This document shows, piece after piece, positions 1 through 64,000 of a stretch of DNA of 64,000 nucleotides. Every line of letters begins with the position of its first letter. Within the stretch, counting starts at the first letter, position 1. Source of the stretch: Candidatus Krumholzibacteriota bacterium (GTDB lineage: Bacteria; Krumholzibacteriota; Krumholzibacteriia; Krumholzibacteriales; Krumholzibacteriaceae); assembly GCA_016932415.1 (NCBI GenBank), contig JAFGCX010000029.1:1-64000 (forward strand), given 5' to 3'. Both the position numbers and the translations under genes were made by a program. The notes under the pieces were generated by a model. It did no database searches, was not told where the DNA came from, and saw only the letters and a program-made list of their open reading frames with translations.

Positions 1-83
1 CCGAGGTGGTGGAACTGGTAGACACGCTACTTTGAGGGGGTAGTGGGAGAGATCTCGTGCGGGTTCAAGTCCCGCCCTCGGCA
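1..83 (+). tRNA. tRNA-Leu (anticodon GAG), first base outside window
   Basis: The sequence folds as a type II tRNA. The acceptor strand CCGAGG pairs with CCTCGG at 76-81, lacking only the first G, which lies before the window. A D-arm, an anticodon stem CTACT/GGTAG with loop TTGAGGG (anticodon GAG), a long variable arm and a T-arm GGTTCAAGTCC follow. It closely resembles E. coli leuU. CCA is not encoded; a run of T follows directly. The gene reads Leu CUC/CUU codons. Confidence 0.93.
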
Positions 84-306
84 TTTTTTTATAAGGGCCC
101 GTTCGGGGATAGGGGAGCATGTAACGCTGATCTTCCCTTCCGGTACGTGCCTTTTTTCTTTTCCGGCAGCAGACCGGCATCGGCCTTGCAGTTATGGAGA
201 GTTGATATTTCTTCTTATCTTCCGGCAGGGAAATAATTCTTTACATACAGACGCTTCGTGAAGTAGTCTCGGTCTCATCGAACTTTACCCTGGGGAGGCT
301 GTTCAG
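84..306. other. Intergenic, nothing recognised
   Basis: Between the tRNA and the next gene I see a T-run just after the tRNA and no convincing coding sequence. A 72-codon open frame starts inside the tRNA and is rejected. A GGGGAGG ribosome binding site near 291-297 belongs to the next gene. Confidence 0.5.
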
Positions 307-810
307 TTGGATCTAAATGGAATGATCGCCGAGAATCTCAATGCCATCGTGCTCTCATCGGCAATACTGTCGCTCTTTCTCGCGGCATCTGTAATATTCA
401 TGCTGCTGGAAATAAGAAGGATGAGAAAACCTTTCGGCGAAATGGCTCAATTTCACAAGAGTTCCGGTACCGAGAAGTCTCTTGAGAAACTTCTCAAGGG
501 TGTCGATGAGAACCGTGAATACATCAGGGGGCATTCCGAGGAGATCAGAAAAATATTCAGCAGTCTCGACAGGTGTTACAGAGGTACTGGTATAGTCAAG
601 TTCAACGCTTTCGAAGATATCGGGGGCATGCAGAGTTATTCGATCTGCTTTCTGACTCTTGAGAAAAACGGACTGATCCTGACCAACCTTGTCGGAAGAA
701 ACTCGACACGGGCGTACGCGCTCGAGGTCAAGGACGGGAACCCTACTCGTGACCTCAGTGAAGAGGAAAAGGAAGCTCTCGCCTACGCGGTCAAATCCCT
801 TACGCAATAG
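307..810 (+). CDS. DUF4446 family membrane protein
   Basis: A 167-residue protein with one N-terminal membrane segment (about residues 13-35), a charged coiled-coil-like stretch (about 45-90) and a C-terminal domain beginning GIVKFNAFEDIGG. It continues with a serine/isoleucine strand, a G-R-x-S-T-R-A-Y segment and LSEEEKEA, which is the arrangement of the DUF4446 family. The biochemical role of that family is unknown. The start is TTG, chosen because GGGGAGG lies 9 bases upstream and no better start exists. It converges with the rhomboid gene downstream. Family assignment is from memory of the motif pattern; function is open. Confidence 0.8.
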   Translation: MDLNGMIAENLNAIVLSSAILSLFLAASVIFMLLEIRRMRKPFGEMAQFHKSSGTEKSLEKLLKGVDENREYIRGHSEEIRKIFSSLDRCYRGTGIVKFNAFEDIGGMQSYSICFLTLEKNGLILTNLVGRNSTRAYALEVKDGNPTRDLSEEEKEALAYAVKSLTQ

Positions 811-858
811 CTTGCATCGGTCTGGATTTGCGGAAGTCGCTGGTCGATATGACTGTGA

Positions 859-1668
859 TCAGAGGTCTTTTCCCTTGTCCGAATAGCGCTCAAGGATCCG
901 TTTTTCGGTCTCCGAGAGGTTCTCATAACCTTTCTCCGAGATCTTGTCGAGGATCGAATCGATTTTATCGGCGTCATTCGCCGCCGCGCCTCGTTTGTCA
1001 TCCTGGTCTTTTTCAAAGCTGATCTTCAGCGGGAATCTGTCCCATAATCTCGATAGCCAGGAGAAAAATCCTCTGCTTCTGTGATCGTTCTTGAGATAGA
1101 TAAGTCCCGCGGCCATTCCTCCAAGATGGGCAAAATGGGCTATTATTCCCCCGCCGGCTATTCCGAAGACGAAAGAGACCGCTCCGAGGATGATGACGAG
1201 AGTCCTGGCCCTTATCGGGATGATCCCCCAAATATATATCTGGTTATATGGAAAGAGAACGGCGTAGGCGAGGAGGATACCGTATCCAGCCGCAGAGGCA
1301 CCGATCACTGGAACGTTGAAGGAGAAGATAAAACTGAAGACAGCGCCGCCCAGGCCGCAGATGAAGTAATATTTAAGAAAACGGCGGCTTCCCCATACCT
1401 GCTCGAGAGTAGTGCCGAACATCCAGATGACGATCATATTGAAAAAGATATGGGAAAGACTGCCATGAAGGAACATATAGGTGACCAGCTGCCAGATATA
1501 CCCCTTGAAGATGACATCTCTGGGGTAGAGAGCGAAGAAATCCTGGAAACCGGTCCTTGACAGTATTATCTGCAGGAAAAAGACTATTACGTTGGCTATT
1601 ACTATCTTGTTTACGACGCTGTTTCCAAAAAGGTTTGAATATGGGTTCCTTCGGTACTGGTATTGCAT
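859..1668 (-). CDS. Rhomboid family intramembrane serine protease
   Basis: A 269-residue polytopic membrane protein with about six hydrophobic segments followed by a charged cytoplasmic tail (about 195-269). The rhomboid hallmarks are visible: the H-x4-H-x3-N pattern in TM2 (His68, His73, Asn77), catalytic Ser125 in GASA, and catalytic His181 in AHFAHLGG in the last membrane helix. Rhomboids cleave membrane-anchored substrates within or near their transmembrane helix. GASA, rather than the common GxSG, is a tolerated variant. It is transcribed divergently from the secreted beta-helix gene, with about 200 bases between them. Substrate unknown. Confidence 0.92.
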   Translation of the reverse strand: MQYQYRRNPYSNLFGNSVVNKIVIANVIVFFLQIILSRTGFQDFFALYPRDVIFKGYIWQLVTYMFLHGSLSHIFFNMIVIWMFGTTLEQVWGSRRFLKYYFICGLGGAVFSFIFSFNVPVIGASAAGYGILLAYAVLFPYNQIYIWGIIPIRARTLVIILGAVSFVFGIAGGGIIAHFAHLGGMAAGLIYLKNDHRSRGFFSWLSRLWDRFPLKISFEKDQDDKRGAAANDADKIDSILDKISEKGYENLSETEKRILERYSDKGKDL

Positions 1669-1818
1669 ACTAATTTCCGTTTCCTTTCGTTCCTGACATA
1701 ACAGGATAATAATGTATCATGGCCGTGCGGGCAAGTATAACGATATTTTTGTGATAAGCCCGGGATCAGCCCCTCTTCGAAAGGGGAGACCACCATGTTT
1801 CCGCCTTCGATTTCGACT

Positions 1819-1847
1819 CGACCCCTGTTTGAATAATATGATATAAT
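1819..1847 (+). promoter_or_regulatory. Sigma-70-like promoter of the beta-helix gene
   Basis: A perfect TATAAT lies at 1842-1847 with a weaker TCGACC about 18 bases upstream. Transcription would begin near 1854, just ahead of the ATG at 1878. The -10 is exact and the -35 is poor, so this is a moderate call. Confidence 0.45.
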
Positions 1848-1877
1848 CGAACAAATATCCTTTATAAGAGGTGTGTC

Positions 1878-2771
1878 ATGACGTTGAAGAACTTGTTACT
1901 GCTGTTGTTGATCCTTTCGTCCTTTTCATCCGCCGGCGCTCAACAGATATGGACAGTCAACGATGATGGATCGGGCGATGCTCCGACGATCCAGGCAGCG
2001 ATCGATTCGACAGTGGAAGGGGACCGCGTCAGGGTGAACGGCGGAACGTATTACGAAACTGGACTGGTAATAGATGGAAAGAACATTTGGATAATATCGG
2101 GTGATGGGATCCCCGTCATTGAATCTCCCGAACCTGGCATCGGCACATGCCTCACTTTGAGAAATGTGAATTTCACATGCGCGATATGGGGGATCAAGCC
2201 GACCGGTTTTGAGACAGGCATACTTGTGGATGACTGTTCTCCGATGGTCAGTTTCCTTGTTCTCTCCGGATCGGTTGCGGGAATAAGAGTCACCGGCACA
2301 TCGTCTGCCCCCGAGATATCGTTCGACCTGATCGAGAGCTGTGATACGGGAGTCAGTATCGAGGGAGGAAGCGGTATTACCGTAAGAAACATGACAATAG
2401 TCGAGGGAGGGACAGGTATCAGCGTATCGGGGGGGAATGTCTCGATAAGCAACAATATCCTCTACAGGCAGCAGACCGGCATCGCCTGCACGGGCGGGGC
2501 ATCGATCATCACTTGTAACGATTTATGGGAGAATACGGTCGACTATGATGGATGCGCCCAGGGCGCTGGTGATTTTTTCGAGATGCCTCGTTTCTGTTAT
2601 GAAGCTGGCGATTCACCGGGCCTTTACTATCTTCATGTCGATTCACCGTGTTGGGCGGCGAATAACAGCTGCGGTGTCAATCTGGGTGCTTTCACTTCCG
2701 CGCCTGGATGTTCCGGCGTGGCTGTCAGGGAATCGACCTGGGGCGTTATCAAGCAGTTGTATACGGAGTAG
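1878..2771 (+). CDS. Secreted right-handed beta-helix protein
   Basis: A 297-residue exported protein. Residues 1-21 are a signal peptide (hydrophobic core, cleavage near SAGA/QQ). A DGSGDAPTIQAAID opening follows, typical of pectate-lyase-like and DUF1565 beta-helix proteins. Repeated short strands (GGSGITVRNMTIVEGG and similar, residues about 90-200) build the helix. No catalytic residues for polysaccharide lyase activity are evident. The last dozen residues read STWGVIKQLYTE after a Cys-rich stretch and may be a surface-sorting tail. It lies just upstream of the amidohydrolase on the same strand. The role is inferred only as an extracytoplasmic or surface protein. Confidence 0.75.
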   Translation: MTLKNLLLLLLILSSFSSAGAQQIWTVNDDGSGDAPTIQAAIDSTVEGDRVRVNGGTYYETGLVIDGKNIWIISGDGIPVIESPEPGIGTCLTLRNVNFTCAIWGIKPTGFETGILVDDCSPMVSFLVLSGSVAGIRVTGTSSAPEISFDLIESCDTGVSIEGGSGITVRNMTIVEGGTGISVSGGNVSISNNILYRQQTGIACTGGASIITCNDLWENTVDYDGCAQGAGDFFEMPRFCYEAGDSPGLYYLHVDSPCWAANNSCGVNLGAFTSAPGCSGVAVRESTWGVIKQLYTE

Positions 2772-2816
2772 TGTCATATTCACTCGATCATGGAATCAAA
2801 ACCGAAGGAGCATGTG

Positions 2817-4526
2817 ATGGGAAGATCCATATGGATCTTGATCTGCGCGGGGCTCATTTTATCCCGCCTGGCAGAGACGGCAATGGCGGCTGATCCGCAT
2901 CGGAAGGAGCGTGAAAGGGTGGAAAGTCTGTATTATAACGGACAATTCTATACGATGAAAGCAGCTGGCCATGTCGTAGAGGCAGTCGCGATAAGTGGCG
3001 ACAGGATCATCGCCGCGGGCAGCAGCGAGGAACTGGCGGGATTATGCAACGCGGCGACGAAAAGATACGATCTGAAGGGGTTGTGCGTCATTCCCGGCCT
3101 GGTCGACGCGCACGCTCATTTCAACGGATATGCTCTTGGCCGGGAGTCGATCGATCTGACCGGCACGTCGTCGCTGGTCGAAATATCCGCTATGGTGTCG
3201 GACAGGGCTCGAAGACTTGAAAAGGGAGAGTGGATAAAAGGGCGTGGATGGGACCAGAACGACTGGAGCGATCAGCATTTCCCGGGAAAGAAAGAGATCG
3301 ACGAGATCTCTCCCGGCAATCCTGTTTTTCTGGTAAGGGTGTGCGGGCACGCGGCAATCGTCAATTCGCCGGCCCTGGTCCTTGCAGGTATAGACAGGAA
3401 TACTCCAGATCCTCCAGGAGGGAAGATCATCCATGGCAGTGACGGAGAGCCGACGGGTCTGCTGATAGATGAAGCATTGGAACTGGTCAGAGTGAAGATC
3501 CCCTCTCCGGGAAGGGATGAGAAAAAGAGGCTTTACAGGGAAGCGGCGCTGGAATGCCTGTCGGTCGGCCTGACAGGCGTGCATGAAATGGGGATCTCGG
3601 CCGAAACGGCCTCGATATACCGGGAGATGTACATAGCGGAAGAACTTCCTGTCAGGTTGACGGTATATTACCAGAACAACGAGGTATCTCTGGACAGTCT
3701 GCTCGATGAGGGCCCGATGAGGGGATTTGCTGGCCATCATTTCGAAGTAGCAGGCGTAAAATTTTATAGCGACGGATCGCTTGGAGCGAGAAGCGCTGCC
3801 CTGATAGATGATTATTCTGATGATCCGGGAAACAGGGGACTGCTCGTCACAGACCCGGGCGAACTTTATCGCGGGATCGTAAATTGTCACAGCAAGGGTT
3901 TTCCAGTCGCAGTACATGCCATCGGAGACAGGGGAAACCGGATGGTACTCGATCAGTTCGAAAAGGTAAGGAACGCCGATGGTCTCGAGGATATGAGAGA
4001 CAGGATCGAGCACGCGCAGGTATTGTCTCCCGACGATATAGGGAGGTTCGCGAGGCTTGGTGTAGTCCCCTCGATGCAGTTCACTCACTGTACTTCGGAT
4101 ATGGGATGGGCCCGGGACCGGCTTGGACCGGAAAGGATCAAGGGAGCCTACGCGTGGCGGACCCTCATCTCGGCGGGATGCAGGATACCGGGCGGTTCAG
4201 ATTTTCCAGTTGAATCAATAGATCCCATGCTCGGTATCTATGCCGCCGTCACGCGGATGGACCTGGAGCATAAGCCGGAAGGCGGATGGAGAGGATGCGA
4301 ATGTCTCAATATCGAAGAGGCGGTGCGTGCTTTCACTCTCGATGCGGCGTGGGCCGTCCACCAGGAAGAGGACCGTGGGTCGATCGAAAAGGGGAAACTG
4401 GCAGATTTTGTCGTTCTTTCCGAAGACATAATGAAGATCGAACCTGAGTTGATTCCCCGGATAGAGGTGGTCGCCACTGTCATAGGAGGAGAAATAGTCT
4501 ACAGGTCGGACCGGCCCGGATTATGA
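2817..4526 (+). CDS. Exported amidohydrolase, YtcJ-like (amidohydrolase family 3)
   Basis: About 569 residues. The ATG at 2817 is preferred over one 27 bases upstream because GAAGGAG sits 6 bases before it and the protein then opens with a clean signal peptide (RSIWILICAGLILSRLAETAMA). Metal-site motifs of the amidohydrolase superfamily are present in order: VDAHAHF (HxH), a Lys in VKFYSDGS, AVHAIGD, EHAQVL and GGSDFPVE. YtcJ-like enzymes hydrolyse C-N bonds of uncertain substrates. Export to the periplasm is inferred from the signal peptide. It converges with the DUF4097 gene, whose stop is only 3 bases away. Confidence 0.9.
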   Translation: MGRSIWILICAGLILSRLAETAMAADPHRKERERVESLYYNGQFYTMKAAGHVVEAVAISGDRIIAAGSSEELAGLCNAATKRYDLKGLCVIPGLVDAHAHFNGYALGRESIDLTGTSSLVEISAMVSDRARRLEKGEWIKGRGWDQNDWSDQHFPGKKEIDEISPGNPVFLVRVCGHAAIVNSPALVLAGIDRNTPDPPGGKIIHGSDGEPTGLLIDEALELVRVKIPSPGRDEKKRLYREAALECLSVGLTGVHEMGISAETASIYREMYIAEELPVRLTVYYQNNEVSLDSLLDEGPMRGFAGHHFEVAGVKFYSDGSLGARSAALIDDYSDDPGNRGLLVTDPGELYRGIVNCHSKGFPVAVHAIGDRGNRMVLDQFEKVRNADGLEDMRDRIEHAQVLSPDDIGRFARLGVVPSMQFTHCTSDMGWARDRLGPERIKGAYAWRTLISAGCRIPGGSDFPVESIDPMLGIYAAVTRMDLEHKPEGGWRGCECLNIEEAVRAFTLDAAWAVHQEEDRGSIEKGKLADFVVLSEDIMKIEPELIPRIEVVATVIGGEIVYRSDRPGL

Positions 4527-4529
4527 CGG

Positions 4530-5528
4530 TCATCGGATCTCTCTTAAATTGACATTTCCATCCGAAGTCCGTATACGTATCCTTCCTTTTCCATCGCGGA
4601 GCTTCCCGGAGACCCAGTTCTCATCTTTTTCGATAATCGTTCCGGAGGGGAGATCGATCCGTATCCTCGCGTCATCGACATCTATCGAGAATTTAGCCGA
4701 TATGCCCTCTTCGAGATCGAGATCTATATCGCCATCGTCCGTTCTTATATCAATATCAATATCATCAATCCTGAGGATTTCCATCTCGAGATCGCCATCG
4801 CCACCCTGGTAATGCAGGTTTTCAGTCAGCAGCCTGTATATATCGGCATCACCATCATCGAGTTCTATATCGAAATCTCCCTTGGTGTCACGTATACTCA
4901 GAGGGCCGTCTTCCCCGCGAATGATGCATTCGGGAATGGAACATCTGAATATCTCGATTCTGCCATCATCATAATCGATTTCAAGATTACCCTTGTGATC
5001 CCCGATATTGAGTTCGCCATCCTCGATACTGATGATAGTCTGATCGCATTCAATACCTCTCAGGACAGCGGCGCCGTCATCTAATGAGATCTCGATATTT
5101 GCGCGCCAGTCGTCAATATATATCTCGCCATCGTCTCCGTTTATCTCGAGAGTCAGGTAATCGGGCGCAAAGATAGTATAGCTGTACTCTTTTATATTGA
5201 AGATATGAAACCCGATGACCGGCGTGCTCGTCTCGACCTCGGTCACTTCGATAATGTCATTCTTTGTCCTGAAGTTGACCTTGAAATCCCTCTCGCCCGC
5301 GCCTATTGATTTATATTCCGCGAGGTATTCCACTTTTATATCTAGGACATCCTTGTCCCAGCGTTTAATGAAGACGTTTCCGTCACCGTTTTTAAGACGC
5401 AGGCCGTATCCCGGAGAGACATCATATGTCTTATGATAATCCCTTTCGATCTCGCGTCCCTGCGCGCCGCATGAAGCAAGCGCTGTGATGATCACGATCA
5501 TCAATGATCCAAGAGTATTTCTCATCAT
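4530..5528 (-). CDS. DUF4097-type repeat lipoprotein
   Basis: About 332 residues from the ATG at 5528, preceded at 6 bases by GGAGG; a longer reading from 5573 lacks a ribosome site. The N-terminus is a lipoprotein signal ending ITALASC, so the protein is probably lipidated and held in the envelope. The rest is a long series of short beta-strand repeats centred on DDG/EDG (GDDGEIYI, DDGAAVL, EDGELNI, DDGRIEI, EDGPLSI, DDGDADI, DDGDIDLDL, SDGNVNL) spaced roughly 20 residues. This is the pattern of DUF4097 putative adhesins that form an elongated beta-solenoid. It is highly acidic. It is followed by the DUF885-like gene on the same strand. Confidence 0.8.
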   Translation of the reverse strand: MMRNTLGSLMIVIITALASCGAQGREIERDYHKTYDVSPGYGLRLKNGDGNVFIKRWDKDVLDIKVEYLAEYKSIGAGERDFKVNFRTKNDIIEVTEVETSTPVIGFHIFNIKEYSYTIFAPDYLTLEINGDDGEIYIDDWRANIEISLDDGAAVLRGIECDQTIISIEDGELNIGDHKGNLEIDYDDGRIEIFRCSIPECIIRGEDGPLSIRDTKGDFDIELDDGDADIYRLLTENLHYQGGDGDLEMEILRIDDIDIDIRTDDGDIDLDLEEGISAKFSIDVDDARIRIDLPSGTIIEKDENWVSGKLRDGKGRIRIRTSDGNVNLREIR

Positions 5529-5617
5529 AATAGACCTCCGTCTGAATGTATCGTCACCGGGGATCCGGTCCATCGGATCTGCCCTGATTCTATTACGCCA
5601 TTCGTCCAGCTATTGTT

Positions 5618-7372
5618 TCATTCCGTGATCTTGCCGGTTATCATCGGAAGCGGTAGACCGATGTTTTCAAGCATCATCTCGCGGATCCTGTTACGGGGGT
5701 TTCTATCACGTTTTACCGATGAGGCTGTTCTTGACATATCATCAAGAAGCATGACCGCCAGACCGGGATATCCCACTGATGGTGTCGCTGAAGCGATGGC
5801 GACTTCCATTGCCGCCTCTTTTTTCGTCATGCCGAGTTCCTTCATCAGAAACTCTACGCTCGAATCAACAGTGCTTCTTCCAGAGTGGAGTCTCAGGGTG
5901 ATCAGCATCCTGGCGAGTTCGAGATTTTTTTCTTCGAGGTACAACTTGCGTATGCTGAGTTTGTGGTCGGGATCGAGTGTCGTGATATCCTTGTAGTTCA
6001 ACGCTTTCCACGCAAGCAGGTAAAGCCTTGAAACAAAAATCCTCTTAATGGGAGAATCCTCGCGGCAGAGCTTGTATTTTGCCCTGTAAAGCGGTTCCAT
6101 GGTACTGATAAGCCTGTAGAGGATCCCCGGATAATCGAGATCCTCGAGGCGCCGGTCGATGAGCAGCAGCACATTTTTACTCCTGCCGCTTTCAAGTCCG
6201 CATACTGTCCAGGTCATATTGTCAGGCACATATTCGGGGACGACGAGGTATGGATCGACAGGCAGGTCTTCAGGCAGGGCGGGAAGGTCTGTCCAGACGA
6301 TCTCCGGATCTCCCGATAAGGAACGGCCGAATATATTCTGCCCGGCGATCTGTTCCAGGATTTTCAGGCGGATCGTCTCTATTTCCTCATGGGGGTCCTT
6401 TCCCTCCGAAGGTTCCGGATCCGGCGGACCTTGCATCTCGGGTGCGCCGAGGGGCGAGTCCTTCTTATCGATCGCGTGGAGAGGGTTTTTTTCTATCGAC
6501 GCGAGCTGTGACCGCTGTTTCCTGATACTTTTTTCAGCTTCGGTGATAAACTGGTCTATATCGATGTCGAGGTGTTCCGAATACTTGAGAAGGTCTGAAA
6601 GATCCTCGATCCCCATTATATGTCTTCCATGAGCATCGGGGAGGACAGTATCCCTGAGATGATCCCTGAACTCCGAGACCGATCGGCCGACAGAACTGAT
6701 CGATCCGGGCAGACTGCCATATCTTCTCTCGATGTGTTGCTGAAGTCCCTCGAACCCTTCAAGAGTGACAGATAGCCTTTCTATGGCTCTTGCCACGTGC
6801 AGCTCGGCTGGATTGCGCAGATTCGATCTGGCATTGTCGAGCAACAGTGGAATCTGGTCTATTCTTTTGAGGTAAGCGGCATATTCTTCTTCAGGAGGAG
6901 CAGCTCCACGGGAGGGAATCCCGAAAAGGGCTTCATCGATCATCCAGCAATACAGGAGTGGATTATGTTCATGATTCCGGAGTTTCTTCAACGCGAACGC
7001 TTCCCCTCTAAGCCAGAAGAGAATAATGGACGATTCCTCCATCTCAGATTCGCCAAGCCCGGAGGCGCTCAAGCCACTGAAAAGCTCCAGGAGGGATTCT
7101 ATCCGTCCGGTCTGATGTGAGAGTTCCTCTTTCGAAAATGTAAAGAGAAGAGAATCCGCCGAAGTCATCCCCAGGCGGGAACATCTCAGCGGGTGCAGCT
7201 GCAGGTACAGAGAGACGGCTTCTTTTTTTATCGACTCGAATCTGTCTTTCATCGCCTTGACCTGCGCATCATCTCCGCAGCCGAGGGAAAGGTTCGGCAG
7301 CAGTAAAGCGATAAAAAGGACAGGGAACCAGCGCTCACGCGATCTTCCGGAATCAATATATCTGTCAGACAT
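5618..7372 (-). CDS. DUF885-like envelope protein, probable non-catalytic homologue
   Basis: 584 residues. A basic N-terminus and hydrophobic segment end in SLGC, a loose lipobox, so a lipoprotein or secreted protein is likely. The ATG follows CAGGAG at 6 bases. The C-terminal 120 residues match the end of the DUF885 family in pattern (an alpha-helical RLHSG segment, an EAAMEV-x5-TPSVGYPG segment corresponding to RY..WPGQALGY, and a final GLPLPMI). The usual metal-binding His-Glu/PGHH segment is absent: the equivalent stretch reads STMEPLYRAKYK. I infer a DUF885 relative that has lost peptidase-like activity. It is divergently transcribed from resB. Confidence 0.65.
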   Translation of the reverse strand: MSDRYIDSGRSRERWFPVLFIALLLPNLSLGCGDDAQVKAMKDRFESIKKEAVSLYLQLHPLRCSRLGMTSADSLLFTFSKEELSHQTGRIESLLELFSGLSASGLGESEMEESSIILFWLRGEAFALKKLRNHEHNPLLYCWMIDEALFGIPSRGAAPPEEEYAAYLKRIDQIPLLLDNARSNLRNPAELHVARAIERLSVTLEGFEGLQQHIERRYGSLPGSISSVGRSVSEFRDHLRDTVLPDAHGRHIMGIEDLSDLLKYSEHLDIDIDQFITEAEKSIRKQRSQLASIEKNPLHAIDKKDSPLGAPEMQGPPDPEPSEGKDPHEEIETIRLKILEQIAGQNIFGRSLSGDPEIVWTDLPALPEDLPVDPYLVVPEYVPDNMTWTVCGLESGRSKNVLLLIDRRLEDLDYPGILYRLISTMEPLYRAKYKLCREDSPIKRIFVSRLYLLAWKALNYKDITTLDPDHKLSIRKLYLEEKNLELARMLITLRLHSGRSTVDSSVEFLMKELGMTKKEAAMEVAIASATPSVGYPGLAVMLLDDMSRTASSVKRDRNPRNRIREMMLENIGLPLPMITGKITE

Positions 7373-7493
7373 CTCTTTCTCCTGTCCATTGATTGTATAT
7401 TAAGGTATATAACTGCTTGCCGCCTTTAAGTAAATATCTTTCCTTCCATAAACCGGGCAAATAAAATATACTGTACCCGCTACGCTGATCGGA

Positions 7494-8972
7494 ATGGAGG
7501 CTGGATTGAAACGGTCTGAAGAAAAGATTAAACATCCCGTGATAAGCCAGAAGCTTGCGATATCGGTCATCTCGGTTCTTTTCGGCACTACGGCGGCAGG
7601 CTGGCTTCTTACCGAGCTTTTTCCCAATGATTTCAATCTGCGTCTTGCTGAATATACCGCCAGGTGGGGAGAGTTCCCGGTCAGGATCTGCACCTGGCTG
7701 AAGGTCTATGATCCCTTTCATTCTTTCTGGTATACCGGTGTCCTCATACTCTTTCTCCTGGTCCTCCTTCTTTGCCTCGCGACGAGATGGAGAAGCTTTA
7801 TTCTAAGATCTTTCAGACCCGGCGTCGTGGGGATGAGAAGAGATATCCCTGACGGGTCACGTGGAACTAGCATCCTTTATATCGATCCATTAGGTTCGGG
7901 GGAAAGACGCAAAGACCCGCTGGTCCACTTTGCCAGAAAGCATGGAATCGATATCGATGAGGGAGATGAGTTGAAAGACCCGATATACCGGTCGCTCTCC
8001 TCGATCATGAAAAAAAACGGTTTTTTCACCACCAGGTCGGACGGCGATGGGGCGATATTTTTCTCCGCTGTCAGGGGAAGATGGAAATATCTCGGTAATT
8101 TTATATTTCACGTGGCCCTGGTGGTCATTACGGCGGGCATGATGACCGGTAGCATAACCGGCGTGTCAGAGATGGTATATGGAAGAAAAGGGGATATTAT
8201 CCCGTTATACAAAAGCGGGTTTTCAATACGCGTCGAAGATTTCAGGATCCTGCTCTCTACTGGAGGACAGGTGGGAGACTATATTTCGACTATTTCAATA
8301 ATTGACAGTGAGGAAAATGTAGTAAGGACAGCCGAAGTCGAAGTCAATAAGCCTTTTTCCTTCGAGGGAGTCCGCCTTTATCAAAGCTCCTATTATACAG
8401 GCGACGAGGAGTTTTCAAGGGCGGCGGTCAGATTCGTCCACCTTGATTCATCGAGCGAGAGGCTGATCCTCACTCCGGGAAAAAGCGCTGTATCTGCCGA
8501 TTCTGTTTTTTCGATCGAGGCTGAGAGATTTTATCCTGATTTCAGAATGGGGGAAAAAGGTCCCTATTCGGCAACTTCGATGATGCGAAATCCCGCCCTG
8601 GAGATAATTCTTCACGCCGATGGAAAGTCCGTGAAAGGTTATCTGTTCGCTCTTCATCCAAGATTCAACGCGAAGTTCGACCGTTTTCTCTCGATCGGCC
8701 TTGAAGATATCGAACCGGTATATTATACCGGGCTGGAGATGACCTCCAATCCCGGTTCCCCGGTCCTGTGGGCGGGGATGATACTTGCCTCCATCGGACT
8801 GATTATGCTCTATATCTTCGACCACCGTATCATAAACGGCTGTATTGGCAAGGACAGGATAGTAATATATGCCGCGGCTGGAAACTGGAATGTAGGCGGC
8901 CACGGCAAATTTGAGGCGATAGAGGGACAGATAAGGGATATGCTGTCCAGGACAGTCAGTATCGATCTTTGA
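7494..8972 (+). CDS. resB: Cytochrome c biogenesis protein ResB
   Basis: 492 residues with membrane segments near residues 20-40, 75-95, 200-220 and 425-445, and a large extracytoplasmic domain between the third and fourth. This is the layout of ResB/Ccs1, one half of the System II haem-attachment complex. The segment YLGNFIFHVALVVITAGM matches the conserved third helix. The gene stops 14 bases before ccsA, as expected for a two-gene operon. A TTG 12 bases into the reading (7506) has a better-placed GGAGG and may be the true start. It guides haem and apocytochrome c thioreduction on the outer face of the inner membrane. Confidence 0.88.
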   Translation: MEAGLKRSEEKIKHPVISQKLAISVISVLFGTTAAGWLLTELFPNDFNLRLAEYTARWGEFPVRICTWLKVYDPFHSFWYTGVLILFLLVLLLCLATRWRSFILRSFRPGVVGMRRDIPDGSRGTSILYIDPLGSGERRKDPLVHFARKHGIDIDEGDELKDPIYRSLSSIMKKNGFFTTRSDGDGAIFFSAVRGRWKYLGNFIFHVALVVITAGMMTGSITGVSEMVYGRKGDIIPLYKSGFSIRVEDFRILLSTGGQVGDYISTISIIDSEENVVRTAEVEVNKPFSFEGVRLYQSSYYTGDEEFSRAAVRFVHLDSSSERLILTPGKSAVSADSVFSIEAERFYPDFRMGEKGPYSATSMMRNPALEIILHADGKSVKGYLFALHPRFNAKFDRFLSIGLEDIEPVYYTGLEMTSNPGSPVLWAGMILASIGLIMLYIFDHRIINGCIGKDRIVIYAAAGNWNVGGHGKFEAIEGQIRDMLSRTVSIDL

Positions 8973-8986
8973 AAAGGGAGAGATGA

Positions 8987-9796
8987 ATGCTTCAACAGGT
9001 CGACATCGGTTTTTTCTGGGGATCGTTCTGGTTCTATATTTCATCTTTCATCCTTTTCAGTATCTACGCGGGATCGAAAAAGGAAAGTGCCGGCAAAGCT
9101 GGCCTGGTAATATTTTCAATAGCTCTTATCCTTCAGACAGCGGGACTTGTGGCCAGGTGGACTGTCAGTTCGCATCCTCCCCTGGCGACGATGTTCGAAT
9201 ATTCACTTACGATGTCTTGGATCATAGCGATCTGGGCGATCGTGATGATATTCAGGTACAGGATGCTTATCCTCGGAGTCATCGTTTCCCCGGTCCTCGT
9301 GATGGTCCTGGTGATCGCGTCGATGCTTCCCAAGAACGCGTCAGCGCTGATGCCCGCCCTGCAGAGCTATTGGTTTTACATACATGTCACTCTTGCCGCC
9401 GCTTCGGAGGGAGCTTTTCTCGTATCTTCGGGAGCGGCCCTTATATTGCTTTTAAGAAAAGGAGGGAAGAACGAAAAAGAGAGCCTGGTATCGACCGGAT
9501 TTCTCGATGAGCTCATTTCCGGAGCTATCAGGATAGGATATCCGGTCTTTACGATCGGCGCTCTCTTTGCCGGAGCGATATGGGCCAACTACGCCTGGGG
9601 GCGTTTCTGGAGCTGGGACCCGAAAGAGACCGGCGCCCTAGTCATATGGCTTTTCTACACGCTGGTCCTGCACCAGAATGTCAGGGGAAGATGGAAGGGA
9701 AGGATGATGGCGAAGATGTCGATCGTGGGACTCGGCATCATAATGCTCAGTTTTCTCGGAAATCTGTTTCTCGGCGGGCTGCATTCCTACATCTAG
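8987..9796 (+). CDS. ccsA: Cytochrome c biogenesis protein CcsA/ResC
   Basis: 269 residues, about eight membrane helices. The haem-handling tryptophan-rich signature WGRFWSWDPKETGALVIW lies near residue 205, and conserved histidines occur in SSHPPL, YIHVT and LHSYI. CcsA carries haem across the membrane and, with ResB, ligates it to CxxCH motifs of exported cytochromes. The start is fixed by GGGAGAG four bases upstream. The presence of System II implies that the cell uses c-type cytochromes in respiration. Confidence 0.92.
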   Translation: MLQQVDIGFFWGSFWFYISSFILFSIYAGSKKESAGKAGLVIFSIALILQTAGLVARWTVSSHPPLATMFEYSLTMSWIIAIWAIVMIFRYRMLILGVIVSPVLVMVLVIASMLPKNASALMPALQSYWFYIHVTLAAASEGAFLVSSGAALILLLRKGGKNEKESLVSTGFLDELISGAIRIGYPVFTIGALFAGAIWANYAWGRFWSWDPKETGALVIWLFYTLVLHQNVRGRWKGRMMAKMSIVGLGIIMLSFLGNLFLGGLHSYI

Positions 9797-9833
9797 CCGG
9801 ACTTTAAACCAGTGATTTTTGTGACTTTAGTAC

Positions 9834-9849
9834 TGGCATGCCACATGCA
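9834..9849 (+). promoter_or_regulatory. Possible sigma-54-like site before the peptide-binding protein gene
   Basis: TGGCATGCCACATGCA has GG-N10-GC spacing but reads ATGC rather than TTGC at -12. It lies about 50 bases before the ATG at 9899. It also contains two short palindromes (GGCATGCC, ATGCAT), so it may instead be an operator or chance. Low confidence. Confidence 0.3.
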
Positions 9850-9898
9850 TAGAGTATTCATGGAAAAAAATATCTATTGTCAGCGACAGGAGGCGTAT

Positions 9899-11575
9899 AT
9901 GACGGCAGGGCGATGCTGGTCCGCGTTATTAATTGCTATTACTGCAGTTACTTTTTCATGTGGTCCGCCTGGGAATGATCAGTCTGACGGCCGGCAACCG
10001 GCGGGCAGAGGTGAGGGACTGGTAAAAAATGAGGGAGGGCGGCTGGTTATCGGCATGCAGCAGGAACCGGAGATTCTCAACGAAGCTGTAAACAGCATGG
10101 TCGCCGTAGTGTATGTTTGCAATCTGATTTTCAGTAAATTTGTCAAGCATAACGAAAAAATGGAGCTGATCCCCGATCTGATAACGGAGATCCCCACGGT
10201 GGAAAATGGGGGTATCTCTCCCGATTATCTGACATATACATATCATATCAGGGATGACGCTTTCTGGCACGATGGCAAGCCTGTCACTTCGGCCGACGTC
10301 GAATTCAGCTGGAGGGTGATGGTCTGTCCCGATATAAATGTAGAGACGAGGCAGGGATGGGATATCGTCGAAAGTGTCGACACTCCAGATCCGAATACCG
10401 TTATTTTCCACCTCAGAGAAGTCTATGTTAATTTTACGGGGGACTGTTTCTACGACGAATCAGTCCTGCCGGCACATCTGCTCGCTCCTTCACTGGGACC
10501 GGAATTCCAGGGGCTTGATTTCCATCGCGCCCCGGTCGGTTCAGGGCCATTCATATTCGACGAATGGGTCGCGGGGTCGCATATAACTGTCAGGGCAAAC
10601 AGAGACTGGTACGGAGACGGACCTTTTCTTGACGAGATCACAATAGTATTTATTCCAGATGGAAACTCTCTGCTGCTTCAGCTTCAGACCGGGGAGATCA
10701 TGGGGATTGACAATGCTCCGAATATGCTGCTCAGAGCGGTCAAGGAGACTGCCGGGATCGAGGTCTACAGGAATGTCGCTCTATTCAACGAACATCTCGA
10801 TCTCAACCTTGACAGCCCTGTCCTTTCCGACAGAAAGGTAAGAAGCGCGATCGCGATGGCTGTAGACCGCCGGCTTCTTTCTGAAAAGATCTATGAAGGG
10901 ATATGGGTACCCGCGTATGGAGACGATCATCCATCCTCGCTCTACTATACTGACGCTGGCAGGGAAAGATTCGCCTGCGACCCGGAAAAAGCCGCTGATC
11001 TTTTGAGAGAGGCGGGGTGGATCGATCGCGATGGCGACGGGATCAGGGAAAAGGATGGACGGCCGCTTAAGATGAGTATCTCCACTACCGCCGGCAGGGT
11101 TAACAGGGAAAGGACGGAAGTAGTCCTCCAGGAACAACTCGGGAAAATAGGTATAAAGCTCGAGATCGTCAATTATCATCCCACAGTCCTTTTCGGAAGT
11201 TACGACGAGGGGGGTATCCTCAATACAGGCAAGTTCGATATGGCGCTGTACGCTTTCCTCACTCCTCCCGATCCCTCGACGAAAGAAGGCAGTTATTCGG
11301 AGGCCTTCATACCGCCGGCCGGTCAGAACTATTCGAGGATCAGAAACAGCAGATTGACCCGGTTGCTGTCGGGGGGAAGCAGGACTGTCCGTTTCGAGCA
11401 GAGAAAAAAGATATATGATGAAGTGAATATGATACTGCTTGAAGAAGTGCCGGTAATCGCGCTTCTCTGGGTGACGCAGCTCGACGCCATGCCGGCTGGC
11501 CTCGTCAACTACAGGCCCAATCCTACTCAATCCGGAGATACGTGGAACGCCTCCGAGTGGTATTTCCGAAGGTAG
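9899..11575 (+). CDS. Oligopeptide ABC transporter substrate-binding lipoprotein
   Basis: About 558 residues from the ATG at 9899, which has CAGGAGG six bases upstream; the reading frame opens earlier but without a ribosome site. The N-terminus is a lipoprotein signal ending AVTFSCG. The body is a family 5 solute-binding protein (OppA/DppA/NikA type): GMQQEPEILNEAV near the mature start, YTYHIRDDAFWHDGKPVTSADVEFSW, an AIAMAVDR segment and LLREAGW with a DGDGIREKDGRPL loop. It captures peptides, or related ligands such as metal chelates, in the periplasm for the permeases encoded downstream. Confidence 0.92.
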   Translation: MTAGRCWSALLIAITAVTFSCGPPGNDQSDGRQPAGRGEGLVKNEGGRLVIGMQQEPEILNEAVNSMVAVVYVCNLIFSKFVKHNEKMELIPDLITEIPTVENGGISPDYLTYTYHIRDDAFWHDGKPVTSADVEFSWRVMVCPDINVETRQGWDIVESVDTPDPNTVIFHLREVYVNFTGDCFYDESVLPAHLLAPSLGPEFQGLDFHRAPVGSGPFIFDEWVAGSHITVRANRDWYGDGPFLDEITIVFIPDGNSLLLQLQTGEIMGIDNAPNMLLRAVKETAGIEVYRNVALFNEHLDLNLDSPVLSDRKVRSAIAMAVDRRLLSEKIYEGIWVPAYGDDHPSSLYYTDAGRERFACDPEKAADLLREAGWIDRDGDGIREKDGRPLKMSISTTAGRVNRERTEVVLQEQLGKIGIKLEIVNYHPTVLFGSYDEGGILNTGKFDMALYAFLTPPDPSTKEGSYSEAFIPPAGQNYSRIRNSRLTRLLSGGSRTVRFEQRKKIYDEVNMILLEEVPVIALLWVTQLDAMPAGLVNYRPNPTQSGDTWNASEWYFRR

Positions 11576-11587
11576 AAGGTCATTAAA

Positions 11588-13207
11588 GTGGATCGTTATC
11601 GAATAAGATCATTTCTTGCCGGCGAGGGTACATGGAAGAGGAAATTCATCCTCCTCTCCATAGGCCTGGCTGTGTCGATCTATATTTATCATAACGGATC
11701 AGCCTCGGAACAGGTTACTGTCGATTTCCTCGGAGCGGCCAGGGAAGTCGGAGGATCATGCCACCTCGTCACTGCCGGTGGTACACGATTTCTGGTCGAC
11801 TGCGGAGCACTGGGAAGTGCCGGTGAGGAAGGTCTTCCCGGCGACGCCGCTTCATTGTCATTCGTCCTGCTTACTCACGCCCATTCCGATCACTGCGGAT
11901 TGATCCCGCGTCTCTGTGAACGGGGGTTTGCCGGACCTGTCTTCTGCACGCGAGCGACAGCGGAGATAACTCCGATCATGTTGAAGATGGGAAGGGGTTT
12001 TTCGCGCAGGAAGGTGTCGAAAACTTCGTTCGAAAGGGCTATTGAGAGCCTCACTCCGGTGCCGTTCGATACGATCATGGAGAGGGGACCCGTATCTTTC
12101 CGGTTCAGGAGGGCGGGGCATCTTATCGGAGCTGGATTTATAGAGATCTGGATAGCGAGTCATCCTGACACGGTAAAAGTTGTATTTTCCGGAGACATCG
12201 GCTCAGGCAGTTCTCTGCTGATCCCCCCGCCTGAGACCTGTGAAAAGGCTGATTATGTAATCATCGAATCGACATACGGTTCCACGGTAAGGGAAAAGAA
12301 GCCGTTATTGAAAGAATATCCCGGCGATCAAGAGGGGAAAGGGCCATTAACCGGTAGGGGAAATACAGGAAGCGATCTTCCGGGTGGGCATGACGAATTT
12401 GCTCGCGCCATCGCGCGGACTCTCGAAGAAGGTGGCGATGTTCTTGTACCGGCTTTTACGCTGGGAAGGACGCAGGAGGTAATAGCCGCGATAGATCTTT
12501 ACTGTTCGTACGGGATCATCCCTCGCGGGACCCTTGTTTATACTGACAGCCCGACGGCGGAAAAGATCTCCGATATCTACAGGAGTCGGATCGACGATCT
12601 TTCAAGTTGGGCAAGGTCGTTTTATCATGGTGAAGTCCTGCGCTCGGAAAATCTCAGAGAGGTCAGAAGCAAGACTTCGTTGAAAGTCCATGCGAGAAGA
12701 CATGCTCCCGCAATTTTTATCTCTTCAAGCGGGGACCTCGATCACGCGAATTCCCCCAGGCATCTCGCGGCGATGTTCGATGACCCGGAGAACCTCGTAT
12801 GCATAGTGGGGTGGCAGCCTCCGAGCTCTGCCGGGAGGCGGCTTCTCGATGGAGCGGATCCTCTGCTTCTGAAGTATTCATCCGGCAGGACCCACAGGGA
12901 AGAATGGATATCCCCGGCGCTTAGAGTGATGAGATTCTCCTCTTTCTCGGCGCACGCTGATCAGGATCAGCTTGTAAGCTGGCTGTCGGGTATCGATGGA
13001 GTCAGAAAGGTATTTCTCGTCCACGGGGAGTACGAAAGCGCCGCTTCTCTGTCGAAGAGGATTGAGAAAGAACTCGGCATTGATACGGTGATCCCCAGGC
13101 GGGGAGATAAGGCGATACTGCCCGGGCCGGCAAAGGATCATGATTCGCCCGCGGCGGCGGCGGAAAGACCCGTTTCGCGGCGCTCCGGATACGGAGGTAC
13201 GTCATGA
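11588..13207 (+). CDS. Membrane-anchored MBL-fold/beta-CASP hydrolase
   Basis: 539 residues, GTG start. Residues 1-40 contain a basic stretch and a hydrophobic helix (FILLSIGLAVSIYIY), a membrane anchor. The metallo-beta-lactamase core follows: THAHSDH (HxHxDH), RAGHLIGAG and VFSGDIG. Beta-CASP features come next: VIIESTYG, a PAFTLGRTQE cap-domain motif, FISSSGDLDHAN and RFSSFSAHAD, then an RMMBL-like VFLVHGE. Beta-CASP proteins are usually cytoplasmic or archaeal RNA nucleases of the CPSF type. A membrane anchor is unusual, and the usual SGM motif reads SGDLDH. It overlaps the next permease start by four bases (ATGA), so it is co-translated with the peptide transporter. Confidence 0.82.
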   Translation: MDRYRIRSFLAGEGTWKRKFILLSIGLAVSIYIYHNGSASEQVTVDFLGAAREVGGSCHLVTAGGTRFLVDCGALGSAGEEGLPGDAASLSFVLLTHAHSDHCGLIPRLCERGFAGPVFCTRATAEITPIMLKMGRGFSRRKVSKTSFERAIESLTPVPFDTIMERGPVSFRFRRAGHLIGAGFIEIWIASHPDTVKVVFSGDIGSGSSLLIPPPETCEKADYVIIESTYGSTVREKKPLLKEYPGDQEGKGPLTGRGNTGSDLPGGHDEFARAIARTLEEGGDVLVPAFTLGRTQEVIAAIDLYCSYGIIPRGTLVYTDSPTAEKISDIYRSRIDDLSSWARSFYHGEVLRSENLREVRSKTSLKVHARRHAPAIFISSSGDLDHANSPRHLAAMFDDPENLVCIVGWQPPSSAGRRLLDGADPLLLKYSSGRTHREEWISPALRVMRFSSFSAHADQDQLVSWLSGIDGVRKVFLVHGEYESAASLSKRIEKELGIDTVIPRRGDKAILPGPAKDHDSPAAAAERPVSRRSGYGGTS

Positions 13208-14217
13208 TAAGATACATCCTCAGGAGAGCGATCCTGGTCCCGCCGGTAGTGGTCCTTGTATCTCTTGCCGTTTTTTCTCTCCTGCACCTCGCTCCCGGTG
13301 GTCCGACCGGAGTGATGAGCACGAACCCGAAGGTAAATGGCGATGATATAGCCAGGATAAGGGAGAATTTTGGACTTGACAGGCCAATTGCGGCGCAATA
13401 TCTCTGCTGGTTCAGACAGGTTTTTCTACGGTTCGATTTCGGCAGGAGTTATGTCACCGGCCGCAAAGTATCAGAGATGATAATCGAACGGATACCTGCC
13501 ACGCTGGAACTGATGATCTCTTCGTTCGTCATAGCCCTGGTGATAGGAGGGATCGCCGGGATCGTCTCGGCGTTGAAGGAGGGAACGGTCATAGACCATA
13601 TGCTATCGATCGTCTCGATAACGGGATTATCGATACCTGTCTTCTGGATCGCCCTGATGGCGATATATCTCTTCTCTCTTAAAACGGGATTGCTGCCGGC
13701 CGGAGGAAGGTCGAGCATCGGTGAGGAATGGTCGCTGCTCGACAGGACGCGGCACCTTGTGCTTCCATCGGCAGTGCTTTCACTGACATATCTCGCTTCC
13801 TGGAGCAGATATTTAAGGACAGGGCTGATTGAGGCTTTCCATGGGGATTTCATCCTCACCGCGCGCGCGAAGGGTCTCAATGAACGGACAGTGATATTGA
13901 AACACGCTCTGAGAAACGGGATCCTTCCGGCGATGAACGTAGTCCTTATGCAAATACCTACGATCTTTACGGGAGCGGTGATAACCGAGACGGTATTCTC
14001 ATGGCCGGGTATGGGGAGGCTGTTTTATGAAGGGCTTCAGCGCCAGGATTATACCAGGGTCCTTGGGATCATTGTAATCTCCTCTCTTCTGATAATATTT
14101 TTCAATTTCCTCGGTGATCTGCTCAATATAGTGGTGGATCCACGGATCAAGGTCGATCGGGGAAGGTCTATCAATACTTCCGGACAAATGGCGCTTAGGA
14201 CGGGACCGGGGCGTTAG
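13204..14217 (+). CDS. Peptide ABC transporter permease, DppB/OppB type
   Basis: 337 residues, six membrane helices. The N-terminus MIRYILRRAILVPPVVV and the early LAPGGP motif are characteristic of DppB/OppB. The EAA coupling loop is visible as ARAKGLNERTVILKHALRNGILP, where the ATPase would dock. The ATG has GGAGG seven bases upstream, within the preceding gene. Forms the channel with the following permease. Confidence 0.93.
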   Translation: MIRYILRRAILVPPVVVLVSLAVFSLLHLAPGGPTGVMSTNPKVNGDDIARIRENFGLDRPIAAQYLCWFRQVFLRFDFGRSYVTGRKVSEMIIERIPATLELMISSFVIALVIGGIAGIVSALKEGTVIDHMLSIVSITGLSIPVFWIALMAIYLFSLKTGLLPAGGRSSIGEEWSLLDRTRHLVLPSAVLSLTYLASWSRYLRTGLIEAFHGDFILTARAKGLNERTVILKHALRNGILPAMNVVLMQIPTIFTGAVITETVFSWPGMGRLFYEGLQRQDYTRVLGIIVISSLLIIFFNFLGDLLNIVVDPRIKVDRGRSINTSGQMALRTGPGR

Positions 14218-14237
14218 ATCAGGTAAAAGGATATGCA

Positions 14238-15134
14238 ATGGCTGAAATGGAAAAAACCGGATATATCTCCTGCCTGACGGCCTGTTCCGGGCGAAATGGA
14301 AGGAATCTGTCTTGCCGGGGCAGTTCCTTCTTCGACGACAGGATCGCGGTGATATCGATGATCCTGATCCTCTTTATCATCACGATATCTGCCGCCGCAC
14401 CCCTTATGACTCCATATGGATGCAACGATATTGATCTCGATAATATTTCCGCGCTTCCAACGGCCGAACATCTTCTGGGAACGGATGATCTCGGCCGGGA
14501 TCTCTTCAGTCGGCTGCTCTATGGTGGAAGATATACTCTTCTTGTGGCTTTTCTGACGGTGATGATATCGACCCTGATCGGAATGATAATGGGAAGTCTT
14601 GCCGGGTATTTCGGTGGATATGCCGACAGGATCGTATCATCCCTGACAGACCTTTTTCTCTCGGTCCCGGTTTTTCTTGTTCTTATGGTCCTCGCTTCGT
14701 TCGGACGGGGACATCTCTGGTTGATCCCTCTTGTCATAGGCGGCGGTACATGGATGGAGACATCGCGCGTCGTAAGATCGAGGTTGATCCAGTTGAAGGA
14801 AGAGGAATTTGTCGCGGCGGCAAGGCTGCTTGGTGGAGCGGATATGAAAATAATATTCAAACACCTTCTTCCGCAGGCGGCGATGCCGGTCACTGTTTCG
14901 GCGGTAGTCGGATTCGCCAGCGCCATACTGATAGAAAGCTCTCTCAGTTTCCTCGGGTTCGGTGTCCAGCCTCCCGTGCCATCATGGGGAAACATGCTTC
15001 ACAACGCCCAGATGTCTCTACGGGTATCACCTGTCAGCGCCTTTGCTCCCGGGTTTCTGATTTTCATGGCGGCGCTCGCCTTCAATTTTATCGGAGCTGG
15101 ATTGAAACGCTCTCTTGCGCCTGGCGGCGAATGA
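14238..15134 (+). CDS. Peptide ABC transporter permease, DppC/OppC type
   Basis: 298 residues. After a short polar N-terminus comes a first membrane helix, then the conserved LGTDDLGRDLFSRLLYGGRYTL of OppC/DppC. The EAA loop is AARLLGGADMKIIFKHLLPQA. The ribosome site AAAGGA is six bases from the ATG. No ATP-binding genes (oppD/oppF) follow, so the ATPases must be encoded elsewhere. The next gene is unrelated. Confidence 0.93.
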   Translation: MAEMEKTGYISCLTACSGRNGRNLSCRGSSFFDDRIAVISMILILFIITISAAAPLMTPYGCNDIDLDNISALPTAEHLLGTDDLGRDLFSRLLYGGRYTLLVAFLTVMISTLIGMIMGSLAGYFGGYADRIVSSLTDLFLSVPVFLVLMVLASFGRGHLWLIPLVIGGGTWMETSRVVRSRLIQLKEEEFVAAARLLGGADMKIIFKHLLPQAAMPVTVSAVVGFASAILIESSLSFLGFGVQPPVPSWGNMLHNAQMSLRVSPVSAFAPGFLIFMAALAFNFIGAGLKRSLAPGGE

Positions 15135-15191
15135 CTGTATTCTGGGGTCTGATCGAATATTGTCGTTCGGTCAGCGCAGCAGGGCGTGATC

Positions 15192-16238
15192 ATGGAAAGG
15201 ACACCTTACGCGATCGGAATGATATCAGGAGGTCTTGACAGCCTTCTCGCGACTCTTGTCCTGGCAAGGACCGGAGCCAGAATAGAGGGGTTGCATTTCC
15301 TTAACGGGTTCGCGCAGGGAAGTATGAAAGGGCGCGTCTATCATGGTAAAAGCATCGGCGATATCGCCGACGAAAAAGAGAAAGAGCTGTCGGCTCTTTT
15401 CGGCATCAACGTCTCCGTGATAGATGTCTCGGAAGAATTTCTCGGCCTCTTGTCAAGCCCGAAGCACGGATTTGGTAAAAATATCAATCCCTGCGTCGAC
15501 TGCAGGATATTCCTCCTGAAAAAAGCCAGAGATATAATGATAAGCAGAAAAGCCGATCTTATCTATACCGGTGAAGTTGTCGGACAGAGGCCTATGTCCC
15601 AGCACCTTTCAGCGATGAGGACCGTGGAAAAAGAGAGCGGACTGGAAGGGTTGTTATTAAGGCCTCTCAGCGCCAGGCTTCTTCCTCCGACGGATGCGGA
15701 AAAAAGCGGTCTGATCGACAGGGAGCTACTTCTCGACATCCAGGGAAGGACGAGGAGGAGGCAGATGGAACTGGTCGAGGAGCTGAAAATCGATCAATAT
15801 CAGTCTCCCGCCGGTGGATGCGTCCTTACAGACGAGAATTACGCGAAGAAATTCATCGATTATACGAGACATAATGGCGGCAGCAGACTTACCGTCGAGG
15901 ACACTGTGCTCCTTTCGACGGGAAGGCATCTCAGGCTTTCCCCGAGGACAAAGATAGTGGTGGGACGGAATCAGGAAGAAAATGAATATATCGAGAGCAA
16001 ATGGAAAGATTCCCTTCTCGCCGCTGCCGTGGATTTTCCAGGACCTACCGTTTTGGTGCAGGGAGATCCTGACGATGAAGATATTCTCGCCGCTGCTTCT
16101 GTCACCGCGAGATATGGCAAGGGAAACGGTGAGGATTCAGTGAGGGTCTCTTTCAGGACAGGTGGCGAGGAGATGATAGTCGAGGTCAGGCCTGCCCGCG
16201 ATGATGATCTCAAAAAATTTCACATCCTTTCAGGATGA
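15192..16238 (+). CDS. PP-loop ATPase, tRNA-thiolation-like, with NFACT-R-like C-terminus
   Basis: About 348 residues (a GTG six bases earlier is possible). Residues about 8-20 hold the PP-loop SGGLDS, which adenylates a target in MnmA/ThiI-type enzymes. Cysteines follow in NPCVDC (about residue 98) and SPAGGC (about 210), positioned like the catalytic pair of 2-thiouridylases. The C-terminal third (DFPGPTVLVQGDPDDED, and onwards) resembles the NFACT-R_2 RNA-binding domain found fused to such proteins. I infer an RNA sulfur-modification enzyme; the exact base modified is unknown. It is probably not the canonical MnmA, whose domain order differs. Confidence 0.78.
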   Translation: MERTPYAIGMISGGLDSLLATLVLARTGARIEGLHFLNGFAQGSMKGRVYHGKSIGDIADEKEKELSALFGINVSVIDVSEEFLGLLSSPKHGFGKNINPCVDCRIFLLKKARDIMISRKADLIYTGEVVGQRPMSQHLSAMRTVEKESGLEGLLLRPLSARLLPPTDAEKSGLIDRELLLDIQGRTRRRQMELVEELKIDQYQSPAGGCVLTDENYAKKFIDYTRHNGGSRLTVEDTVLLSTGRHLRLSPRTKIVVGRNQEENEYIESKWKDSLLAAAVDFPGPTVLVQGDPDDEDILAAASVTARYGKGNGEDSVRVSFRTGGEEMIVEVRPARDDDLKKFHILSG

Positions 16239-16255
16239 TAAGAGGGACAGGTCTC

Positions 16256-16762
16256 TCACTCTTTCTCCAGGGCTTTTTTTATCATCTTGGAGTGGCTGTC
16301 AAAGGCAAGGGGGGGAAGACCGCTGATTTTAAAGAAACGGGCTTCAGAGGCATCGTCTGCCGCCATGATCTCGCCCGAGAATGAATCTACACGGTACCCG
16401 ATGATGAGGATCGAAGTGCCATAGAAGAGGCTTTCCTGGAATATGACGTCTATAAGTTCAGGGTCCCTCCCGGTCAGGCCGGTCTCTTCCCTCAGTTCCC
16501 TCATCGCCGCGTCAGCCGGGCTTTCACCGGTCTCCACGAAACCTCCCGGAAGGGCCCACTGATCGATCCCCGGTTCACAGTTCCTCAGTACCAGAAGGAT
16601 ATTATCCTTACCGTCGAAAACGAGAGAAGTCGAAGCGGGGAGGGGATTATCATAGATCAGGCGGTCTTCTTTTTCGCAGTAGTCGCGTACCCTCCCTTCG
16701 TCCATTTTTTTACCGAGCCGGTTGCCGCACCACGGGCAGAATATTCTTTTCTCTCTGGCCAT
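16256..16762 (-). CDS. Nudix hydrolase with zinc ribbon
   Basis: About 168 residues. The ATG at 16762 has AAGGCGG eight bases upstream; a longer reading from 16819 lacks a ribosome site. An N-terminal zinc ribbon FCPWCG and a later YC precede the Nudix box GGFVETGESPADAAMRELRE, then ETGL, which binds Mg and the pyrophosphate. The family with an N-terminal zinc ribbon resembles NudC (NADH pyrophosphatase) but lacks its SQPWPFPxS motif, so the substrate is uncertain. It converges with the thiolation-like gene. Confidence 0.9.
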   Translation of the reverse strand: MAREKRIFCPWCGNRLGKKMDEGRVRDYCEKEDRLIYDNPLPASTSLVFDGKDNILLVLRNCEPGIDQWALPGGFVETGESPADAAMRELREETGLTGRDPELIDVIFQESLFYGTSILIIGYRVDSFSGEIMAADDASEARFFKISGLPPLAFDSHSKMIKKALEKE

Positions 16763-16955
16763 CCGGTCTGCCGCCTTGATTCTCTCTCCAGGCAGTCTCC
16801 AGAGCCCGGGGAGTGTCATGAAAAAACACTATCATGTCATACTAATAGAATCATCAGCGATTCTCAATCGATTCGTTGAGTTCAGGACTCCGGTATCACA
16901 TAAATATATGAATGATGGAGCTGTTTCAATGGCATTGAAAAGAGCGACTGAAAAG

Positions 16956-16984
16956 TTGAATTATCCCGTGAAACAATGTAAAAT
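16956..16984 (+). promoter_or_regulatory. Sigma-70 promoter of the cstA gene
   Basis: TTGAAT at 16956-16961 and TAAAAT at 16979-16984 are separated by 17 bases, a good vegetative promoter layout. Transcription would start near 16991, just before the CAGGAGGGAG ribosome site of the gene at 17012. Confidence 0.6.
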
Positions 16985-17011
16985 GCCTGTCAGGAAAAAG
17001 ACAGGAGGGAG

Positions 17012-18679
17012 ATGATGAGCGCTCTTGCTGTTGCTGTCGCGACTTTGGCAGCTTATCTGGTTGCTTACAGAGTTTACGCGAGATTTATCGGAAGAAAGAT
17101 CCTCGCGCTCGATCCTGAAAGAAAGACACCGGCCTATGAATCGGAGGACGGGATAGATTTTGTGCCGACCAGGCCGATTATTCTGTTTGGACACCATTTC
17201 GCCTCGATAGCCGGTCTCGGACCTATACTGGGACCTGCGATCGCGGTGATCTGGGGATGGCTTCCGGCTGTTCTGTGGATCCTTTTCGGTTCGATATTCA
17301 TGGGAGGAGTCCACGACCTTACCTCTCTTTTCGTATCGCTCAGAAACAGGGGGCACTCGATCGGTGATGTCACCAGGTCGCTCGCGGGACGCAGGGCGCA
17401 CCTGCTGTTCCTCGTGCTTATATTCTTTACTCTTTCACTCTGCATGGGGACATTTGTCAGGGTCATAGCGACCCTGTTTTCCGATACATACCATCCAGAG
17501 TCTGTCGTTCCCGTGGCAGTCCTGATAGTCCTGGCCGTCATCGTCGGTCTTCTAGTCTATCGAAGGGGAGTTAATCTGGCAATGGCTACGATAGTGGCCC
17601 TGGTGTTGATGCTTTTTTCAATATGGCTGGGGATCCACTATCCTGTCACGGGCGTCGGACAGACAGGTTGGGTCTACCTGCTTATCACTTACGCTTTTAT
17701 AGCGAGCGTCCTGCCGGTCTGGCTTCTTCTTCAACCGAGGGATTATCTCAACGCTTACCAGCTTGTCATAGGTATGATATTGATGTATGTGGGTCTTTTT
17801 ATTTTCAGGCCTGAAATATCGGCGCCGGCAATCAATAATCAATCGACCGGTGTTCCTCCTCTCTTTCCTTTTCTCTTTATCACGATCGCGTGCGGAGCGA
17901 TCTCCGGGTTTCACAGCCTGGTCGCGACGGGAACTACTTCAAAGCAGTTGATGAAAGAGACGCATGCCGTTCCCGTAGGATACGGAGGGATGCTTGCCGA
18001 AGGGCTCCTCGCGATGATCGTCGTCCTCGCCTGCACATCGGGAGTTACGAGATCGGCATGGCACGGGCATTATTCGTCCTGGCAGGCGGCATCAGGGCTG
18101 ACCGCCAAGATGATGGCTTTCGTAGATGGAGCTGGAGTATTCGTCTCTAAAACAGGTATTCCGATCGAAGTAGCGAAAAGTTTCATCGTCGTTATGGCGG
18201 TCGGATTCGCCATGACGACACTTGATTCAGGTACACGGCTTTTAAGATACAATATCGAGGAACTCGGCGAGGGACTCGGTATCAGGCTTCTCAGGAACAG
18301 ATATTTAGCGGCTTTTGCCGCGATAGCCGGGATCGGTTATTTCAGTATCATGACGATCGGCGGTAAACCGGCCGGACTGGCGTTATGGGCGCTTTTCGGG
18401 ACGACGAACCAGGTTCTGGCCTCGCTCGGGCTGTTGACCGTTTCACTATTCCTTTACAGGCTGGGAAAACCGATCGTCTATACGGCGGTACCGATGGTGG
18501 GGATGATGATCATGACCTCGACGGCGATGGTGATGAGGATAAGGTCGAATTTCGCCGACGGGGAGTGGCCTCTGCTTGTAATAGGAGTGTTGATCCTTGT
18601 TCTCGTAGTCTGGCTCGTGATCGAATCCCTTATAGCATTCCGGGGGGGCTCGAAGGGGCGGGAAAACAGGCAGGCTTGA
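17012..18679 (+). CDS. cstA: CstA family peptide/pyruvate transporter
   Basis: 555 residues with about 15 hydrophobic helices. The conserved N-terminal region (DFVPTRPIILFGHHFASIAGLGPILGP, and GGVHDLTSLFVSLRNRGHSIG) is diagnostic for carbon starvation protein CstA. These proteins import peptides or pyruvate when carbon is scarce. The length is shorter than E. coli CstA (about 700 residues) and fits the compact bacterial subfamily. The promoter upstream is vegetative; no CRP site was recognised. Together with the peptide ABC cluster it suggests peptide scavenging. Confidence 0.93.
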   Translation: MMSALAVAVATLAAYLVAYRVYARFIGRKILALDPERKTPAYESEDGIDFVPTRPIILFGHHFASIAGLGPILGPAIAVIWGWLPAVLWILFGSIFMGGVHDLTSLFVSLRNRGHSIGDVTRSLAGRRAHLLFLVLIFFTLSLCMGTFVRVIATLFSDTYHPESVVPVAVLIVLAVIVGLLVYRRGVNLAMATIVALVLMLFSIWLGIHYPVTGVGQTGWVYLLITYAFIASVLPVWLLLQPRDYLNAYQLVIGMILMYVGLFIFRPEISAPAINNQSTGVPPLFPFLFITIACGAISGFHSLVATGTTSKQLMKETHAVPVGYGGMLAEGLLAMIVVLACTSGVTRSAWHGHYSSWQAASGLTAKMMAFVDGAGVFVSKTGIPIEVAKSFIVVMAVGFAMTTLDSGTRLLRYNIEELGEGLGIRLLRNRYLAAFAAIAGIGYFSIMTIGGKPAGLALWALFGTTNQVLASLGLLTVSLFLYRLGKPIVYTAVPMVGMMIMTSTAMVMRIRSNFADGEWPLLVIGVLILVLVVWLVIESLIAFRGGSKGRENRQA

Positions 18680-18709
18680 GCCGGTTCAGCCGGGGGTCAG
18701 GATAATGCC

Positions 18710-19684
18710 ATGTCAGAGCGAATGTTCTGGTCAAATAAAATGAAGAAAAGATATGATATTACAGGTCTTGGATATTCAGCTACCGATTATATAGGTTTCG
18801 TACCGCGTATACCTGTTGAAAACACAAAACTCGAATTAAGCAGCCTGACAGTTCAGGGCGGCGGACCAGCCGCTACGGCGACGGTGACGGCGGCGAGGCT
18901 GGGATTGACCGCGGCTTTCATCGGAAAGCGCGGTGACGATGACTTCGGAGAGAGGTCGGCCAGGGAACTTGCCGGAGAAAATATCGATATCTCCGGGATC
19001 GTCATCGAAAAGGACGGCTGTTCGCATTTCGCGTTCATAATGGTGAACGAAGAGACTGCCGAGAGGACGATACTCTGGAGCAGGGGATCGATTTCGATGC
19101 TTGAAGCCGGCGAGGTCGACACGTCTATAATCGGCCAGAGCAGAGGGCTGCTCATCGACAGCCTCGAACCGGCGGCGGCTCTTCACGCGGCCAGGTTTGC
19201 CCGCGAGAACGGGATAGAAGTCCTTATCGATGCTGGAACGCTGCGCGAGGGAGTGGAGGAGATACTTCCTTACTGCGATCATATAATTACAAGCGAAACG
19301 TTTTCCAGGCAGTTCTCGCGCGGAGAAGGACACGCGCAGACATTGAGAAAATTATCTTCATACGGCCCTCATTCCGCTGTCGTGACTGTGGGCGAGGGGG
19401 GGTGTCTTGCCCTGGTCGACGGTGAAGTCATCGAGATCAGAGGTTTTGATGTAAAAGCTGTCGATACGACCGGCGCGGGGGATGTCTTTCATGGCAGTTA
19501 TCTTTTTGCCGTGCTTCAGGGACTCGACACGGCTGGGTGCTGCGTCTTCTCAAACGCCGTGGCGGCGATGAAATGCAGAGCTGCCGGAGGAAGAGCCGGG
19601 ATCCCGTCTCTCGACGAGGTGCTCTCGTTTCTCGCGGCGAATGGTCACGGCGGTCTATTCGACCCCGGCTCGACGGGAAGTTGA
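18710..19684 (+). CDS. PfkB family carbohydrate kinase
   Basis: 324 residues in the ribokinase fold. The first PfkB signature is represented by VQGGGPAATATVTAARLG and GKRGDDDFG; the second is DTTGAGDVFHGSYLFAVLQG near residue 245, with the catalytic Asp in TGAGD. These enzymes phosphorylate sugars or nucleosides at a primary hydroxyl using ATP. The substrate cannot be read from the sequence. AGGA lies seven bases before the ATG; an in-frame ATG ten codons later is an alternative start. It converges with the phosphodiesterase gene. Confidence 0.9.
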   Translation: MSERMFWSNKMKKRYDITGLGYSATDYIGFVPRIPVENTKLELSSLTVQGGGPAATATVTAARLGLTAAFIGKRGDDDFGERSARELAGENIDISGIVIEKDGCSHFAFIMVNEETAERTILWSRGSISMLEAGEVDTSIIGQSRGLLIDSLEPAAALHAARFARENGIEVLIDAGTLREGVEEILPYCDHIITSETFSRQFSRGEGHAQTLRKLSSYGPHSAVVTVGEGGCLALVDGEVIEIRGFDVKAVDTTGAGDVFHGSYLFAVLQGLDTAGCCVFSNAVAAMKCRAAGGRAGIPSLDEVLSFLAANGHGGLFDPGSTGS

Positions 19685-19711
19685 TATGTGGCGATCGACC
19701 AGCGGGTATCC

Positions 19712-20215
19712 TTATCCGGAAGGTTGCCAGAGGTTGTAATATTCCACTTCAAACGTCTCGAGGTCGAAGGTGGCGAATCCTGGCGCTTCCCTCAGGCCCA
19801 TCAGTTCTCCGGGATTGATATGCCATGTCTTTCCTGCCTTTACTGATTTTCTTCTATGGGTATGCCCGGAAAATACGGCGTCAAAATCACCCGTCGCGGC
19901 CAGGCCCGCGCCGAATTCCGGGAGGTGAGTCCAGGCTATTGTTGCCGGGCCGGTCCGCAGGATGCCGGATTCTCCATAGATATTTACATTCGGATATTTT
20001 TCCGCCAACCTCGCTATCGTGAGCCTGTCACCGTCGTTGTTTCCGAAGACAAGATGGACATCTCCACGGAAACGGGCAAGGTGTTCGACCATGAAGGGTG
20101 AGCAGAGGTCGCCGCAATGGAGCAGCTGACTTGTATAGATCTGACTGGCCATTTCCATAGCCCTGTCAAGGTTTTGAATGTGGTCGTGAGAATCGCTGAC
20201 GACAGTAAGTTTCAT
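19712..20215 (-). CDS. YfcE/MJ0936-type metallophosphoesterase
   Basis: 167 residues. All calcineurin-like metal motifs are present: SDSHDH (DxH) at residues 7-12, HCGDLC, FGNNDGDR, a WTHLPEF segment at the usual GH position, and SGHTHRR. This is a single-domain phosphodiesterase of the YfcE family, which hydrolyses phosphodiester bonds with Mn or Ni. The ATG follows AAAGGCGG. The physiological substrate is unknown. Confidence 0.92.
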   Translation of the reverse strand: MKLTVVSDSHDHIQNLDRAMEMASQIYTSQLLHCGDLCSPFMVEHLARFRGDVHLVFGNNDGDRLTIARLAEKYPNVNIYGESGILRTGPATIAWTHLPEFGAGLAATGDFDAVFSGHTHRRKSVKAGKTWHINPGELMGLREAPGFATFDLETFEVEYYNLWQPSG

Positions 20216-20569
20216 TTTATCCGCCTTTGAATGATCGAACAGCTATTTACCGACAGGGGCGACAAATGGTCCTGCCTTTCGCCCGCCGCAGTTACTGAAT
20301 ATATATCAGAACAAAAATCTTTCTGATAGGAACTATTTTCCCTTCGACCGTGAAATTCTTATTCGGGAGACAGGAATCTATTTACCCTGATCAACGCCGG
20401 AGGCATCGGGCGCTGATCGGGGCAGGGCGTAACAACTACTAAAACAACATGATAAGATTAATTGCAAAGATATGGCCTGCCCTCTCTTTAATAGAAGGTA
20501 ATATGGCACATCTCTTGTTGTCATTCAATCTGTGACTTGTCGTTATAAACAGAGAACCCGGGGAGAATA
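20216..20569. other. Divergent intergenic region (354 bases)
   Basis: No gene is seen. It separates the phosphodiesterase (leftward) from the methyltransferase (rightward). The right third is AT-rich and carries a near-consensus sigma-54 site at 20504-20519, annotated separately. No convincing terminator or riboswitch was recognised. Confidence 0.6.
20504..20519 (+). promoter_or_regulatory. Near-consensus sigma-54 site before the methyltransferase gene
   Basis: TGGCACATCTCTTGTT matches the sigma-54 consensus TGGCAC-N5-TTGC except that the -12 GC is GT. It lies 50 bases ahead of the ATG at 20570, a normal distance. The window has four exact sigma-54 sites in front of flagellar operons, so this site would tie the methyltransferase and glycosyltransferase genes to flagellar control. 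The altered -12 could make it weak. Confidence 0.4.
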
Positions 20570-21631
20570 ATGGTGACGCAAAAGGTTCTTATCAATGAAA
20601 ACGATCATTTCAAACAGTTTCAGGAGGCTGAAAGGCTTCTTGACGCCGGTGAGGACAATGGTGCCGGCATGCTGTACAGAAAACTGATAGAGGTAAAAGG
20701 GATAGAATCGGTCGCTCTCTTTCGCCTTGGAGAGATAGAGAACCGTATGGGAAGGGCTCTTCTCTCCTATAACTGCCATATCAACGCCTTCATCATCGAT
20801 TACCGTCTCGCTTCACGGATCACCGCCGAGAGCCATCCCTTCCATGACTACAGATATAAAAAGAACGATATGAGAAAGACCGATCGATGTCCTCTCTGCG
20901 AGGGAGAGGGAAAACCTCATTGGGCGTATAACATGGTCACCAACGCTGATTTCAACGAAGGTTTTGATCCGGTCCGTCTGTGGCTGTATTGCGGGAAATG
21001 CAATCACCTCTTTGCTTCCGCCCGGCCCGACGATCTCACGAGCGTCCTTTCCGGTTCAGACAACAAACAATATCAATCACCGAATCCCGGTCTTATACCG
21101 ATGTTGGGGACGGTGGTCTCGACCCTCTATCGCCGCGCTCCTGGAAAAAGATTCCTTGATGTGGGAATAGGAGCGGGTGAGATGATCGCCGTGGCCGGCG
21201 AATTCGGTTTTGATGCCTCTGGTCTTGAGATAAGGCCGGCCCACGCCGGAAGAGTCGCTGAAAGGCTCGGTGTAAGGGTCATATGCGCTGATTTTTCCTC
21301 TTTTGAGACTTCTGAAAAATATGACGTCATCTGCATGGGAGATGTCCTCGAACACATTATCGATCCGGTGAAAGCGATAGAACGAGCTGCCCGGTCGTTG
21401 AACGCCGGAGGGCTGTTATGGATATCGACGCCCAACTTTGAAAGCGCGTTTTCGATCATGATGAAAGACAAAGACCCGATGAAGAGGGTTTGTGAGCATC
21501 TTAATTATTTTTCCTTCGCTTCTTTAAAGAACATCCTTGAACGCTGCGGGTTTGAAGTGACTGATTACGGCGTTTCAGCGCATTACAATGGTTCGATGGA
21601 AGTAACTTCCATAAAAAAATCCGGGATGTGA
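20570..21631 (+). CDS. Class I SAM-dependent methyltransferase with zinc ribbon
   Basis: 353 residues. Residues about 10-85 are helical and TPR-like. A zinc ribbon follows, made by RCPLC (about 105) and YCGKC (about 143). The Rossmann methyltransferase domain begins at FLDVGIGAGEM (motif I, about residue 198), continues with GLEI, GDVLEHIIDPVKAIERA and LWISTPNFES, and matches the Methyltransf_23 type seen in surface glycan and natural-product loci. The ATG is preceded by GGGGAGAAT. The next gene, a glycosyltransferase, starts within about 60 bases, so the two are probably co-transcribed. The acceptor is unknown. Confidence 0.82.
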   Translation: MVTQKVLINENDHFKQFQEAERLLDAGEDNGAGMLYRKLIEVKGIESVALFRLGEIENRMGRALLSYNCHINAFIIDYRLASRITAESHPFHDYRYKKNDMRKTDRCPLCEGEGKPHWAYNMVTNADFNEGFDPVRLWLYCGKCNHLFASARPDDLTSVLSGSDNKQYQSPNPGLIPMLGTVVSTLYRRAPGKRFLDVGIGAGEMIAVAGEFGFDASGLEIRPAHAGRVAERLGVRVICADFSSFETSEKYDVICMGDVLEHIIDPVKAIERAARSLNAGGLLWISTPNFESAFSIMMKDKDPMKRVCEHLNYFSFASLKNILERCGFEVTDYGVSAHYNGSMEVTSIKKSGM

Positions 21632-21690
21632 AAAGGAAACAGTAACCTGCAATGTGTCCTGGCGGGGCGTTGGCAGTGAAAGGTATATCG

Positions 21691-23571
21691 ATGTCAGGAA
21701 AAAACAGTAACGAAATCATAATAGACCTTGAATCGATAAGGAACCGGAAGAAAGCGGTCATCTCATGCTGCATGATAACGAGGGATGAGGGAGAATTCAT
21801 AGAGAATGCTATTGAAAGCGTAAAGGGACTTGCCGATGAGATCATAATCGTCGATACGGGATCGGTCGATGATACTGCCAGAAAGGCAGAAAGACTCGGA
21901 GCACGTGTATTTACATGCGAATGGCGGAATGATTTCAGCGAGGCGAGAAACAGAGCGATCAGTAAGGCTTCGGGCGAGTGGATATTGATCCTTGACGCCG
22001 ACGAGATCATTGAGGAAAAGGATCATTCGAGGATCGCCAGGTTGATCCGCCAATATCCCGAAGCGGCTTTCATGTTTGAGCAGTGGACATATACGAACGA
22101 CTCGGACACTTTCGGCTGGAAGCGCTGTGACGATGACGCCAGGATGAACAGGGAGATGCTGGGGTATTTTCAAAGCCAGCAGGTAAGGCTGTTCAGGAAC
22201 ACGGAGCTGGTAAGGTATGAAGGTCAGGTACATGAGGACGTGGAGAGATCTCTCGCGAGCACCGGGATCCCGATCATCAAGGTCGAGGATATTATCATCC
22301 ACCATTATGGCAGGATGAAGGATTCCGAGAGGATGAACAGAAAACACAGGATGTATCTTTCCCTCGGAGAGAAGAAGCTCGGAGCCAACCCGGGAAATTC
22401 CAAATATATATTCGAACTTGCTTCACAGATGCTCGGACTCGGAAACGCCGAAGAATCTCTTCATCTGATCGACAAGGGCCTTGATATCGTTCCGGAGAGC
22501 TGGGAGTTCCTCAATCTGAAAGGCCTGGCTTTTCTGCGCCAGGGCAGGATCGATGAGGCTGTCGATTCCTTTTCCAGGGCGGTCCTGATCAATAGCGAAA
22601 AACCCGATCTGTATAACAATCTCGGAGTGGCTTATAACGAGAACAGGCAGCCGGAAGAAGCTTTGAAAGCGATGAAGAAGGGTTTGTCGATCGATCCTAG
22701 GAACGCCAATATTCTACGAAACCTTGCGACCTCTTCGATCATGGTCGATGATCTCGACTCAGCCCTTGAATATATTACCAGTTCCCTCGAGCTGGATCCA
22801 TTCATGGCGCAGTCTCATGTGATCCATGCCGATATTCTGTTCAGACAGGGCAATCAGGAGGACTCGGTCGAATCGCTTGAAAAGATCAGGTTTCTTCCCG
22901 GCACCGATCTGAAAGTCTACCTGAAATCGATATATATATACACACGGATGAAGATGGCTGAAAAAGCAGGCGAGGTGGTCGAGAGAGCTTTGTCGGAATA
23001 TCCCGGTCATGAAGGTCTGACATTTCTTTCGGGAAAAGTCTTTGAGCTGAAGGGGGAGATCGATGAGGCCTTGAAAGTCTATGAATCGATCATATCGATG
23101 AATCCGTATAATTCCGAAGTACTCAATTCGCTCGGTTGCCTCAATGAAAAACAGGGGAGACTGGAAAGGGCCAGAGAATATTTTACCGAAGCATACCGGT
23201 TGTCCCCGTATAACATGCAGATCGAAGTGAATCTGGGGATCATCCTGGGTAAACTCGGCATAGATGCCGAAGCGGAGAGGCATTTAAAAGCGGTGATCAA
23301 AAAGGACGGTCAAAACGGCGCGGCACTCAATGCCTTTGGATGTTTTCTCTCTAAACGCGACAGGTATGCCGAGGCAATAGCATTCTTTACGCGGGCGATC
23401 GAGAATAACCGGCAGGATATTCATCCCTACCTTAATCTCGGGCTCGTCTGTGAAAAGATGAATAAACCTGACAAGGCAGTAGAGATATATGAAAAACTCG
23501 CCATCATCGATCCATCATCGAGGAGGCTCGTGGAGTTCCGTCTAAGAAAACTCCAGAGCGCCTTTTCCTAG
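21691..23571 (+). CDS. Family 2 glycosyltransferase with C-terminal TPR array
   Basis: About 626 residues from the ATG at 21691 (AAAGG seven bases upstream); an ATG at 21652 would add 13 residues. The GT-A domain comprises CCMITRDEGEF, EIIIVDTGSVDDT and the metal-binding WILILDADEI (about residue 100). From about residue 235 to the end there are roughly ten tetratricopeptide repeats (for example LNLKGLAFLRQGRIDEAVDSF and YNNLGVAYNENRQPEEALKAM). Such proteins transfer a sugar onto proteins or envelope glycans, and the TPRs probably recognise the acceptor. Position beside the flagellar locus suggests, but does not prove, flagellin as acceptor. Confidence 0.87.
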   Translation: MSGKNSNEIIIDLESIRNRKKAVISCCMITRDEGEFIENAIESVKGLADEIIIVDTGSVDDTARKAERLGARVFTCEWRNDFSEARNRAISKASGEWILILDADEIIEEKDHSRIARLIRQYPEAAFMFEQWTYTNDSDTFGWKRCDDDARMNREMLGYFQSQQVRLFRNTELVRYEGQVHEDVERSLASTGIPIIKVEDIIIHHYGRMKDSERMNRKHRMYLSLGEKKLGANPGNSKYIFELASQMLGLGNAEESLHLIDKGLDIVPESWEFLNLKGLAFLRQGRIDEAVDSFSRAVLINSEKPDLYNNLGVAYNENRQPEEALKAMKKGLSIDPRNANILRNLATSSIMVDDLDSALEYITSSLELDPFMAQSHVIHADILFRQGNQEDSVESLEKIRFLPGTDLKVYLKSIYIYTRMKMAEKAGEVVERALSEYPGHEGLTFLSGKVFELKGEIDEALKVYESIISMNPYNSEVLNSLGCLNEKQGRLERAREYFTEAYRLSPYNMQIEVNLGIILGKLGIDAEAERHLKAVIKKDGQNGAALNAFGCFLSKRDRYAEAIAFFTRAIENNRQDIHPYLNLGLVCEKMNKPDKAVEIYEKLAIIDPSSRRLVEFRLRKLQSAFS

Positions 23572-23590
23572 GATTTTTCCATTCATTCGC

Positions 23591-23617
23591 TAAAGTATCC
23601 GGCGATTTGTGCGAAAA
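23591..23617 (+). promoter_or_regulatory. Possible sigma-28 promoter before the REC-histidine kinase gene
   Basis: TAAAGTAT, then 11 bases, then TGCGAAAA. The -35 differs from TAAAGTTT at one base; the -10 matches GCCGATAA at five of eight. Spacing is exactly that of the strong fliD promoter at 38173. The gene starts at 23652. Moderate to low confidence because of the -10. Confidence 0.4.
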
Positions 23618-23651
23618 AGATTATAAGTATTGCAATGCGGAGGCATATTGG

Positions 23652-25139
23652 ATGAAAAACAGGGAATTGATACTTGTAGTCGATGATTCGAGCACGATAC
23701 GGGAGCGGATGAAAAGTATCCTGATCGAAAACGGATATGACGTGATTTTAAGAAACGACGGCCAGGCCGGAGTGATGGCCGCCCTGGAGTATTCCCCCGA
23801 CCTGATAATAATGGATCTCAATATGCCGGGGATGAACGGCCTCGAAGCGAGCGCGATACTCAAGCGTTATCCACAGACATCGCTTATCCCTCTGGCTGTA
23901 TTCACCGATGACAATAAAACAGAGAACAAGGTCGCATTCTTTGAAGCCGGCGTTGAAGATTTCATAGTGAAGGATTCCGATGAGGCTGAAGTTCTCGCCA
24001 GAGTCGCCGGTCTTCTCAGGTGGGGCCGAAACCGTAATATGATCATAGACGAAAAAAGCAAGCTCGGTACGCTTATAGACATACTGAGCGATCTCGTCCT
24101 CATAGTGAACAGGGAAGGGTTGCTCGTATTTTATAACAGGATCGCCGCCCTGAGATTCAGACTGATTCCCGAGCTGATCAACCAGATATCGATAAAGGAT
24201 GTTCTGCCAGATTCGAAGCATGTAAGGGAATTGTGCGATCACATCGAAAACGGCAGGGAAGCGACCGGCATGGAGATCGAGATCAATAACGGCGGAATAG
24301 ATATCAGGCATTATATCGTCGATATTAGCCGGGTCAGAATCGACATGGAAGAAGATGTCGGCGGAGCGATAGTATTCAGGGATATCACTGCTGAAAAGGA
24401 AGCTGAAAAACTCAAATCCGAATTCTACTCGATGATGGCTCACGAGATGAGGACTCCGATCAGTGTCGTACTGGGGTACACCCAGTTGATACTGGAAGGT
24501 AAAACAGGCGAGCTCACGGATCTCCAGGAAGAATTTCTAAGAGGAGTGGAGGACAAGGGAAAAGCCCTGAAAAAACTTGTTAATGATTTTCTCGAAGTGT
24601 CGAGGTTCGAGAACAAATTCGTAAGACTCCATAATGTGGATTTTAACGTGGCGGAACTGGTCAGCAATACGGTGACCGGCATAAAGCTTCTGGCTCAGAA
24701 TAAGAATATAACGCTTGAATATGAAAATAATCCCGCTCGGCTTGTTATAAATGCCGATAAGGATAAGCTTGAGCAGGTCATAATCAATCTCGTTGAAAAC
24801 GCGATCAAATATACCGATGAAGGCGGTACGGTATCGGTAAGGTGCGGAAGGCTCGATGAAGGCGTGTGTGTAGCTATAGAAGATAACGGGATAGGAATGT
24901 CTCCGGAAGAGCTTGAGATAATCTTTGAAAGATTTAAAAGGCTCGATAATGCCGAAAAGAAAAAGATCAAGGGAACAGGTCTCGGGCTCGCGATCGTAAA
25001 AGAGATCATAGACGCTCACAATGGCAGGATAGAAGTAGAAAGTATTGAAGGCAAAGGCAGTTCCTTCAGTCTTTGGATCCCGGGCGCCAGGGACAGCGAG
25101 ATTGTCCAATCGGACGTTCCAGTCGAAATAGAAGCCTGA
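23652..25139 (+). CDS. REC-PAS-histidine kinase signalling protein
   Basis: About 495 residues from the ATG at 23652 (GGAGG ten bases upstream). An N-terminal receiver domain (about 5-120) has the acidic pair Asp11-Asp12 and phospho-acceptor Asp55 in IMDLNMPG. A PAS-like sensor region (about 140-250) includes VLIVNREGLLVFYN. A HisKA domain has the phospho-accepting His in MMAHEMRTP, and a HATPase domain has N (LVENAIKYT), G1 (EDNGIGMS), F (FERFKR) and G2 (GTGLGLAIVKEI) boxes. There is no membrane segment, so it acts in the cytoplasm. Placed directly before flgF, it could control the flagellar regulon, but no cognate regulator is visible. Confidence 0.88.
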   Translation: MKNRELILVVDDSSTIRERMKSILIENGYDVILRNDGQAGVMAALEYSPDLIIMDLNMPGMNGLEASAILKRYPQTSLIPLAVFTDDNKTENKVAFFEAGVEDFIVKDSDEAEVLARVAGLLRWGRNRNMIIDEKSKLGTLIDILSDLVLIVNREGLLVFYNRIAALRFRLIPELINQISIKDVLPDSKHVRELCDHIENGREATGMEIEINNGGIDIRHYIVDISRVRIDMEEDVGGAIVFRDITAEKEAEKLKSEFYSMMAHEMRTPISVVLGYTQLILEGKTGELTDLQEEFLRGVEDKGKALKKLVNDFLEVSRFENKFVRLHNVDFNVAELVSNTVTGIKLLAQNKNITLEYENNPARLVINADKDKLEQVIINLVENAIKYTDEGGTVSVRCGRLDEGVCVAIEDNGIGMSPEELEIIFERFKRLDNAEKKKIKGTGLGLAIVKEIIDAHNGRIEVESIEGKGSSFSLWIPGARDSEIVQSDVPVEIEA

Positions 25140-25307
25140 TTCACAACTTCCATTTGAAATAAATTCCTGAAGTAATTTCCTCCGGAACACAGAAAATATT
25201 TCCCCCCCTTAATCATTGGACTGAACGGGGTTTTTTGCCGCCTCGACCGCGTGGTCCATGTAACATCAATTCATTAATAGCAATACGGTATTCAAAGGCT
25301 TTCGGGG

Positions 25308-25321
25308 GGGACTATAGTCCC
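25308..25321. promoter_or_regulatory. 14-base perfect palindrome abutting the flgF promoter
   Basis: GGGACTATAGTCCC is a perfect two-fold symmetric site ending four bases before the -24 GG of the sigma-54 promoter. A dimeric regulator bound here would overlap the polymerase footprint, so a repressor or auxiliary site is more likely than an enhancer. The function is inferred from symmetry and position only. Confidence 0.4.
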
Positions 25322-25323
25322 AC

Positions 25324-25339
25324 AGGCATATCTCTTGCC
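25324..25339 (+). promoter_or_regulatory. Sigma-54 promoter of the flgF operon
   Basis: AGGCATATCTCTTGCC carries -24 GG (25325-25326) and -12 GC (25337-25338) with exactly ten bases between. Transcription would begin near 25350, a few bases before the GGAGG of flgF. It resembles the other sigma-54 sites of the window (GGCATATC-x3-TTGC is also seen at 49899 and 59188). Confidence 0.8.
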
Positions 25340-25366
25340 GTGTATAAAGCGCAATGGAGGATAACT

Positions 25367-26065
25367 ATGCTTAAAGGAATATCGATGGCCGCCAGGGCGA
25401 TGAAAAATCAGGTGGCCAGAAATGACATGATCGCCAACAACCTGGCAAACATAAATTCAGCTGGATTCAAAAAGGATTTTGCTGTCTTTGCGGAGCAGAA
25501 GACCGACTCCGGCCTGATCGATACGATCGTGAAAGTCGCTACTTCCTTCTCACAGGGGCAGCTGACGAGGACTGAAAGGCCGCTCGATGTCGCGATACAG
25601 GGTGATGGATTTTTCGTCATAGAGACGGATGAAGGTGAGATGTACACGAGAGACGGATCCTTTACAGTCAACTCCGAGGGAAATCTGGCCACGAGCAACG
25701 GACAACTTGTCGCCGGCAGTATCGCCATACCTCCGGGCGAGATAGAAATTTCAAGAGAAGGCAATATCCGCGTCGATGGAATCATCACCGGGCAGTTGAG
25801 GATCGTCCGTTTTGATGAGACTTCCAGTCTTGAGAAAGCGGGGTCTTCGCTTCTTACCGCTCCGGACGACATTTCACCGACAGACCTGGCTCCTGAAGAA
25901 ATAACAGTACTCTCGGGATTTCTGGAAAACAGCAATGTCGAGGTCATCTCGGAGATGACGGAAATGATAACCGCGCTTAAAGCGTATGAGATCAGTCAGA
26001 AAGCGCTTAAATCGGAAGACGAGATATTACATATGCTGACATCGACCGTGGGAAAGACCGGTTGA
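25367..26065 (+). CDS. flgF: Flagellar basal-body rod protein FlgF
   Basis: 232 residues. The N-terminal flagellar rod motif is NDMIANNLANINSAGFKKDF; the middle GDGFFVIETDEGEMYTRDGSF and the C-terminal NVEVISEMTEMITALKAYEISQKAL are the standard FlgF/FlgG architecture. It lacks the longer insertion of hook protein FlgE. It forms part of the proximal rod in the periplasm and is exported by the flagellar type III system without a cleaved signal. ATG 25367 is chosen because GGAGG lies just upstream; the frame remains open further upstream without a start signal. Confidence 0.94.
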   Translation: MLKGISMAARAMKNQVARNDMIANNLANINSAGFKKDFAVFAEQKTDSGLIDTIVKVATSFSQGQLTRTERPLDVAIQGDGFFVIETDEGEMYTRDGSFTVNSEGNLATSNGQLVAGSIAIPPGEIEISREGNIRVDGIITGQLRIVRFDETSSLEKAGSSLLTAPDDISPTDLAPEEITVLSGFLENSNVEVISEMTEMITALKAYEISQKALKSEDEILHMLTSTVGKTG

Positions 26066-26120
26066 TAAGATAAGAAAGCGGAAAAAGGGCAATGACAGGA
26101 ATAATCAGGGAGAATAAGTC

Positions 26121-26909
26121 ATGATAAGAGCACTATCGACAGCATCGTCGGGAATGCAGGCCCAGCAGATATTTATCGACAATATCGCCAATAATCTCGC
26201 GAACGTTAACACCGCTGGATTCAAAAAATCCCGGGTAGAATTCCAGGACCTCATGTATGAAAGCGTCGCTCCGGCCGGTTCGTCCCGATTGACCGGCTCT
26301 GCCGAACCTTCATTCAACCAGGTCGGTCATGGAGTGAGGTTGTCGGCGACGACGAGAGTGTTCCAACAGGGTTCTTCGATGAACACGGAGAATCCACTCG
26401 ACATGATGATCGCCGGTGACGGGTTCTTCCAGGTGTTGCTTCCGGACGGGAGTTACGCTTATACCCGCGATGGATCCCTGAAACTCGATTCCGATGGAAA
26501 TATCGTCACCGCGTCCGGCTTCCAGGTAGAGCCCGCGCTGACTCTTCCACGAGAGACGACAGACCTTATGATTGCGGGGGACGGGATGATTTCAGTCCTT
26601 CTTCAGGCAGAAGAAACACCCGCTGATCTTGGCCGGTTCGAGCTTGTGCGCTTCCAGAATCCGGCAGGGCTGAAAAGCATAGGAAACAATCTCTTTGTCG
26701 AAACAGTATCGAGCGGTACGCCGGTACTGGGCAATCCTGGAGAAGAGGGGCTTGGTACGATGCAGATGGGGTTCCTCGAAATGAGTAACGTCAGCGTCAT
26801 CGAAGAGATGATCGGGATGATAACGGCCCAGAGGGCGTATGAAATAAATTCAAAAGCGGTGAAGACTTCGGAAGAGATGCTTGGTATAGCCGCCAACCTT
26901 AAACGATAG
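26121..26909 (+). CDS. flgG: Flagellar distal rod protein FlgG
   Basis: 262 residues, the usual length for FlgG. The rod motif is DNIANNLANVNTAGFKKSRVEFQDLMYE, then PLDMMIAGDGFFQVLLPDGSYAYTRDG, and the C-terminal heptad region NVSVIEEMIGMITAQRAYEINSKAVKTSEEML. It builds the distal rod crossing the peptidoglycan and the P and L rings. The start follows AGGGAGAA. Same operon as flgF, 55 bases apart. Confidence 0.96.
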   Translation: MIRALSTASSGMQAQQIFIDNIANNLANVNTAGFKKSRVEFQDLMYESVAPAGSSRLTGSAEPSFNQVGHGVRLSATTRVFQQGSSMNTENPLDMMIAGDGFFQVLLPDGSYAYTRDGSLKLDSDGNIVTASGFQVEPALTLPRETTDLMIAGDGMISVLLQAEETPADLGRFELVRFQNPAGLKSIGNNLFVETVSSGTPVLGNPGEEGLGTMQMGFLEMSNVSVIEEMIGMITAQRAYEINSKAVKTSEEMLGIAANLKR

Positions 26910-26921
26910 AGAATCTCTGCC

Positions 26922-27875
26922 ATGAAAAGAAAAAACGGGGCGTTAATAATTGTAGCGGTAATGCTTTCTACTTGTAGCGCGCTTGCTTCGGCCGAAGTCT
27001 ACACGCTTCGGGAGATCGTTGTGACCGAAATGACTTTACTGAAGCTTTCTGATCTCGTAGTCGAGCCTCTGAAAGGGTCGGACGATCCGGTAATCGCCGA
27101 GTCACCGCCCTGGGGATCGCAGAAAAGCCTTTCAAGGAATTTCATCGCCGACCGCGTCAGATCCCTTGGTATCGAGCTGACTGGCAATACGAGGGTACAG
27201 GTAAAACGGTTGATGTTTGAGAAGTGCGATGAACTTCTCGACTTACTGAAAAAAGATATGGCCTCCGCCCTCAAAGAATCAAAATGGAGCGAAGGCGCTG
27301 AAAGAATAGAAATGGAGATCGTAAACTTTCCATCATCGATAATGACACCTCCCGGCCAGCTCGCTCTTGAGATCGATTTTCCTAAGAACATACATGGATA
27401 CCAGGTAGTCTCTTTTACTCTGACCGGCAAAGACGGTTTTAAAAGAAGATATTCCACGGGGTGCAGGTTCCATCTTGTCGACAGGTGTGCCGTGGCGGCA
27501 AGGGATATTAAAAGAGGCGAAGTTGTCGAAACGGGTGATATCGAATGGGTCGAGGCCGATCTTGCCGTCTGCGGCGAGCTGCCAGTGACGGACCCGGCTG
27601 ATATACGAGGAATGCGTATAGACCGCTACATAAGGAGCGGCGATATGATACCTCTCAAAGCCATCGAACGCATTCCGGTAGTGATGAAAGGTCAGACAGT
27701 CAAGGTCGAGATCTCGAGGGGACTCATGGTTGTCAGCGCGAACGGCGTCTCTCTTGAGGATGGATGGATCGGAGACATGGTACTTGTGCGGAACCTGGCA
27801 TCTGGAAAGATCGATAAGTATCAGGTAGTAGACAAGGCGAAGGTATCCCCTCCGGGGTCGGAAGCGGGCAGGTAG
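26922..27875 (+). CDS. flgA: P-ring assembly chaperone FlgA
   Basis: 317 residues. A signal peptide ends ALASA, placing the protein in the periplasm. The C-terminal half has the SAF-type segments CAVAARDIKRGEVVETGDIEWVEADL, GMRIDRYIRSGDMIPLKAIERIPVVMKGQTVKVEI and a final DMVLVRNLASGKI, characteristic of FlgA. It helps FlgI assemble into the P ring around the rod. It is longer than the E. coli protein (219) owing to its N-terminal half. It starts 12 bases after flgG. Confidence 0.92.
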   Translation: MKRKNGALIIVAVMLSTCSALASAEVYTLREIVVTEMTLLKLSDLVVEPLKGSDDPVIAESPPWGSQKSLSRNFIADRVRSLGIELTGNTRVQVKRLMFEKCDELLDLLKKDMASALKESKWSEGAERIEMEIVNFPSSIMTPPGQLALEIDFPKNIHGYQVVSFTLTGKDGFKRRYSTGCRFHLVDRCAVAARDIKRGEVVETGDIEWVEADLAVCGELPVTDPADIRGMRIDRYIRSGDMIPLKAIERIPVVMKGQTVKVEISRGLMVVSANGVSLEDGWIGDMVLVRNLASGKIDKYQVVDKAKVSPPGSEAGR

Positions 27876-27880
27876 AGATT

Positions 27881-28456
27881 ATGAAGAAAAGTATGATCGT
27901 GGCGGTTCTCTTCCTTGTGACGATAAGTTCGGTCGCTCATTCCCAGCGCCCCTTGTGGGACAGCGATGAGGGTTCACTCTATTCGAACCTCAAGGGATAC
28001 AGGGTCGGTGATGTCGTTACTGTGATCATTCAGGAACAGTCATCCGCTTCAAGCAGCGCGAAGACAGATACCAAGGTAAAAGCGGAAGCGACAAGCGGTC
28101 CGGGCGTCGGCAGCCTTGACTTTATCTCCCTTTGGGGGCTTACGAGCGAGAACAAGTACAAGGGGGACGCCAAGACATCGAGGGCTGGACAGCTCTCCGC
28201 GCGGGTGACGGTGAGAATAACCGAGATACTCGAAAACGGAGATTATCTGATAGAGGGCAACCGGGAGGTCAATATAAACGGGGAACGCGAGAGGATAACG
28301 CTCAGCGGCATCATCCGTTCAAGGGATATCAGCACTGATAATACGATCCTGTCGACTTACGTAGCCGACGCGAGGATCATGTATGACGGAAAAGGCACAG
28401 TTGATTCCGGGCACGAACCCGGGATCCTCACGAAACTCATAAACTGGATCTTTTAA
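27881..28456 (+). CDS. flgH: Flagellar L-ring protein FlgH (no lipobox)
   Basis: 191 residues. The family core is clear: LWDSDEGSLYSNLKGYRVGDVVTVIIQE, then SSASSSAKTDTK, RVTVRITEILENGDYLIEGNREVNINGERERITLSGIIRSRDI and DARIMYDGKGTV. FlgH forms the ring in the outer membrane and is normally an acylated lipoprotein. Here the signal peptide ends VAHSQ with no cysteine anywhere near it, so cleavage by signal peptidase I is predicted instead. It starts six bases after flgA. Confidence 0.93.
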   Translation: MKKSMIVAVLFLVTISSVAHSQRPLWDSDEGSLYSNLKGYRVGDVVTVIIQEQSSASSSAKTDTKVKAEATSGPGVGSLDFISLWGLTSENKYKGDAKTSRAGQLSARVTVRITEILENGDYLIEGNREVNINGERERITLSGIIRSRDISTDNTILSTYVADARIMYDGKGTVDSGHEPGILTKLINWIF

Positions 28457-28470
28457 AGGAAGTATAAAAA

Positions 28471-29604
28471 TTGCACGGAACAATCAGGAATCATTACAGG
28501 GGAGTTCTTCTGACGGTCTTTCTCCTGATCCTCTTTCATCTTTACATGCCCGTCAGGGTCTGCGGAACGGTCCGGATCAAGGATGTGACTTCGGTAGCCG
28601 GCGTCAACAATGTCCAGCTTATAGGTTACGGACTGATTGTGGGGCTTAACGGCACCGGAGACGGGAGCAAGAGCGCCTTTACAGTAAATTCGATAGTAAG
28701 CATGCTTGAAAAACTCGGAATGACAGTATCAGCTGATGATATCAAGGTGAAAAACGTCGCCGCGGTCGTTGTCACCGCTGAATTGCCGCCATTTACTCCT
28801 GTCGGAACGAGGCTCGACGTCACAGTCTCTTCCCTCGGCGATGCGAACAGCCTCGAGGGAGGACAGCTTCTTCTGACTCCGCTCAGAGCGTTCGACGGGT
28901 CCAATTACGCCATAGCGCAGGGAGCAGTCTCAATCGGCGGATTCAATATCGATGCCGGAGCTGGAAATGTCCTGCGAAAGAATCATTCCACTGTAGGCAG
29001 GGTCCCACAGGGAGCGATAGTAAGGAAAGAGCAGGAATGCGAGCTGGCAAAAGGAAACAAATTCACTCTTACTCTCGACGATCCCGATTACCAGTCCGTG
29101 ACGAACATAACGAATATCATAAATATCACTCTCAGGAAAAAGCTCGCTTACGCGGTGAGCTCCAGGGCGATAGAAGTAAGGGTCCCACCGGAGTATGAGC
29201 TGAATCCGGTAGCGATGATCGCTGATATCGGAAGGATGGAGGTCACTCTTGACAAGGTCGCGCGGGTAGTGATCAACGAGAGGACAGGTACAGTGGTGAT
29301 CGGTGGCCTCGTCTCGATCGACGAAGTCGCGATCGCTCATGGAAATCTCCAGGTAGAGATCAAGGCGAACTACGGAGTGAGCCAGCCGATGTCGTTCGGC
29401 GAGGGCCAGTCAATCGTGGTTCCAGAGATAGAGACGAAGGTAGAGGACAAGGAAGCGAGGCTGTTCGCGATAAGAAAATCGAATACCGTCAGCGATATAG
29501 CTTCAGCCCTGAATGAACTCGGGATAACTCCGAGAGACATGGTAGCGATATTTCAGGCGCTAAAGATCGCGGGAGCCCTCAAGGCCGACCTGGTGATCAT
29601 GTAA
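28471..29604 (+). CDS. flgI: Flagellar P-ring protein FlgI
   Basis: 377 residues, TTG start with AAAGGA upstream. The signal peptide (GVLLTVFLLILFHLYMP) is followed by the strongly conserved IKDVTSVAGVNNVQLIGYGLIVGLNGTGDG, KNVAAVVVTAELPPF and GTRLDVTVSSLGDANSLEGGQLL of FlgI. The C-terminus NELGITPRDMVAIFQALK is also diagnostic. It makes the periplasmic P ring, the rod bushing at the peptidoglycan. Confidence 0.96.
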   Translation: MHGTIRNHYRGVLLTVFLLILFHLYMPVRVCGTVRIKDVTSVAGVNNVQLIGYGLIVGLNGTGDGSKSAFTVNSIVSMLEKLGMTVSADDIKVKNVAAVVVTAELPPFTPVGTRLDVTVSSLGDANSLEGGQLLLTPLRAFDGSNYAIAQGAVSIGGFNIDAGAGNVLRKNHSTVGRVPQGAIVRKEQECELAKGNKFTLTLDDPDYQSVTNITNIINITLRKKLAYAVSSRAIEVRVPPEYELNPVAMIADIGRMEVTLDKVARVVINERTGTVVIGGLVSIDEVAIAHGNLQVEIKANYGVSQPMSFGEGQSIVVPEIETKVEDKEARLFAIRKSNTVSDIASALNELGITPRDMVAIFQALKIAGALKADLVIM

Positions 29605-29617
29605 AAGGAATGGCGAG

Positions 29618-30082
29618 ATGAAGATACAGATGAATCCGCAGATCAGACCGGTTCAGGCAGAGTCATCCGGCGCCGCGCGTACGAAAAGCCTGGAAAAAGC
29701 AGCCCGGGATTTTGAATCGATACTGATCGGACAGTTTTTTCAACTGATGCATTCTACCGTGTCGGATGAGGGAATGGTGGAGAAATCGTTCCCGAGAAAG
29801 ATCTACGAAGAGATGATGCAGGGCGAATTTGCCAGCGAATTCACGAAGCGGGGAGGTTTTGGCCTTTCCGAAGTCCTTGTGGACAGGTTCAATCGCGGCC
29901 AGGGTGGTGAGGCGGCGACTGTTCCGGGAGCGTTACCGGGAAATACCGGGCGAGAGGCCCTTCCACTTGGAAAGAAAGATCGCTTTATGAAGATTGGATC
30001 TGAAAATGATCAAAATACGAATAGCAGGATGATTTCATTGAATGAAATCTACAAAGGCCAGAAAGCCGTTGATAGAAAGTGA
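29618..30082 (+). CDS. flgJ: Rod-binding protein FlgJ, N-terminal domain only
   Basis: 154 residues. The rod-binding domain is visible as ARDFESILIGQFFQLMHSTV, then KIYEEMMQGEFASEFTKRGGFGLSEVL. The C-terminal muramidase (glucosaminidase) domain of E. coli FlgJ (313 residues) is missing, as in many other phyla. A separate lytic enzyme must open the peptidoglycan. The ATG follows AAAAGGA. Its 3' end is close to the flgN start. Confidence 0.9.
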   Translation: MKIQMNPQIRPVQAESSGAARTKSLEKAARDFESILIGQFFQLMHSTVSDEGMVEKSFPRKIYEEMMQGEFASEFTKRGGFGLSEVLVDRFNRGQGGEAATVPGALPGNTGREALPLGKKDRFMKIGSENDQNTNSRMISLNEIYKGQKAVDRK

Positions 30083-30093
30083 GGCGAGGAAAG

Positions 30094-30627
30094 ATGGCCG
30101 TAAGGATCTTGGGAAGCAAGGATATTGAAGACAGGGTCGAGGAACTCTGCGAGATGATGAACGAAGAGGCGTCGGTCTGCAGGGAGCTTCTTGAACTCTC
30201 CCGGATCGAACAGGAATACCTGATGAAGAACGATATCGAAAATCTGTCGGTGAATACCGAGAAGATGAAAAGGATCGTGCAGGTACTCAAGAGAAATCAG
30301 GCCGCGAGACATTCCTATATGGACGACATCGCCATCAATCTGGAAAAAGATGTCGGGACAGTGACGATCAGCGCGATCAGCAGGGAAGTCGATCCGGAGC
30401 TTTCGTCAAAACTCAAAGACACGAGCCGTGAACTGATCAAGGTCGGTGAAAGGCTCTATCGATCAAATCACAACACTATCTATCTTATCGATTTTTCGCT
30501 CGATCTCCTCGAACAGCAGAACAAACTCTGGGCAGAACTTGTGTCGGATGAGAAGGAAGGATATTCGGCGAACGGTAAGAAGGGTAACAGGAAAAGTCAT
30601 CCATTGCTTGTAGAGGAAAAAGTATAA
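30094..30627 (+). CDS. flgN: FlgN-type export chaperone
   Basis: About 177 residues from the ATG at 30094 (GAGGA upstream); a GTG 15 bases earlier overlaps flgJ. The protein is all helical and coiled-coil: EELCEMMNEEASVCRELLELSRIEQEYLMKNDIENL resembles the FlgN N-terminus, and the C-terminal helix (LIDFSLDLLEQQNKLW) would bind cargo. FlgN escorts FlgK and FlgL to the export gate, and those two genes follow directly. The assignment rests on fold pattern and position. Confidence 0.82.
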   Translation: MAVRILGSKDIEDRVEELCEMMNEEASVCRELLELSRIEQEYLMKNDIENLSVNTEKMKRIVQVLKRNQAARHSYMDDIAINLEKDVGTVTISAISREVDPELSSKLKDTSRELIKVGERLYRSNHNTIYLIDFSLDLLEQQNKLWAELVSDEKEGYSANGKKGNRKSHPLLVEEKV

Positions 30628-30650
30628 CGGTCTTACTGGAGTAAAGTATT

Positions 30651-32018
30651 ATGGTAACGCTTTTCGGTATGCTGGAAATGAACAAAAGAAGTCTCTTTAC
30701 GTCGCAGTTCTCATTGCAGACGACGAACCATAATATCTCCAATATCAATAATCCGGGGTACTCCCGCCAGGAAGTACTGCTACAGTCGAATATTCCAACG
30801 GTGACGGCGAAAGGGATCCTCGGTAATGGAGTGACGGTCAATACGGTCAGGCGCAGTACGGCCGAGTTTTTTACGAGGCAGATCCGGGAAGAGACGGCGT
30901 CGATGGGCGGGTGGGAGATGAAGAGCTCGACTCTCTCTCATCTGGAAGTCGTATTCAATGAGCCGAGCGATAATGGCCTGGCAAGCTGCATCGATGATTT
31001 TTTCGTCTCGTGGAATACGCTCGCGTCCCATCCGGAAAGCGGTTCAGCGCGGATAGACATACTCGAATCAGCCAAGACCATGTGCTCGATGTTCAATTCC
31101 ATCGATCAGTCACTTGACGAACTTGGAGGAAACATCGATCAGCAGATCGAGGAGGGCGTCGCTCTGGCCAACGATCTTATCGCGTCGATCGCAGAACTCA
31201 ATACGATGATCGTGGAAACAGAGGGAGCGGGGCATTCTTCAGGCGATTACAGGGACGAACGGGACAGGCTTCTTAAGCAGTTATCGAAGATCGTGCGGAT
31301 AGACATAAGGGAAGACGAGTTTGGTTCAGTCGATGTTTTCGCGGGCGGGGTCAATATCATACACCGGTCTGAAACGCTGCCTTTCGAAGCCTATATGGAC
31401 GATACCGGTGAGATAACGAAAATGCAGGTACGGCTCAGAGGACAGAATGTCAACGTGACATTATCCGAGGGCGAGATCACGGGGCTTCTGGAATCAAGAG
31501 ACGGTTATCTCCAGGATGCCAGGCAGGCTCTCGACTATCTCGCCTCCAGCTTTATCACCAGGCTGAATGATCTTCACAACATGGGATGGACGCCGTATGG
31601 AAGCGGATATGATTTCTTTTCCGGAACGGATGCCAGTACGATCAGGGTCAGTGAAGCTATAATCGCGAACTCCGATCTTATAGCAAGTTCATATGACGGT
31701 ACTGTCGGGGATAACTCCCTGGCGAACGATATAGTCGCCCTGGCCAATACATGCATATCCGATACAGATCCACTTACTCTTAACGAAAGATTCGAGACGA
31801 TAATCTCCGCGATAGGGATACACAGCGCCAACTCGGAAAGTATGCTGCGCAATGAGGATATGATCCTCTCGAACCTCGAGATGCGCAAAGAAAGCATAAC
31901 CGGAGTGAATCTTGATGAAGAACTCGTCAATCTCACCAGGTACCAGCAGTCATACGAGGCCGCGGCAAGGATCATGACGACGATCGGCGAGTTGATAGAC
32001 ACGATTCTGGAAATGTAA
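30651..32018 (+). CDS. flgK: Hook-filament junction protein FlgK (HAP1)
   Basis: 455 residues. The N-terminal TTNHNISNINNPGYSRQEVLLQS and C-terminal NLDEELVNLTRYQQSYEAAARIMTTIGELIDTIL coiled-coil ends are diagnostic. A YRDERDRLLKQLSKIV segment is also family-typical. It joins the hook to the filament together with FlgL. Here it is read from the sigma-54 flgF operon rather than from its own visible sigma-28 promoter. Confidence 0.95.
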   Translation: MVTLFGMLEMNKRSLFTSQFSLQTTNHNISNINNPGYSRQEVLLQSNIPTVTAKGILGNGVTVNTVRRSTAEFFTRQIREETASMGGWEMKSSTLSHLEVVFNEPSDNGLASCIDDFFVSWNTLASHPESGSARIDILESAKTMCSMFNSIDQSLDELGGNIDQQIEEGVALANDLIASIAELNTMIVETEGAGHSSGDYRDERDRLLKQLSKIVRIDIREDEFGSVDVFAGGVNIIHRSETLPFEAYMDDTGEITKMQVRLRGQNVNVTLSEGEITGLLESRDGYLQDARQALDYLASSFITRLNDLHNMGWTPYGSGYDFFSGTDASTIRVSEAIIANSDLIASSYDGTVGDNSLANDIVALANTCISDTDPLTLNERFETIISAIGIHSANSESMLRNEDMILSNLEMRKESITGVNLDEELVNLTRYQQSYEAAARIMTTIGELIDTILEM

Positions 32019-32032
32019 TAGAGAGAAGGATT

Positions 32033-33592
32033 ATGCGAATATCATTTCAGATGTTGAGCCAGGGCCCGCTGAGGAATATCGCCAACAGCATTGAACGGTA
32101 TTCCATGTTGAATATTAAGGCGGGGTCGATGAAAAATTTCCAGAAACCATCTGACGACCCGTCCGGAGTGCGCAAGGCGATGACTTTCGATTCGCTCATA
32201 AAGCAGAACGACATTTATACTTCAAACGCCACTGACGCCGAGATGTTTATCGATGTTACCGACTCGACGCTTATGTCGGTAAAAAACCTTATAGACAGCG
32301 CCAAGTCCATAGCGCTCGAGATGCGTTCCTCGACGGCCGATTCAGGCGAGAATGTAAGGGCGAGCGGCGCTATCGAAGTTGCCGGGATCATCAGCGATAT
32401 AAAGGATCTTCTGAACACAAAATTCCATAACAAATATATATTCAGCGGGCACATGGTAAATGTGGAACCGTTTATCGATGTAAACGGGACGATCCAGTAC
32501 AGGGGAGACGATAATTCGATGAAGCTGAGGGTAGGTCCCACGAGGCTTATCGACGTGACCATACCGGGGAGTGACTTTCTTGTGCTTGGAGAAGAACAGA
32601 GGCTGTCTTCGGCCGCCATGAACACGATACTGGCCTCTACGGACCTCCTCGATGACCTGAATTCAGGCACTGGAATAGAAAAAGGGATCTTCAGAATTAC
32701 GACCGGCGCCGGAGTATCAGCCGATATAGACCTTACGGAGAGCGAGACGGTACAGGATATGATCGATCAGATCAATGGCTGCGGTCTCGGGATCATCTGC
32801 GGCATAAATCCGGATAATGGCCTGACGCTGTTCGATACGAATCATACCGGAGAGATGGTCATTGAGAATATCGGCAACTACACGACCGCGTCCGATCTTG
32901 GTATTGCCGGGACAAGCAGTGGCGGGTTGATGTTGAGCGCGCCTCTCGATCCGGCTTTGACCGGAGACACTCTTGTGGAGAATGTGGATCTCCTGACGGA
33001 CATACTGATGACGGGGATCACCGTCACGATCAACGGCGTCTCCCGTGATGTTGATTTTACTTCACCTTCATATCCGGTCACTGTCGACGAACTTCTCGAC
33101 AGGATAAGACTTTCGGTGCCGGGACTGGAAGTACGCATTAATGAATCGGGAAACGGCATCGTCATGATCTCGGATTACGAGATCCTCGTCGAGGAGACAG
33201 GGACCGGCAGCACGGCGGCGGATCTCGGGATCCTCGGAACGTCATCGCTCAATGAGCCGTATTCACTTTTCGGATCACTCGAAAATCTCAGAAATGCGTT
33301 GATCGATGATGATCCGGACGCGCTCGATTCGATAATCGGGCAACTGCAGGCTGTCACCGACCATGTTCTTCAGGTCGAAGCGACAGTCGGAGCTCGCGGT
33401 AAACAGGTGGAGTCGATCAAGAACCAGTTGATGGATACGAGGATAAACCTGCTCGCTAATCTCTCCTTAGTGGAGGATATCGACCTGACGCAGGTGCTTA
33501 CAGATCTCGCTGAGGCCCAGATCGCTTATGAAGCGGCGCTTCAGACAGCATCATCCATCTATAGTCTCAGTTTGTTGGATTATTACAGGTAG
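32033..33592 (+). CDS. flgL: Hook-filament junction protein FlgL (HAP3), enlarged
   Basis: 519 residues against about 300 in E. coli. The N-terminal flagellin-like domain (MRISFQMLSQGPLRNIANS, then KPSDDPSGVRKAM, and YIFSGHMV) and C-terminal helix (LAEAQIAYEAALQTASSIYSLSLLDYY) are intact. The extra length is a central insertion (about residues 215-420) containing two flagellin-IN-like modules, such as DMIDQINGCGLGIICGINPDNGLTLFDT and ITVTINGVSRDVDF. The insertion would project from the junction surface. Confidence 0.92.
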   Translation: MRISFQMLSQGPLRNIANSIERYSMLNIKAGSMKNFQKPSDDPSGVRKAMTFDSLIKQNDIYTSNATDAEMFIDVTDSTLMSVKNLIDSAKSIALEMRSSTADSGENVRASGAIEVAGIISDIKDLLNTKFHNKYIFSGHMVNVEPFIDVNGTIQYRGDDNSMKLRVGPTRLIDVTIPGSDFLVLGEEQRLSSAAMNTILASTDLLDDLNSGTGIEKGIFRITTGAGVSADIDLTESETVQDMIDQINGCGLGIICGINPDNGLTLFDTNHTGEMVIENIGNYTTASDLGIAGTSSGGLMLSAPLDPALTGDTLVENVDLLTDILMTGITVTINGVSRDVDFTSPSYPVTVDELLDRIRLSVPGLEVRINESGNGIVMISDYEILVEETGTGSTAADLGILGTSSLNEPYSLFGSLENLRNALIDDDPDALDSIIGQLQAVTDHVLQVEATVGARGKQVESIKNQLMDTRINLLANLSLVEDIDLTQVLTDLAEAQIAYEAALQTASSIYSLSLLDYYR

Positions 33593-33619
33593 CAGGACAC
33601 GGAAAGGAAGGTAGTGGCT

Positions 33620-34090
33620 ATGAAGATCAAATCGAGCCTTTTTGACGAACTTGAATTCGATGAAAAGGATATCATCACGCTCGAGCAGGGCATGATCGGT
33701 TTTGACGGACTGAAGAGGTTCGTCCTTATGGATTTTGCCGATGAATCGGTATTTCACTGGTTGCAGTCGATCGATGAACCCGATGTGGGGTTCATAGTAT
33801 CGGAACCGACGATCTTTGACGGTGATTACACGTTCGTCATCGATCCCGATCTGAAGGATATTCTCAGGATAGAAAAGGAAGATGAAGTCGTCGTAATGAC
33901 GATCGTCACAATCAAGGACAGCGGGAGCAGTGTGACTGGAAATCTGCTCGGCCCGGTCATAGTGAACGCTTCCAGACACGTAGGCTGCCAGATCGCTCTG
34001 GAGCCGGGCAAATATTCTACAGCCACGCCGCTCAGGCAGATCGAAGCGGAACAGATGCAGGATAAAGAAAAAGTCGGGTGTACGGCTTAG
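33620..34090 (+). CDS. fliW: Flagellar assembly factor FliW
   Basis: 156 residues from the ATG at 33620, with AAGGAAGG eight bases upstream (a GTG six bases earlier is too close to it). Family motifs are [34 protein letters not shown] and [18 protein letters not shown]. FliW binds flagellin and, when released, antagonises CsrA. It sits directly before csrA and the flagellin genes, as in Firmicutes and Campylobacter. It overlaps no neighbour; csrA starts 9 bases beyond its stop. Confidence 0.95.
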
Positions 34091-34098
34091 GAGCTGAC

Positions 34099-34347
34099 AT
34101 GCTCGTTCTTACGAGAAAAATACAGGAAAAGATCGTCATATCGACAGATATTGTCGTAACCATTCTTAATATTGATGGCGATCAGGTGAAATTGGGTATC
34201 CAGGCACCTAAAGATGTCACTGTTCACCGGCAGGAGATCTTCGATGAGATCCTCAGGTCGAACCGCGACGCCCTCCTGCAGAGAGAAGAAGGCAGTAAAG
34301 CTTTAAAGTCGATTATCGGGAAAAGACTTAACGGCAGGAGGCAGTAG
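34099..34347 (+). CDS. csrA: Translational regulator CsrA
   Basis: 82 residues from the ATG at 34099 (TAGGAG five bases upstream). The sequence [20 protein letters not shown] and [19 protein letters not shown] contains the conserved RNA-binding edges. The C-terminal tail is longer than the 61-residue E. coli protein. CsrA binds GGA motifs over ribosome binding sites. The two flagellin leaders downstream carry such motifs, so flagellin translation is the likely target. Confidence 0.96.
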
Positions 34348-34517
34348 CAGATGAAGAGATGATCTGTCGGACTCATGTCCGAAAATAATCAATTCGCGAT
34401 TAATCAATCGAGTTCTCCAGCCGGCGGGAACCGCTGTCAGGGAATCGGTTTCGACCGGTAGGCAAGGAAGCCGGGGAGAAAGTTTTCAACCATTATCCAT
34501 GGAAGGAGGAGGTTGAT
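34348..34517 (+). promoter_or_regulatory. Flagellin 1 leader with candidate CsrA sites
   Basis: Two small hairpins place GGA in a six-base loop: CGG-CGGGAA-CCG at 34422-34433 and GGC-AAGGAA-GCC at 34461-34472. The Shine-Dalgarno GGAAGGAGGAGG at 34501-34512 adds further GGA motifs. This is the arrangement of CsrA-repressed flagellin leaders. The block CCATGGAAGGAGGAG at 34497-34511 is repeated exactly before the second flagellin. No clear sigma-28 or sigma-54 promoter was found here. Confidence 0.55.
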
Positions 34518-35912
34518 ATGAGTTTCAGAATAAGTCACAACATCAGCAGTATCAACGCGCTTAGAAACCTCAGCAAGACGGAATTCTCAGTGTCCAGGTC
34601 GCTCGAGAGGCTCAGTTCAGGCCTCAGGGTTAACAGGGGAGCGGATGATCCCGCTGGCCTGGTAATTTCGGAAAGTATGAGAGCGCAGCTCTCGGGCGTC
34701 AGGCAGGCTATTGAAAACGCCGAGACAGCCACCGCGATGATCCAGACCGCGGAGGGAGCGATGAACGAGATACATACGCTCCTTAACAGTATCAGGGAAC
34801 TGGCGATCCACGCAGCTAACACCGGCGCTAACGACGCGGTCATGCTCGCAGCCGATCAGGACGAGATCGACAACGCGATCGCAACGATCGACAGGATCGC
34901 CGACCAGACGCAGTTCGGCGTGAAAAAGCTTCTTGACGGTTCCAGCGGCGTGATCGGTACGACGACTGACGCGACAGTCAGTTTCTACGACGCCACCGAA
35001 GCGTCGATCTCCGGTACGTACGCGATCGTGATCACGACGCAGGCCGAACAGGCCCAGGCGACAGCCGGTACGGCTCAGACAGCCGTCCTTGGAGTGAACG
35101 AGACGCTTACGATCAATGGCGTGAGCGTCGCCCTCGTCTCTGGAATGACACAGAACCAGGTCGTTGATCAGATCAACACGTATTCTTCCTCGACGGGAGC
35201 CACGGCGGCGGTCGTCGGTGGAACGCTTACGATCACGTCTCAGGGGTATGGAGCGAACGTGAATGCTTCCGTCGTGTCGAATGTCGCCGCGGCGACGACG
35301 AGCACGGGTGTCGGTACTACAGTCGTCACCGACGCCGGAGTCGATATAGCCGGTACGATAGGCGGACTCGCAGCTACCGGGCTCGGCAAAGTCCTGACGG
35401 GCGATTCCGGTCTCGCGACTGAAGGAGTCGCTATCTCGACCGATCACGCCGTCGGAGCTGCCGGTTCGATAACGATAAGCAACAATTCGCTCGTCTTCCA
35501 GGTCGGGGCCAACAAGAACCAGACGGTGACGATAACCCTGAACCGTATGTCGACAAGTGGAATCGGGACTGGAGTGATCGGGAATCTTTTCGCGAGCCTT
35601 TCGGAGATATCGGTGCTTTCGTCCGATCAGGCGCAGGATTCCATCGAGATCATCGACAAGGCTATCCAGCAGGTATCGAAGAAGCGAGGGGAACTCGGCG
35701 TGTTCCAGAAGAATACTCTGGAAAGCAGCAGCGCCAACCTGGCGATCGCCGAAGAGAATCTTGTCGCCGCCGAATCGGTGATCCGTGATACGGATTTCGC
35801 GCAGGAGATGGCTGAATTGACAAAGAACCAGATACTCCTTCAGTCGGGGACGGCGATGCTCGTCCAGGCGAACCAGATACCGCAGGTAGTATTGCAGCTG
35901 CTTCAGCAGTAA
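34518..35912 (+). CDS. fliC: Flagellin 1
   Basis: 464 residues. The N-terminal D0/D1 domain (MSFRISHNISSINALRNL, LSSGLRVNRGADDPAGLVIS, MIQTAEGAMNEIHTLLNSIREL) and C-terminal domain (QKNTLESSSANLAIAEENLVAAESVIRDTDFA, and QIPQVVLQLLQQ) are typical. The central region (about 160-375) is rich in Thr, Ser, Ala and Gly and contains flagellin-IN modules (TLTINGVSVALVSGMTQNQV). These Ser/Thr-rich loops face outward and could carry glycans. Tandem terminators follow, making it a single-gene unit. Confidence 0.97.
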   Translation: MSFRISHNISSINALRNLSKTEFSVSRSLERLSSGLRVNRGADDPAGLVISESMRAQLSGVRQAIENAETATAMIQTAEGAMNEIHTLLNSIRELAIHAANTGANDAVMLAADQDEIDNAIATIDRIADQTQFGVKKLLDGSSGVIGTTTDATVSFYDATEASISGTYAIVITTQAEQAQATAGTAQTAVLGVNETLTINGVSVALVSGMTQNQVVDQINTYSSSTGATAAVVGGTLTITSQGYGANVNASVVSNVAAATTSTGVGTTVVTDAGVDIAGTIGGLAATGLGKVLTGDSGLATEGVAISTDHAVGAAGSITISNNSLVFQVGANKNQTVTITLNRMSTSGIGTGVIGNLFASLSEISVLSSDQAQDSIEIIDKAIQQVSKKRGELGVFQKNTLESSSANLAIAEENLVAAESVIRDTDFAQEMAELTKNQILLQSGTAMLVQANQIPQVVLQLLQQ

Positions 35913-35958
35913 TCTACCGGCGGCAGCTCGCCGGGCTTACCAGGACAGCAGATAACGA

Positions 35959-35999
35959 CGGGCCTCTCCGGATATATCCAGGGAGGCCCGGATTCTTTT
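35959..35999 (+). terminator. First terminator after flagellin 1
   Basis: CGGGCCTC at 35959-35966 and GAGGCCCG at 35983-35990 form a strong GC stem, followed by ATTCTTTTC. A good intrinsic terminator with a slightly broken U tract. Confidence 0.8.
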
Positions 36000-36001
36000 C
36001 G

Positions 36002-36028
36002 CCGGGATCGACTCTTTCCCGGTTTTTT
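36002..36028 (+). terminator. Second terminator after flagellin 1
   Basis: CCGGG (36002-36006) pairs with CCCGG (36018-36022), followed by six T. Placed 12 bases after the first hairpin, it makes a tandem terminator that separates the two flagellin units. Confidence 0.78.
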
Positions 36029-36211
36029 CACATTGTCGCGATTCAATAAAAAATATTCTCAAGTATTCCTCAAGACCGGCCGAAGCACTTGACAAGAGAG
36101 AGAACCCTCTTGAGCGCAGGACCTGGAATGAAGGTCATTTTCAGGCCTCTGTGTGACATGGATGTCAGGAGGGATGGGTTTAACGATCCAACCATGGAAG
36201 GAGGAGCTTTT
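36029..36211 (+). promoter_or_regulatory. Flagellin 2 leader
   Basis: Because two terminators precede it, flagellin 2 must have its own promoter here. I see no convincing one; TCAAGTAT near 36059 with GCCGAAGC near 36079 is a poor sigma-28 resemblance. The leader has a GACA-TGGA-TGTC hairpin (36155-36166) with GGA in the loop, an AGGAGGGA run (36167-36174) and the block CCATGGAAGGAGGAG at 36192-36206 shared with flagellin 1. These are candidate CsrA sites. Confidence 0.45.
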
Positions 36212-37603
36212 ATGAGCTTCAGGATCAATCACAACCTTAGCTCGATCAACGCTCTGAGAAACCTGGGGAATACCGAATCGGTAGTCGCCAAGTCTCTGGA
36301 ACGTTTGAGTTCAGGTCTTCGCGTAAACAGGGGTGCTGACGATCCCGCCGGTCTCGTGATTTCACAGAATATGAGGGCACAGATCAGTGGTATTCAGCAG
36401 GCGATCGAAAACGCCGAGACAGCTACCGCGATGATTCAGACTGCTGAGGGGGCAATGAACGAGATTCATAACCTGCTCAACAATATCCGAGAGCTGACCA
36501 TCCACGCTGCCAACACCGGCGCCAACGACTCTGTTATGCTTTCAGCGGACCAGGACGAGATCGACAACGCAATCTCGACGATCAACAGGATCGCCGCCCA
36601 GGCTCAGTTCGGTACCAAGAAACTTCTCGACGGTTCGAGTGGTATGTCAGGTACTGTAACTGATTCTGAAGTCACATTCATGGACGCGACGGTAGACACT
36701 ACCGAAGGCACCTATGCCCTAGTAGTCACCACCGCCGCCGCGCAGGCTCACGCCACGGCAGGTACCGGCCAGACGGCAGTCCTAGGCGCTACCGAGACGC
36801 TTACAGTCAACGGCGTAAGCATATCTCTCGCCGCTGGCCTGTCCCAGGCCCAGGTCGTCACGGAGATCAATACGTACAACTCTTCGACTGGAGCGACAGC
36901 TTCAGTGGTCGGCGGAGCTCTTACGATCACCACTGACGGCTATGGTTCCAATGAGACTGCTTCAGTCGTTTCGAACGTTGCCGCGGCTACGACAAGTACT
37001 GGCGTAGGCACGACTGTCATAACTGACGACGGTGTCGACATCGCCGGTACTATCGGCGGACTCGCTGCCACGGGAAACGGCCTCGTACTCACGGGTGACA
37101 CCGGGCTGGCGACAGCCGGTCTCGCAATATCGACAGCTCATGCTGCCGGTGCCGCTGGATCCGTAACCGTGATAGACAATTCGCTGGTCTTCCAGGTCGG
37201 TGCTAACAAGAACCAGACGGTCACGATCGCTCTGAACGCTCTGTCAGCTTCGAACCTCGGAACGAACGTAACGGGGAACAGCTTCAATAACCTCGGTGAA
37301 CTCAGCGTATTGACTGCTGCCGGAGCCCAGGATTCGATCGAAATCATCGACCAGGCGATCCAGCAGGTCTCCGCGAAACGAGGAGAACTCGGTGTGTTTC
37401 AGAAGAACACCCTCGTCAGTTCAGCCGCCAACCTGGCGATCGCTGAAGAGAACCTCGTCGCGGCTGAATCAATCATCCGTGACGTCGATTTCGCCAGCGA
37501 GATGGCCGAGTTGACAAAGAACCAGATCCTGCTCCAGTCTGGTACAGCCATGCTTGTGCAGGCGAACCAGATCCCTCAGGTCGTACTTCAGCTTCTTCAG
37601 TAA
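36212..37603 (+). CDS. fliC: Flagellin 2
   Basis: 463 residues from the ATG at 36212, six bases after GGAGGAG; a longer in-frame reading from 36089 is leader RNA. It parallels flagellin 1 along its whole length, including the central IN module (ETLTVNGVSISLAAGLSQAQV), and ends QIPQVVLQLLQ. The two are clearly paralogues, differing at many silent positions, so duplication is not recent. Two flagellins may form a composite filament. Confidence 0.97.
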   Translation: MSFRINHNLSSINALRNLGNTESVVAKSLERLSSGLRVNRGADDPAGLVISQNMRAQISGIQQAIENAETATAMIQTAEGAMNEIHNLLNNIRELTIHAANTGANDSVMLSADQDEIDNAISTINRIAAQAQFGTKKLLDGSSGMSGTVTDSEVTFMDATVDTTEGTYALVVTTAAAQAHATAGTGQTAVLGATETLTVNGVSISLAAGLSQAQVVTEINTYNSSTGATASVVGGALTITTDGYGSNETASVVSNVAAATTSTGVGTTVITDDGVDIAGTIGGLAATGNGLVLTGDTGLATAGLAISTAHAAGAAGSVTVIDNSLVFQVGANKNQTVTIALNALSASNLGTNVTGNSFNNLGELSVLTAAGAQDSIEIIDQAIQQVSAKRGELGVFQKNTLVSSAANLAIAEENLVAAESIIRDVDFASEMAELTKNQILLQSGTAMLVQANQIPQVVLQLLQ

Positions 37604-37646
37604 TGCTGTGAGCGAAGTACGCATCTGAATGATGCGACAAGGTGAA

Positions 37647-37671
37647 CTCCCCGGCCAGCCCGGCCGGGGAG
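37647..37671 (+). terminator. Strong hairpin after flagellin 2
   Basis: CTCCCCGGCC and GGCCGGGGAG form a perfect ten-base-pair stem around AGCCC. No T-run follows (ATTCGCC), so it may stabilise the flagellin 3' end or attenuate read-through into flaG rather than fully terminate. Confidence 0.6.
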
Positions 37672-37696
37672 ATTCGCCGGGGGTGAGAGGAGCCCC

Positions 37697-38077
37697 ATGA
37701 TGGAAATAAAATATAATGATCCTTCCGTAAGAGCAGGTTCAGACAGCGCGTCCCGGCAGAAAGCCGCCATCGAGGCGAAAAAATTTGAATTGAAGGTAAG
37801 GAAACTCAACCCCGCCCTCGAGAAAGCGATAGACAGGACCAGGCTGGAGAACAGGGAAAAAAAGAGCACTGTCCAGCAGGTCGATCACAGCGTCAGTGAA
37901 AAGCATTCTGTCGAAACGCGTGAACTCGCGTATAAGAAGCATCCAGGTACAAACAAATACTATGTCAGGGTGCAGGACGCGGAGACTAAGGAGATCGTCC
38001 GCGAGATCCCTCCTCCGGAAGAACTCGACCGGATCGCCAGGCTAGTCAAGTATCTACAGGCGAATTTCGGTATCTGA
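37697..38077 (+). CDS. flaG: FlaG family protein
   Basis: 126 residues. The C-terminal half has the FlaG signature: YVRVQDAETKEIVREIPPPEELDRIARLVKYL. The N-terminal half is charged and low in complexity. FlaG proteins are found beside flagellin and fliD genes and influence filament length, though their mechanism is unclear. The start follows GAGAGGAG. A terminator lies between it and fliD. Confidence 0.9.
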   Translation: MMEIKYNDPSVRAGSDSASRQKAAIEAKKFELKVRKLNPALEKAIDRTRLENREKKSTVQQVDHSVSEKHSVETRELAYKKHPGTNKYYVRVQDAETKEIVREIPPPEELDRIARLVKYLQANFGI

Positions 38078-38130
38078 TCGCGTCTCCGGACCCTGAGCCG
38101 GTTGAATATTCCGCGTTAAACTCCCTCCCC

Positions 38131-38160
38131 GGGAAAAATTTTCCCTTTTTTCCGTTTTTA
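38131..38160 (+). terminator. Terminator after flaG
   Basis: GGGAAAA and TTTTCCC are inverted around a single A (38131-38145), effectively a short stem with a small loop, followed by TTTTTTCCGTTTTTA. It lies between flaG and the fliD promoter and would insulate them. The stem is AT-rich, so efficiency is uncertain. Confidence 0.5.
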
Positions 38161-38172
38161 TCAAGTTAAAAG

Positions 38173-38199
38173 TAAAGTTGCCACCGCCTTGTCCGATAA
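38173..38199 (+). promoter_or_regulatory. Sigma-28 (FliA) promoter of the fliD operon
   Basis: TAAAGTTG (38173-38180), 11 bases, TCCGATAA (38192-38199). This matches the consensus TAAAGTTT-N11-GCCGATAA at 14 of 16 positions with exact spacing. Transcription would begin near 38206, ahead of the fliD ATG at 38248. It is the clearest sigma-28 site in the window. Confidence 0.88.
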
Positions 38200-38247
38200 T
38201 GATAAGTAACGGAAGAGCATCTGATATTTGAAAGGAGAACGAATATT

Positions 38248-40587
38248 ATGGCTGGTGTGGGAGGAATAAGCGGACTGGTATCGGGCCTTGATACGGCCGA
38301 TATAATCAGCAAGCTGATCGATCTTGAAAGAAGGCCGATCTACGCGCTTCAGGAGAGGATATCGCGTAACCTCGAACTCAGGGGAGCGTACGAGACCCTT
38401 GAAGCGAACCTCGAAGCGCTGAAGATAGATTCGAGGGATCTTTACAGGCGTGACAGGTTCCTCAGTTTCAGCGCCTTATCTACGAACGAGGATATTATTA
38501 CCGCGCAGGCCGGGTCTTCCGCCGTCAGGGGCAGCTACACTCTCAGCGTCTCCCAGCTGGCGCAGCGCCACCAGATCGGGTCGGGTATCTTCAGCGACAA
38601 GGAAGCGGTAAGCGTTGGGACCGGAACGATAACGATAACAAACGGGACATCTTCACCTGTGGAGATCACGATAGACTCGAGCAACAATACGCTTGAGAAG
38701 GTCGCCGTGGCGATCAATGACTCTGGCGCCGGCGTGCAGGCTGTCGTTGTGAATATCGGCGGCGATGATCCATCATATAAACTGATAATTTCGGGAGACG
38801 ACACGGGCGCCTCGCAGAGGATCGTCATAGATGAAGACCTCACCGGAGGAACCGGGCTCCAGATGGGGTCGGTAGGAACGGCGGTCGAAGGGACATGGAC
38901 AGGAAGCGCTGTCGCCTCGGCGCTCGGTAATTACACAGGCAACCTCGACGCTTCTTTCACCTTCACTGTCGCTTCGGGCGGTGGAGGGACCATTGGAAGC
39001 GATACCATAGTACTTGAATATACCGATGGAGGAAGTAATTCCGGGACGATAACTATCCCTGCTTCCTACGCAGCCGGGACGGAGATCGATGTCTTCGGCG
39101 GGTTGCAGATATCCCTGGCGGCGGGAACTGTCGTTGAAGGGGATTCATTTTCCGTCGACGTCACATCAGCGACGATACAGGCTGCCGTGAACGCGCAATT
39201 CACCCTCGGCAGCGCGACAGGCGGGGGCACGCCGATAATGATCCAGAGCGCGACAAATACAGTGACGGATCTTATTGACGGGGTCAGCCTGGAACTGATA
39301 TCGGCTTCGGCGGGAAGTTCAGTGACGATAAATGTCGGAGTCGATTCTTCACAGATGGTCGAGAATGTCGACAAGTTCATCAACCGGTTCAATGAAGTGA
39401 TCAGACTGTTTAACAATAACTTTAAATATGATGAGGACCTCGGTCAAGGAGGTTCTCTTTTTGGCGAGGTATTCGCTATCCGGCTCAATCAGGCGGTCAG
39501 GCAGAAGGTCACCGATGTCGTCCAGGGATTGCCGCAGAGCCTTAACAACCTTACCGCTCTCGGAGTCAGTACGAACGATGACGGGACTCTGACCCTTGAC
39601 AGTTCCATTCTCGGCGCGGCGATAAATGAGGACCCCGAAGCGGTTGTAAAGCTCTTTACTTCAAGCGGGACCTCGACCGACGCCGATATCCAGTTCATGA
39701 ATTCATCGTCGAAGACAGTGCCGACATATCTCTCTGGCGCTGACGGATATGAAGTGAACATCACATCCGCCGCCAGGCGGGCCCTCCAGACGGGGAACAC
39801 GATGACGACGCCCACCTCCGGGGCGCCTCTTGTAATCGATTCATCGAACAACAGGATAAAGATCATTCTCGACGGCAAGGAGACATCGGATATCTCCGTT
39901 GCTTCAGGGACTTACACCTCAGGTGAAGAACTGGCTTCCGCGGTCCAGAATGCCATCAACAGCGACGATTCTCTCGGCGCGTCGACGATTATCGTCGAGT
40001 ACGTCGATGACGGTGGAGGAACAGGTCATTTCGAATTCACATCGACCCAGTACGGGTCGTCTTCAATGATCAGGTTCAGCGTCGTCGAGGAAAATTCGAT
40101 TTATTCCTCGATCGGTATGACGACAGGCATCGAGACAAGGGGGACCGATGTCGCCGGAACGATAAACGGAGAAGAGGCGACGGGAACGGGCCAGTATCTT
40201 ACGGGAAAATCAGGGAATGAATATACTGACGGCCTGAGGCTGCTTGTGACGATATCGGCTCAACAGCTGGCTGCAGAAGGCCAGGCGCAGGGTACGGTCA
40301 CCGTCTCTAAGGGAATCGCAACCAGGTTGACGGAATACATCACCGATCTGACTGACGTCGAATATGGCGCTCTGACTACAAAGAAAACAGCTCTTGAGGA
40401 TGTCGAGACCTCGATGAAGGAACAGATCGAGATCCTTCAGGCGACGATCGATCTGAAAGAAAGGGCTCTGTTCACTCAATTCGTGAACCTTGAGACGGCG
40501 CTGGCCGAATTCCAGGCCCAGGAATCGTTCCTGACCGGTATGATCGACCAGTTGCAGGGATTGATGAAGTTCAGAACAAACAAGTAG
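38248..40587 (+). CDS. fliD: Flagellar filament cap protein FliD (HAP2)
   Basis: 779 residues, large for FliD (468 in E. coli). The N-terminus has GISGLVSGLDTADIISKLIDLERRPI and LQERISRNLELRGAYETL; the C-terminus has coiled-coil YITDLTDVEYGALTTKKTALEDVETSMKEQIEILQ ending LDQLQGLMKF-like. The centre contains flagellin-IN-like modules (SSNNTLEKVAVAINDSGAGVQAVVV, and DVAGTINGEEATGTGQYLTG, the latter echoed in both flagellins). It caps the growing filament and folds incoming flagellin. AAAGGAG lies upstream of the ATG. Confidence 0.95.
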   Translation: MAGVGGISGLVSGLDTADIISKLIDLERRPIYALQERISRNLELRGAYETLEANLEALKIDSRDLYRRDRFLSFSALSTNEDIITAQAGSSAVRGSYTLSVSQLAQRHQIGSGIFSDKEAVSVGTGTITITNGTSSPVEITIDSSNNTLEKVAVAINDSGAGVQAVVVNIGGDDPSYKLIISGDDTGASQRIVIDEDLTGGTGLQMGSVGTAVEGTWTGSAVASALGNYTGNLDASFTFTVASGGGGTIGSDTIVLEYTDGGSNSGTITIPASYAAGTEIDVFGGLQISLAAGTVVEGDSFSVDVTSATIQAAVNAQFTLGSATGGGTPIMIQSATNTVTDLIDGVSLELISASAGSSVTINVGVDSSQMVENVDKFINRFNEVIRLFNNNFKYDEDLGQGGSLFGEVFAIRLNQAVRQKVTDVVQGLPQSLNNLTALGVSTNDDGTLTLDSSILGAAINEDPEAVVKLFTSSGTSTDADIQFMNSSSKTVPTYLSGADGYEVNITSAARRALQTGNTMTTPTSGAPLVIDSSNNRIKIILDGKETSDISVASGTYTSGEELASAVQNAINSDDSLGASTIIVEYVDDGGGTGHFEFTSTQYGSSSMIRFSVVEENSIYSSIGMTTGIETRGTDVAGTINGEEATGTGQYLTGKSGNEYTDGLRLLVTISAQQLAAEGQAQGTVTVSKGIATRLTEYITDLTDVEYGALTTKKTALEDVETSMKEQIEILQATIDLKERALFTQFVNLETALAEFQAQESFLTGMIDQLQGLMKFRTNK

Positions 40588-40606
40588 AAGGGAAGGCCAG
40601 GACTTT

Positions 40607-41020
40607 ATGGTGACAACTCTTGAACCAGCTGCGGGACCTCCCGTAAACGTGGCCCAGGCTTACAGCCGAATCAATATCGAGACGGCGGATCAGCTTTCAC
40701 TGATAACGCTTCTCTACGATGGATTGATCAGATTTCTCAACCAGGCGAAAATAAAACTGGAAAATGGAGAAAGCGCGCATAAAGATTGCAGTAGTGCTCG
40801 TGACATCGCCCATCATCTGCTCCATTCAACGAAAGATGACGGAAGCGAGATCGCAAAGAATATCAGGTCGTTATGCTTTCATATGTACAGGGAGATAATA
40901 ATGGCCGATATGGAAAGATCTGCCGAAAGAATAGATAATATTCTTCCAGTCGCCCAGAACCTGAGATCGGGTTGGGCGGGATTGAAGAAGAGGGAAACGG
41001 AAAAAGATGCAAACAGCTAA
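40607..41020 (+). CDS. fliS: Flagellin export chaperone FliS
   Basis: 137 residues, helical bundle. The N-terminal AYSRINIETADQLSLITLLYDGLIRFLNQAKIKLE is the conserved FliS signature. FliS binds the flagellin C-terminus and prevents premature polymerisation. It lies 20 bases after fliD and overlaps the next small gene by 14 bases, indicating translational coupling. Confidence 0.94.
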   Translation: MVTTLEPAAGPPVNVAQAYSRINIETADQLSLITLLYDGLIRFLNQAKIKLENGESAHKDCSSARDIAHHLLHSTKDDGSEIAKNIRSLCFHMYREIIMADMERSAERIDNILPVAQNLRSGWAGLKKRETEKDANS

Positions 41021-41336
41021 CACTAATGATTGCAAGCTGTTAATCGATAAAATAAGAGAGATCACCTCGTCGATAGAAGAGGATCTCGCGAAAATGGACC
41101 TGAAATTGCTCTCTGAAGTACTGGATGAACGCAGGAAATTGCTGATTGATCTCGGAGGCTCGGGGATCGATGAAAGGATCCTCTACAAGATCCTTACCGA
41201 GATCAGGGAGCGTGATGCTGTCATCCGGGCGAGGTTATCGCTCCAGAAGGCGAGAGTGTCGAAAGAGATCGGAGCGATCAGAATGAAAGAAGACGCGACC
41301 GAAAGGTACTCGATAATCGCCAGACAAAGCTGTTGA
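41007..41336 (+). CDS. Small helical flagellar protein, FliT-like position
   Basis: 109 residues, entirely predicted helical and rich in Lys, Glu, Arg and Leu (ISSIEEDLAKMDLKLLSEVLDERRKLLIDL). No family motif is certain. The position between fliS and flgM, the size and the helical make-up are those of FliT, the FliD chaperone. Overlap with fliS by 14 bases supports co-translation. It could also be a FlgN-like chaperone. The name is withheld because sequence support is weak. Confidence 0.6.
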   Translation: MQTANTNDCKLLIDKIREITSSIEEDLAKMDLKLLSEVLDERRKLLIDLGGSGIDERILYKILTEIRERDAVIRARLSLQKARVSKEIGAIRMKEDATERYSIIARQSC

Positions 41337-41380
41337 CAGAAAACAGGGCTTTTGAATACCCTGAAAAGGGGAGTGTTGGA

Positions 41381-41701
41381 ATGAAGATCAATAATATCAG
41401 GTATAACAAACTCGACGATATGACGGGGAAGAAAGAAGTGGAGAAGAACGCCACAAAGGAATCTCCAGTCATGGAATCGAGCGAAAAGAAGAGATCGACG
41501 ATCTCTACGAACGATCTTTCAAAGACCGGCAAGCTGATATCGAAAGCATGGATGAAGCTCGACAGTATCACGGAAGTCCGTGAAGAGAAGATAGCCGAGA
41601 TCAAGGCAAAACTCGCCGATGGTTATTACGACAGCGATGAAGTAAAGGAAGAGACTGTCGCCAGGCTTGCCGAGCACCTCAAACGGATCACCGACAGATA
41701 A
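41381..41701 (+). CDS. flgM: Anti-sigma-28 factor FlgM
   Basis: 106 residues from the ATG at 41381, with GGGGAG seven bases upstream; an earlier in-frame start overlaps the previous gene. The C-terminal VREEKIAEIKAKLADGYYDSDEVKEETVARLAEHL matches the FlgM sigma-28-binding helices. The N-terminal half is polar and disordered, as in FlgM, which suits export through the flagellum. As last gene of the fliD operon it is under the sigma-28 promoter at 38173. FlgM inhibits FliA until the hook is complete. Confidence 0.9.
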   Translation: MKINNIRYNKLDDMTGKKEVEKNATKESPVMESSEKKRSTISTNDLSKTGKLISKAWMKLDSITEVREEKIAEIKAKLADGYYDSDEVKEETVARLAEHLKRITDR

Positions 41702-41784
41702 ACTGGTGGTCCGGCCTCCGATAACAATTACCTTATCACCGTAAAACAGTAAATCTTAACACAATATCGGCGCGCCCTTTCGAC

Positions 41785-41841
41785 CGGCCGTCCGGGGCTG
41801 TCGGCGGGTTCCCCGACGCGGGCGCCGCACTGGCCGTTTTT
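41785..41841 (+). terminator. Possible terminator after flgM
   Basis: A GC-rich branched structure: outer CGGCC (41785-41789) with GGCCG (41832-41836), inner GTCGG (41800-41804) with CCGAC (41813-41817), followed by five T. It would end the fliD-flgM transcript. Confidence 0.45.
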
Positions 41842-42034
41842 CTTCCATCCGGGCCAGGCTTTTACCGATGACGGCTCCGGTCCGATAAATGCCGCGAAAG
41901 CCCGGTTTTTTTTGCCTTATTTTTACGCGCCGCGGCGGGACTGAACACTTATCTATATAACGATATATACCTCGTGAAGGCGATTTTTTCCCTCCCTGGG
42001 AAGAAATATCCCTCTTACCAGCCTTATTCTGCCG

Positions 42035-42050
42035 TGGCACATTCGTTGCG
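42035..42050 (+). promoter_or_regulatory. Sigma-54 promoter of the flgB operon
   Basis: TGGCACATTCGTTGCG is a full consensus sigma-54 site, with GG at 42036-42037 and GC at 42048-42049 ten bases apart. Transcription would start near 42061, ahead of the TTG at 42087. Confidence 0.9.
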
Positions 42051-42086
42051 CTCCATCTGCGTGTCTGTAACTATGAAAGGCGCGAA

Positions 42087-43052
42087 TTGAAGATCACGGT
42101 CATCATAACACTTTCTCTGCTGCTGCTGCCCAGGGCGTCGCGTTCCGACGCCGCCGTTGAGCCGCTAGCCGCTCTCGTGACAAAGGCGTCGGAGTACTAT
42201 TTCAAAAGCAGCAGCGGTGAAGAGAGATCAACCCTCCTGAACGATTTTGACAGGTCGTGTCAGGCGCTCGATTCGCTTATGGGAATATATATGCCGCTCG
42301 ACACTGTCAGCGGAACGCCGGGAGACGAGAGGGTCTGCCGGATAGCGCAGTGCTACACTGTGATCGGAATGTACGAAAATGCCCGGGACTGGTGGAAAGT
42401 CCTCCGGAGAAACGACGATGAAGGGATATTCAGGATGGAAAACAACAGGGGACTGCTCCAGACCGGGATAGAACTGGCCGACACTTCGCTGATAATACAG
42501 CTACTTGCCGAAGTCGAACTCTGGGATTCCGAGACGAAGAAGAATGCCGCCGCCGAGCTCCTCTCGGCGATAGAGCTTCTCTATATGCGCGGAACCGATA
42601 TCAGGTGGCTTCACAGGCGTTTTACGAGAGTGGCGAGGTTTCTCGATCCCCGGCAATCGGAGATACTGAGGATCAGGCTTCTGATCCGAAAAGGAGAGTA
42701 TAACGAGGCTTACGAAGTCTGCTCAACGCTGGTCGAAAGATTTGTGACTACGGACTGGAAAGCTGAAGATGCCAAGTATCTGCTCGAACTCTTCTTTTCA
42801 TCTTCCGTCCTGCAAGGCAGATACGAGGACGCAGAGGATATCCTGGAGAAGATAAGGATCTATGGATGCGGCCAGCTTACGGAGAGGGCCAGAGCCTGGG
42901 AACCGTCTATATCGATGCTGAAAAATGACAGGGATAAGGCGCAAGAACAATATTCGCAGATATGTCTCGATGACCCGTCATCTGCCGGATCGTGTTTCTG
43001 GAAAGATTTTTTCGTCCGTTACAAGGAGATTCTATCAGATGATCGAAGATGA
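42087..43052 (+). CDS. Exported TPR-like protein heading the flgB operon, unknown function
   Basis: 321 residues, TTG start behind GAAAGG. A signal peptide (VIITLSLLLLPRASRS, cut near SRS/DA) predicts export to the periplasm. The mature part is all helical, with TPR-like pairs (VCRIAQCYTVIGMYENARDWWKV, and LRIRLLIRKGEYNEAYEVCSTL, and QGRYEDAEDILEKI). I recognise no named family. It is the first gene of a sigma-54 flagellar operon and overlaps the next gene by 14 bases, so a role in the motor is likely. Periplasmic TPR proteins of other bacteria (PflA, FlcA) scaffold stators; this may be an analogue. Confidence 0.7.
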   Translation: MKITVIITLSLLLLPRASRSDAAVEPLAALVTKASEYYFKSSSGEERSTLLNDFDRSCQALDSLMGIYMPLDTVSGTPGDERVCRIAQCYTVIGMYENARDWWKVLRRNDDEGIFRMENNRGLLQTGIELADTSLIIQLLAEVELWDSETKKNAAAELLSAIELLYMRGTDIRWLHRRFTRVARFLDPRQSEILRIRLLIRKGEYNEAYEVCSTLVERFVTTDWKAEDAKYLLELFFSSSVLQGRYEDAEDILEKIRIYGCGQLTERARAWEPSISMLKNDRDKAQEQYSQICLDDPSSAGSCFWKDFFVRYKEILSDDRR

Positions 43053-43452
43053 AAGATTGCTCAGCAGCTATAAGAAGGAAAAAGAACACTACCTGACGAT
43101 ACTCGATCTGGCCGGAGATCTCAGGGAAGCTCTTAAAGAAGGCCATGACATGCCTGAGATAATCTCCATTCTCAGACGCAAGAACAGGATCATGGAAGAG
43201 ATCGATTCTATCGAGAATGCCATAGAGGACGAGAAAAAGGGATATCTTTCATCGACCAGGAGCTCGGCCGATATGGCCGAGATCATCGACGAACTCTCAT
43301 CGCTCGTCGAGAAGATCCTCTCGGTCGAGAGAGAGAACGAGATCCTTTTCAGCTCCCAGGGGTGCAGGTCGGCGGTCAATTACGGCGCGGGAGTATCGGC
43401 AGAATACGCCTGCAGAAGGTACAGCGGGATATTATCAGGAGAACAGTCATGA
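43039..43452 (+). CDS. Small coiled-coil flagellar operon protein, unknown function
   Basis: 137 residues from the ATG at 43039 (AAGGAG ten bases upstream, inside the previous gene). It is strongly helical and charged (LREALKEGHDMPEIISILRRKNRIMEEIDSIENAI), with a short Gly/Ala/Tyr-rich tail. The pattern recalls FlgN/FliT-type export chaperones, but no motif is decisive. It sits between the TPR-like gene and flgB with overlaps on both sides (four bases with flgB). Confidence 0.6.
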   Translation: MIEDERLLSSYKKEKEHYLTILDLAGDLREALKEGHDMPEIISILRRKNRIMEEIDSIENAIEDEKKGYLSSTRSSADMAEIIDELSSLVEKILSVERENEILFSSQGCRSAVNYGAGVSAEYACRRYSGILSGEQS

Positions 43453-43862
43453 TAAGTAAGAATATTCTTCCAAGGACGGGACTTGCTGATTTCAGGAGAG
43501 CCCTCGACGCCTATTCCGTGAGGCAGAGGGTCATCGCGGAAAATATCGCCAACGTCCAGACGCCCGGATTCAGGGCGAAAAAAGTACTCTTCGAGGAGAA
43601 TCTCAACAGCGCCGTATCGCGCAGATTGAAGATGACCCCGGTTCGCGAGCCGGAAGGCTCGATCCCGATCCCGGTGGCGGGGAGAAGTCAGGTAGAGGTG
43701 AGGAATACAGACTCGGGATATTTCAACGGGACGAATGACGTAAATATGGAGAACGAGATGACGGAGATCGCCAAGAATACTCTGGCGTACAAGATGGTGG
43801 CGAAAATGACTAAAAGCACGATCGATATGCTGCGATCGGCTATAGCCGGAAAAACGAGATAG
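43449..43862 (+). CDS. flgB: Flagellar rod protein FlgB
   Basis: 137 residues from the ATG at 43449, overlapping the preceding stop (ATGA). The rod motif VIAENIANVQTPGFRAKKVLFEENL and C-terminal NVNMENEMTEIAKNTLAYKMVAKMTKSTIDMLRSAI are standard. It forms the most proximal rod layer next to FliE. Confidence 0.95.
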   Translation: MISKNILPRTGLADFRRALDAYSVRQRVIAENIANVQTPGFRAKKVLFEENLNSAVSRRLKMTPVREPEGSIPIPVAGRSQVEVRNTDSGYFNGTNDVNMENEMTEIAKNTLAYKMVAKMTKSTIDMLRSAIAGKTR

Positions 43863-43886
43863 TATAAATAGCAGGAGGATTCTGAA

Positions 43887-44378
43887 ATGATCGGAACAGG
43901 AATATTCAGGACTTTGAGCATTAGCTCGGCGGGGTTGTCGGTACAAAGGATGAGGCTCGATGTCATCGCCGAGAACCTGGCCAACGTCGAGACGACGAGA
44001 ACGGAAGAGGGCGGTCCGTACAGGCGCAAAGAGGTCACGATAACGGCTGTGAAGGATAAGCCGGCCGGAGGAAGCCTCGCTGCTGGAAATTTTAATGATA
44101 TTTTCGCCCGCAGGATCGGGATCGAAATCGATCAGAGGTCTTCAGCGAATGCGTCGCGCAGGCCCGAGGGTGAGATCACCAGGGACGAGACGACTCCGCT
44201 GACTCTGAAATACGATCCCGGCCATCCCGACGCCGACGAGAAAGGGATCGTATCGATGCCGAACGTCAACGTCATCGATGAAATGGTCGACATGATCACG
44301 GCGACCAGGGCTTATGAAGCGAACGTGACCGCTATCCAGGCGGCAAAGGATATGTTCAATAACGCTATTGATATATAA
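43887..44378 (+). CDS. flgC: Flagellar rod protein FlgC
   Basis: 163 residues. N-terminal SSAGLSVQRMRLDVIAENLANVETTRTEEGGPYRRKEV and C-terminal NVNVIDEMVDMITATRAYEANVTAIQAAKDMF match FlgC closely. AGGAGG lies ahead of the ATG. Proximal rod component, in the usual order after flgB. Confidence 0.96.
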   Translation: MIGTGIFRTLSISSAGLSVQRMRLDVIAENLANVETTRTEEGGPYRRKEVTITAVKDKPAGGSLAAGNFNDIFARRIGIEIDQRSSANASRRPEGEITRDETTPLTLKYDPGHPDADEKGIVSMPNVNVIDEMVDMITATRAYEANVTAIQAAKDMFNNAIDI

Positions 44379-44400
44379 CAGGGTTTGAAAGGCAGTTGTC

Positions 44401-44688
44401 ATGAAAATCAGACCGGTAGACAATCCCCTGATCCGCAGGACCTATCAACAGGAGGCACCGAGGCAGAGCGGAGGATTTGACAGGATACTGAAGACCATGG
44501 TGAGCGAAACCGACATGCTTCAAACAAGGAGCGCTTCGATGTCGAACGCGGCGATATCCGGGCAGCCTGTCGAAGCTCATAGCGTAATGATAGCCGGAGA
44601 GGAAGCGAGGATCGCTTTCGATCTTATGATCGCCGTAAGGAACAAATTGATCGATGCCTACAGGGAACTCATGCAGATGAGGATGTAA
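44401..44688 (+). CDS. fliE: Hook-basal body protein FliE
   Basis: 95 residues, the usual size. The C-terminal half VEAHSVMIAGEEARIAFDLMIAVRNKLIDAYRELMQMRM is the FliE signature. It joins the MS ring (FliF) to the rod and lies between flgC and fliF as in most bacteria. Confidence 0.94.
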   Translation: MKIRPVDNPLIRRTYQQEAPRQSGGFDRILKTMVSETDMLQTRSASMSNAAISGQPVEAHSVMIAGEEARIAFDLMIAVRNKLIDAYRELMQMRM

Positions 44689-44755
44689 CTGGCGCTCCGG
44701 CGAGAGATATTGGCAAGTGGATGACGACAGGTTCGTCGACAAGAGGGAGAGAAAA

Positions 44756-46237
44756 TTGGCAGGAATGGATGAGACACTGGGAAGACTGCAGGGAGCCTGG
44801 GACAGTTTCGGCTTCAGTCAGAAGATCATCGTTTCGGGCATTGTCCTGGCGGTGGTAGTGAGTCTGATAGTCTTTTCCATCTGGATAAGAGAGCCGGGGT
44901 ACTCGGTGCTTTTCACCGAACTCGACCTGACAAGCGCGGGAGAAGTGACGCAGGAACTCGAACAGAGAGGCGTCGAATACAAGGTCACGCGCGGTGGGAC
45001 CACGGTCCTCGTCGCGGCCGATAATGTCGCTGAACTTCGAGTAAGCCTTGCCTCTTCCGGGATCATGCCGGCCGATCTTCCAGGGATGGAGCTCTTCGAC
45101 GAGCAGGAACTCGGCGTTACCGATTTCGTTCAGAATATTAATCTAAAGAGGGCGCTTGAAGGAGAGCTTTCCAAGACGATAGGGGGGCTGACCGTTGTCG
45201 ACAAGGCGAGGGTGCACCTCGTCTTTCCAAAAGAGAGCATATTCAAGGACAAGGGCAGGGAGGCGACAGCCTCGGTGGTTGTAAGATTGAAGCGGGCCCA
45301 GAAACTTAGCAAATCGCAGATCCTCGGGATAACAAATCTCGTCGCGAACAGCGTCGAGGGTCTTCACGCCGGAAAGATCACGATCATAGACCAGTCGGGC
45401 AATATCCTTTCGAGCTCCGCTGACGACAGCGGAGCGGGGATGATAAATTCCCAGATAGAGGTAAAAAGGACTATAGAGAGCTACCTGGCCGGCAAGGCCG
45501 AAGAGATGCTCGAAACTGTCCTCGGTTCCGGGAAAGCGGTCGTCAGGGTCAACGCGAAGCTCGATTTCAGGGCGATCGAGACGACCCGCGAGGTATTCGA
45601 TCCGCAGACGGTGGTGAGAAGCGAGAACTCCTCGGAAGAAAGCAACACCGTCGACGGATCGAGGAGTGAGAATTCGACGACGAATTACGATATAAACAGG
45701 ACCGTCGAGACGATCGGCAACAGCGGCGGAGGGATAGACCATCTGACCGTGGCTGTGACGGTGGACGGCCATTACGCAGAGGGAGAGGGAGGCCAGAGAG
45801 GCGAGTATATACCTCTTACCGAGGATGAACTGAACGAACTCGAGGGAATCGTCAAGGGAGCGGTGGGGTTCGACGAAACGAGGAACGACGTGATCAATAT
45901 CGTCAACCTGCAGTTTCATTCGGGCGATTACCCGGCGACCTCTTTCGAGACGCCACTGGTTGAATGGCTTCCCGGGCTGGTAGGCAAGCTCGCGGTCATG
46001 GCGATCCTCGTATTCCTGTTTCTTCTCTTCAGAAAGCATGTAGGGCAGCTTTTCACGCAGAGCAATGGGTTCAGCCCGTTCAGGGCCGGACCGGTGGTAC
46101 GGGGAGGAGCGGGATCGGGCGCGATGGTCCCTCCGATGTCGAATGAAGCCTCCCTGGAAGAGAGGACGAGAGATATTTCAGGTAATGATCCCGAGCAGGT
46201 CGCCAAGCTGGTTCAGACCTGGATGGCTGAAGACTAA
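44756..46237 (+). CDS. fliF: Flagellar MS-ring protein FliF
   Basis: About 493 residues. The TTG at 44756 is preferred because GGGAG lies six bases upstream; a GTG at 44717 and an ATG at 44765 are alternatives. A first membrane helix (IVLAVVVSLIVFSIWI) is followed by the YscJ-like ring-building motif (LFTELDLTSAGEVTQELEQRGVEYKV, ELFDEQELGVTDFVQNINLKRALEGEL). A periplasmic domain and a second helix (LAVMAILVFLFLLF) come next. The cytoplasmic tail ends DPEQVAKLVQTWMAED, which binds FliG. Confidence 0.95.
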   Translation: MAGMDETLGRLQGAWDSFGFSQKIIVSGIVLAVVVSLIVFSIWIREPGYSVLFTELDLTSAGEVTQELEQRGVEYKVTRGGTTVLVAADNVAELRVSLASSGIMPADLPGMELFDEQELGVTDFVQNINLKRALEGELSKTIGGLTVVDKARVHLVFPKESIFKDKGREATASVVVRLKRAQKLSKSQILGITNLVANSVEGLHAGKITIIDQSGNILSSSADDSGAGMINSQIEVKRTIESYLAGKAEEMLETVLGSGKAVVRVNAKLDFRAIETTREVFDPQTVVRSENSSEESNTVDGSRSENSTTNYDINRTVETIGNSGGGIDHLTVAVTVDGHYAEGEGGQRGEYIPLTEDELNELEGIVKGAVGFDETRNDVINIVNLQFHSGDYPATSFETPLVEWLPGLVGKLAVMAILVFLFLLFRKHVGQLFTQSNGFSPFRAGPVVRGGAGSGAMVPPMSNEASLEERTRDISGNDPEQVAKLVQTWMAED

Positions 46238-46242
46238 ACAGA

Positions 46243-47286
46243 ATGGAACGGATGATGGCGCAGAAAGCAAAAAGAGTTGCCGATGATATATCAGGCTTAA
46301 GAAAATCGGCGATACTGCTTATCTCTCTCGGCGAAGAGGTATCGAGCAAGATATTCAAGAAACTCTCCGACTATAATATCGAAGCGCTCAGCGCCGAGAT
46401 CGCCCAGACGGGGACTGTGACCGCCGAGGAAAAACAGAAGGTTCTCGAGGAGTTCTACGAGATGATGAGCCTGAGGGGGTATATCTCCCAGGGAGGGTTG
46501 AGCTTTGCCGAGAATGTGCTGAGAAAGGCTCTCGGTGATACAAAGACGGAGAGGATGCTCAACAGGGTGATGGGTTTTGGAGAGGGGAGTTCGTTCGAGA
46601 TGCTTCGAAAGGTCGAACCGCTGACCCTGGCGAATTTCCTCAAGAACGAACATGTCCAGACGATAGCCCTTGTCCTTGCCAACCTTGATCCCGCCCTGAC
46701 GGGACCTGTCCTGGCTAAACTCTCTCCCGATATCCAGTCTGACGTGGCATACCGTATCGCTACCATGGATAAACCGAATCCTGAGATGTTAAAGTCTATA
46801 GAAGAAGTACTTGCGAAACATATCTCAAGTGAATTCGAGCAAGTCAGGGGGTCGGTCGGGGGGACGAAGTCTGTCGCTGACGCTCTCAACGAGATAGATT
46901 CGGAGCTGTGGCAGGACATCCTCGAAGGGGTCGAAGATATCGATCCCGATGTCGCCCAGGAAGTAAAGAACAACATGTTCGTCTTCAAGGACATCGAGCT
47001 TCTCGATAACAGGAGCATCCAGGAAGTCCTCAAGGAAGTCGAAAGCAAGGAACTGGCGATAGCCCTGAAAGCGTCAAGCGATGTTATCAAGGATATGATC
47101 TTTTCCAATATGTCGAAGAGGGCTGCCGAGGGGCTCAAGGAAGAGATCGAGTATCTCGGGCCGATGAGGCTGGTCGAGGTCGAAGCGATGCAGCAGCGTG
47201 TCGCCGACGTTGTCAGGAACCTCGAGGGAGAAGGCAGGATAGTAATCGCCGGTAGAGGCGGAACCACTTCAGTGATCGTCGAATAA
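46243..47286 (+). CDS. fliG: Flagellar motor switch protein FliG
   Basis: About 347 residues; ATGs at 46243, 46252 and 46255 are all possible since none has a strong ribosome site. N-terminal SGLRKSAILLISLGEEVSSKIFKKLSD, the middle EHVQTIALVLANLDPALTGPVLAKL, and the C-terminal charged torque helix SKRAAEGLKEEIEYLGPMRLVEVEAMQQR are typical. It couples stator force to the rotor and switches direction. It starts five bases after fliF. Confidence 0.95.
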   Translation: MERMMAQKAKRVADDISGLRKSAILLISLGEEVSSKIFKKLSDYNIEALSAEIAQTGTVTAEEKQKVLEEFYEMMSLRGYISQGGLSFAENVLRKALGDTKTERMLNRVMGFGEGSSFEMLRKVEPLTLANFLKNEHVQTIALVLANLDPALTGPVLAKLSPDIQSDVAYRIATMDKPNPEMLKSIEEVLAKHISSEFEQVRGSVGGTKSVADALNEIDSELWQDILEGVEDIDPDVAQEVKNNMFVFKDIELLDNRSIQEVLKEVESKELAIALKASSDVIKDMIFSNMSKRAAEGLKEEIEYLGPMRLVEVEAMQQRVADVVRNLEGEGRIVIAGRGGTTSVIVE

Positions 47287-47305
47287 TCGGCTGAAAAGGG
47301 GCAGG

Positions 47306-47983
47306 ATGCCTTTCAAACAGAGCGCCCGGCAGTACAATGCCGGCTTTGGAGATGGTGAATTCGAACTGCTGCCGGGGATGGGTGACAGGTCGGTTTATGG
47401 ACTGGCAGATCCGGGGAGGGATGAACGGTGCGCGGGAGAGCATTTGAACAGGTGCGTGGCCGCTTCGTATGTCAAGGGATACCAGAAGGGTCTTGAAGAG
47501 GCGAGGGTGTGGAAAGAGCAGTCGATGCGGGAAGTGAGAGAGCTTGTCGATAATGCCGCCGCCGTGATACATTCTTTCCAGAACGTCTACGAGAGAGAGC
47601 TGCTCCGGCTCGCCGTCGGGATCGCGGAAAAGGTCATCAGGCGCGAAGTGGCGGCAGAAACCGTCGAAACGCTTGGAAAACACATTAAGTCATGCCTGAA
47701 ACTAATAGACAGAGAAACAATTATAAAACTTAAATTGAATCATTCAGATATCCGGCTGATATCGGAGCTTTTTGGGATCGATCAGACTCTCCACTCGATA
47801 TTCGAAAAGACCATCATCGAGGAGGACCCGGAGATCGAACGCGGAGGATGCATAATTGAGACAGAGGGAGGGACTCTGCGAGCGACGATCTCAGGACAGA
47901 TCGAACAGCTATCCGAAGTCCTGCGGAGTGAACATGGAAAATCAGATAGAAGCGAGATGGAACCGGCTTCAACAGGCGCTTGA
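47306..47983 (+). CDS. fliH: Flagellar assembly protein FliH
   Basis: 225 residues. A variable N-terminus is followed by a helical segment (YVKGYQKGLEEARVWKEQSMREV), then LLRLAVGIAEKVIRREV, and a C-terminal HrpE/FliH-like domain ending IEERGGCIIETEGGTLRATI-type sequence. FliH binds and regulates the ATPase FliI and delivers it to the export gate. The gene overlaps fliI by 50 bases. Confidence 0.9.
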   Translation: MPFKQSARQYNAGFGDGEFELLPGMGDRSVYGLADPGRDERCAGEHLNRCVAASYVKGYQKGLEEARVWKEQSMREVRELVDNAAAVIHSFQNVYERELLRLAVGIAEKVIRREVAAETVETLGKHIKSCLKLIDRETIIKLKLNHSDIRLISELFGIDQTLHSIFEKTIIEEDPEIERGGCIIETEGGTLRATISGQIEQLSEVLRSEHGKSDRSEMEPASTGA

Positions 47984-49271
47984 GAGGGCTGAACCGATAC
48001 AATCGACAGGACGGGTCGCCGCCATGGTCGGGCTTGTAGTCGAGGCAGTGGGAGTCCGCGCCTCGGTCGGCGATATCTGCAGGATAGAGACGAGGGCCAG
48101 GGATGAGGATCTGATAGCCGAGGTAGTCGGTTTCAGGGATAACAGGCTCCTGTTGATGCCGTTCAGCCAGGTGAAGGGAATAGGCGCGGGAAGCATAGTC
48201 CACCCTGGAAGCAAACCGGTGAGCATACCGGTCGGTGAATCGCTTCTCGGACGGGTGATCGGCGCTCTCGGGGAACCTGTAGATGGAAAGGGAGAGATCT
48301 CGACGGGAGAATGGAGGTCTCTTGATAATCTCGCCCCCTCCCCGCTGGAAAGAAAACCGATAAACCATATGATCGAGACAGGTATCAAGGCGATCGATTC
48401 GATCCATCCCTGCGGCATGGGCCAGAGAATGGGAATATTCTCCGGGAGTGGGGTCGGGAAAAGCGTCCTCCTGGGAATGATATGCCGCAACGCCGTCAGC
48501 GATGTCAACGTGATAGCGCTGATAGGTGAGAGAGGCCGCGAGGTCAGGGAATTTGTGGAGAATATCCTTGGGGAGGAAGGGCTTAAAAAATCGGTAATCG
48601 TCGCCGTCACTTCCGACCGGAGTCCCGTGATGAGGGTGAAGGGGGCGGAGACGGCTATGGCGATCGCCGAGTACTTCCGCGACCAGGGCAAGAATGTGCT
48701 TTTCATGATGGATTCGGTTACCAGGTACGCGATGGCCCAGAGAGAGATAGGGCTTGCCGTCGGTGAACCTCCCACGGCAAGGGGATATACCCCGTCGGTA
48801 TTCGCCAGGCTACCAGCCCTGCTCGAGAGGGCGGGAAACGGCTCCACGGGAAGCATAACCGGTTTTTATACTGTCCTTGTCGAAGGGGACGACATCAGCG
48901 CCGATCCCCTGACCGACGCCATCAGGGCGATACTCGACGGACATATAGTCCTCTCCAGGCGCCTGGCCAATACAAATCATTTCCCGGCGATAGATATCCT
49001 CGAGAGCATATCGAGACTCGCTCCCGTATTTCTGGCAGAGGACCAGAAAAAGAGGAGGGACAAGGTCCTTAAATGGTTTGCAGACTACAGGGAAGCTGAA
49101 GACCTGATAAATATAGGCGCGTATGAGAAGGGGAGCAATCCGGCAATAGACAGTGCCATGGAGATGAACGGGAAGTTGAATGAATATTTCCGCCAGGATA
49201 TGGGAGAGAGGGTCGTCTTTGAACAGGCTGAATCGCTTCTTTCGTCGATCGTCGACCAGGTGAAGGCGTAA
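47934..49271 (+). CDS. fliI: Flagellar export ATPase FliI
   Basis: 445 residues from the ATG at 47934, inside the end of fliH. Walker A is GIFSGSGVGKSVLL (about residues 168-180), followed by GERGREVREFVEN, and Walker B in NVLFMMDSVTRYAMAQREI; SDPLTDAIRAILDGHIVLSR is also conserved (written ADPLTDAI here). Homologous to F1 ATPase beta; it energises unloading of export substrates. The N-terminal MENQIEARWNRLQQALER segment binds FliH. Confidence 0.96.
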   Translation: MENQIEARWNRLQQALERAEPIQSTGRVAAMVGLVVEAVGVRASVGDICRIETRARDEDLIAEVVGFRDNRLLLMPFSQVKGIGAGSIVHPGSKPVSIPVGESLLGRVIGALGEPVDGKGEISTGEWRSLDNLAPSPLERKPINHMIETGIKAIDSIHPCGMGQRMGIFSGSGVGKSVLLGMICRNAVSDVNVIALIGERGREVREFVENILGEEGLKKSVIVAVTSDRSPVMRVKGAETAMAIAEYFRDQGKNVLFMMDSVTRYAMAQREIGLAVGEPPTARGYTPSVFARLPALLERAGNGSTGSITGFYTVLVEGDDISADPLTDAIRAILDGHIVLSRRLANTNHFPAIDILESISRLAPVFLAEDQKKRRDKVLKWFADYREAEDLINIGAYEKGSNPAIDSAMEMNGKLNEYFRQDMGERVVFEQAESLLSSIVDQVKA

Positions 49272-49272
49272 G

Positions 49273-49725
49273 ATGAAAAAAAGAGTGATTAAACTTCAGA
49301 AGATAACGAGGTACTTCGAGCAGAAGAAGACTTTAAAGGTCGTCGATCTGCAGAAAGCTTCCAGGGACAGGCTCCGAAGGGAGAGCGATCTTGATTCGGC
49401 CAGATCGTCCAGGGACGAATATAACAGCAGGTGCGCCGCGCGGCTCACAGGCGCTATCGATCGCTCCAGCCTGGAGAGATTCGAAGGCGAAACGAGGTTT
49501 CTAAGAGACAACATCAGAAGAAGGCAGAAAAATCTCGAGGTGTCGGAGAAAACGGAAAGGGAACGGCGGGTGGAAGTCGTTCAAGCTTCGACTACACACA
49601 GGATATGGGAAAAGGTGGTTGACGAGAATATGAAGGCTTTCAGAAAGCATACTGAAGAAAAAGAGCAGAAAACATCGGATGATCTTGCCCTGGTGCACAT
49701 CCACCTGAATGAAAAAAACAAATGA
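49273..49725 (+). CDS. fliJ: Flagellar export protein FliJ
   Basis: 150 residues forming one long coiled coil (KLQKITRYFEQKKTLKVVDLQ, and TERERRVEVVQASTTHRIWEKVVDENMKAF). This matches FliJ, the gamma-subunit-like stalk in the FliI ring. It begins one base after the fliI stop. It is the last gene of this operon. Confidence 0.9.
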   Translation: MKKRVIKLQKITRYFEQKKTLKVVDLQKASRDRLRRESDLDSARSSRDEYNSRCAARLTGAIDRSSLERFEGETRFLRDNIRRRQKNLEVSEKTERERRVEVVQASTTHRIWEKVVDENMKAFRKHTEEKEQKTSDDLALVHIHLNEKNK

Positions 49726-49985
49726 CATGCCACAAAAAAAGAGGAAATAATCGTCCCGCCCCGGGGGTAAAAATTTCCTCAGGACCGCCAGAACGGCCTA
49801 TCAATATCTTATCGGCAGAAGATCCCCGCGACTTTAACTATTTTTAAAATAATCCGGTTACATCAATCGATATTCAGCGGTATCTATAACAGCCCCGTGG
49901 CATATCACTTGCGGTCATTCTCACCTGAAAGATTGTATAAAGAAGCTCCGGAAAGCCGGAGATATATCTCATCATCGAGGTAAAA
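49726..49985. other. Intergenic region with inverted repeat and promoter
   Basis: An eight-base inverted repeat GAGGAAAT (49741-49748) and ATTTCCTC (49773-49780) encloses a 24-base loop containing CCCCGGGGG. It may be the fliJ terminator or a regulatory stem; no T-run follows. The right side holds the sigma-54 promoter of motE. No gene is seen. Confidence 0.5.
49898..49913 (+). promoter_or_regulatory. Sigma-54 promoter of the motE-fliK-flgE operon
   Basis: TGGCATATCACTTGCG has GG at 49899-49900 and GC at 49911-49912 ten bases apart, and TTGC at -12. Transcription would begin near 49924, about 60 bases before the ATG at 49986. Confidence 0.87.
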
Positions 49986-50513
49986 ATGAAAGACATAATC
50001 GCAATATCAGCCCTCAGCTTCGTTCTGATCTCGATGGGCGCACTCTATTCGATGGGATTTCTAAAATTCGCTCCCAACCCGATCGAAGCGGAAATAGTCA
50101 CCGAATCGGAAAAAGTGTCGATCGCCAAGACTCAACTTGAAGCGCTTGAAGCACAGAAAATCAACATGGAGAGGGAAAAGGCGAAGATACTCTCTCTTCA
50201 GAATGACCTGGAGATGGAGAAGAGGATCATCGTGGAGATGAGAAACGAGCTTCAGGATTACCTTTCCAGGATAGAGACAGCATATGGAAAACTCGATGAA
50301 AGCGATCAGGAGAAGATCACCAGGCTGGCCAAGCTCTACGATTCGATGAAAGCGGAAAGTGCCGCGCCGATAGCGGCGGCGCTGAAACTCGATCTTCTCG
50401 AGAAGATCATAACGAACATGAAGGATAAAAAAGCGGCAAAACTCATGGCGGCGCTCCCTCCGTCGATCTCTGCCGAGATCAGCCGGAGGATGGGAAAGAA
50501 TACGACGATATGA
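49986..50513 (+). CDS. MotE-like flagellar membrane protein
   Basis: 175 residues. An N-terminal membrane helix (IIAISALSFVLISMGALYSM) is followed by a long periplasmic coiled coil (about 40-115) and a C-terminal domain with KAAKLMAALPPSISAEISRRM, the MgtE-N-like end typical of MotE/FliJ-neighbouring proteins. MotE acts as a periplasmic chaperone or partner of motility proteins in rhizobia. It heads this sigma-54 operon and overlaps fliK by four bases. Confidence 0.8.
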   Translation: MKDIIAISALSFVLISMGALYSMGFLKFAPNPIEAEIVTESEKVSIAKTQLEALEAQKINMEREKAKILSLQNDLEMEKRIIVEMRNELQDYLSRIETAYGKLDESDQEKITRLAKLYDSMKAESAAPIAAALKLDLLEKIITNMKDKKAAKLMAALPPSISAEISRRMGKNTTI

Positions 50514-51985
50514 ACATTGTAAATCAGCCAATATCGATCAAAGGACAGGCTTCAGGCAAGAAGGCCGGTCTTTTCGCCCCGACCGCCCGGCAAAACGGCA
50601 AAAGCCTATTCGGATCGGGTGGATTTATCGATCTTCTCACTCCCCTTGCCGCTGGTTCATCGAAGCTGAGAAACCTCTCTGCCGGCAGTCTCAAAAAAGA
50701 GCAGGACGCGCGAAAGCGCTCCGTGCCGGAAGGTATCATCGATGGAAAACTCCCATCTCATGTCGATGAGAAAAAGATTTGCCGGGAAGATAATGAAGCC
50801 ACCGCTCTTTTAACCCCTCCGGCGGAGAGGGCGGTGGATATCCCTGGGATCCGCGTTGCTGAATCAGTGACAGTGGAGGCTCTCGATCGCCGGCCAGGCG
50901 TGATTAAAAATCCCGCCTCCGTCGATAAACAGGCTGCCCGGACAGTCCGCGATGACAGGTCAGCTCTGAAAACTGCTCCTTCCATTCCGGTAAGCAGGAG
51001 GCGTGAGATGCTGACGGGTGATACTTCGCGAAATGTAGAAACAGAAAAACAGGATCTGCCGCCGGGCTCATCCCGCACGATGGATGAGGCGGATGAGACT
51101 GCTGGAATGAAGATCGCCTTACCTGGCGCGAAGGAATCCGGCCAGAGACATCTCGATCATAATACTCCGAAAACGGATACGGCTGGCCTGGAGCAAAGGT
51201 ATATATTCGAAGCTGCCATGCGGCAGGCGCCTCGTGCGGAAGAACTTTCCGGTATAAGGGACCGAAAGAACGCGGCAGAGGAGAGCAGGATCAAAAAGCA
51301 GGTCAAAAATGTCGTGGCCGCGGCACCTCGCGCGATAGGGCAGGATGCTGTATCCACGGCCGGGCAGGCCGCCTCTCTTAAGAATATCGATGCCGAAAAG
51401 GAAAACAGGCCGGCTGGCAATGACGTGAGGGAAATAAAAGAAATAACGGTGAAGACCGATGAAGCGGCCGGGAATCGCGAGCGTAGCGACAATCTGATAA
51501 TAGACCGGCATGATATCAGCGCGGCGCAACTCTCTTCGGCAAAATCGGCCGCCGGGAAGGTCCATCTGCCTGTCCAGGTCGCGCAGGTAATTTCCGTCGC
51601 TCAGAGCGGGATCGTTGAACAGATCGTCCATCTCGGCCCCGCGGGAGGCTCAAGCGAGATCAGTATCCGTCTCGATCCGCCCGAACTCGGGGAGATGAAG
51701 ATAAAGGTCAGGATGGATGGAAAGAAAGTGGAAGCGGAGATAATAGTCGATTCACTTTCGGTCAAGAATATTATCAATAGCGATACGGCGCGTCTTAGCG
51801 AAGCGATTTCGCAGGAAGGGTACGTCCTGGAGAACCTCGACGTCTCTGTCGAGGATCCGGGGCACGGTGGCCGATCGTTATTCCAGGAAGAAGATGTCGT
51901 AATCCGTGAGGAGACCGCGCGGAAATCGCCGCGTCAGGATCACCGCGGGCAGATGAATGAAAATGGAATAAATATCCTTGTATAA
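50510..51985 (+). CDS. fliK: Flagellar hook-length control protein FliK
   Basis: 491 residues. The first 370 residues are polar and low in complexity, the ruler region. The conserved C-terminal domain lies near residues 375-450: VHLGPAGGSSEISIRLDPPELGEMKIKV, ending VLENLDVSVEDPG. FliK measures the hook and switches FlhB from hook to filament substrates. The N-terminal sequence diverges between species, so only the C-terminus supports the call. Confidence 0.9.
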   Translation: MNIVNQPISIKGQASGKKAGLFAPTARQNGKSLFGSGGFIDLLTPLAAGSSKLRNLSAGSLKKEQDARKRSVPEGIIDGKLPSHVDEKKICREDNEATALLTPPAERAVDIPGIRVAESVTVEALDRRPGVIKNPASVDKQAARTVRDDRSALKTAPSIPVSRRREMLTGDTSRNVETEKQDLPPGSSRTMDEADETAGMKIALPGAKESGQRHLDHNTPKTDTAGLEQRYIFEAAMRQAPRAEELSGIRDRKNAAEESRIKKQVKNVVAAAPRAIGQDAVSTAGQAASLKNIDAEKENRPAGNDVREIKEITVKTDEAAGNRERSDNLIIDRHDISAAQLSSAKSAAGKVHLPVQVAQVISVAQSGIVEQIVHLGPAGGSSEISIRLDPPELGEMKIKVRMDGKKVEAEIIVDSLSVKNIINSDTARLSEAISQEGYVLENLDVSVEDPGHGGRSLFQEEDVVIREETARKSPRQDHRGQMNENGINILV

Positions 51986-51996
51986 GGAGGAATATC

Positions 51997-52644
51997 GTGA
52001 TTATCAGAGGCGCCAGTTCGAATATCCAGCATTTAACGGAAGTAAATAATGATATCCTCGGCAAGGACGACTTCCTCAAACTGCTTACTGCCCAGTTGAG
52101 TCATCAGGACCCGATGGAACCTCTGGATAATAATGAGTTCATAGCCCAGATGACCCAGTTCAGTTCACTGGAAAAGCTTGAGAATATCAACGCGTCGGTC
52201 GATTCGGAGCTTATGCTCTCGCAATCGATGAACAACGCCCTTTCCACGACTCTTATCGGACGAAACGTCATTCTCCAGAGCAATGTCGTCGATGTCACCG
52301 GAGGAGAGTCGATGGGGAGCGGTTTCTATACCGACAAGGCAGGGACGGCTTTTGTGACGATCACGGATTCAAATGGAGAGACAGTGCGCACGCTCAACGT
52401 CGATGTCACGGAGAAAGGGTTTATCGATATCGAATGGGACGCGAAGGACAATCAGGGAAACGACGTATCAGACGGCGAGTTCTATCTCAGCATAGAATTC
52501 ACCGGAGAGGATGGAGTTCAGGCAATGGCCCTGCCGTTCCTTAACGGCCGGGTCACCTCGCTGAAGTTCTATGACGGCAACGCCTATCTTACAGTGGGGG
52601 GGCATGAGTACAACCTGGCGCAGGTAATCGAGATTTCCGAGTAA
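51997..52644 (+). CDS. flgD: Hook-cap protein FlgD
   Basis: 215 residues, GTG start behind AAGGAGG. The N-terminal KDDFLKLLTAQLSHQDPMEPLDNNEFIAQMTQFSSLEKL is the FlgD signature, and the C-terminal Ig-like/tudor domain (TVRTLNVDVTEKGFIDIEWDAKDNQGNDVSDGEFYL) is complete. It caps the growing hook. Confidence 0.95.
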   Translation: MIIRGASSNIQHLTEVNNDILGKDDFLKLLTAQLSHQDPMEPLDNNEFIAQMTQFSSLEKLENINASVDSELMLSQSMNNALSTTLIGRNVILQSNVVDVTGGESMGSGFYTDKAGTAFVTITDSNGETVRTLNVDVTEKGFIDIEWDAKDNQGNDVSDGEFYLSIEFTGEDGVQAMALPFLNGRVTSLKFYDGNAYLTVGGHEYNLAQVIEISE

Positions 52645-52694
52645 AAGGACAGGATGCCGGGCGGAAACCGGCAGTCAAGGAAGGAGACAGTAAA

Positions 52695-54698
52695 ATGCTG
52701 AGATCATTATTCGCCGGAGTGACGGGGCTGACGAACCATCAGCTCAAGCTCGACGTGATAGGCAATAATATTGCCAACATCAACACGCTTGGGTTCAAGG
52801 CGAGCAGGGTCACGTTCCGGGAGATGTTGACCCAGACTATAAGCGGCGCCTCCAGGCCCAGCGACGGTATCGGTGGAACGAACCCCCAGCAGATCGGTCT
52901 CGGCTCCTCTGTCGGAAGCATAGACACCGATTTTTCCCAGGGCAATATGCAGATCACCGGGATCATGACCGATCTCGCGATCGAAGGAGACGGTTTCTTC
53001 ATCCTCAGCGATGGATACACGCAGCATTACACCAGGGGCGGGGCATTCACTCTCGATGGCAGCGGTTTCATGGTAAATCCCGGGAACGGGTACAAACTCC
53101 AGGGGATCCTGGCCAACGATTACGGCGTGATCCAGCAGGGACAAGGGATCGAGGATATAGCGATCCCGACTTCGATGATCGTACCGGCAAGGGCGACGAG
53201 CGAGATCAGGCTGACAGGGAACCTGCCGGTCGAATCGGATTCCCTCTGCACGATAACGAGGAGCGAACCGTTCATGGCGGCATCCCAGGCTTCCGATCTC
53301 CTGATGTCACTCTACAATGAATCAGGGACAAGGGTGGGGCTTCGCGAAGGAGAGGAGATAATGATCTCGGCCGATGTCGGAGGCACCCATATCGAGACAT
53401 CATTCACTATCGATCGGGGAAGTTCGATACAGGATCTCCTTGACAGCCTCCAGGCGTTTCTCGGGGCGGAGGATGCCGGAATCACCGTCGATCTGAACGC
53501 GAACGGTCAGATCGAGGTCACGGCCAATACAGACCAGATCGCTAACCTCTCTTTGCAGGTCAGCGGGAACACCGTTTTCAACAACGCTTTTCTGAATGAC
53601 GATCTGATCCTCGCCGGTGAGACCGGAACTACAAATGACGCTCTCAGGGCTCCGGCGACCTCGGATGACCTTCTCGAGAACCTCTATTCCGGCGGACTTC
53701 CGGTCGGGATAAGCGGCGACCTGACTATCGGCGGAGACCTTGGAGCGACCAAGATCGATTCATCCACTCTCGAATTCGTTCCAGGCGTGACAACGCTTGG
53801 TGACCTCGCCGCGATGATCGACGAATCTTTCAGGATCACATTCGGCAGCGTGGAGATAGATGACCTGGGCAGGATGATCATCACCGGCGACGTCGGTTCT
53901 GACAGGGAGATCAGTAATATAGATATCTCTTCGGCGGGAGAAAACCTGCCGGCCTTTTCTTTTTCCTCGATCCAGAACGCTTCCGACGGCGGATCGTTCG
54001 ACATGACTTCGATGATCTACGATTCCCTCGGAACGACGCACACTCTTACCCTTACCTTTACGAAGATCGACGGCGAGAACGCGTGGAACTGGGACGCGGC
54101 GATAGATGGAGTGGGCGAGATCCTCTCCGGCGGTTCAGGCATCGCGAGATTCACGTCCGACGGCCTTCTTTCCTCCTTCTCGATAAGCGGAACGGCCGAA
54201 GGAATCCTGATCGATCTGCATAATGAGGCGGAAAACCTCGCCATAACGATCGATCCCGGAGAGATCGGAGCGACATCGAGCCTCTCGCAGTTCAATGCCA
54301 GTTTCTCGGGAAGAATGAACGATATGGACGGGATGGCTATGGGGACGCTCGAGACAGTCTCGATAGACCGGAACGGAGTGATCAACGGGCAGTTCTCCAA
54401 CGGGACGAACAGGGACCTCGCGCAGATCGCGATGGGAGATTTCAACAATCCTAGCGGATTGAACAGGGTCGGAGAGAATATGTTCATAGCAAGCCCGAAC
54501 AGCGGGATGCCGAACCTTGTCTTCGCGGGAACGAACGCTCGCGGGATGATAACTCCCGGTGAGCTGGAGATGTCCAACGTCGACCTCGCCGGCGAATTTA
54601 CCGAGATGATAATCGCGCAGAGAGGGTTCCAGGCGAACGCTAGGATCATTTCGGTTGGCGACCAGATGCTGACAGAACTTGTCAATCTGAAGAAATAG
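52695..54698 (+). CDS. flgE: Flagellar hook protein FlgE
   Basis: 667 residues, larger than E. coli FlgE (402). N-terminal KLDVIGNNIANINTLGFKASRVTFREML and C-terminal MSNVDLAGEFTEMIIAQRGFQANARIISVGDQML are diagnostic. The large central part contains flagellin-IN-like segments (ATKIDSSTLEFVPGVTTLGDLAAMI) and forms the outer hook domains. The ATG follows AAGGAAGGAG. Polymerises into the universal joint outside the cell. Confidence 0.95.
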   Translation: MLRSLFAGVTGLTNHQLKLDVIGNNIANINTLGFKASRVTFREMLTQTISGASRPSDGIGGTNPQQIGLGSSVGSIDTDFSQGNMQITGIMTDLAIEGDGFFILSDGYTQHYTRGGAFTLDGSGFMVNPGNGYKLQGILANDYGVIQQGQGIEDIAIPTSMIVPARATSEIRLTGNLPVESDSLCTITRSEPFMAASQASDLLMSLYNESGTRVGLREGEEIMISADVGGTHIETSFTIDRGSSIQDLLDSLQAFLGAEDAGITVDLNANGQIEVTANTDQIANLSLQVSGNTVFNNAFLNDDLILAGETGTTNDALRAPATSDDLLENLYSGGLPVGISGDLTIGGDLGATKIDSSTLEFVPGVTTLGDLAAMIDESFRITFGSVEIDDLGRMIITGDVGSDREISNIDISSAGENLPAFSFSSIQNASDGGSFDMTSMIYDSLGTTHTLTLTFTKIDGENAWNWDAAIDGVGEILSGGSGIARFTSDGLLSSFSISGTAEGILIDLHNEAENLAITIDPGEIGATSSLSQFNASFSGRMNDMDGMAMGTLETVSIDRNGVINGQFSNGTNRDLAQIAMGDFNNPSGLNRVGENMFIASPNSGMPNLVFAGTNARGMITPGELEMSNVDLAGEFTEMIIAQRGFQANARIISVGDQMLTELVNLKK

Positions 54699-54706
54699 GA
54701 TGAAGG

Positions 54707-54949
54707 ATGATCAAGCTTACAAGACTCGACGGAAGACAGATAATAATTAACTCCGATCTTATCGAAAGTATCGAGGAGACCCCCGATACGATCCTGAGCT
54801 TCACGACAGGCAGGAAGATGATGGTAAGGGAGAAGCTGGAAGAAGTGTTGAATCTTGTAATGGAATACAGAAGCAGATTTCCGATGTACGCCATTCCTGC
54901 AGGTGAACAGAAAATCGATCACAACAGGCATGACCGGAACGAGAGTTGA
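54707..54949 (+). CDS. flbD: FlbD/SwrD family protein
   Basis: 80 residues. MIKLTRLDGRQIIINSDLIESIEETPDTILSF and a following TGRKMMVREKLEEVL match the FlbD family, named SwrD in Bacillus, where it raises motor power. It lies between flgE and motA as in spirochaetes and Firmicutes. Confidence 0.92.
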   Translation: MIKLTRLDGRQIIINSDLIESIEETPDTILSFTTGRKMMVREKLEEVLNLVMEYRSRFPMYAIPAGEQKIDHNRHDRNES

Positions 54950-54982
54950 CAATGGGTTATATAGAGGATACAGGGGACTGAA

Positions 54983-55762
54983 GTGGATCTGGCGACTATT
55001 ATAGGCCTTCTGGTCGGGTTCGGACTGGTGGCATTCTCGATCATTATGGGAGGGAATGCCGCCGGGTTCGTCAACGTCCCGTCGCTGTTGACGACGGTGG
55101 GCGGCGCCTTGTCCGCCACGCTAATAAGTTTCCCTCTCAAGACGATGATGAAAGTGACGAGCATCACCCTGAAGACTATTTTCCACAAGGATAAATCCCT
55201 GTCGGAGTCGATAGGAGTGATCATAAAGTACGCCGAGAAGGCGAGAAAAGAAGGGATGCTATCGCTCGAAGAGGAAGCTGAGAATGAAGAGGACCAGTTC
55301 CTGAAGAAGGGGCTCATGCTGGCAGTAGACGGGACTGAATCGGAACTGCTCAATACGATAATGGCAAACGAGATCAACGCCGTCGAAGCGCGGCATGAAG
55401 AAGGACAGGGCCTCTTCAAGACGATGGCGACCTTTTTCCCCGCCTTTGGAATGATAGGGACGCTTGTCGGGTTGGTCCAGATGCTCAGCCAGATGAACGA
55501 CCCGAGCAAGATCGGTCCGGGCATGGCGGTCGCTCTGCTGACTACTTTTTACGGCGCCCTGGCGGCGAACCTTTTCTGCCTTCCCCTGGCGGAAAAACTC
55601 AAGAGCAGATCGACGAGCGAGGTCCAGAGGATGGAACTGATCGTCGAAGGGATAATGGCTATTAAGTCGGGCGATACTCCGAGAGTCGTCGGAGAGAAAT
55701 TAAAATCGTTCATCTCCCCGAAAGACAGGCTTGGCATGGAGAAGGATGACGACAAGGAATGA
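54983..55762 (+). CDS. motA: Stator protein MotA
   Basis: 259 residues, GTG start, four membrane helices. PAFGMIGTLVGLVQMLSQMNDP and GPGMAVALLTTFYGALAANLFCLPLAEKL are the conserved third and fourth helices. The cytoplasmic loop carries the charged residues (VEARHEEGQ) that touch FliG. It overlaps motB by four bases. With MotB it forms the ion-driven stator; the partner features point to sodium (see findings). Confidence 0.94.
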   Translation: MDLATIIGLLVGFGLVAFSIIMGGNAAGFVNVPSLLTTVGGALSATLISFPLKTMMKVTSITLKTIFHKDKSLSESIGVIIKYAEKARKEGMLSLEEEAENEEDQFLKKGLMLAVDGTESELLNTIMANEINAVEARHEEGQGLFKTMATFFPAFGMIGTLVGLVQMLSQMNDPSKIGPGMAVALLTTFYGALAANLFCLPLAEKLKSRSTSEVQRMELIVEGIMAIKSGDTPRVVGEKLKSFISPKDRLGMEKDDDKE

Positions 55763-56502
55763 GAAGGAAGAAAAAGTCTGACAGTGGAGGAGATGGAGGA
55801 GCGCCGGCATGGATGGTGACGTACGGAGACCTTATGTCTCTGCTTCTATGTTTCTTCGTCATGCTTGTAAGCATGTCGTCGATGTCTGAATCGAAGTTTA
55901 AACAGGCGATGGGATCGCTGCTCGGAGCGCTTGGAGTCATGAAATTTGATTCTTCGATAATGGAACTTGAAAATCCGAATCTCAGCGGCAAGTACCAGGA
56001 AGAGGTAAAGAGGATAGTCAAAGAGTTCGATGATTTCAAGTCGTACGTGATTGATGAAGGGCTTGAGGAATCGATCGAGATCGTCGAGACTGATGAGGGA
56101 ATGCTGATAAGAATGGAAAATACGCTGCTCTTTTCATCGGGTGAGGCGGAGATGAACGAATCGGGGCTTGAACTTCTCGCGAGGGTAGCCGATATCCTGC
56201 TTGAGTTCGATGCCGATATAAGAATAGAGGGACACACCGACAACGTACCGATCCATACGGAGAAATTCCCTTCAAACTGGGAGCTTTCCGCTGAAAGAGC
56301 TGTGAAGGTATTGAAATATCTCAACAGGTTCGGGATCCCCGGGAAGAAATTCACCGCGATCGGCAGAGGTGAATACAGCCCGCTCGTTGAAAACGATACT
56401 GAAGAACACAGGAGCCAGAACAGGCGTGTCGAGATATTTGTTGACTATAAGAAGGAATTGAAAAAGCAGGATATCAGGCATTTTTCCATTCAGGAGGGAT
56501 AA
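55759..56502 (+). CDS. motB: Stator protein MotB, PomB-like ion motif
   Basis: 247 residues. A single helix holds the ion-binding Asp24 in WMVTYGDLMSLLLCFFVML, with Pro16 and Cys31 at the same positions as Vibrio PomB. The C-terminal OmpA-like peptidoglycan-binding domain runs from about residue 145: RIEGHTDNVPIHTEKFPSNWELSAERA and SQNRRVEIFVDY. It anchors the stator to the cell wall. Confidence 0.94.
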   Translation: MRRKKKSDSGGDGGAPAWMVTYGDLMSLLLCFFVMLVSMSSMSESKFKQAMGSLLGALGVMKFDSSIMELENPNLSGKYQEEVKRIVKEFDDFKSYVIDEGLEESIEIVETDEGMLIRMENTLLFSSGEAEMNESGLELLARVADILLEFDADIRIEGHTDNVPIHTEKFPSNWELSAERAVKVLKYLNRFGIPGKKFTAIGRGEYSPLVENDTEEHRSQNRRVEIFVDYKKELKKQDIRHFSIQEG

Positions 56503-56504
56503 AA

Positions 56505-57011
56505 ATGGGTGACGAGGAAAAGACTGAAGAGAAAGCTCCGGAGAAGGTGAAAAAACCATTACTCGGAAATCCTATGATCATGGTCGCCATAATAATCGTG
56601 TTCCAGGCGGCAATAGCTTTCATGATGATAAAGATGCTTGCCCCCAAGCAGGCGGAAGCGACTGATGTCGAACCGAAGGTCGAGAAGGTCGTGGAGGATT
56701 CCGACCCGAGAGGCGAGATCATTCTGATGAGCGACATCGTGATAAACCTGAAGGAAAAGGACAAGCTCTTCTTCCTGAAGGTCACGATAGGACTTGAGGT
56801 CCCCGACAGCGACGTGAAGGCGGAGGTCACCGAGAGGACTCCCCAGCTCAGGGACGATGTTATCGCCATGATCTCGGGGAAAAGCGTCAGCGATATCGAT
56901 TCGCTCGAGGACCGGAACCTGCTGAAGGCGGAATTGACAAGGCGGATAAACGCCTCTTTGCTGTCCGGAGATCTTATCCAGTTGTATTTTTCGGATTTCG
57001 TGATCCAGTAG
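56505..57011 (+). CDS. fliL: Flagellar basal-body associated protein FliL
   Basis: 168 residues. A membrane helix (MIMVAIIIVFQAAIAFMMI) after a charged cytoplasmic N-terminus, then the periplasmic FliL domain (FFLKVTIGLEVPDSDVKAEVTERTPQLRDDVIAMISGKSVSDI and a final LIQLYFSDFVIQ). FliL rings the stator and supports torque. GGAGGG precedes the ATG, three bases after motB. Confidence 0.93.
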   Translation: MGDEEKTEEKAPEKVKKPLLGNPMIMVAIIIVFQAAIAFMMIKMLAPKQAEATDVEPKVEKVVEDSDPRGEIILMSDIVINLKEKDKLFFLKVTIGLEVPDSDVKAEVTERTPQLRDDVIAMISGKSVSDIDSLEDRNLLKAELTRRINASLLSGDLIQLYFSDFVIQ

Positions 57012-57021
57012 AGGAGTGATC

Positions 57022-58026
57022 GTGGTAGAGGTGCTTACACAGGAGAGTGCGGATCAGCTGATCGATTCGATAAAGAGCGGATATATCGATCTCGAATCGT
57101 TCGACTTCGGATCAGCTGCCAGGGCGGTACCGTACGATTTTTCGAAACCACACTCTCTTTCGAGGGGTTTCATCAATAATCTGGCCACTCTGAGCGATGG
57201 ATTCTCAAAAGCGGCATCGATGACGCTTTCGACATATTTCCGCGGTACCATTACTGTCACACCCCGTGGATCGAGCCACCTGCTCTTCCAGGAATTCATA
57301 GGGATGACGAAGATGCTCTCCTGCCTGGGAATCGTGAACCTTTCCCCGCTGAGAGGGCAGAGCGTGATGAAGATAGATCCATCGATCGTCTTCTCGCTCG
57401 TAGACAAGCTGATGGGTGGAAGGGGTGAGCCGCTCGGGGAAGAGCGCGAATTTACCGAGATCGAGTCAAATGTGGCGCAGAGGATCATGAAAAGGCTTCT
57501 GGATGACCTGAGAATCGGGGGAGACAGGTTCATAAAACTCGAGCCGAGCGTCTCAAGGATAGAGAACAATCCTGAATTCGTAAATATATGCGCCGGAAGT
57601 GAGCGGGTGATCGCCCTGCATTTTGATATAAACATGGGTTCCTTCACGGGAGAGATCACATTCTGTATCCCCGTTTCGGCGTTCGAGTCTGTTATAGATA
57701 TGTTCGATCCGGTCGATGAGATCCCCGAGAGGACTCCGGCCGAGAAACAGCAGGACAGGAATTTTTTGAAGAACGCGCTGAGAAAAGTATCACTCGATTT
57801 AAGCGTTGAGATAGGAAAGACGGAATTGAGCCTTTACGAAGCGAAAAATCTTAAAAAGGGCGACCTGATCATACTCGATAACAACGTCAGGGAACCCGTC
57901 GATATCATAGTCGAGGGTATAAGGAAATTCAAGGGTATCCCCGGCCATGTAAGCGGAAAGAAAGCGGTAAGACTTACATCAGTGAATAATGAAGGAGGAA
58001 GCAGTGACGACGCAGAAGGAAAATGA
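57022..58026 (+). CDS. fliM: Flagellar motor switch protein FliM
   Basis: About 334 residues from the GTG at 57022, with GAGGAG five bases upstream; a GTG at 57016 lies inside that site. The N-terminal EVLTQESADQLIDSIK is a recognisable form of the CheY-binding LSQxEIDALL segment. The middle domain has FFRGTITV-like sequence and MKIDPSIVFSLVDKLMGGRGEP; the C-terminus is a SpoA domain. It forms the C ring and receives CheY-P. It overlaps fliN by 23 bases. Confidence 0.94.
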   Translation: MVEVLTQESADQLIDSIKSGYIDLESFDFGSAARAVPYDFSKPHSLSRGFINNLATLSDGFSKAASMTLSTYFRGTITVTPRGSSHLLFQEFIGMTKMLSCLGIVNLSPLRGQSVMKIDPSIVFSLVDKLMGGRGEPLGEEREFTEIESNVAQRIMKRLLDDLRIGGDRFIKLEPSVSRIENNPEFVNICAGSERVIALHFDINMGSFTGEITFCIPVSAFESVIDMFDPVDEIPERTPAEKQQDRNFLKNALRKVSLDLSVEIGKTELSLYEAKNLKKGDLIILDNNVREPVDIIVEGIRKFKGIPGHVSGKKAVRLTSVNNEGGSSDDAEGK

Positions 58027-58558
58027 GAAGGCCGGAGCCATGAACGGCGCCGACGCGTCCGAAGAGGCCAGCGCCAGGGCGGCGGGGGACGCGGCCGGTG
58101 AAATGTCTGAAGCAACCGGCGCCGCGGAGGGCGGAAAAGGCGATTACCCGCCCGCACAGTCTGGAAGCGATCTGATAGACAGCGAAGCCGGTGCCGTCGA
58201 TGAATCGATATCGACTGTGATAAACGAACTGGAAAAGAATAATGTCACCACCGAAGACGCGCTCGAGGAATTCCACGTCGCCGACGTGCAACGCCCCGTG
58301 AATCGTCCGGCGAGGACCGACGACAATATCGATCTGCTTATGGACGTGAACGTGACGCTCAGGGTCGAGCTGGGAAGAACGACAAGATCGATAGAGGAAA
58401 TAATGAGCCTGAATCCGGGAATGGTGATAGATCTTGACAGGAAAGCGGGCGACAATGTCGACCTCTTTCTCAACAGGAAACTTTTCGCCAGGGGAGAAGT
58501 GACGGTGGTAGAGGGTAATTTCGCGGTCAGGATAACCCAGCTGATAGGCCGGATATAG
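58004..58558 (+). CDS. fliN: Flagellar motor switch protein FliN with long acidic N-terminus
   Basis: About 184 residues from the GTG at 58004 (GGAGG five bases upstream, within fliM). Residues 1-105 are rich in Ala, Glu, Gly and Asp and appear disordered. The last 75 are the SpoA domain: DLLMDVNVTLRVELGRTTRSIEEIM, GMVIDLDRKAGDNVDLFLNRKLFARGEVTVVEGNFAVRI. FliN completes the C ring and binds the FliH-FliI complex. A typical FliN has a shorter extension. Confidence 0.93.
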   Translation: MTTQKENEKAGAMNGADASEEASARAAGDAAGEMSEATGAAEGGKGDYPPAQSGSDLIDSEAGAVDESISTVINELEKNNVTTEDALEEFHVADVQRPVNRPARTDDNIDLLMDVNVTLRVELGRTTRSIEEIMSLNPGMVIDLDRKAGDNVDLFLNRKLFARGEVTVVEGNFAVRITQLIGRI

Positions 58559-58570
58559 AAAGGTATAATC

Positions 58571-59011
58571 ATGTTTGTCAGGACCGGACTCGTATTGTCA
58601 TTGATGATCGTTCTTTTATCGATCGCCGGAGATATCGGCGCCGCTGAAACCGATTCGATCCTTCCCAGCGCGGGAAGGATACTGATCGCCTGTCTGATCG
58701 TGGCGATGCTTATTTACGCGTCGATCTTCATGCTGAAAAAGCTCTTCTTCAAGGGGAGCGGCAGGGTAGCGGGATCGATAAGCATGGTCGGATCATATCC
58801 GATGGGACAGAGGAGCAGGCTCTGCCTCGTCGAAGTGGCGGGCAAGGTCCTGCTGCTCGGTATAACTCCCCAGCAGATATCCAGAATAGATGAATTCGAA
58901 CCATCGGAGATAGAAGAGATCGAAAAGCCATCCAAAGTCAAATCGTTCATAAAACATCTCCAGGATTTCTCGGCGAAGCAGGATGTTGCAAGAGGATCAT
59001 CCACTGGTTGA
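58571..59011 (+). CDS. fliO: Flagellar export gate protein FliO
   Basis: 146 residues. A short exported N-terminus with a hydrophobic leader is followed by a membrane helix (ILIACLIVAMLIYASIFML) and the conserved cytoplasmic SISMVGSYPMGQRSRLCLVEVAGKVLLLGITPQQI. FliO assists FliP ring assembly. It is the last gene before an operon break. Confidence 0.88.
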   Translation: MFVRTGLVLSLMIVLLSIAGDIGAAETDSILPSAGRILIACLIVAMLIYASIFMLKKLFFKGSGRVAGSISMVGSYPMGQRSRLCLVEVAGKVLLLGITPQQISRIDEFEPSEIEEIEKPSKVKSFIKHLQDFSAKQDVARGSSTG

Positions 59012-59286
59012 ATATTTTACCGCGGCCGCCGGGGTCCTTCCCGGCCGCCCCACCGGCCGGGAGACAGATCGGGAATCAATTGCCAGAAACCGGTGATAAA
59101 CCTATCATAACACCTTTAAAAAAATAACGATATGGAACCGGGAAATATCTGCCCGAATTCGCGCACTATTTTCCTCCTTTCCTCCGTGGCATATCTATTG
59201 CCCTCTTTTAATGGAAACCATTTCCCACTCGGGATGCTCCGTCATCGTATTTTCCGGCGGACGCATCGATCAGAAAGAGGCGCGAA
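59012..59286. other. Intergenic region with hairpin and promoter
   Basis: A perfect eight-base-pair hairpin, CCCGGCCG (59040-59047) with CGGCCGGG (59054-59061), lies after fliO but lacks a T-run. Next is an AT-rich tract, then the sigma-54 promoter of fliP. No gene is seen; an open frame in the overlapping +1 register is rejected. Confidence 0.55.
59187..59202 (+). promoter_or_regulatory. Sigma-54 promoter of the fliP operon
   Basis: TGGCATATCTATTGCC has GG at 59188-59189 and GC at 59200-59201 ten bases apart. Transcription would begin near 59213, about 75 bases before the TTG of fliP. Confidence 0.87.
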
Positions 59287-60075
59287 TTGAAAAATGGAAC
59301 ACTGGTAATACTGATCGCGGGGTTGATCGTCATGTCAACGGCCCTTACGGCGGTCGCCCAGGGTACGCCCGCGGGCCAGAGCGCCGGTGGGACGGTGCTT
59401 CCCGGGCTGCTCGATCCGTCGAGCGCCGGTGCGGAAGGATCGAAAAGGCTGAGCCTCCCGATCGAGATCGTCCTTGGACTGACCGTACTGTCGCTTGCTC
59501 CCGCTATTCTCGTGATGATGACGTCGTTCACCAGGATAGTCGTCGTTTTCAGTTTCATCAGGCAGGCGTTGGGGACGCAGCAGATGCCCCCGGCGCAGCT
59601 TCTGATAAGTCTCGCTCTTTTTCTGACGATCATAATCATGATGCCGGTCATTACCGATGTAAATGAAAAGGCGCTTCAACCTTACCTGGCAGAGACGATC
59701 ACGCGTCAGGAAGCGCTGCAAAAAGGTTTCGAACCGGTCAGGGATTTCATGCTCCTGCACGCGAGAGAGAAGGATATCGGGATATTCCTGAAATTCCACG
59801 GTAAGACCGAGCCGGTGACGCCCGAGACGCTCTCCGCTTCAGTGCTTATCCCCGCCTTCGTTATAAGCGAGCTGAGGATCGCGTTCCAGATAGGTTTTCT
59901 GATTTATCTGCCCTTCCTCGTAATAGACATGGTAGTTGCCAGCGTTCTCATGTCGATGGGTATGCTCATGCTTCCCCCCGTCATGATCTCGCTGCCTTTC
60001 AAGATACTTCTTTTCGTACTGGTCGACGGATGGCACCTGCTTGTCCAGTCGCTGGTAGCGGGTTTTACAGGGTAG
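59287..60075 (+). CDS. fliP: Flagellar export gate protein FliP
   Basis: 262 residues, TTG start behind AAAGAGG. A cleavable signal sequence (LVILIAGLIVMSTALTAVAQG) is followed by IEIVLGLTVLSLAPAILVMMTSFTRIVVVFSFIRQALGTQQMPPAQLL and C-terminal VASVLMSMGMLMLPPVMISLPFKILLFVLVDGW. FliP forms the core of the export channel with FliQ and FliR. Confidence 0.96.
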   Translation: MKNGTLVILIAGLIVMSTALTAVAQGTPAGQSAGGTVLPGLLDPSSAGAEGSKRLSLPIEIVLGLTVLSLAPAILVMMTSFTRIVVVFSFIRQALGTQQMPPAQLLISLALFLTIIIMMPVITDVNEKALQPYLAETITRQEALQKGFEPVRDFMLLHAREKDIGIFLKFHGKTEPVTPETLSASVLIPAFVISELRIAFQIGFLIYLPFLVIDMVVASVLMSMGMLMLPPVMISLPFKILLFVLVDGWHLLVQSLVAGFTG

Positions 60076-60085
60076 GTGGTACGTC

Positions 60086-60349
60086 ATGACGGCTGACGCT
60101 GTTATAGATATCGGAAGATACGCATTGTACATAACGGTGCTTGTAGCTTCGCCGATGCTCCTCTTTGGCCTTATCGTCGGACTGGTGATCGGTATATTCC
60201 AGGCGGTGACTCAGATCAACGAGATGACTCTGGTCTTCGTTCCGAAGATTCTCGCAGTCTCGCTGGCTATCGTGATCTTCATGCCGTGGATGCTCAGGAC
60301 CCTGATCTCGTTCACGGCGCAGATCTTCAGCCGGATCGCGGCATTATAG
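60086..60349 (+). CDS. fliQ: Flagellar export gate protein FliQ
   Basis: 87 residues with two membrane helices. ASPMLLFGLIVGLVIGIFQAVTQINEMTLVFVPKILAV is the FliQ signature. It lies ten bases after fliP, in the universal order. Confidence 0.96.
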   Translation: MTADAVIDIGRYALYITVLVASPMLLFGLIVGLVIGIFQAVTQINEMTLVFVPKILAVSLAIVIFMPWMLRTLISFTAQIFSRIAAL

Positions 60350-60360
60350 GAGGACCGATT

Positions 60361-61137
60361 TTGCTGGACATCAGTTTCGATCCTGAATCCATTATCTGGT
60401 TCCTGATGGTCCTTGTAAGGGTCTCGACGGTAATCTATATCATGCCGCTTTTCGGGGCGAGGTTTCTTCCCGATCAATGGAAGATCGCTTTTTCCGTCGT
60501 TCTTGCCGTGCTCGTCTCCTTTTTTCTCAAGGCTCCAGCTGCAGGAATGTCGATCACGGCGGCGGGGCTCTTTCTATCGGCGATAAGAGAAGTCGTCATA
60601 GGACTGGTGATCGGATTGACGACGGGATTTATTTTTTACGCCGTCATGCTCTGGGGGCAGGTCATCAGCACGCAGATGGGCCTGGGCCTGGCAAACGTGA
60701 TCGATCCGCAGGCCGGGACCGATATTTCCGTGCTTTCGCAGTTTTACTATATGTTCGCCGTAGTTCTTTTTCTCTCCATAGACGGGCATCACATGCTGAT
60801 AGAGGGGATAGTCGATTCATACATCTATTTTCCACTGGGAGGAAGCGGCATACCTGCCGGCAGCCTCGGGGAATTCATCTCTTTTTCCGGGCAGGTATTC
60901 GTCATCGCCGTCAGGCTGGCTGCTTCGATGATCGTCCTGCTGCTTCTGGTCAGTACCACTCTCGGAGTGATCGCGAGGACCGTTCCCCAGATGAACATAT
61001 TTATCGTTGGTTTTCCGCTGAAACTTCTCGTCGGGCTTTTCGGAATGGTCGTTTCGACGCCATATGTCGCGAGAGCCCTGATCGAGATGTTCAAAAGGAT
61101 CCCGATGGACCTCGCGAAGGTCCTCGGAGCGGGATAG
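60361..61137 (+). CDS. fliR: Flagellar export gate protein FliR
   Basis: 258 residues from the TTG at 60361, seven bases after AGGAGG; a longer frame overlapping fliQ is not used. Six hydrophobic helices, with LVRVSTVIYIMPLFGARFLPDQWK, the middle GQVISTQMGLGLANVIDP and a C-terminal VPQMNIFIVGFPLKLLVGLFGM. It completes the FliP5-Q4-R1 gate. Confidence 0.95.
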   Translation: MLDISFDPESIIWFLMVLVRVSTVIYIMPLFGARFLPDQWKIAFSVVLAVLVSFFLKAPAAGMSITAAGLFLSAIREVVIGLVIGLTTGFIFYAVMLWGQVISTQMGLGLANVIDPQAGTDISVLSQFYYMFAVVLFLSIDGHHMLIEGIVDSYIYFPLGGSGIPAGSLGEFISFSGQVFVIAVRLAASMIVLLLLVSTTLGVIARTVPQMNIFIVGFPLKLLVGLFGMVVSTPYVARALIEMFKRIPMDLAKVLGAG

Positions 61138-61152
61138 AGAGGAGGTGAGCAG

Positions 61153-62217
61153 GTGGCAGAGAATTCAGATGGCGCTGAACGGACTGAGGATCCTACTCCT
61201 AAACGTAGAAAATCGGCGCGTGAAAAAGGCCAGGTGGCGAGAAGCCAGGAAGTGAATTCCCTTGTGATCCTCACTACCGGCGCGATGCTCATCCTCGGAT
61301 TCCACAACTATGTGATCCTGGCGATCGAGAAGTTATTCATCCGTTCGTTCAACACTTCACCGGCGAGCATAGAAGCAGGAAATATCACCATGCTTGCCGC
61401 CGAGACTCTCTATTCGTACGTGCCGATTGTCGCCCCCTTCTTTATCGGGATCATCCTGGCCGGCCTGTTTGCCAATCTCAGCCAGGTCGGATTCCATTTC
61501 TCATCCACCGCTCTGGCTCCGAAGTTCGAGAGGATAAATCCGCTGGAAGGATTCAAGAAGATATTCTCATGGAAAACAGTATTCGAGGCGCTGAAGAACA
61601 TCATCAAGATAGGAGTGATCGCCCTGGTCGCCTACAAGGTCCTGAAGCCCTCGGTGGGAGAGATAATCGCCCTTTCAGGTTCCACACAGCCTGATCTTGT
61701 CGGCGTATACCTGAAAGTAGGCCTTGGCGTGGTGATCCGGGCCCTGCTCGTAATGATAATAGTCGCTGGCTTCGACTACGCCTTCCAGAGATGGCAGCAT
61801 GAAAAATCGATCAAGATGACGCTCAAGGAACTCCGCGACGAGTTGAAGGAGACAGAGGGAGATCCGCTTGTAAAGGAGAGGATCAGGGGGATCCAGAGAG
61901 AGATGGCAAGAAGGCGGATGATGGAGGATGTGAAGACCGCTGACGTCGTCGTGACAAACCCGACCTCGCTGGCCGTCGCGATGAAATATTCCCCCGGGCT
62001 TAACGCTCCTAAAGTCGTGGCGAAGGGGCAGAAGATACTGGCTGACAGGATAAAGAAGATCGCGAGGGAATTCAAGGTGCCTGTGATCGAGAACAAACCT
62101 CTCGCGCGCGCGTTGTATAAATCATGCAAGGTGGGAGGGCTCGTCCCGGTCCATCTCTATAAAGCGGTAGCGGAGATACTCGCTTATGTATACAGCCTCA
62201 GGAACAGGAAACGATGA
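61153..62217 (+). CDS. flhB: Flagellar export switch protein FlhB (NPTS in place of NPTH)
   Basis: 354 residues, GTG start, with AGGAGG upstream. The N-terminus DGAERTEDPTPKRRKSAREKGQVARSQEVNS is diagnostic. Four membrane helices are followed by the cytoplasmic domain beginning near residue 215. The autocleavage loop reads VTNPTSLAVAMKYSPG, with Asn269 and Pro270 kept and Ser272 instead of the usual His. FlhB switches the export specificity from hook to filament proteins after signalling by FliK. Confidence 0.95.
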   Translation: MAENSDGAERTEDPTPKRRKSAREKGQVARSQEVNSLVILTTGAMLILGFHNYVILAIEKLFIRSFNTSPASIEAGNITMLAAETLYSYVPIVAPFFIGIILAGLFANLSQVGFHFSSTALAPKFERINPLEGFKKIFSWKTVFEALKNIIKIGVIALVAYKVLKPSVGEIIALSGSTQPDLVGVYLKVGLGVVIRALLVMIIVAGFDYAFQRWQHEKSIKMTLKELRDELKETEGDPLVKERIRGIQREMARRRMMEDVKTADVVVTNPTSLAVAMKYSPGLNAPKVVAKGQKILADRIKKIAREFKVPVIENKPLARALYKSCKVGGLVPVHLYKAVAEILAYVYSLRNRKR

Positions 62218-62254
62218 CGGCATCGATGCCGCGAGAGACTGAAAGGATCATGAA

Positions 62255-64000
62255 GTGGCTGACGACAATATTTTAAAGAACACGATCCTCGAAAAATTGA
62301 CGATGGGTTCGAATATCCTCAACGCGTTCGGTATTATCGGTATCATAGGCCTGATGGTGTTGCCGGTCCATCCGATGCTGCTCGATATTCTGCTCACCTT
62401 CAATATAACTTTCGGGCTGATCATCCTTCTCGTGACCATATATGTGAAGGAACCACTCGAATTCTCAGTCTTTCCGTCGGTCCTTCTGATGGTCACCCTC
62501 TTTCGTCTGGCTCTTAACGTCGCCTCGACAAGGCTTATCCTTTCGCAGGGTTACGCGGGGGAAGTGATCTCATCGTTCGGGACATTCGTGGTACAGGGAA
62601 ATTACGTGATCGGCCTGGTGATCTTCCTGATCATCGTAGTCATCCAGTTCGTCGTCATCACCAAGGGTTCCGGAAGGATAGCCGAAGTGGCCGCGCGCTT
62701 CACCCTTGATGCCATGCCGGGAAAACAGATGAGCATCGACGCGGATCTCAACTCCGGCCTGATCAGCGAGGATGAAGCGAGGACACGCAGGGAGAAGATC
62801 GCCAACGAGGCGGACTTTTACGGAGCGATGGACGGTTCAAGCAAGTTCGTTCGAGGAGACGCGATAGCTGGGATCATCATCACCCTGATCAATATCATCG
62901 GAGGACTCGTCATCGGAGTCGTTCAACGTAACATGAGCGCCGGTGAAGCGGCGATGACATATACGATGCTGACCGTCGGTGACGGCCTTGTCACGCAGAT
63001 CCCGGCCCTTATCGTCTCGACGGGAGCCGGCATGATCGTGACGAGGGCCGCGAGCAAGCAGGATTTCGGAAAAGATATCTCATCCCAGGTATTCGGATAC
63101 CCGAAGGTGATGCTGATAGTAGCGATCACTCTGCTCGGTCTCGGGATCGTTCCCGGACTTCCGAAAGTCCCATTCCTCGCGCTTTCACTCTTTTTCTTCG
63201 GCATCTACACCGTTCTGAGACGGAAAAAAGCCGTCCCGGTCGATGAAACTGCCGATGACCAGCCTGTCGAGGACCTTGATCCCGCCGAACAGGACGATCT
63301 CTATTACGTCGACAGGCTTGAGATAGAGATAGGTTATGGTCTTATCCCGCTGGTCAACGAGGAGCAGGGGGGCGATTTCCTCAAGCGCGTGACCAATATA
63401 AGAAAACAGGCGGCGGTCGACCTCGGCCTGCACATCTCTCCGATAAGGATCCGGGATAATCTGCAGCTGAAACAGAATCAGTACAGGATCAAGCTCAAGG
63501 GCGTCGATATAGCCACTGGGCTTATCCAGGTCGACAGGTCTCTCGCCATCAAATCGGGGCCTGTCGATGACAGTATCGAGGGTATGGAGACGAGGGAACC
63601 GGCCTTCAACATGCCTGCGTTGTGGATCAAGAAAGAGGATGTCGACAGGGCCGAGGCGGTAGGTTACACGGTAGTCGAACCGAGCGCCGTGATAGCTACG
63701 CACCTCAACGAGATAATAAACAGGTATGCCGACGAGATAATGACGCGCCAGGATGTGCGCGACCTGGTGGAAAAGGTGAGAAAATACGCGCCAGCGGTCG
63801 TCGAAGACCTGTTCCCCGATCAGATAACGTACGCTTTTCTCCAGCAGATAATGTCAAATCTTCTGCGCGAGAGGGTATCTATCAAGGATATGATCACCGT
63901 ACTCGAGACGATCGCCTATTATATCCCGCAGACAAGAAACATCGATTACATATCGGAGAGGATAAGGGAAGCCCTGGGCCGCTCGATACTTAACAAGTAT
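62255..64000 (+). CDS. flhA: Flagellar export protein FlhA, 3' end outside window
   Basis: 582 codons are visible from the GTG at 62255 (GAAAGGA seven bases upstream) with no stop before the window ends. The N-terminal membrane domain is typical: FSVFPSVLLMVTLFRLALNVASTRLIL, FVVITKGSGRIAEVAARFTLDAMPGKQMSIDADLNSGLIS and ANEADFYGAMDGSSKFVRGDAIAGI. The cytoplasmic domain starts about residue 330 (LEIEIGYGLIPLV). A complete FlhA has about 690 residues, so about 100 are missing. FlhA forms the nonameric export gate and docks chaperone-substrate complexes. Confidence 0.95.
   Translation, partial: MADDNILKNTILEKLTMGSNILNAFGIIGIIGLMVLPVHPMLLDILLTFNITFGLIILLVTIYVKEPLEFSVFPSVLLMVTLFRLALNVASTRLILSQGYAGEVISSFGTFVVQGNYVIGLVIFLIIVVIQFVVITKGSGRIAEVAARFTLDAMPGKQMSIDADLNSGLISEDEARTRREKIANEADFYGAMDGSSKFVRGDAIAGIIITLINIIGGLVIGVVQRNMSAGEAAMTYTMLTVGDGLVTQIPALIVSTGAGMIVTRAASKQDFGKDISSQVFGYPKVMLIVAITLLGLGIVPGLPKVPFLALSLFFFGIYTVLRRKKAVPVDETADDQPVEDLDPAEQDDLYYVDRLEIEIGYGLIPLVNEEQGGDFLKRVTNIRKQAAVDLGLHISPIRIRDNLQLKQNQYRIKLKGVDIATGLIQVDRSLAIKSGPVDDSIEGMETREPAFNMPALWIKKEDVDRAEAVGYTVVEPSAVIATHLNEIINRYADEIMTRQDVRDLVEKVRKYAPAVVEDLFPDQITYAFLQQIMSNLLRERVSIKDMITVLETIAYYIPQTRNIDYISERIREALGRSILNKY

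Follow-up and report, generated by a model that had tools for sequence, protein, structure and literature searches.

X, the gene considered here, is an open reading frame on the forward strand of the analysed window, a stretch of 64,000 nucleotides from a Candidatus Krumholzibacteriota bacterium. It is found together with the following features.

42035..42049, + strand: sigma-54 (-24/-12) promoter core TGGCACATTCGTTGC, upstream of X, 0 mismatches
42087..43052, + strand: X, predicted exported TPR-like protein; ORF with TTG start, 321 aa (family profile, AlphaFold2, Pfam)
43039..43452, + strand: FlgN-like coiled-coil gene, the second FlgN-like gene of the window (sub-cut-off match to PF05130, E 1.4e-5)
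43449..43862, + strand: flgB, with its ATG (43449) overlapping the FlgN-like stop codon (ORF, sequence, conserved order)
43887..44378, + strand: flgC (ORF, conserved order)
44401..44688, + strand: fliE (ORF, conserved order)
44717..46237, + strand: fliF, MS-ring (PF08345 above cut-off)

The promoter core, TGGCAC-N5-TTGC, is located 38-52 bases ahead of the X start and is the only sigma-54 site with 0 mismatches within the window. In all 33 loci compared, an equivalent site (at least 12/15) is found between -41 and -86 relative to the inferred X start; among random 200-nt windows drawn from these loci, 12% contain one. The consensus promoter claimed in an earlier sequence-only reading of this DNA is therefore well founded, and its 14-base overlap of X with the next gene is borne out by the FlgN-like ATG at 43039. 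The same reading had placed X at the head of flgB-flgC-fliE-fliF. X does head the operon, but the FlgN-like gene intervenes. It should be mentioned that sigma-54-like sites with 1 mismatch are also present at 59187-59201, just ahead of fliP, and at 20504-20518, ahead of a methyltransferase gene (20570).

A survey of the genome context of X homologues, as that reading had proposed, shows the same flagellar slot in 33 loci, with a FlgN-like gene directly 3' of X in each of them. Since these loci are related, the counts are not independent events. In f1 and f2, the window's own family and the next family of its taxonomic order, the genes run flgM - X - FlgN-like - flgB - flgC - fliE - fliF. Most loci of the sister families have flgM - kinase - NtrC - X - FlgN-like - kinase - NtrC - flgB, in which two pairs of kinase/NtrC-type regulators flank X and the FlgN-like gene. 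This arrangement could suggest a checkpoint or sensor role for a secreted X, which would keep the adjoining sigma-54 regulators informed of basal-body assembly. However, the neighbouring kinases at locus L041 seem to be cytoplasmic, visual inspection showing no periplasmic sensor, and f1 and f2 keep X although the regulators are not beside it; we consider such a role highly improbable.

The canonical FlgN gene of the window is at 30079-30627, between flgJ and flgK, and the divergent FlgN-like gene next to X may encode a different chaperone. At one locus (L014:1097-1604) the FlgN-like gene is in two frames, reflecting either an assembly frameshift or a broken gene. A Glycosyltransferase-2 + TPR protein (21652-23571, 639 aa) near the flagellar cluster of the window is a candidate for flagellin glycosylation.

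Predicted export and fold of X

The following segments were assigned within X.

42087..42152, + strand: signal-peptide-like segment MKITVIITLSLLLLPRASRSDA, residues 1 to about 22, hydrophobic after a basic N-terminus
42312..43043, + strand: helical-hairpin (TPR-like) body, residues 76-319, from the AlphaFold2 model
42963..42995, + strand: cysteine pair C293 and C303, in the last two helices, from conservation over 33 members

Both the signal peptide and the all-helical TPR-like body had been proposed from the sequence, and the predictions agree with both. Based on hydropathy, X and all 33 members have an export-type N-terminus, in which a basic start is followed by a hydrophobic segment. The AlphaFold2 model of X is all-helical without strands (mean pLDDT 82.7), as is the model of a relative with 15% identity (pLDDT 77.3), and the closest PDB fold matches of both models are consensus TPR proteins. 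The strongest column conservation among the 33 members falls within residues 87-110, where A87-Y90-A99-W102/103-D110 follows TPR spacing.

C293 and C303 are both present in 29 of the 33 members and both missing in the same four. Such joint gain or loss is a disulphide pattern, which points to an oxidising compartment, and the pair probably forms a disulphide between the last two helices.

X was said to belong to no nameable family, and this still holds. Nothing matches it above the curated cut-offs of Pfam or NCBIfam, including any enzyme or other named family, and searches of PDB sequences returned nothing credible or only generic helical-repeat/TPR matches; no link to an unrelated enzyme family was found in these three collections. 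The Pfam TPR models themselves match X only below their curated cut-off, with a best single E of 0.0014.

Distribution and inheritance of the X family

Searching the genome contigs collection with the single X sequence found no relatives; an alignment found four, with titles of Krumholzibacteriota (two), Latescibacteria (one) and an unclassified bacterium (one). A six-row profile located relatives in 7 of the 25 genomes of the order, exactly the seven that encode FliF. With a seven-sequence profile, weak matches were obtained in 11 genomes of other families. All of them fall within flagellar clusters, at the position that precedes the FlgN-like gene and flgB; in two (L038, L039) the contig stops short of flgB. 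Second-tier profile matches (E >1e-7) lay mostly within large ORFs with TPRs and were classed as generic TPR.

With an 18-sequence profile, and a strong match defined as E<=1e-10, X is present in 47 of 80 Krumholzibacteriota genomes and FliF in 50, with both in 46. The five mismatched genomes were explained on reading. X is present in G046 on direct reading; in G055 the contig carrying X, flgB and flgC stops short of fliF; and in G043, G057 and G059 the contigs end before the X slot. Every flagellar locus that is readable through the slot accordingly has X. Outside the phylum, none of about 307 genomes (116 with FliF; 387 genomes searched in total) has a strong match, in a search that scored few candidates per genome and could miss rare distant members.

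The tree distances of X correlate with those of FliF, FlgC and FlgB at r 0.86-0.92, compared to a permutation maximum of about 0.5 (0.51). X evolves two to nearly three times faster than these proteins. The parallel distances indicate that X has been inherited with the motor. X is a real, well-conserved flagellar gene family, restricted to Krumholzibacteriota in the sample searched.

These distributions also bear on whether X could be a common periplasmic TPR protein with a housekeeping role, of the YbgF/CpoB, PilF or LapB type, that came to reside in a flagellar operon by chance. Its sequence and fold matches are those of a generic TPR protein, and TIGR02795 (YbgF) matches X with an E of 0.058. 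However, strong X homologues are confined to flagellar loci, contrary to a distribution mostly outside them, and do not occur in those members of the same family that lack flagella; the position of X and its promoter are fixed in 33 loci. A chance placement is the least probable of the explanations and is very hard to credit.

X compared with known periplasmic TPR scaffolds

The window also encodes a candidate for the ring to which periplasmic TPR scaffolds attach in other bacteria.

49898..49912, + strand: sigma-54-like site upstream of the FlgY/MotE-like gene, 1 mismatch
49986..50513, + strand: probable FlgY/MotE E-ring protein, between fliJ and fliK (sub-cut-off PF03448 and FliG_M; gene position)

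A single protein, FlgY/MotE/FlbB, makes up the E-ring. It is recognised from its MgtE_N-type C-terminal end, its long helix and the location of its gene beside fliJ and fliK, and its partners are the periplasmic TPR proteins PflA, MotC/MotK and FlcB (PMC13023049). The 49986-50513 product has an N-terminal hydrophobic helix, a long helix and a C-terminal MgtE_N-like domain. It matches PF03448 (E 1.5e-4) and FliG_M (E 0.005), both below cut-off, and has a weak match to FlbB (E 0.031). By these sequence features and its gene position, it is probably the FlgY/MotE protein of this motor.

The sequence-only reading had suggested an undescribed motor accessory of the PflA/FlcA kind. The flagellar association of X, its predicted periplasmic TPR nature and the FlgY/MotE-type gene in the cluster agree with this kind; no sequence match to PflA, PflB or FlcA was found, and X has no AMIN domain. 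Like PflA, the proximal disk spoke of Campylobacter and Helicobacter, X is predicted to be an exported TPR superhelix, is linked to flagella and is found in a FlgY-encoding genome. The model of the X relative, submitted to Foldseek, also has a weak fold match to chain 9hmf_K of the Campylobacter motor scaffold, which we infer to be PflA from its fitting chain length (12th, E 0.007), and another to chain 9hmf_L (42nd, E 0.013). Both matches sit among generic TPR proteins, and are therefore consistent with a scaffold without discriminating for one. In contrast to X, PflA has an N-terminal AMIN-like beta-sandwich and a PflB-binding loop, and 16-17 TPRs where X has about 7 hairpins, with no detectable sequence homology between the two. 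The AMIN/beta-sandwich is missing from X by both the lack of a Pfam AMIN match and the strandless model. The transmembrane anchor and central antiparallel beta pair of PflB are missing as well, as judged from the signal-like N-terminus and the same model. Profile searches of PDB chain sequences, among which the presence of 9hmf is unconfirmed, gave no homology of X to PflA or PflB, and a search of NCBIfam, for which the presence of collar models is unconfirmed, gave no match to FlcA or FlcB.

MotC of Sinorhizobium and MotK of Cereibacter resemble X in being periplasmic and mainly TPR, and they work with MotE, the FlgY homologue. Unlike that of X, which lies near flgB, their genes lie beside motB or motA/motE, and MotK has an AMIN domain. 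The FlcA/FlcB collar of Borrelia is likewise of the periplasmic TPR type and is built on FlbB, another FlgY homologue; X differs in being found outside spirochaetes. The analogy of X to PflA, FlcA and MotC in its manner of working is well supported as one of kind, and not as identity with PflA by sequence or domains.

Feng et al. applied a TPR profile, requiring at least 3 motifs, to 1,365 flagellated species; in about 52% of these they found TPR proteins close to flagellar clusters, which they put forward as possible homologues of PflA (PMC11870540). The X genome and family show the other marks of this class: X lies within five genes of the flagellar cluster, a FlgY homologue is encoded at 49986-50513 (with PF03448 below cut-off), and the models of two family members have a TPR-type superhelical fold. 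With all Pfam matches below cut-off, X lacks three TPR motifs by profile and would probably fail the profile test of Feng et al. Krumholzibacteriota are not mentioned in the text of that paper, and no paper on Krumholzibacteriota flagellar motors was found in the literature searched. "Undescribed" is consequently true of the X family but too broad for its kind, since flagella-linked periplasmic TPR proteins have already been surveyed across phyla (PMC11870540). X is a known general kind of flagellar protein in a new short, cryptic and phylum-specific form, for which we infer a location at the motor, FlgY binding and stator scaffolding as the mechanism.

Given its occurrence in the same flagellar slot in every flagellated genome of the phylum whose contig extends that far, X is very probably a phylum-specific counterpart of the periplasmic scaffolds that brace the motors of Campylobacter, Borrelia and Sinorhizobium. 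In the simplest reading by analogy, X would be the TPR partner of the E-ring of the window, forming part of a spoke or collar and helping to place the stators. Transcription by sigma-54 RNA polymerase would couple the production of X to that of the FlgN-like protein, the proximal-rod proteins FlgB, FlgC and FliE, and FliF of the MS-ring. X would then be exported to the periplasm, fold into a short TPR superhelix locked by the C-terminal disulphide, and assemble around the MS-ring, where it would most likely bind the FlgY/MotE E-ring and position or brace the stator units. PflA with FlgY, FlcB with FlbB, and MotC/MotK with MotE serve as the models for this action. We assign a probability of about 0.62 to X being a secreted, Krumholzibacteriota-specific periplasmic TPR scaffold at the MS-ring that binds FlgY/MotE and positions stators.

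One feature of the locus counts against a motor scaffold, namely that X adjoins the rod and MS-ring genes, not motA/motB or flgY. Because of this arrangement, there is a real alternative in which X would serve the rod or MS-ring stage from the periplasm, as a chaperone or assembly factor and not as a lasting structural part of the motor, comparable to FlgA for the P-ring, or a helper for the rod in crossing the cell wall. X shares its operon with a FlgN-like gene and flgB-flgC-fliE-fliF, away from the stator genes; TPR proteins are common chaperones, and MotE was formerly read as a chaperone of MotC (PMC10954123). Nevertheless, the experimentally studied flagellar periplasmic TPR proteins in the literature examined are scaffold, spoke, collar or stator-linked proteins, and Pfam-type domain searches found no catalytic or peptidoglycan-binding domain in X. 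We regard a transient assembly role as unlikely, and the stator-positioning scaffold is preferred.

The slot ahead of flgB in other phyla

Comparable loci were found in outgroup genomes. At five of them, an exported or membrane-anchored TPR protein is encoded upstream of flgB and, like X, beside regulator genes. L085:5914-8223 (769 aa) and L086:5331-7565 (744 aa) encode membrane-anchored TPR proteins in another phylum, in the order TPR - FlgN-like - kinase - NtrC - flgB, which the window's sister families share. L110:5606-8281, L111:8338-11037 and L113:8236-10344, from three further outgroup genomes, encode exported TPR proteins (702-899 aa), and kinase - NtrC - flgB lie downstream of them, with a PilZ protein between at L111. 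The TPR gene of L110 has a 14/15 sigma-54-like site at -38. Unlike X, the outgroup proteins are 702-899 aa overall and have strong TPR motifs, and their profile similarity to X is at generic level only (E 2.4e-7 at best). The recurrence of TPR proteins in a comparable slot across phyla supports a conserved functional slot, though not sequence homology.

Extending this further, TPR - FlgN-like - kinase - NtrC - flgB might be an ancient block of flagellar genes, in which the TPR protein would be a core motor part, present in Krumholzibacteriota as a specific E-ring-linked spoke and possibly also serving as an assembly checkpoint for the sigma-54 regulators. The weakness of its TPRs, which lie under the thresholds of detection, would explain why it was missed. 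This extension is speculative and quite unlikely. At three other loci (L079, L081, L082) the regulator pair is upstream of flgB, with no TPR protein seen there.

The claim that the motor of the last bacterial common ancestor had an E-ring and spokes rests on profile-based TPR counts. X represents a whole phylum whose likely spoke protein escapes the profile cut-offs and yet stands out clearly from its promoter and its place in the operon. As a practical rule, such proteins can be looked for in other phyla in the conserved slot ahead of a FlgN-like gene and flgB.

An exported 540 aa protein at L103:5657-7279 was considered as a MotK-type AMIN protein and rejected, as it is actually an AMIN + Amidase_3 amidase. 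This cell-wall amidase is encoded two genes before flgB and is perhaps for rod penetration.
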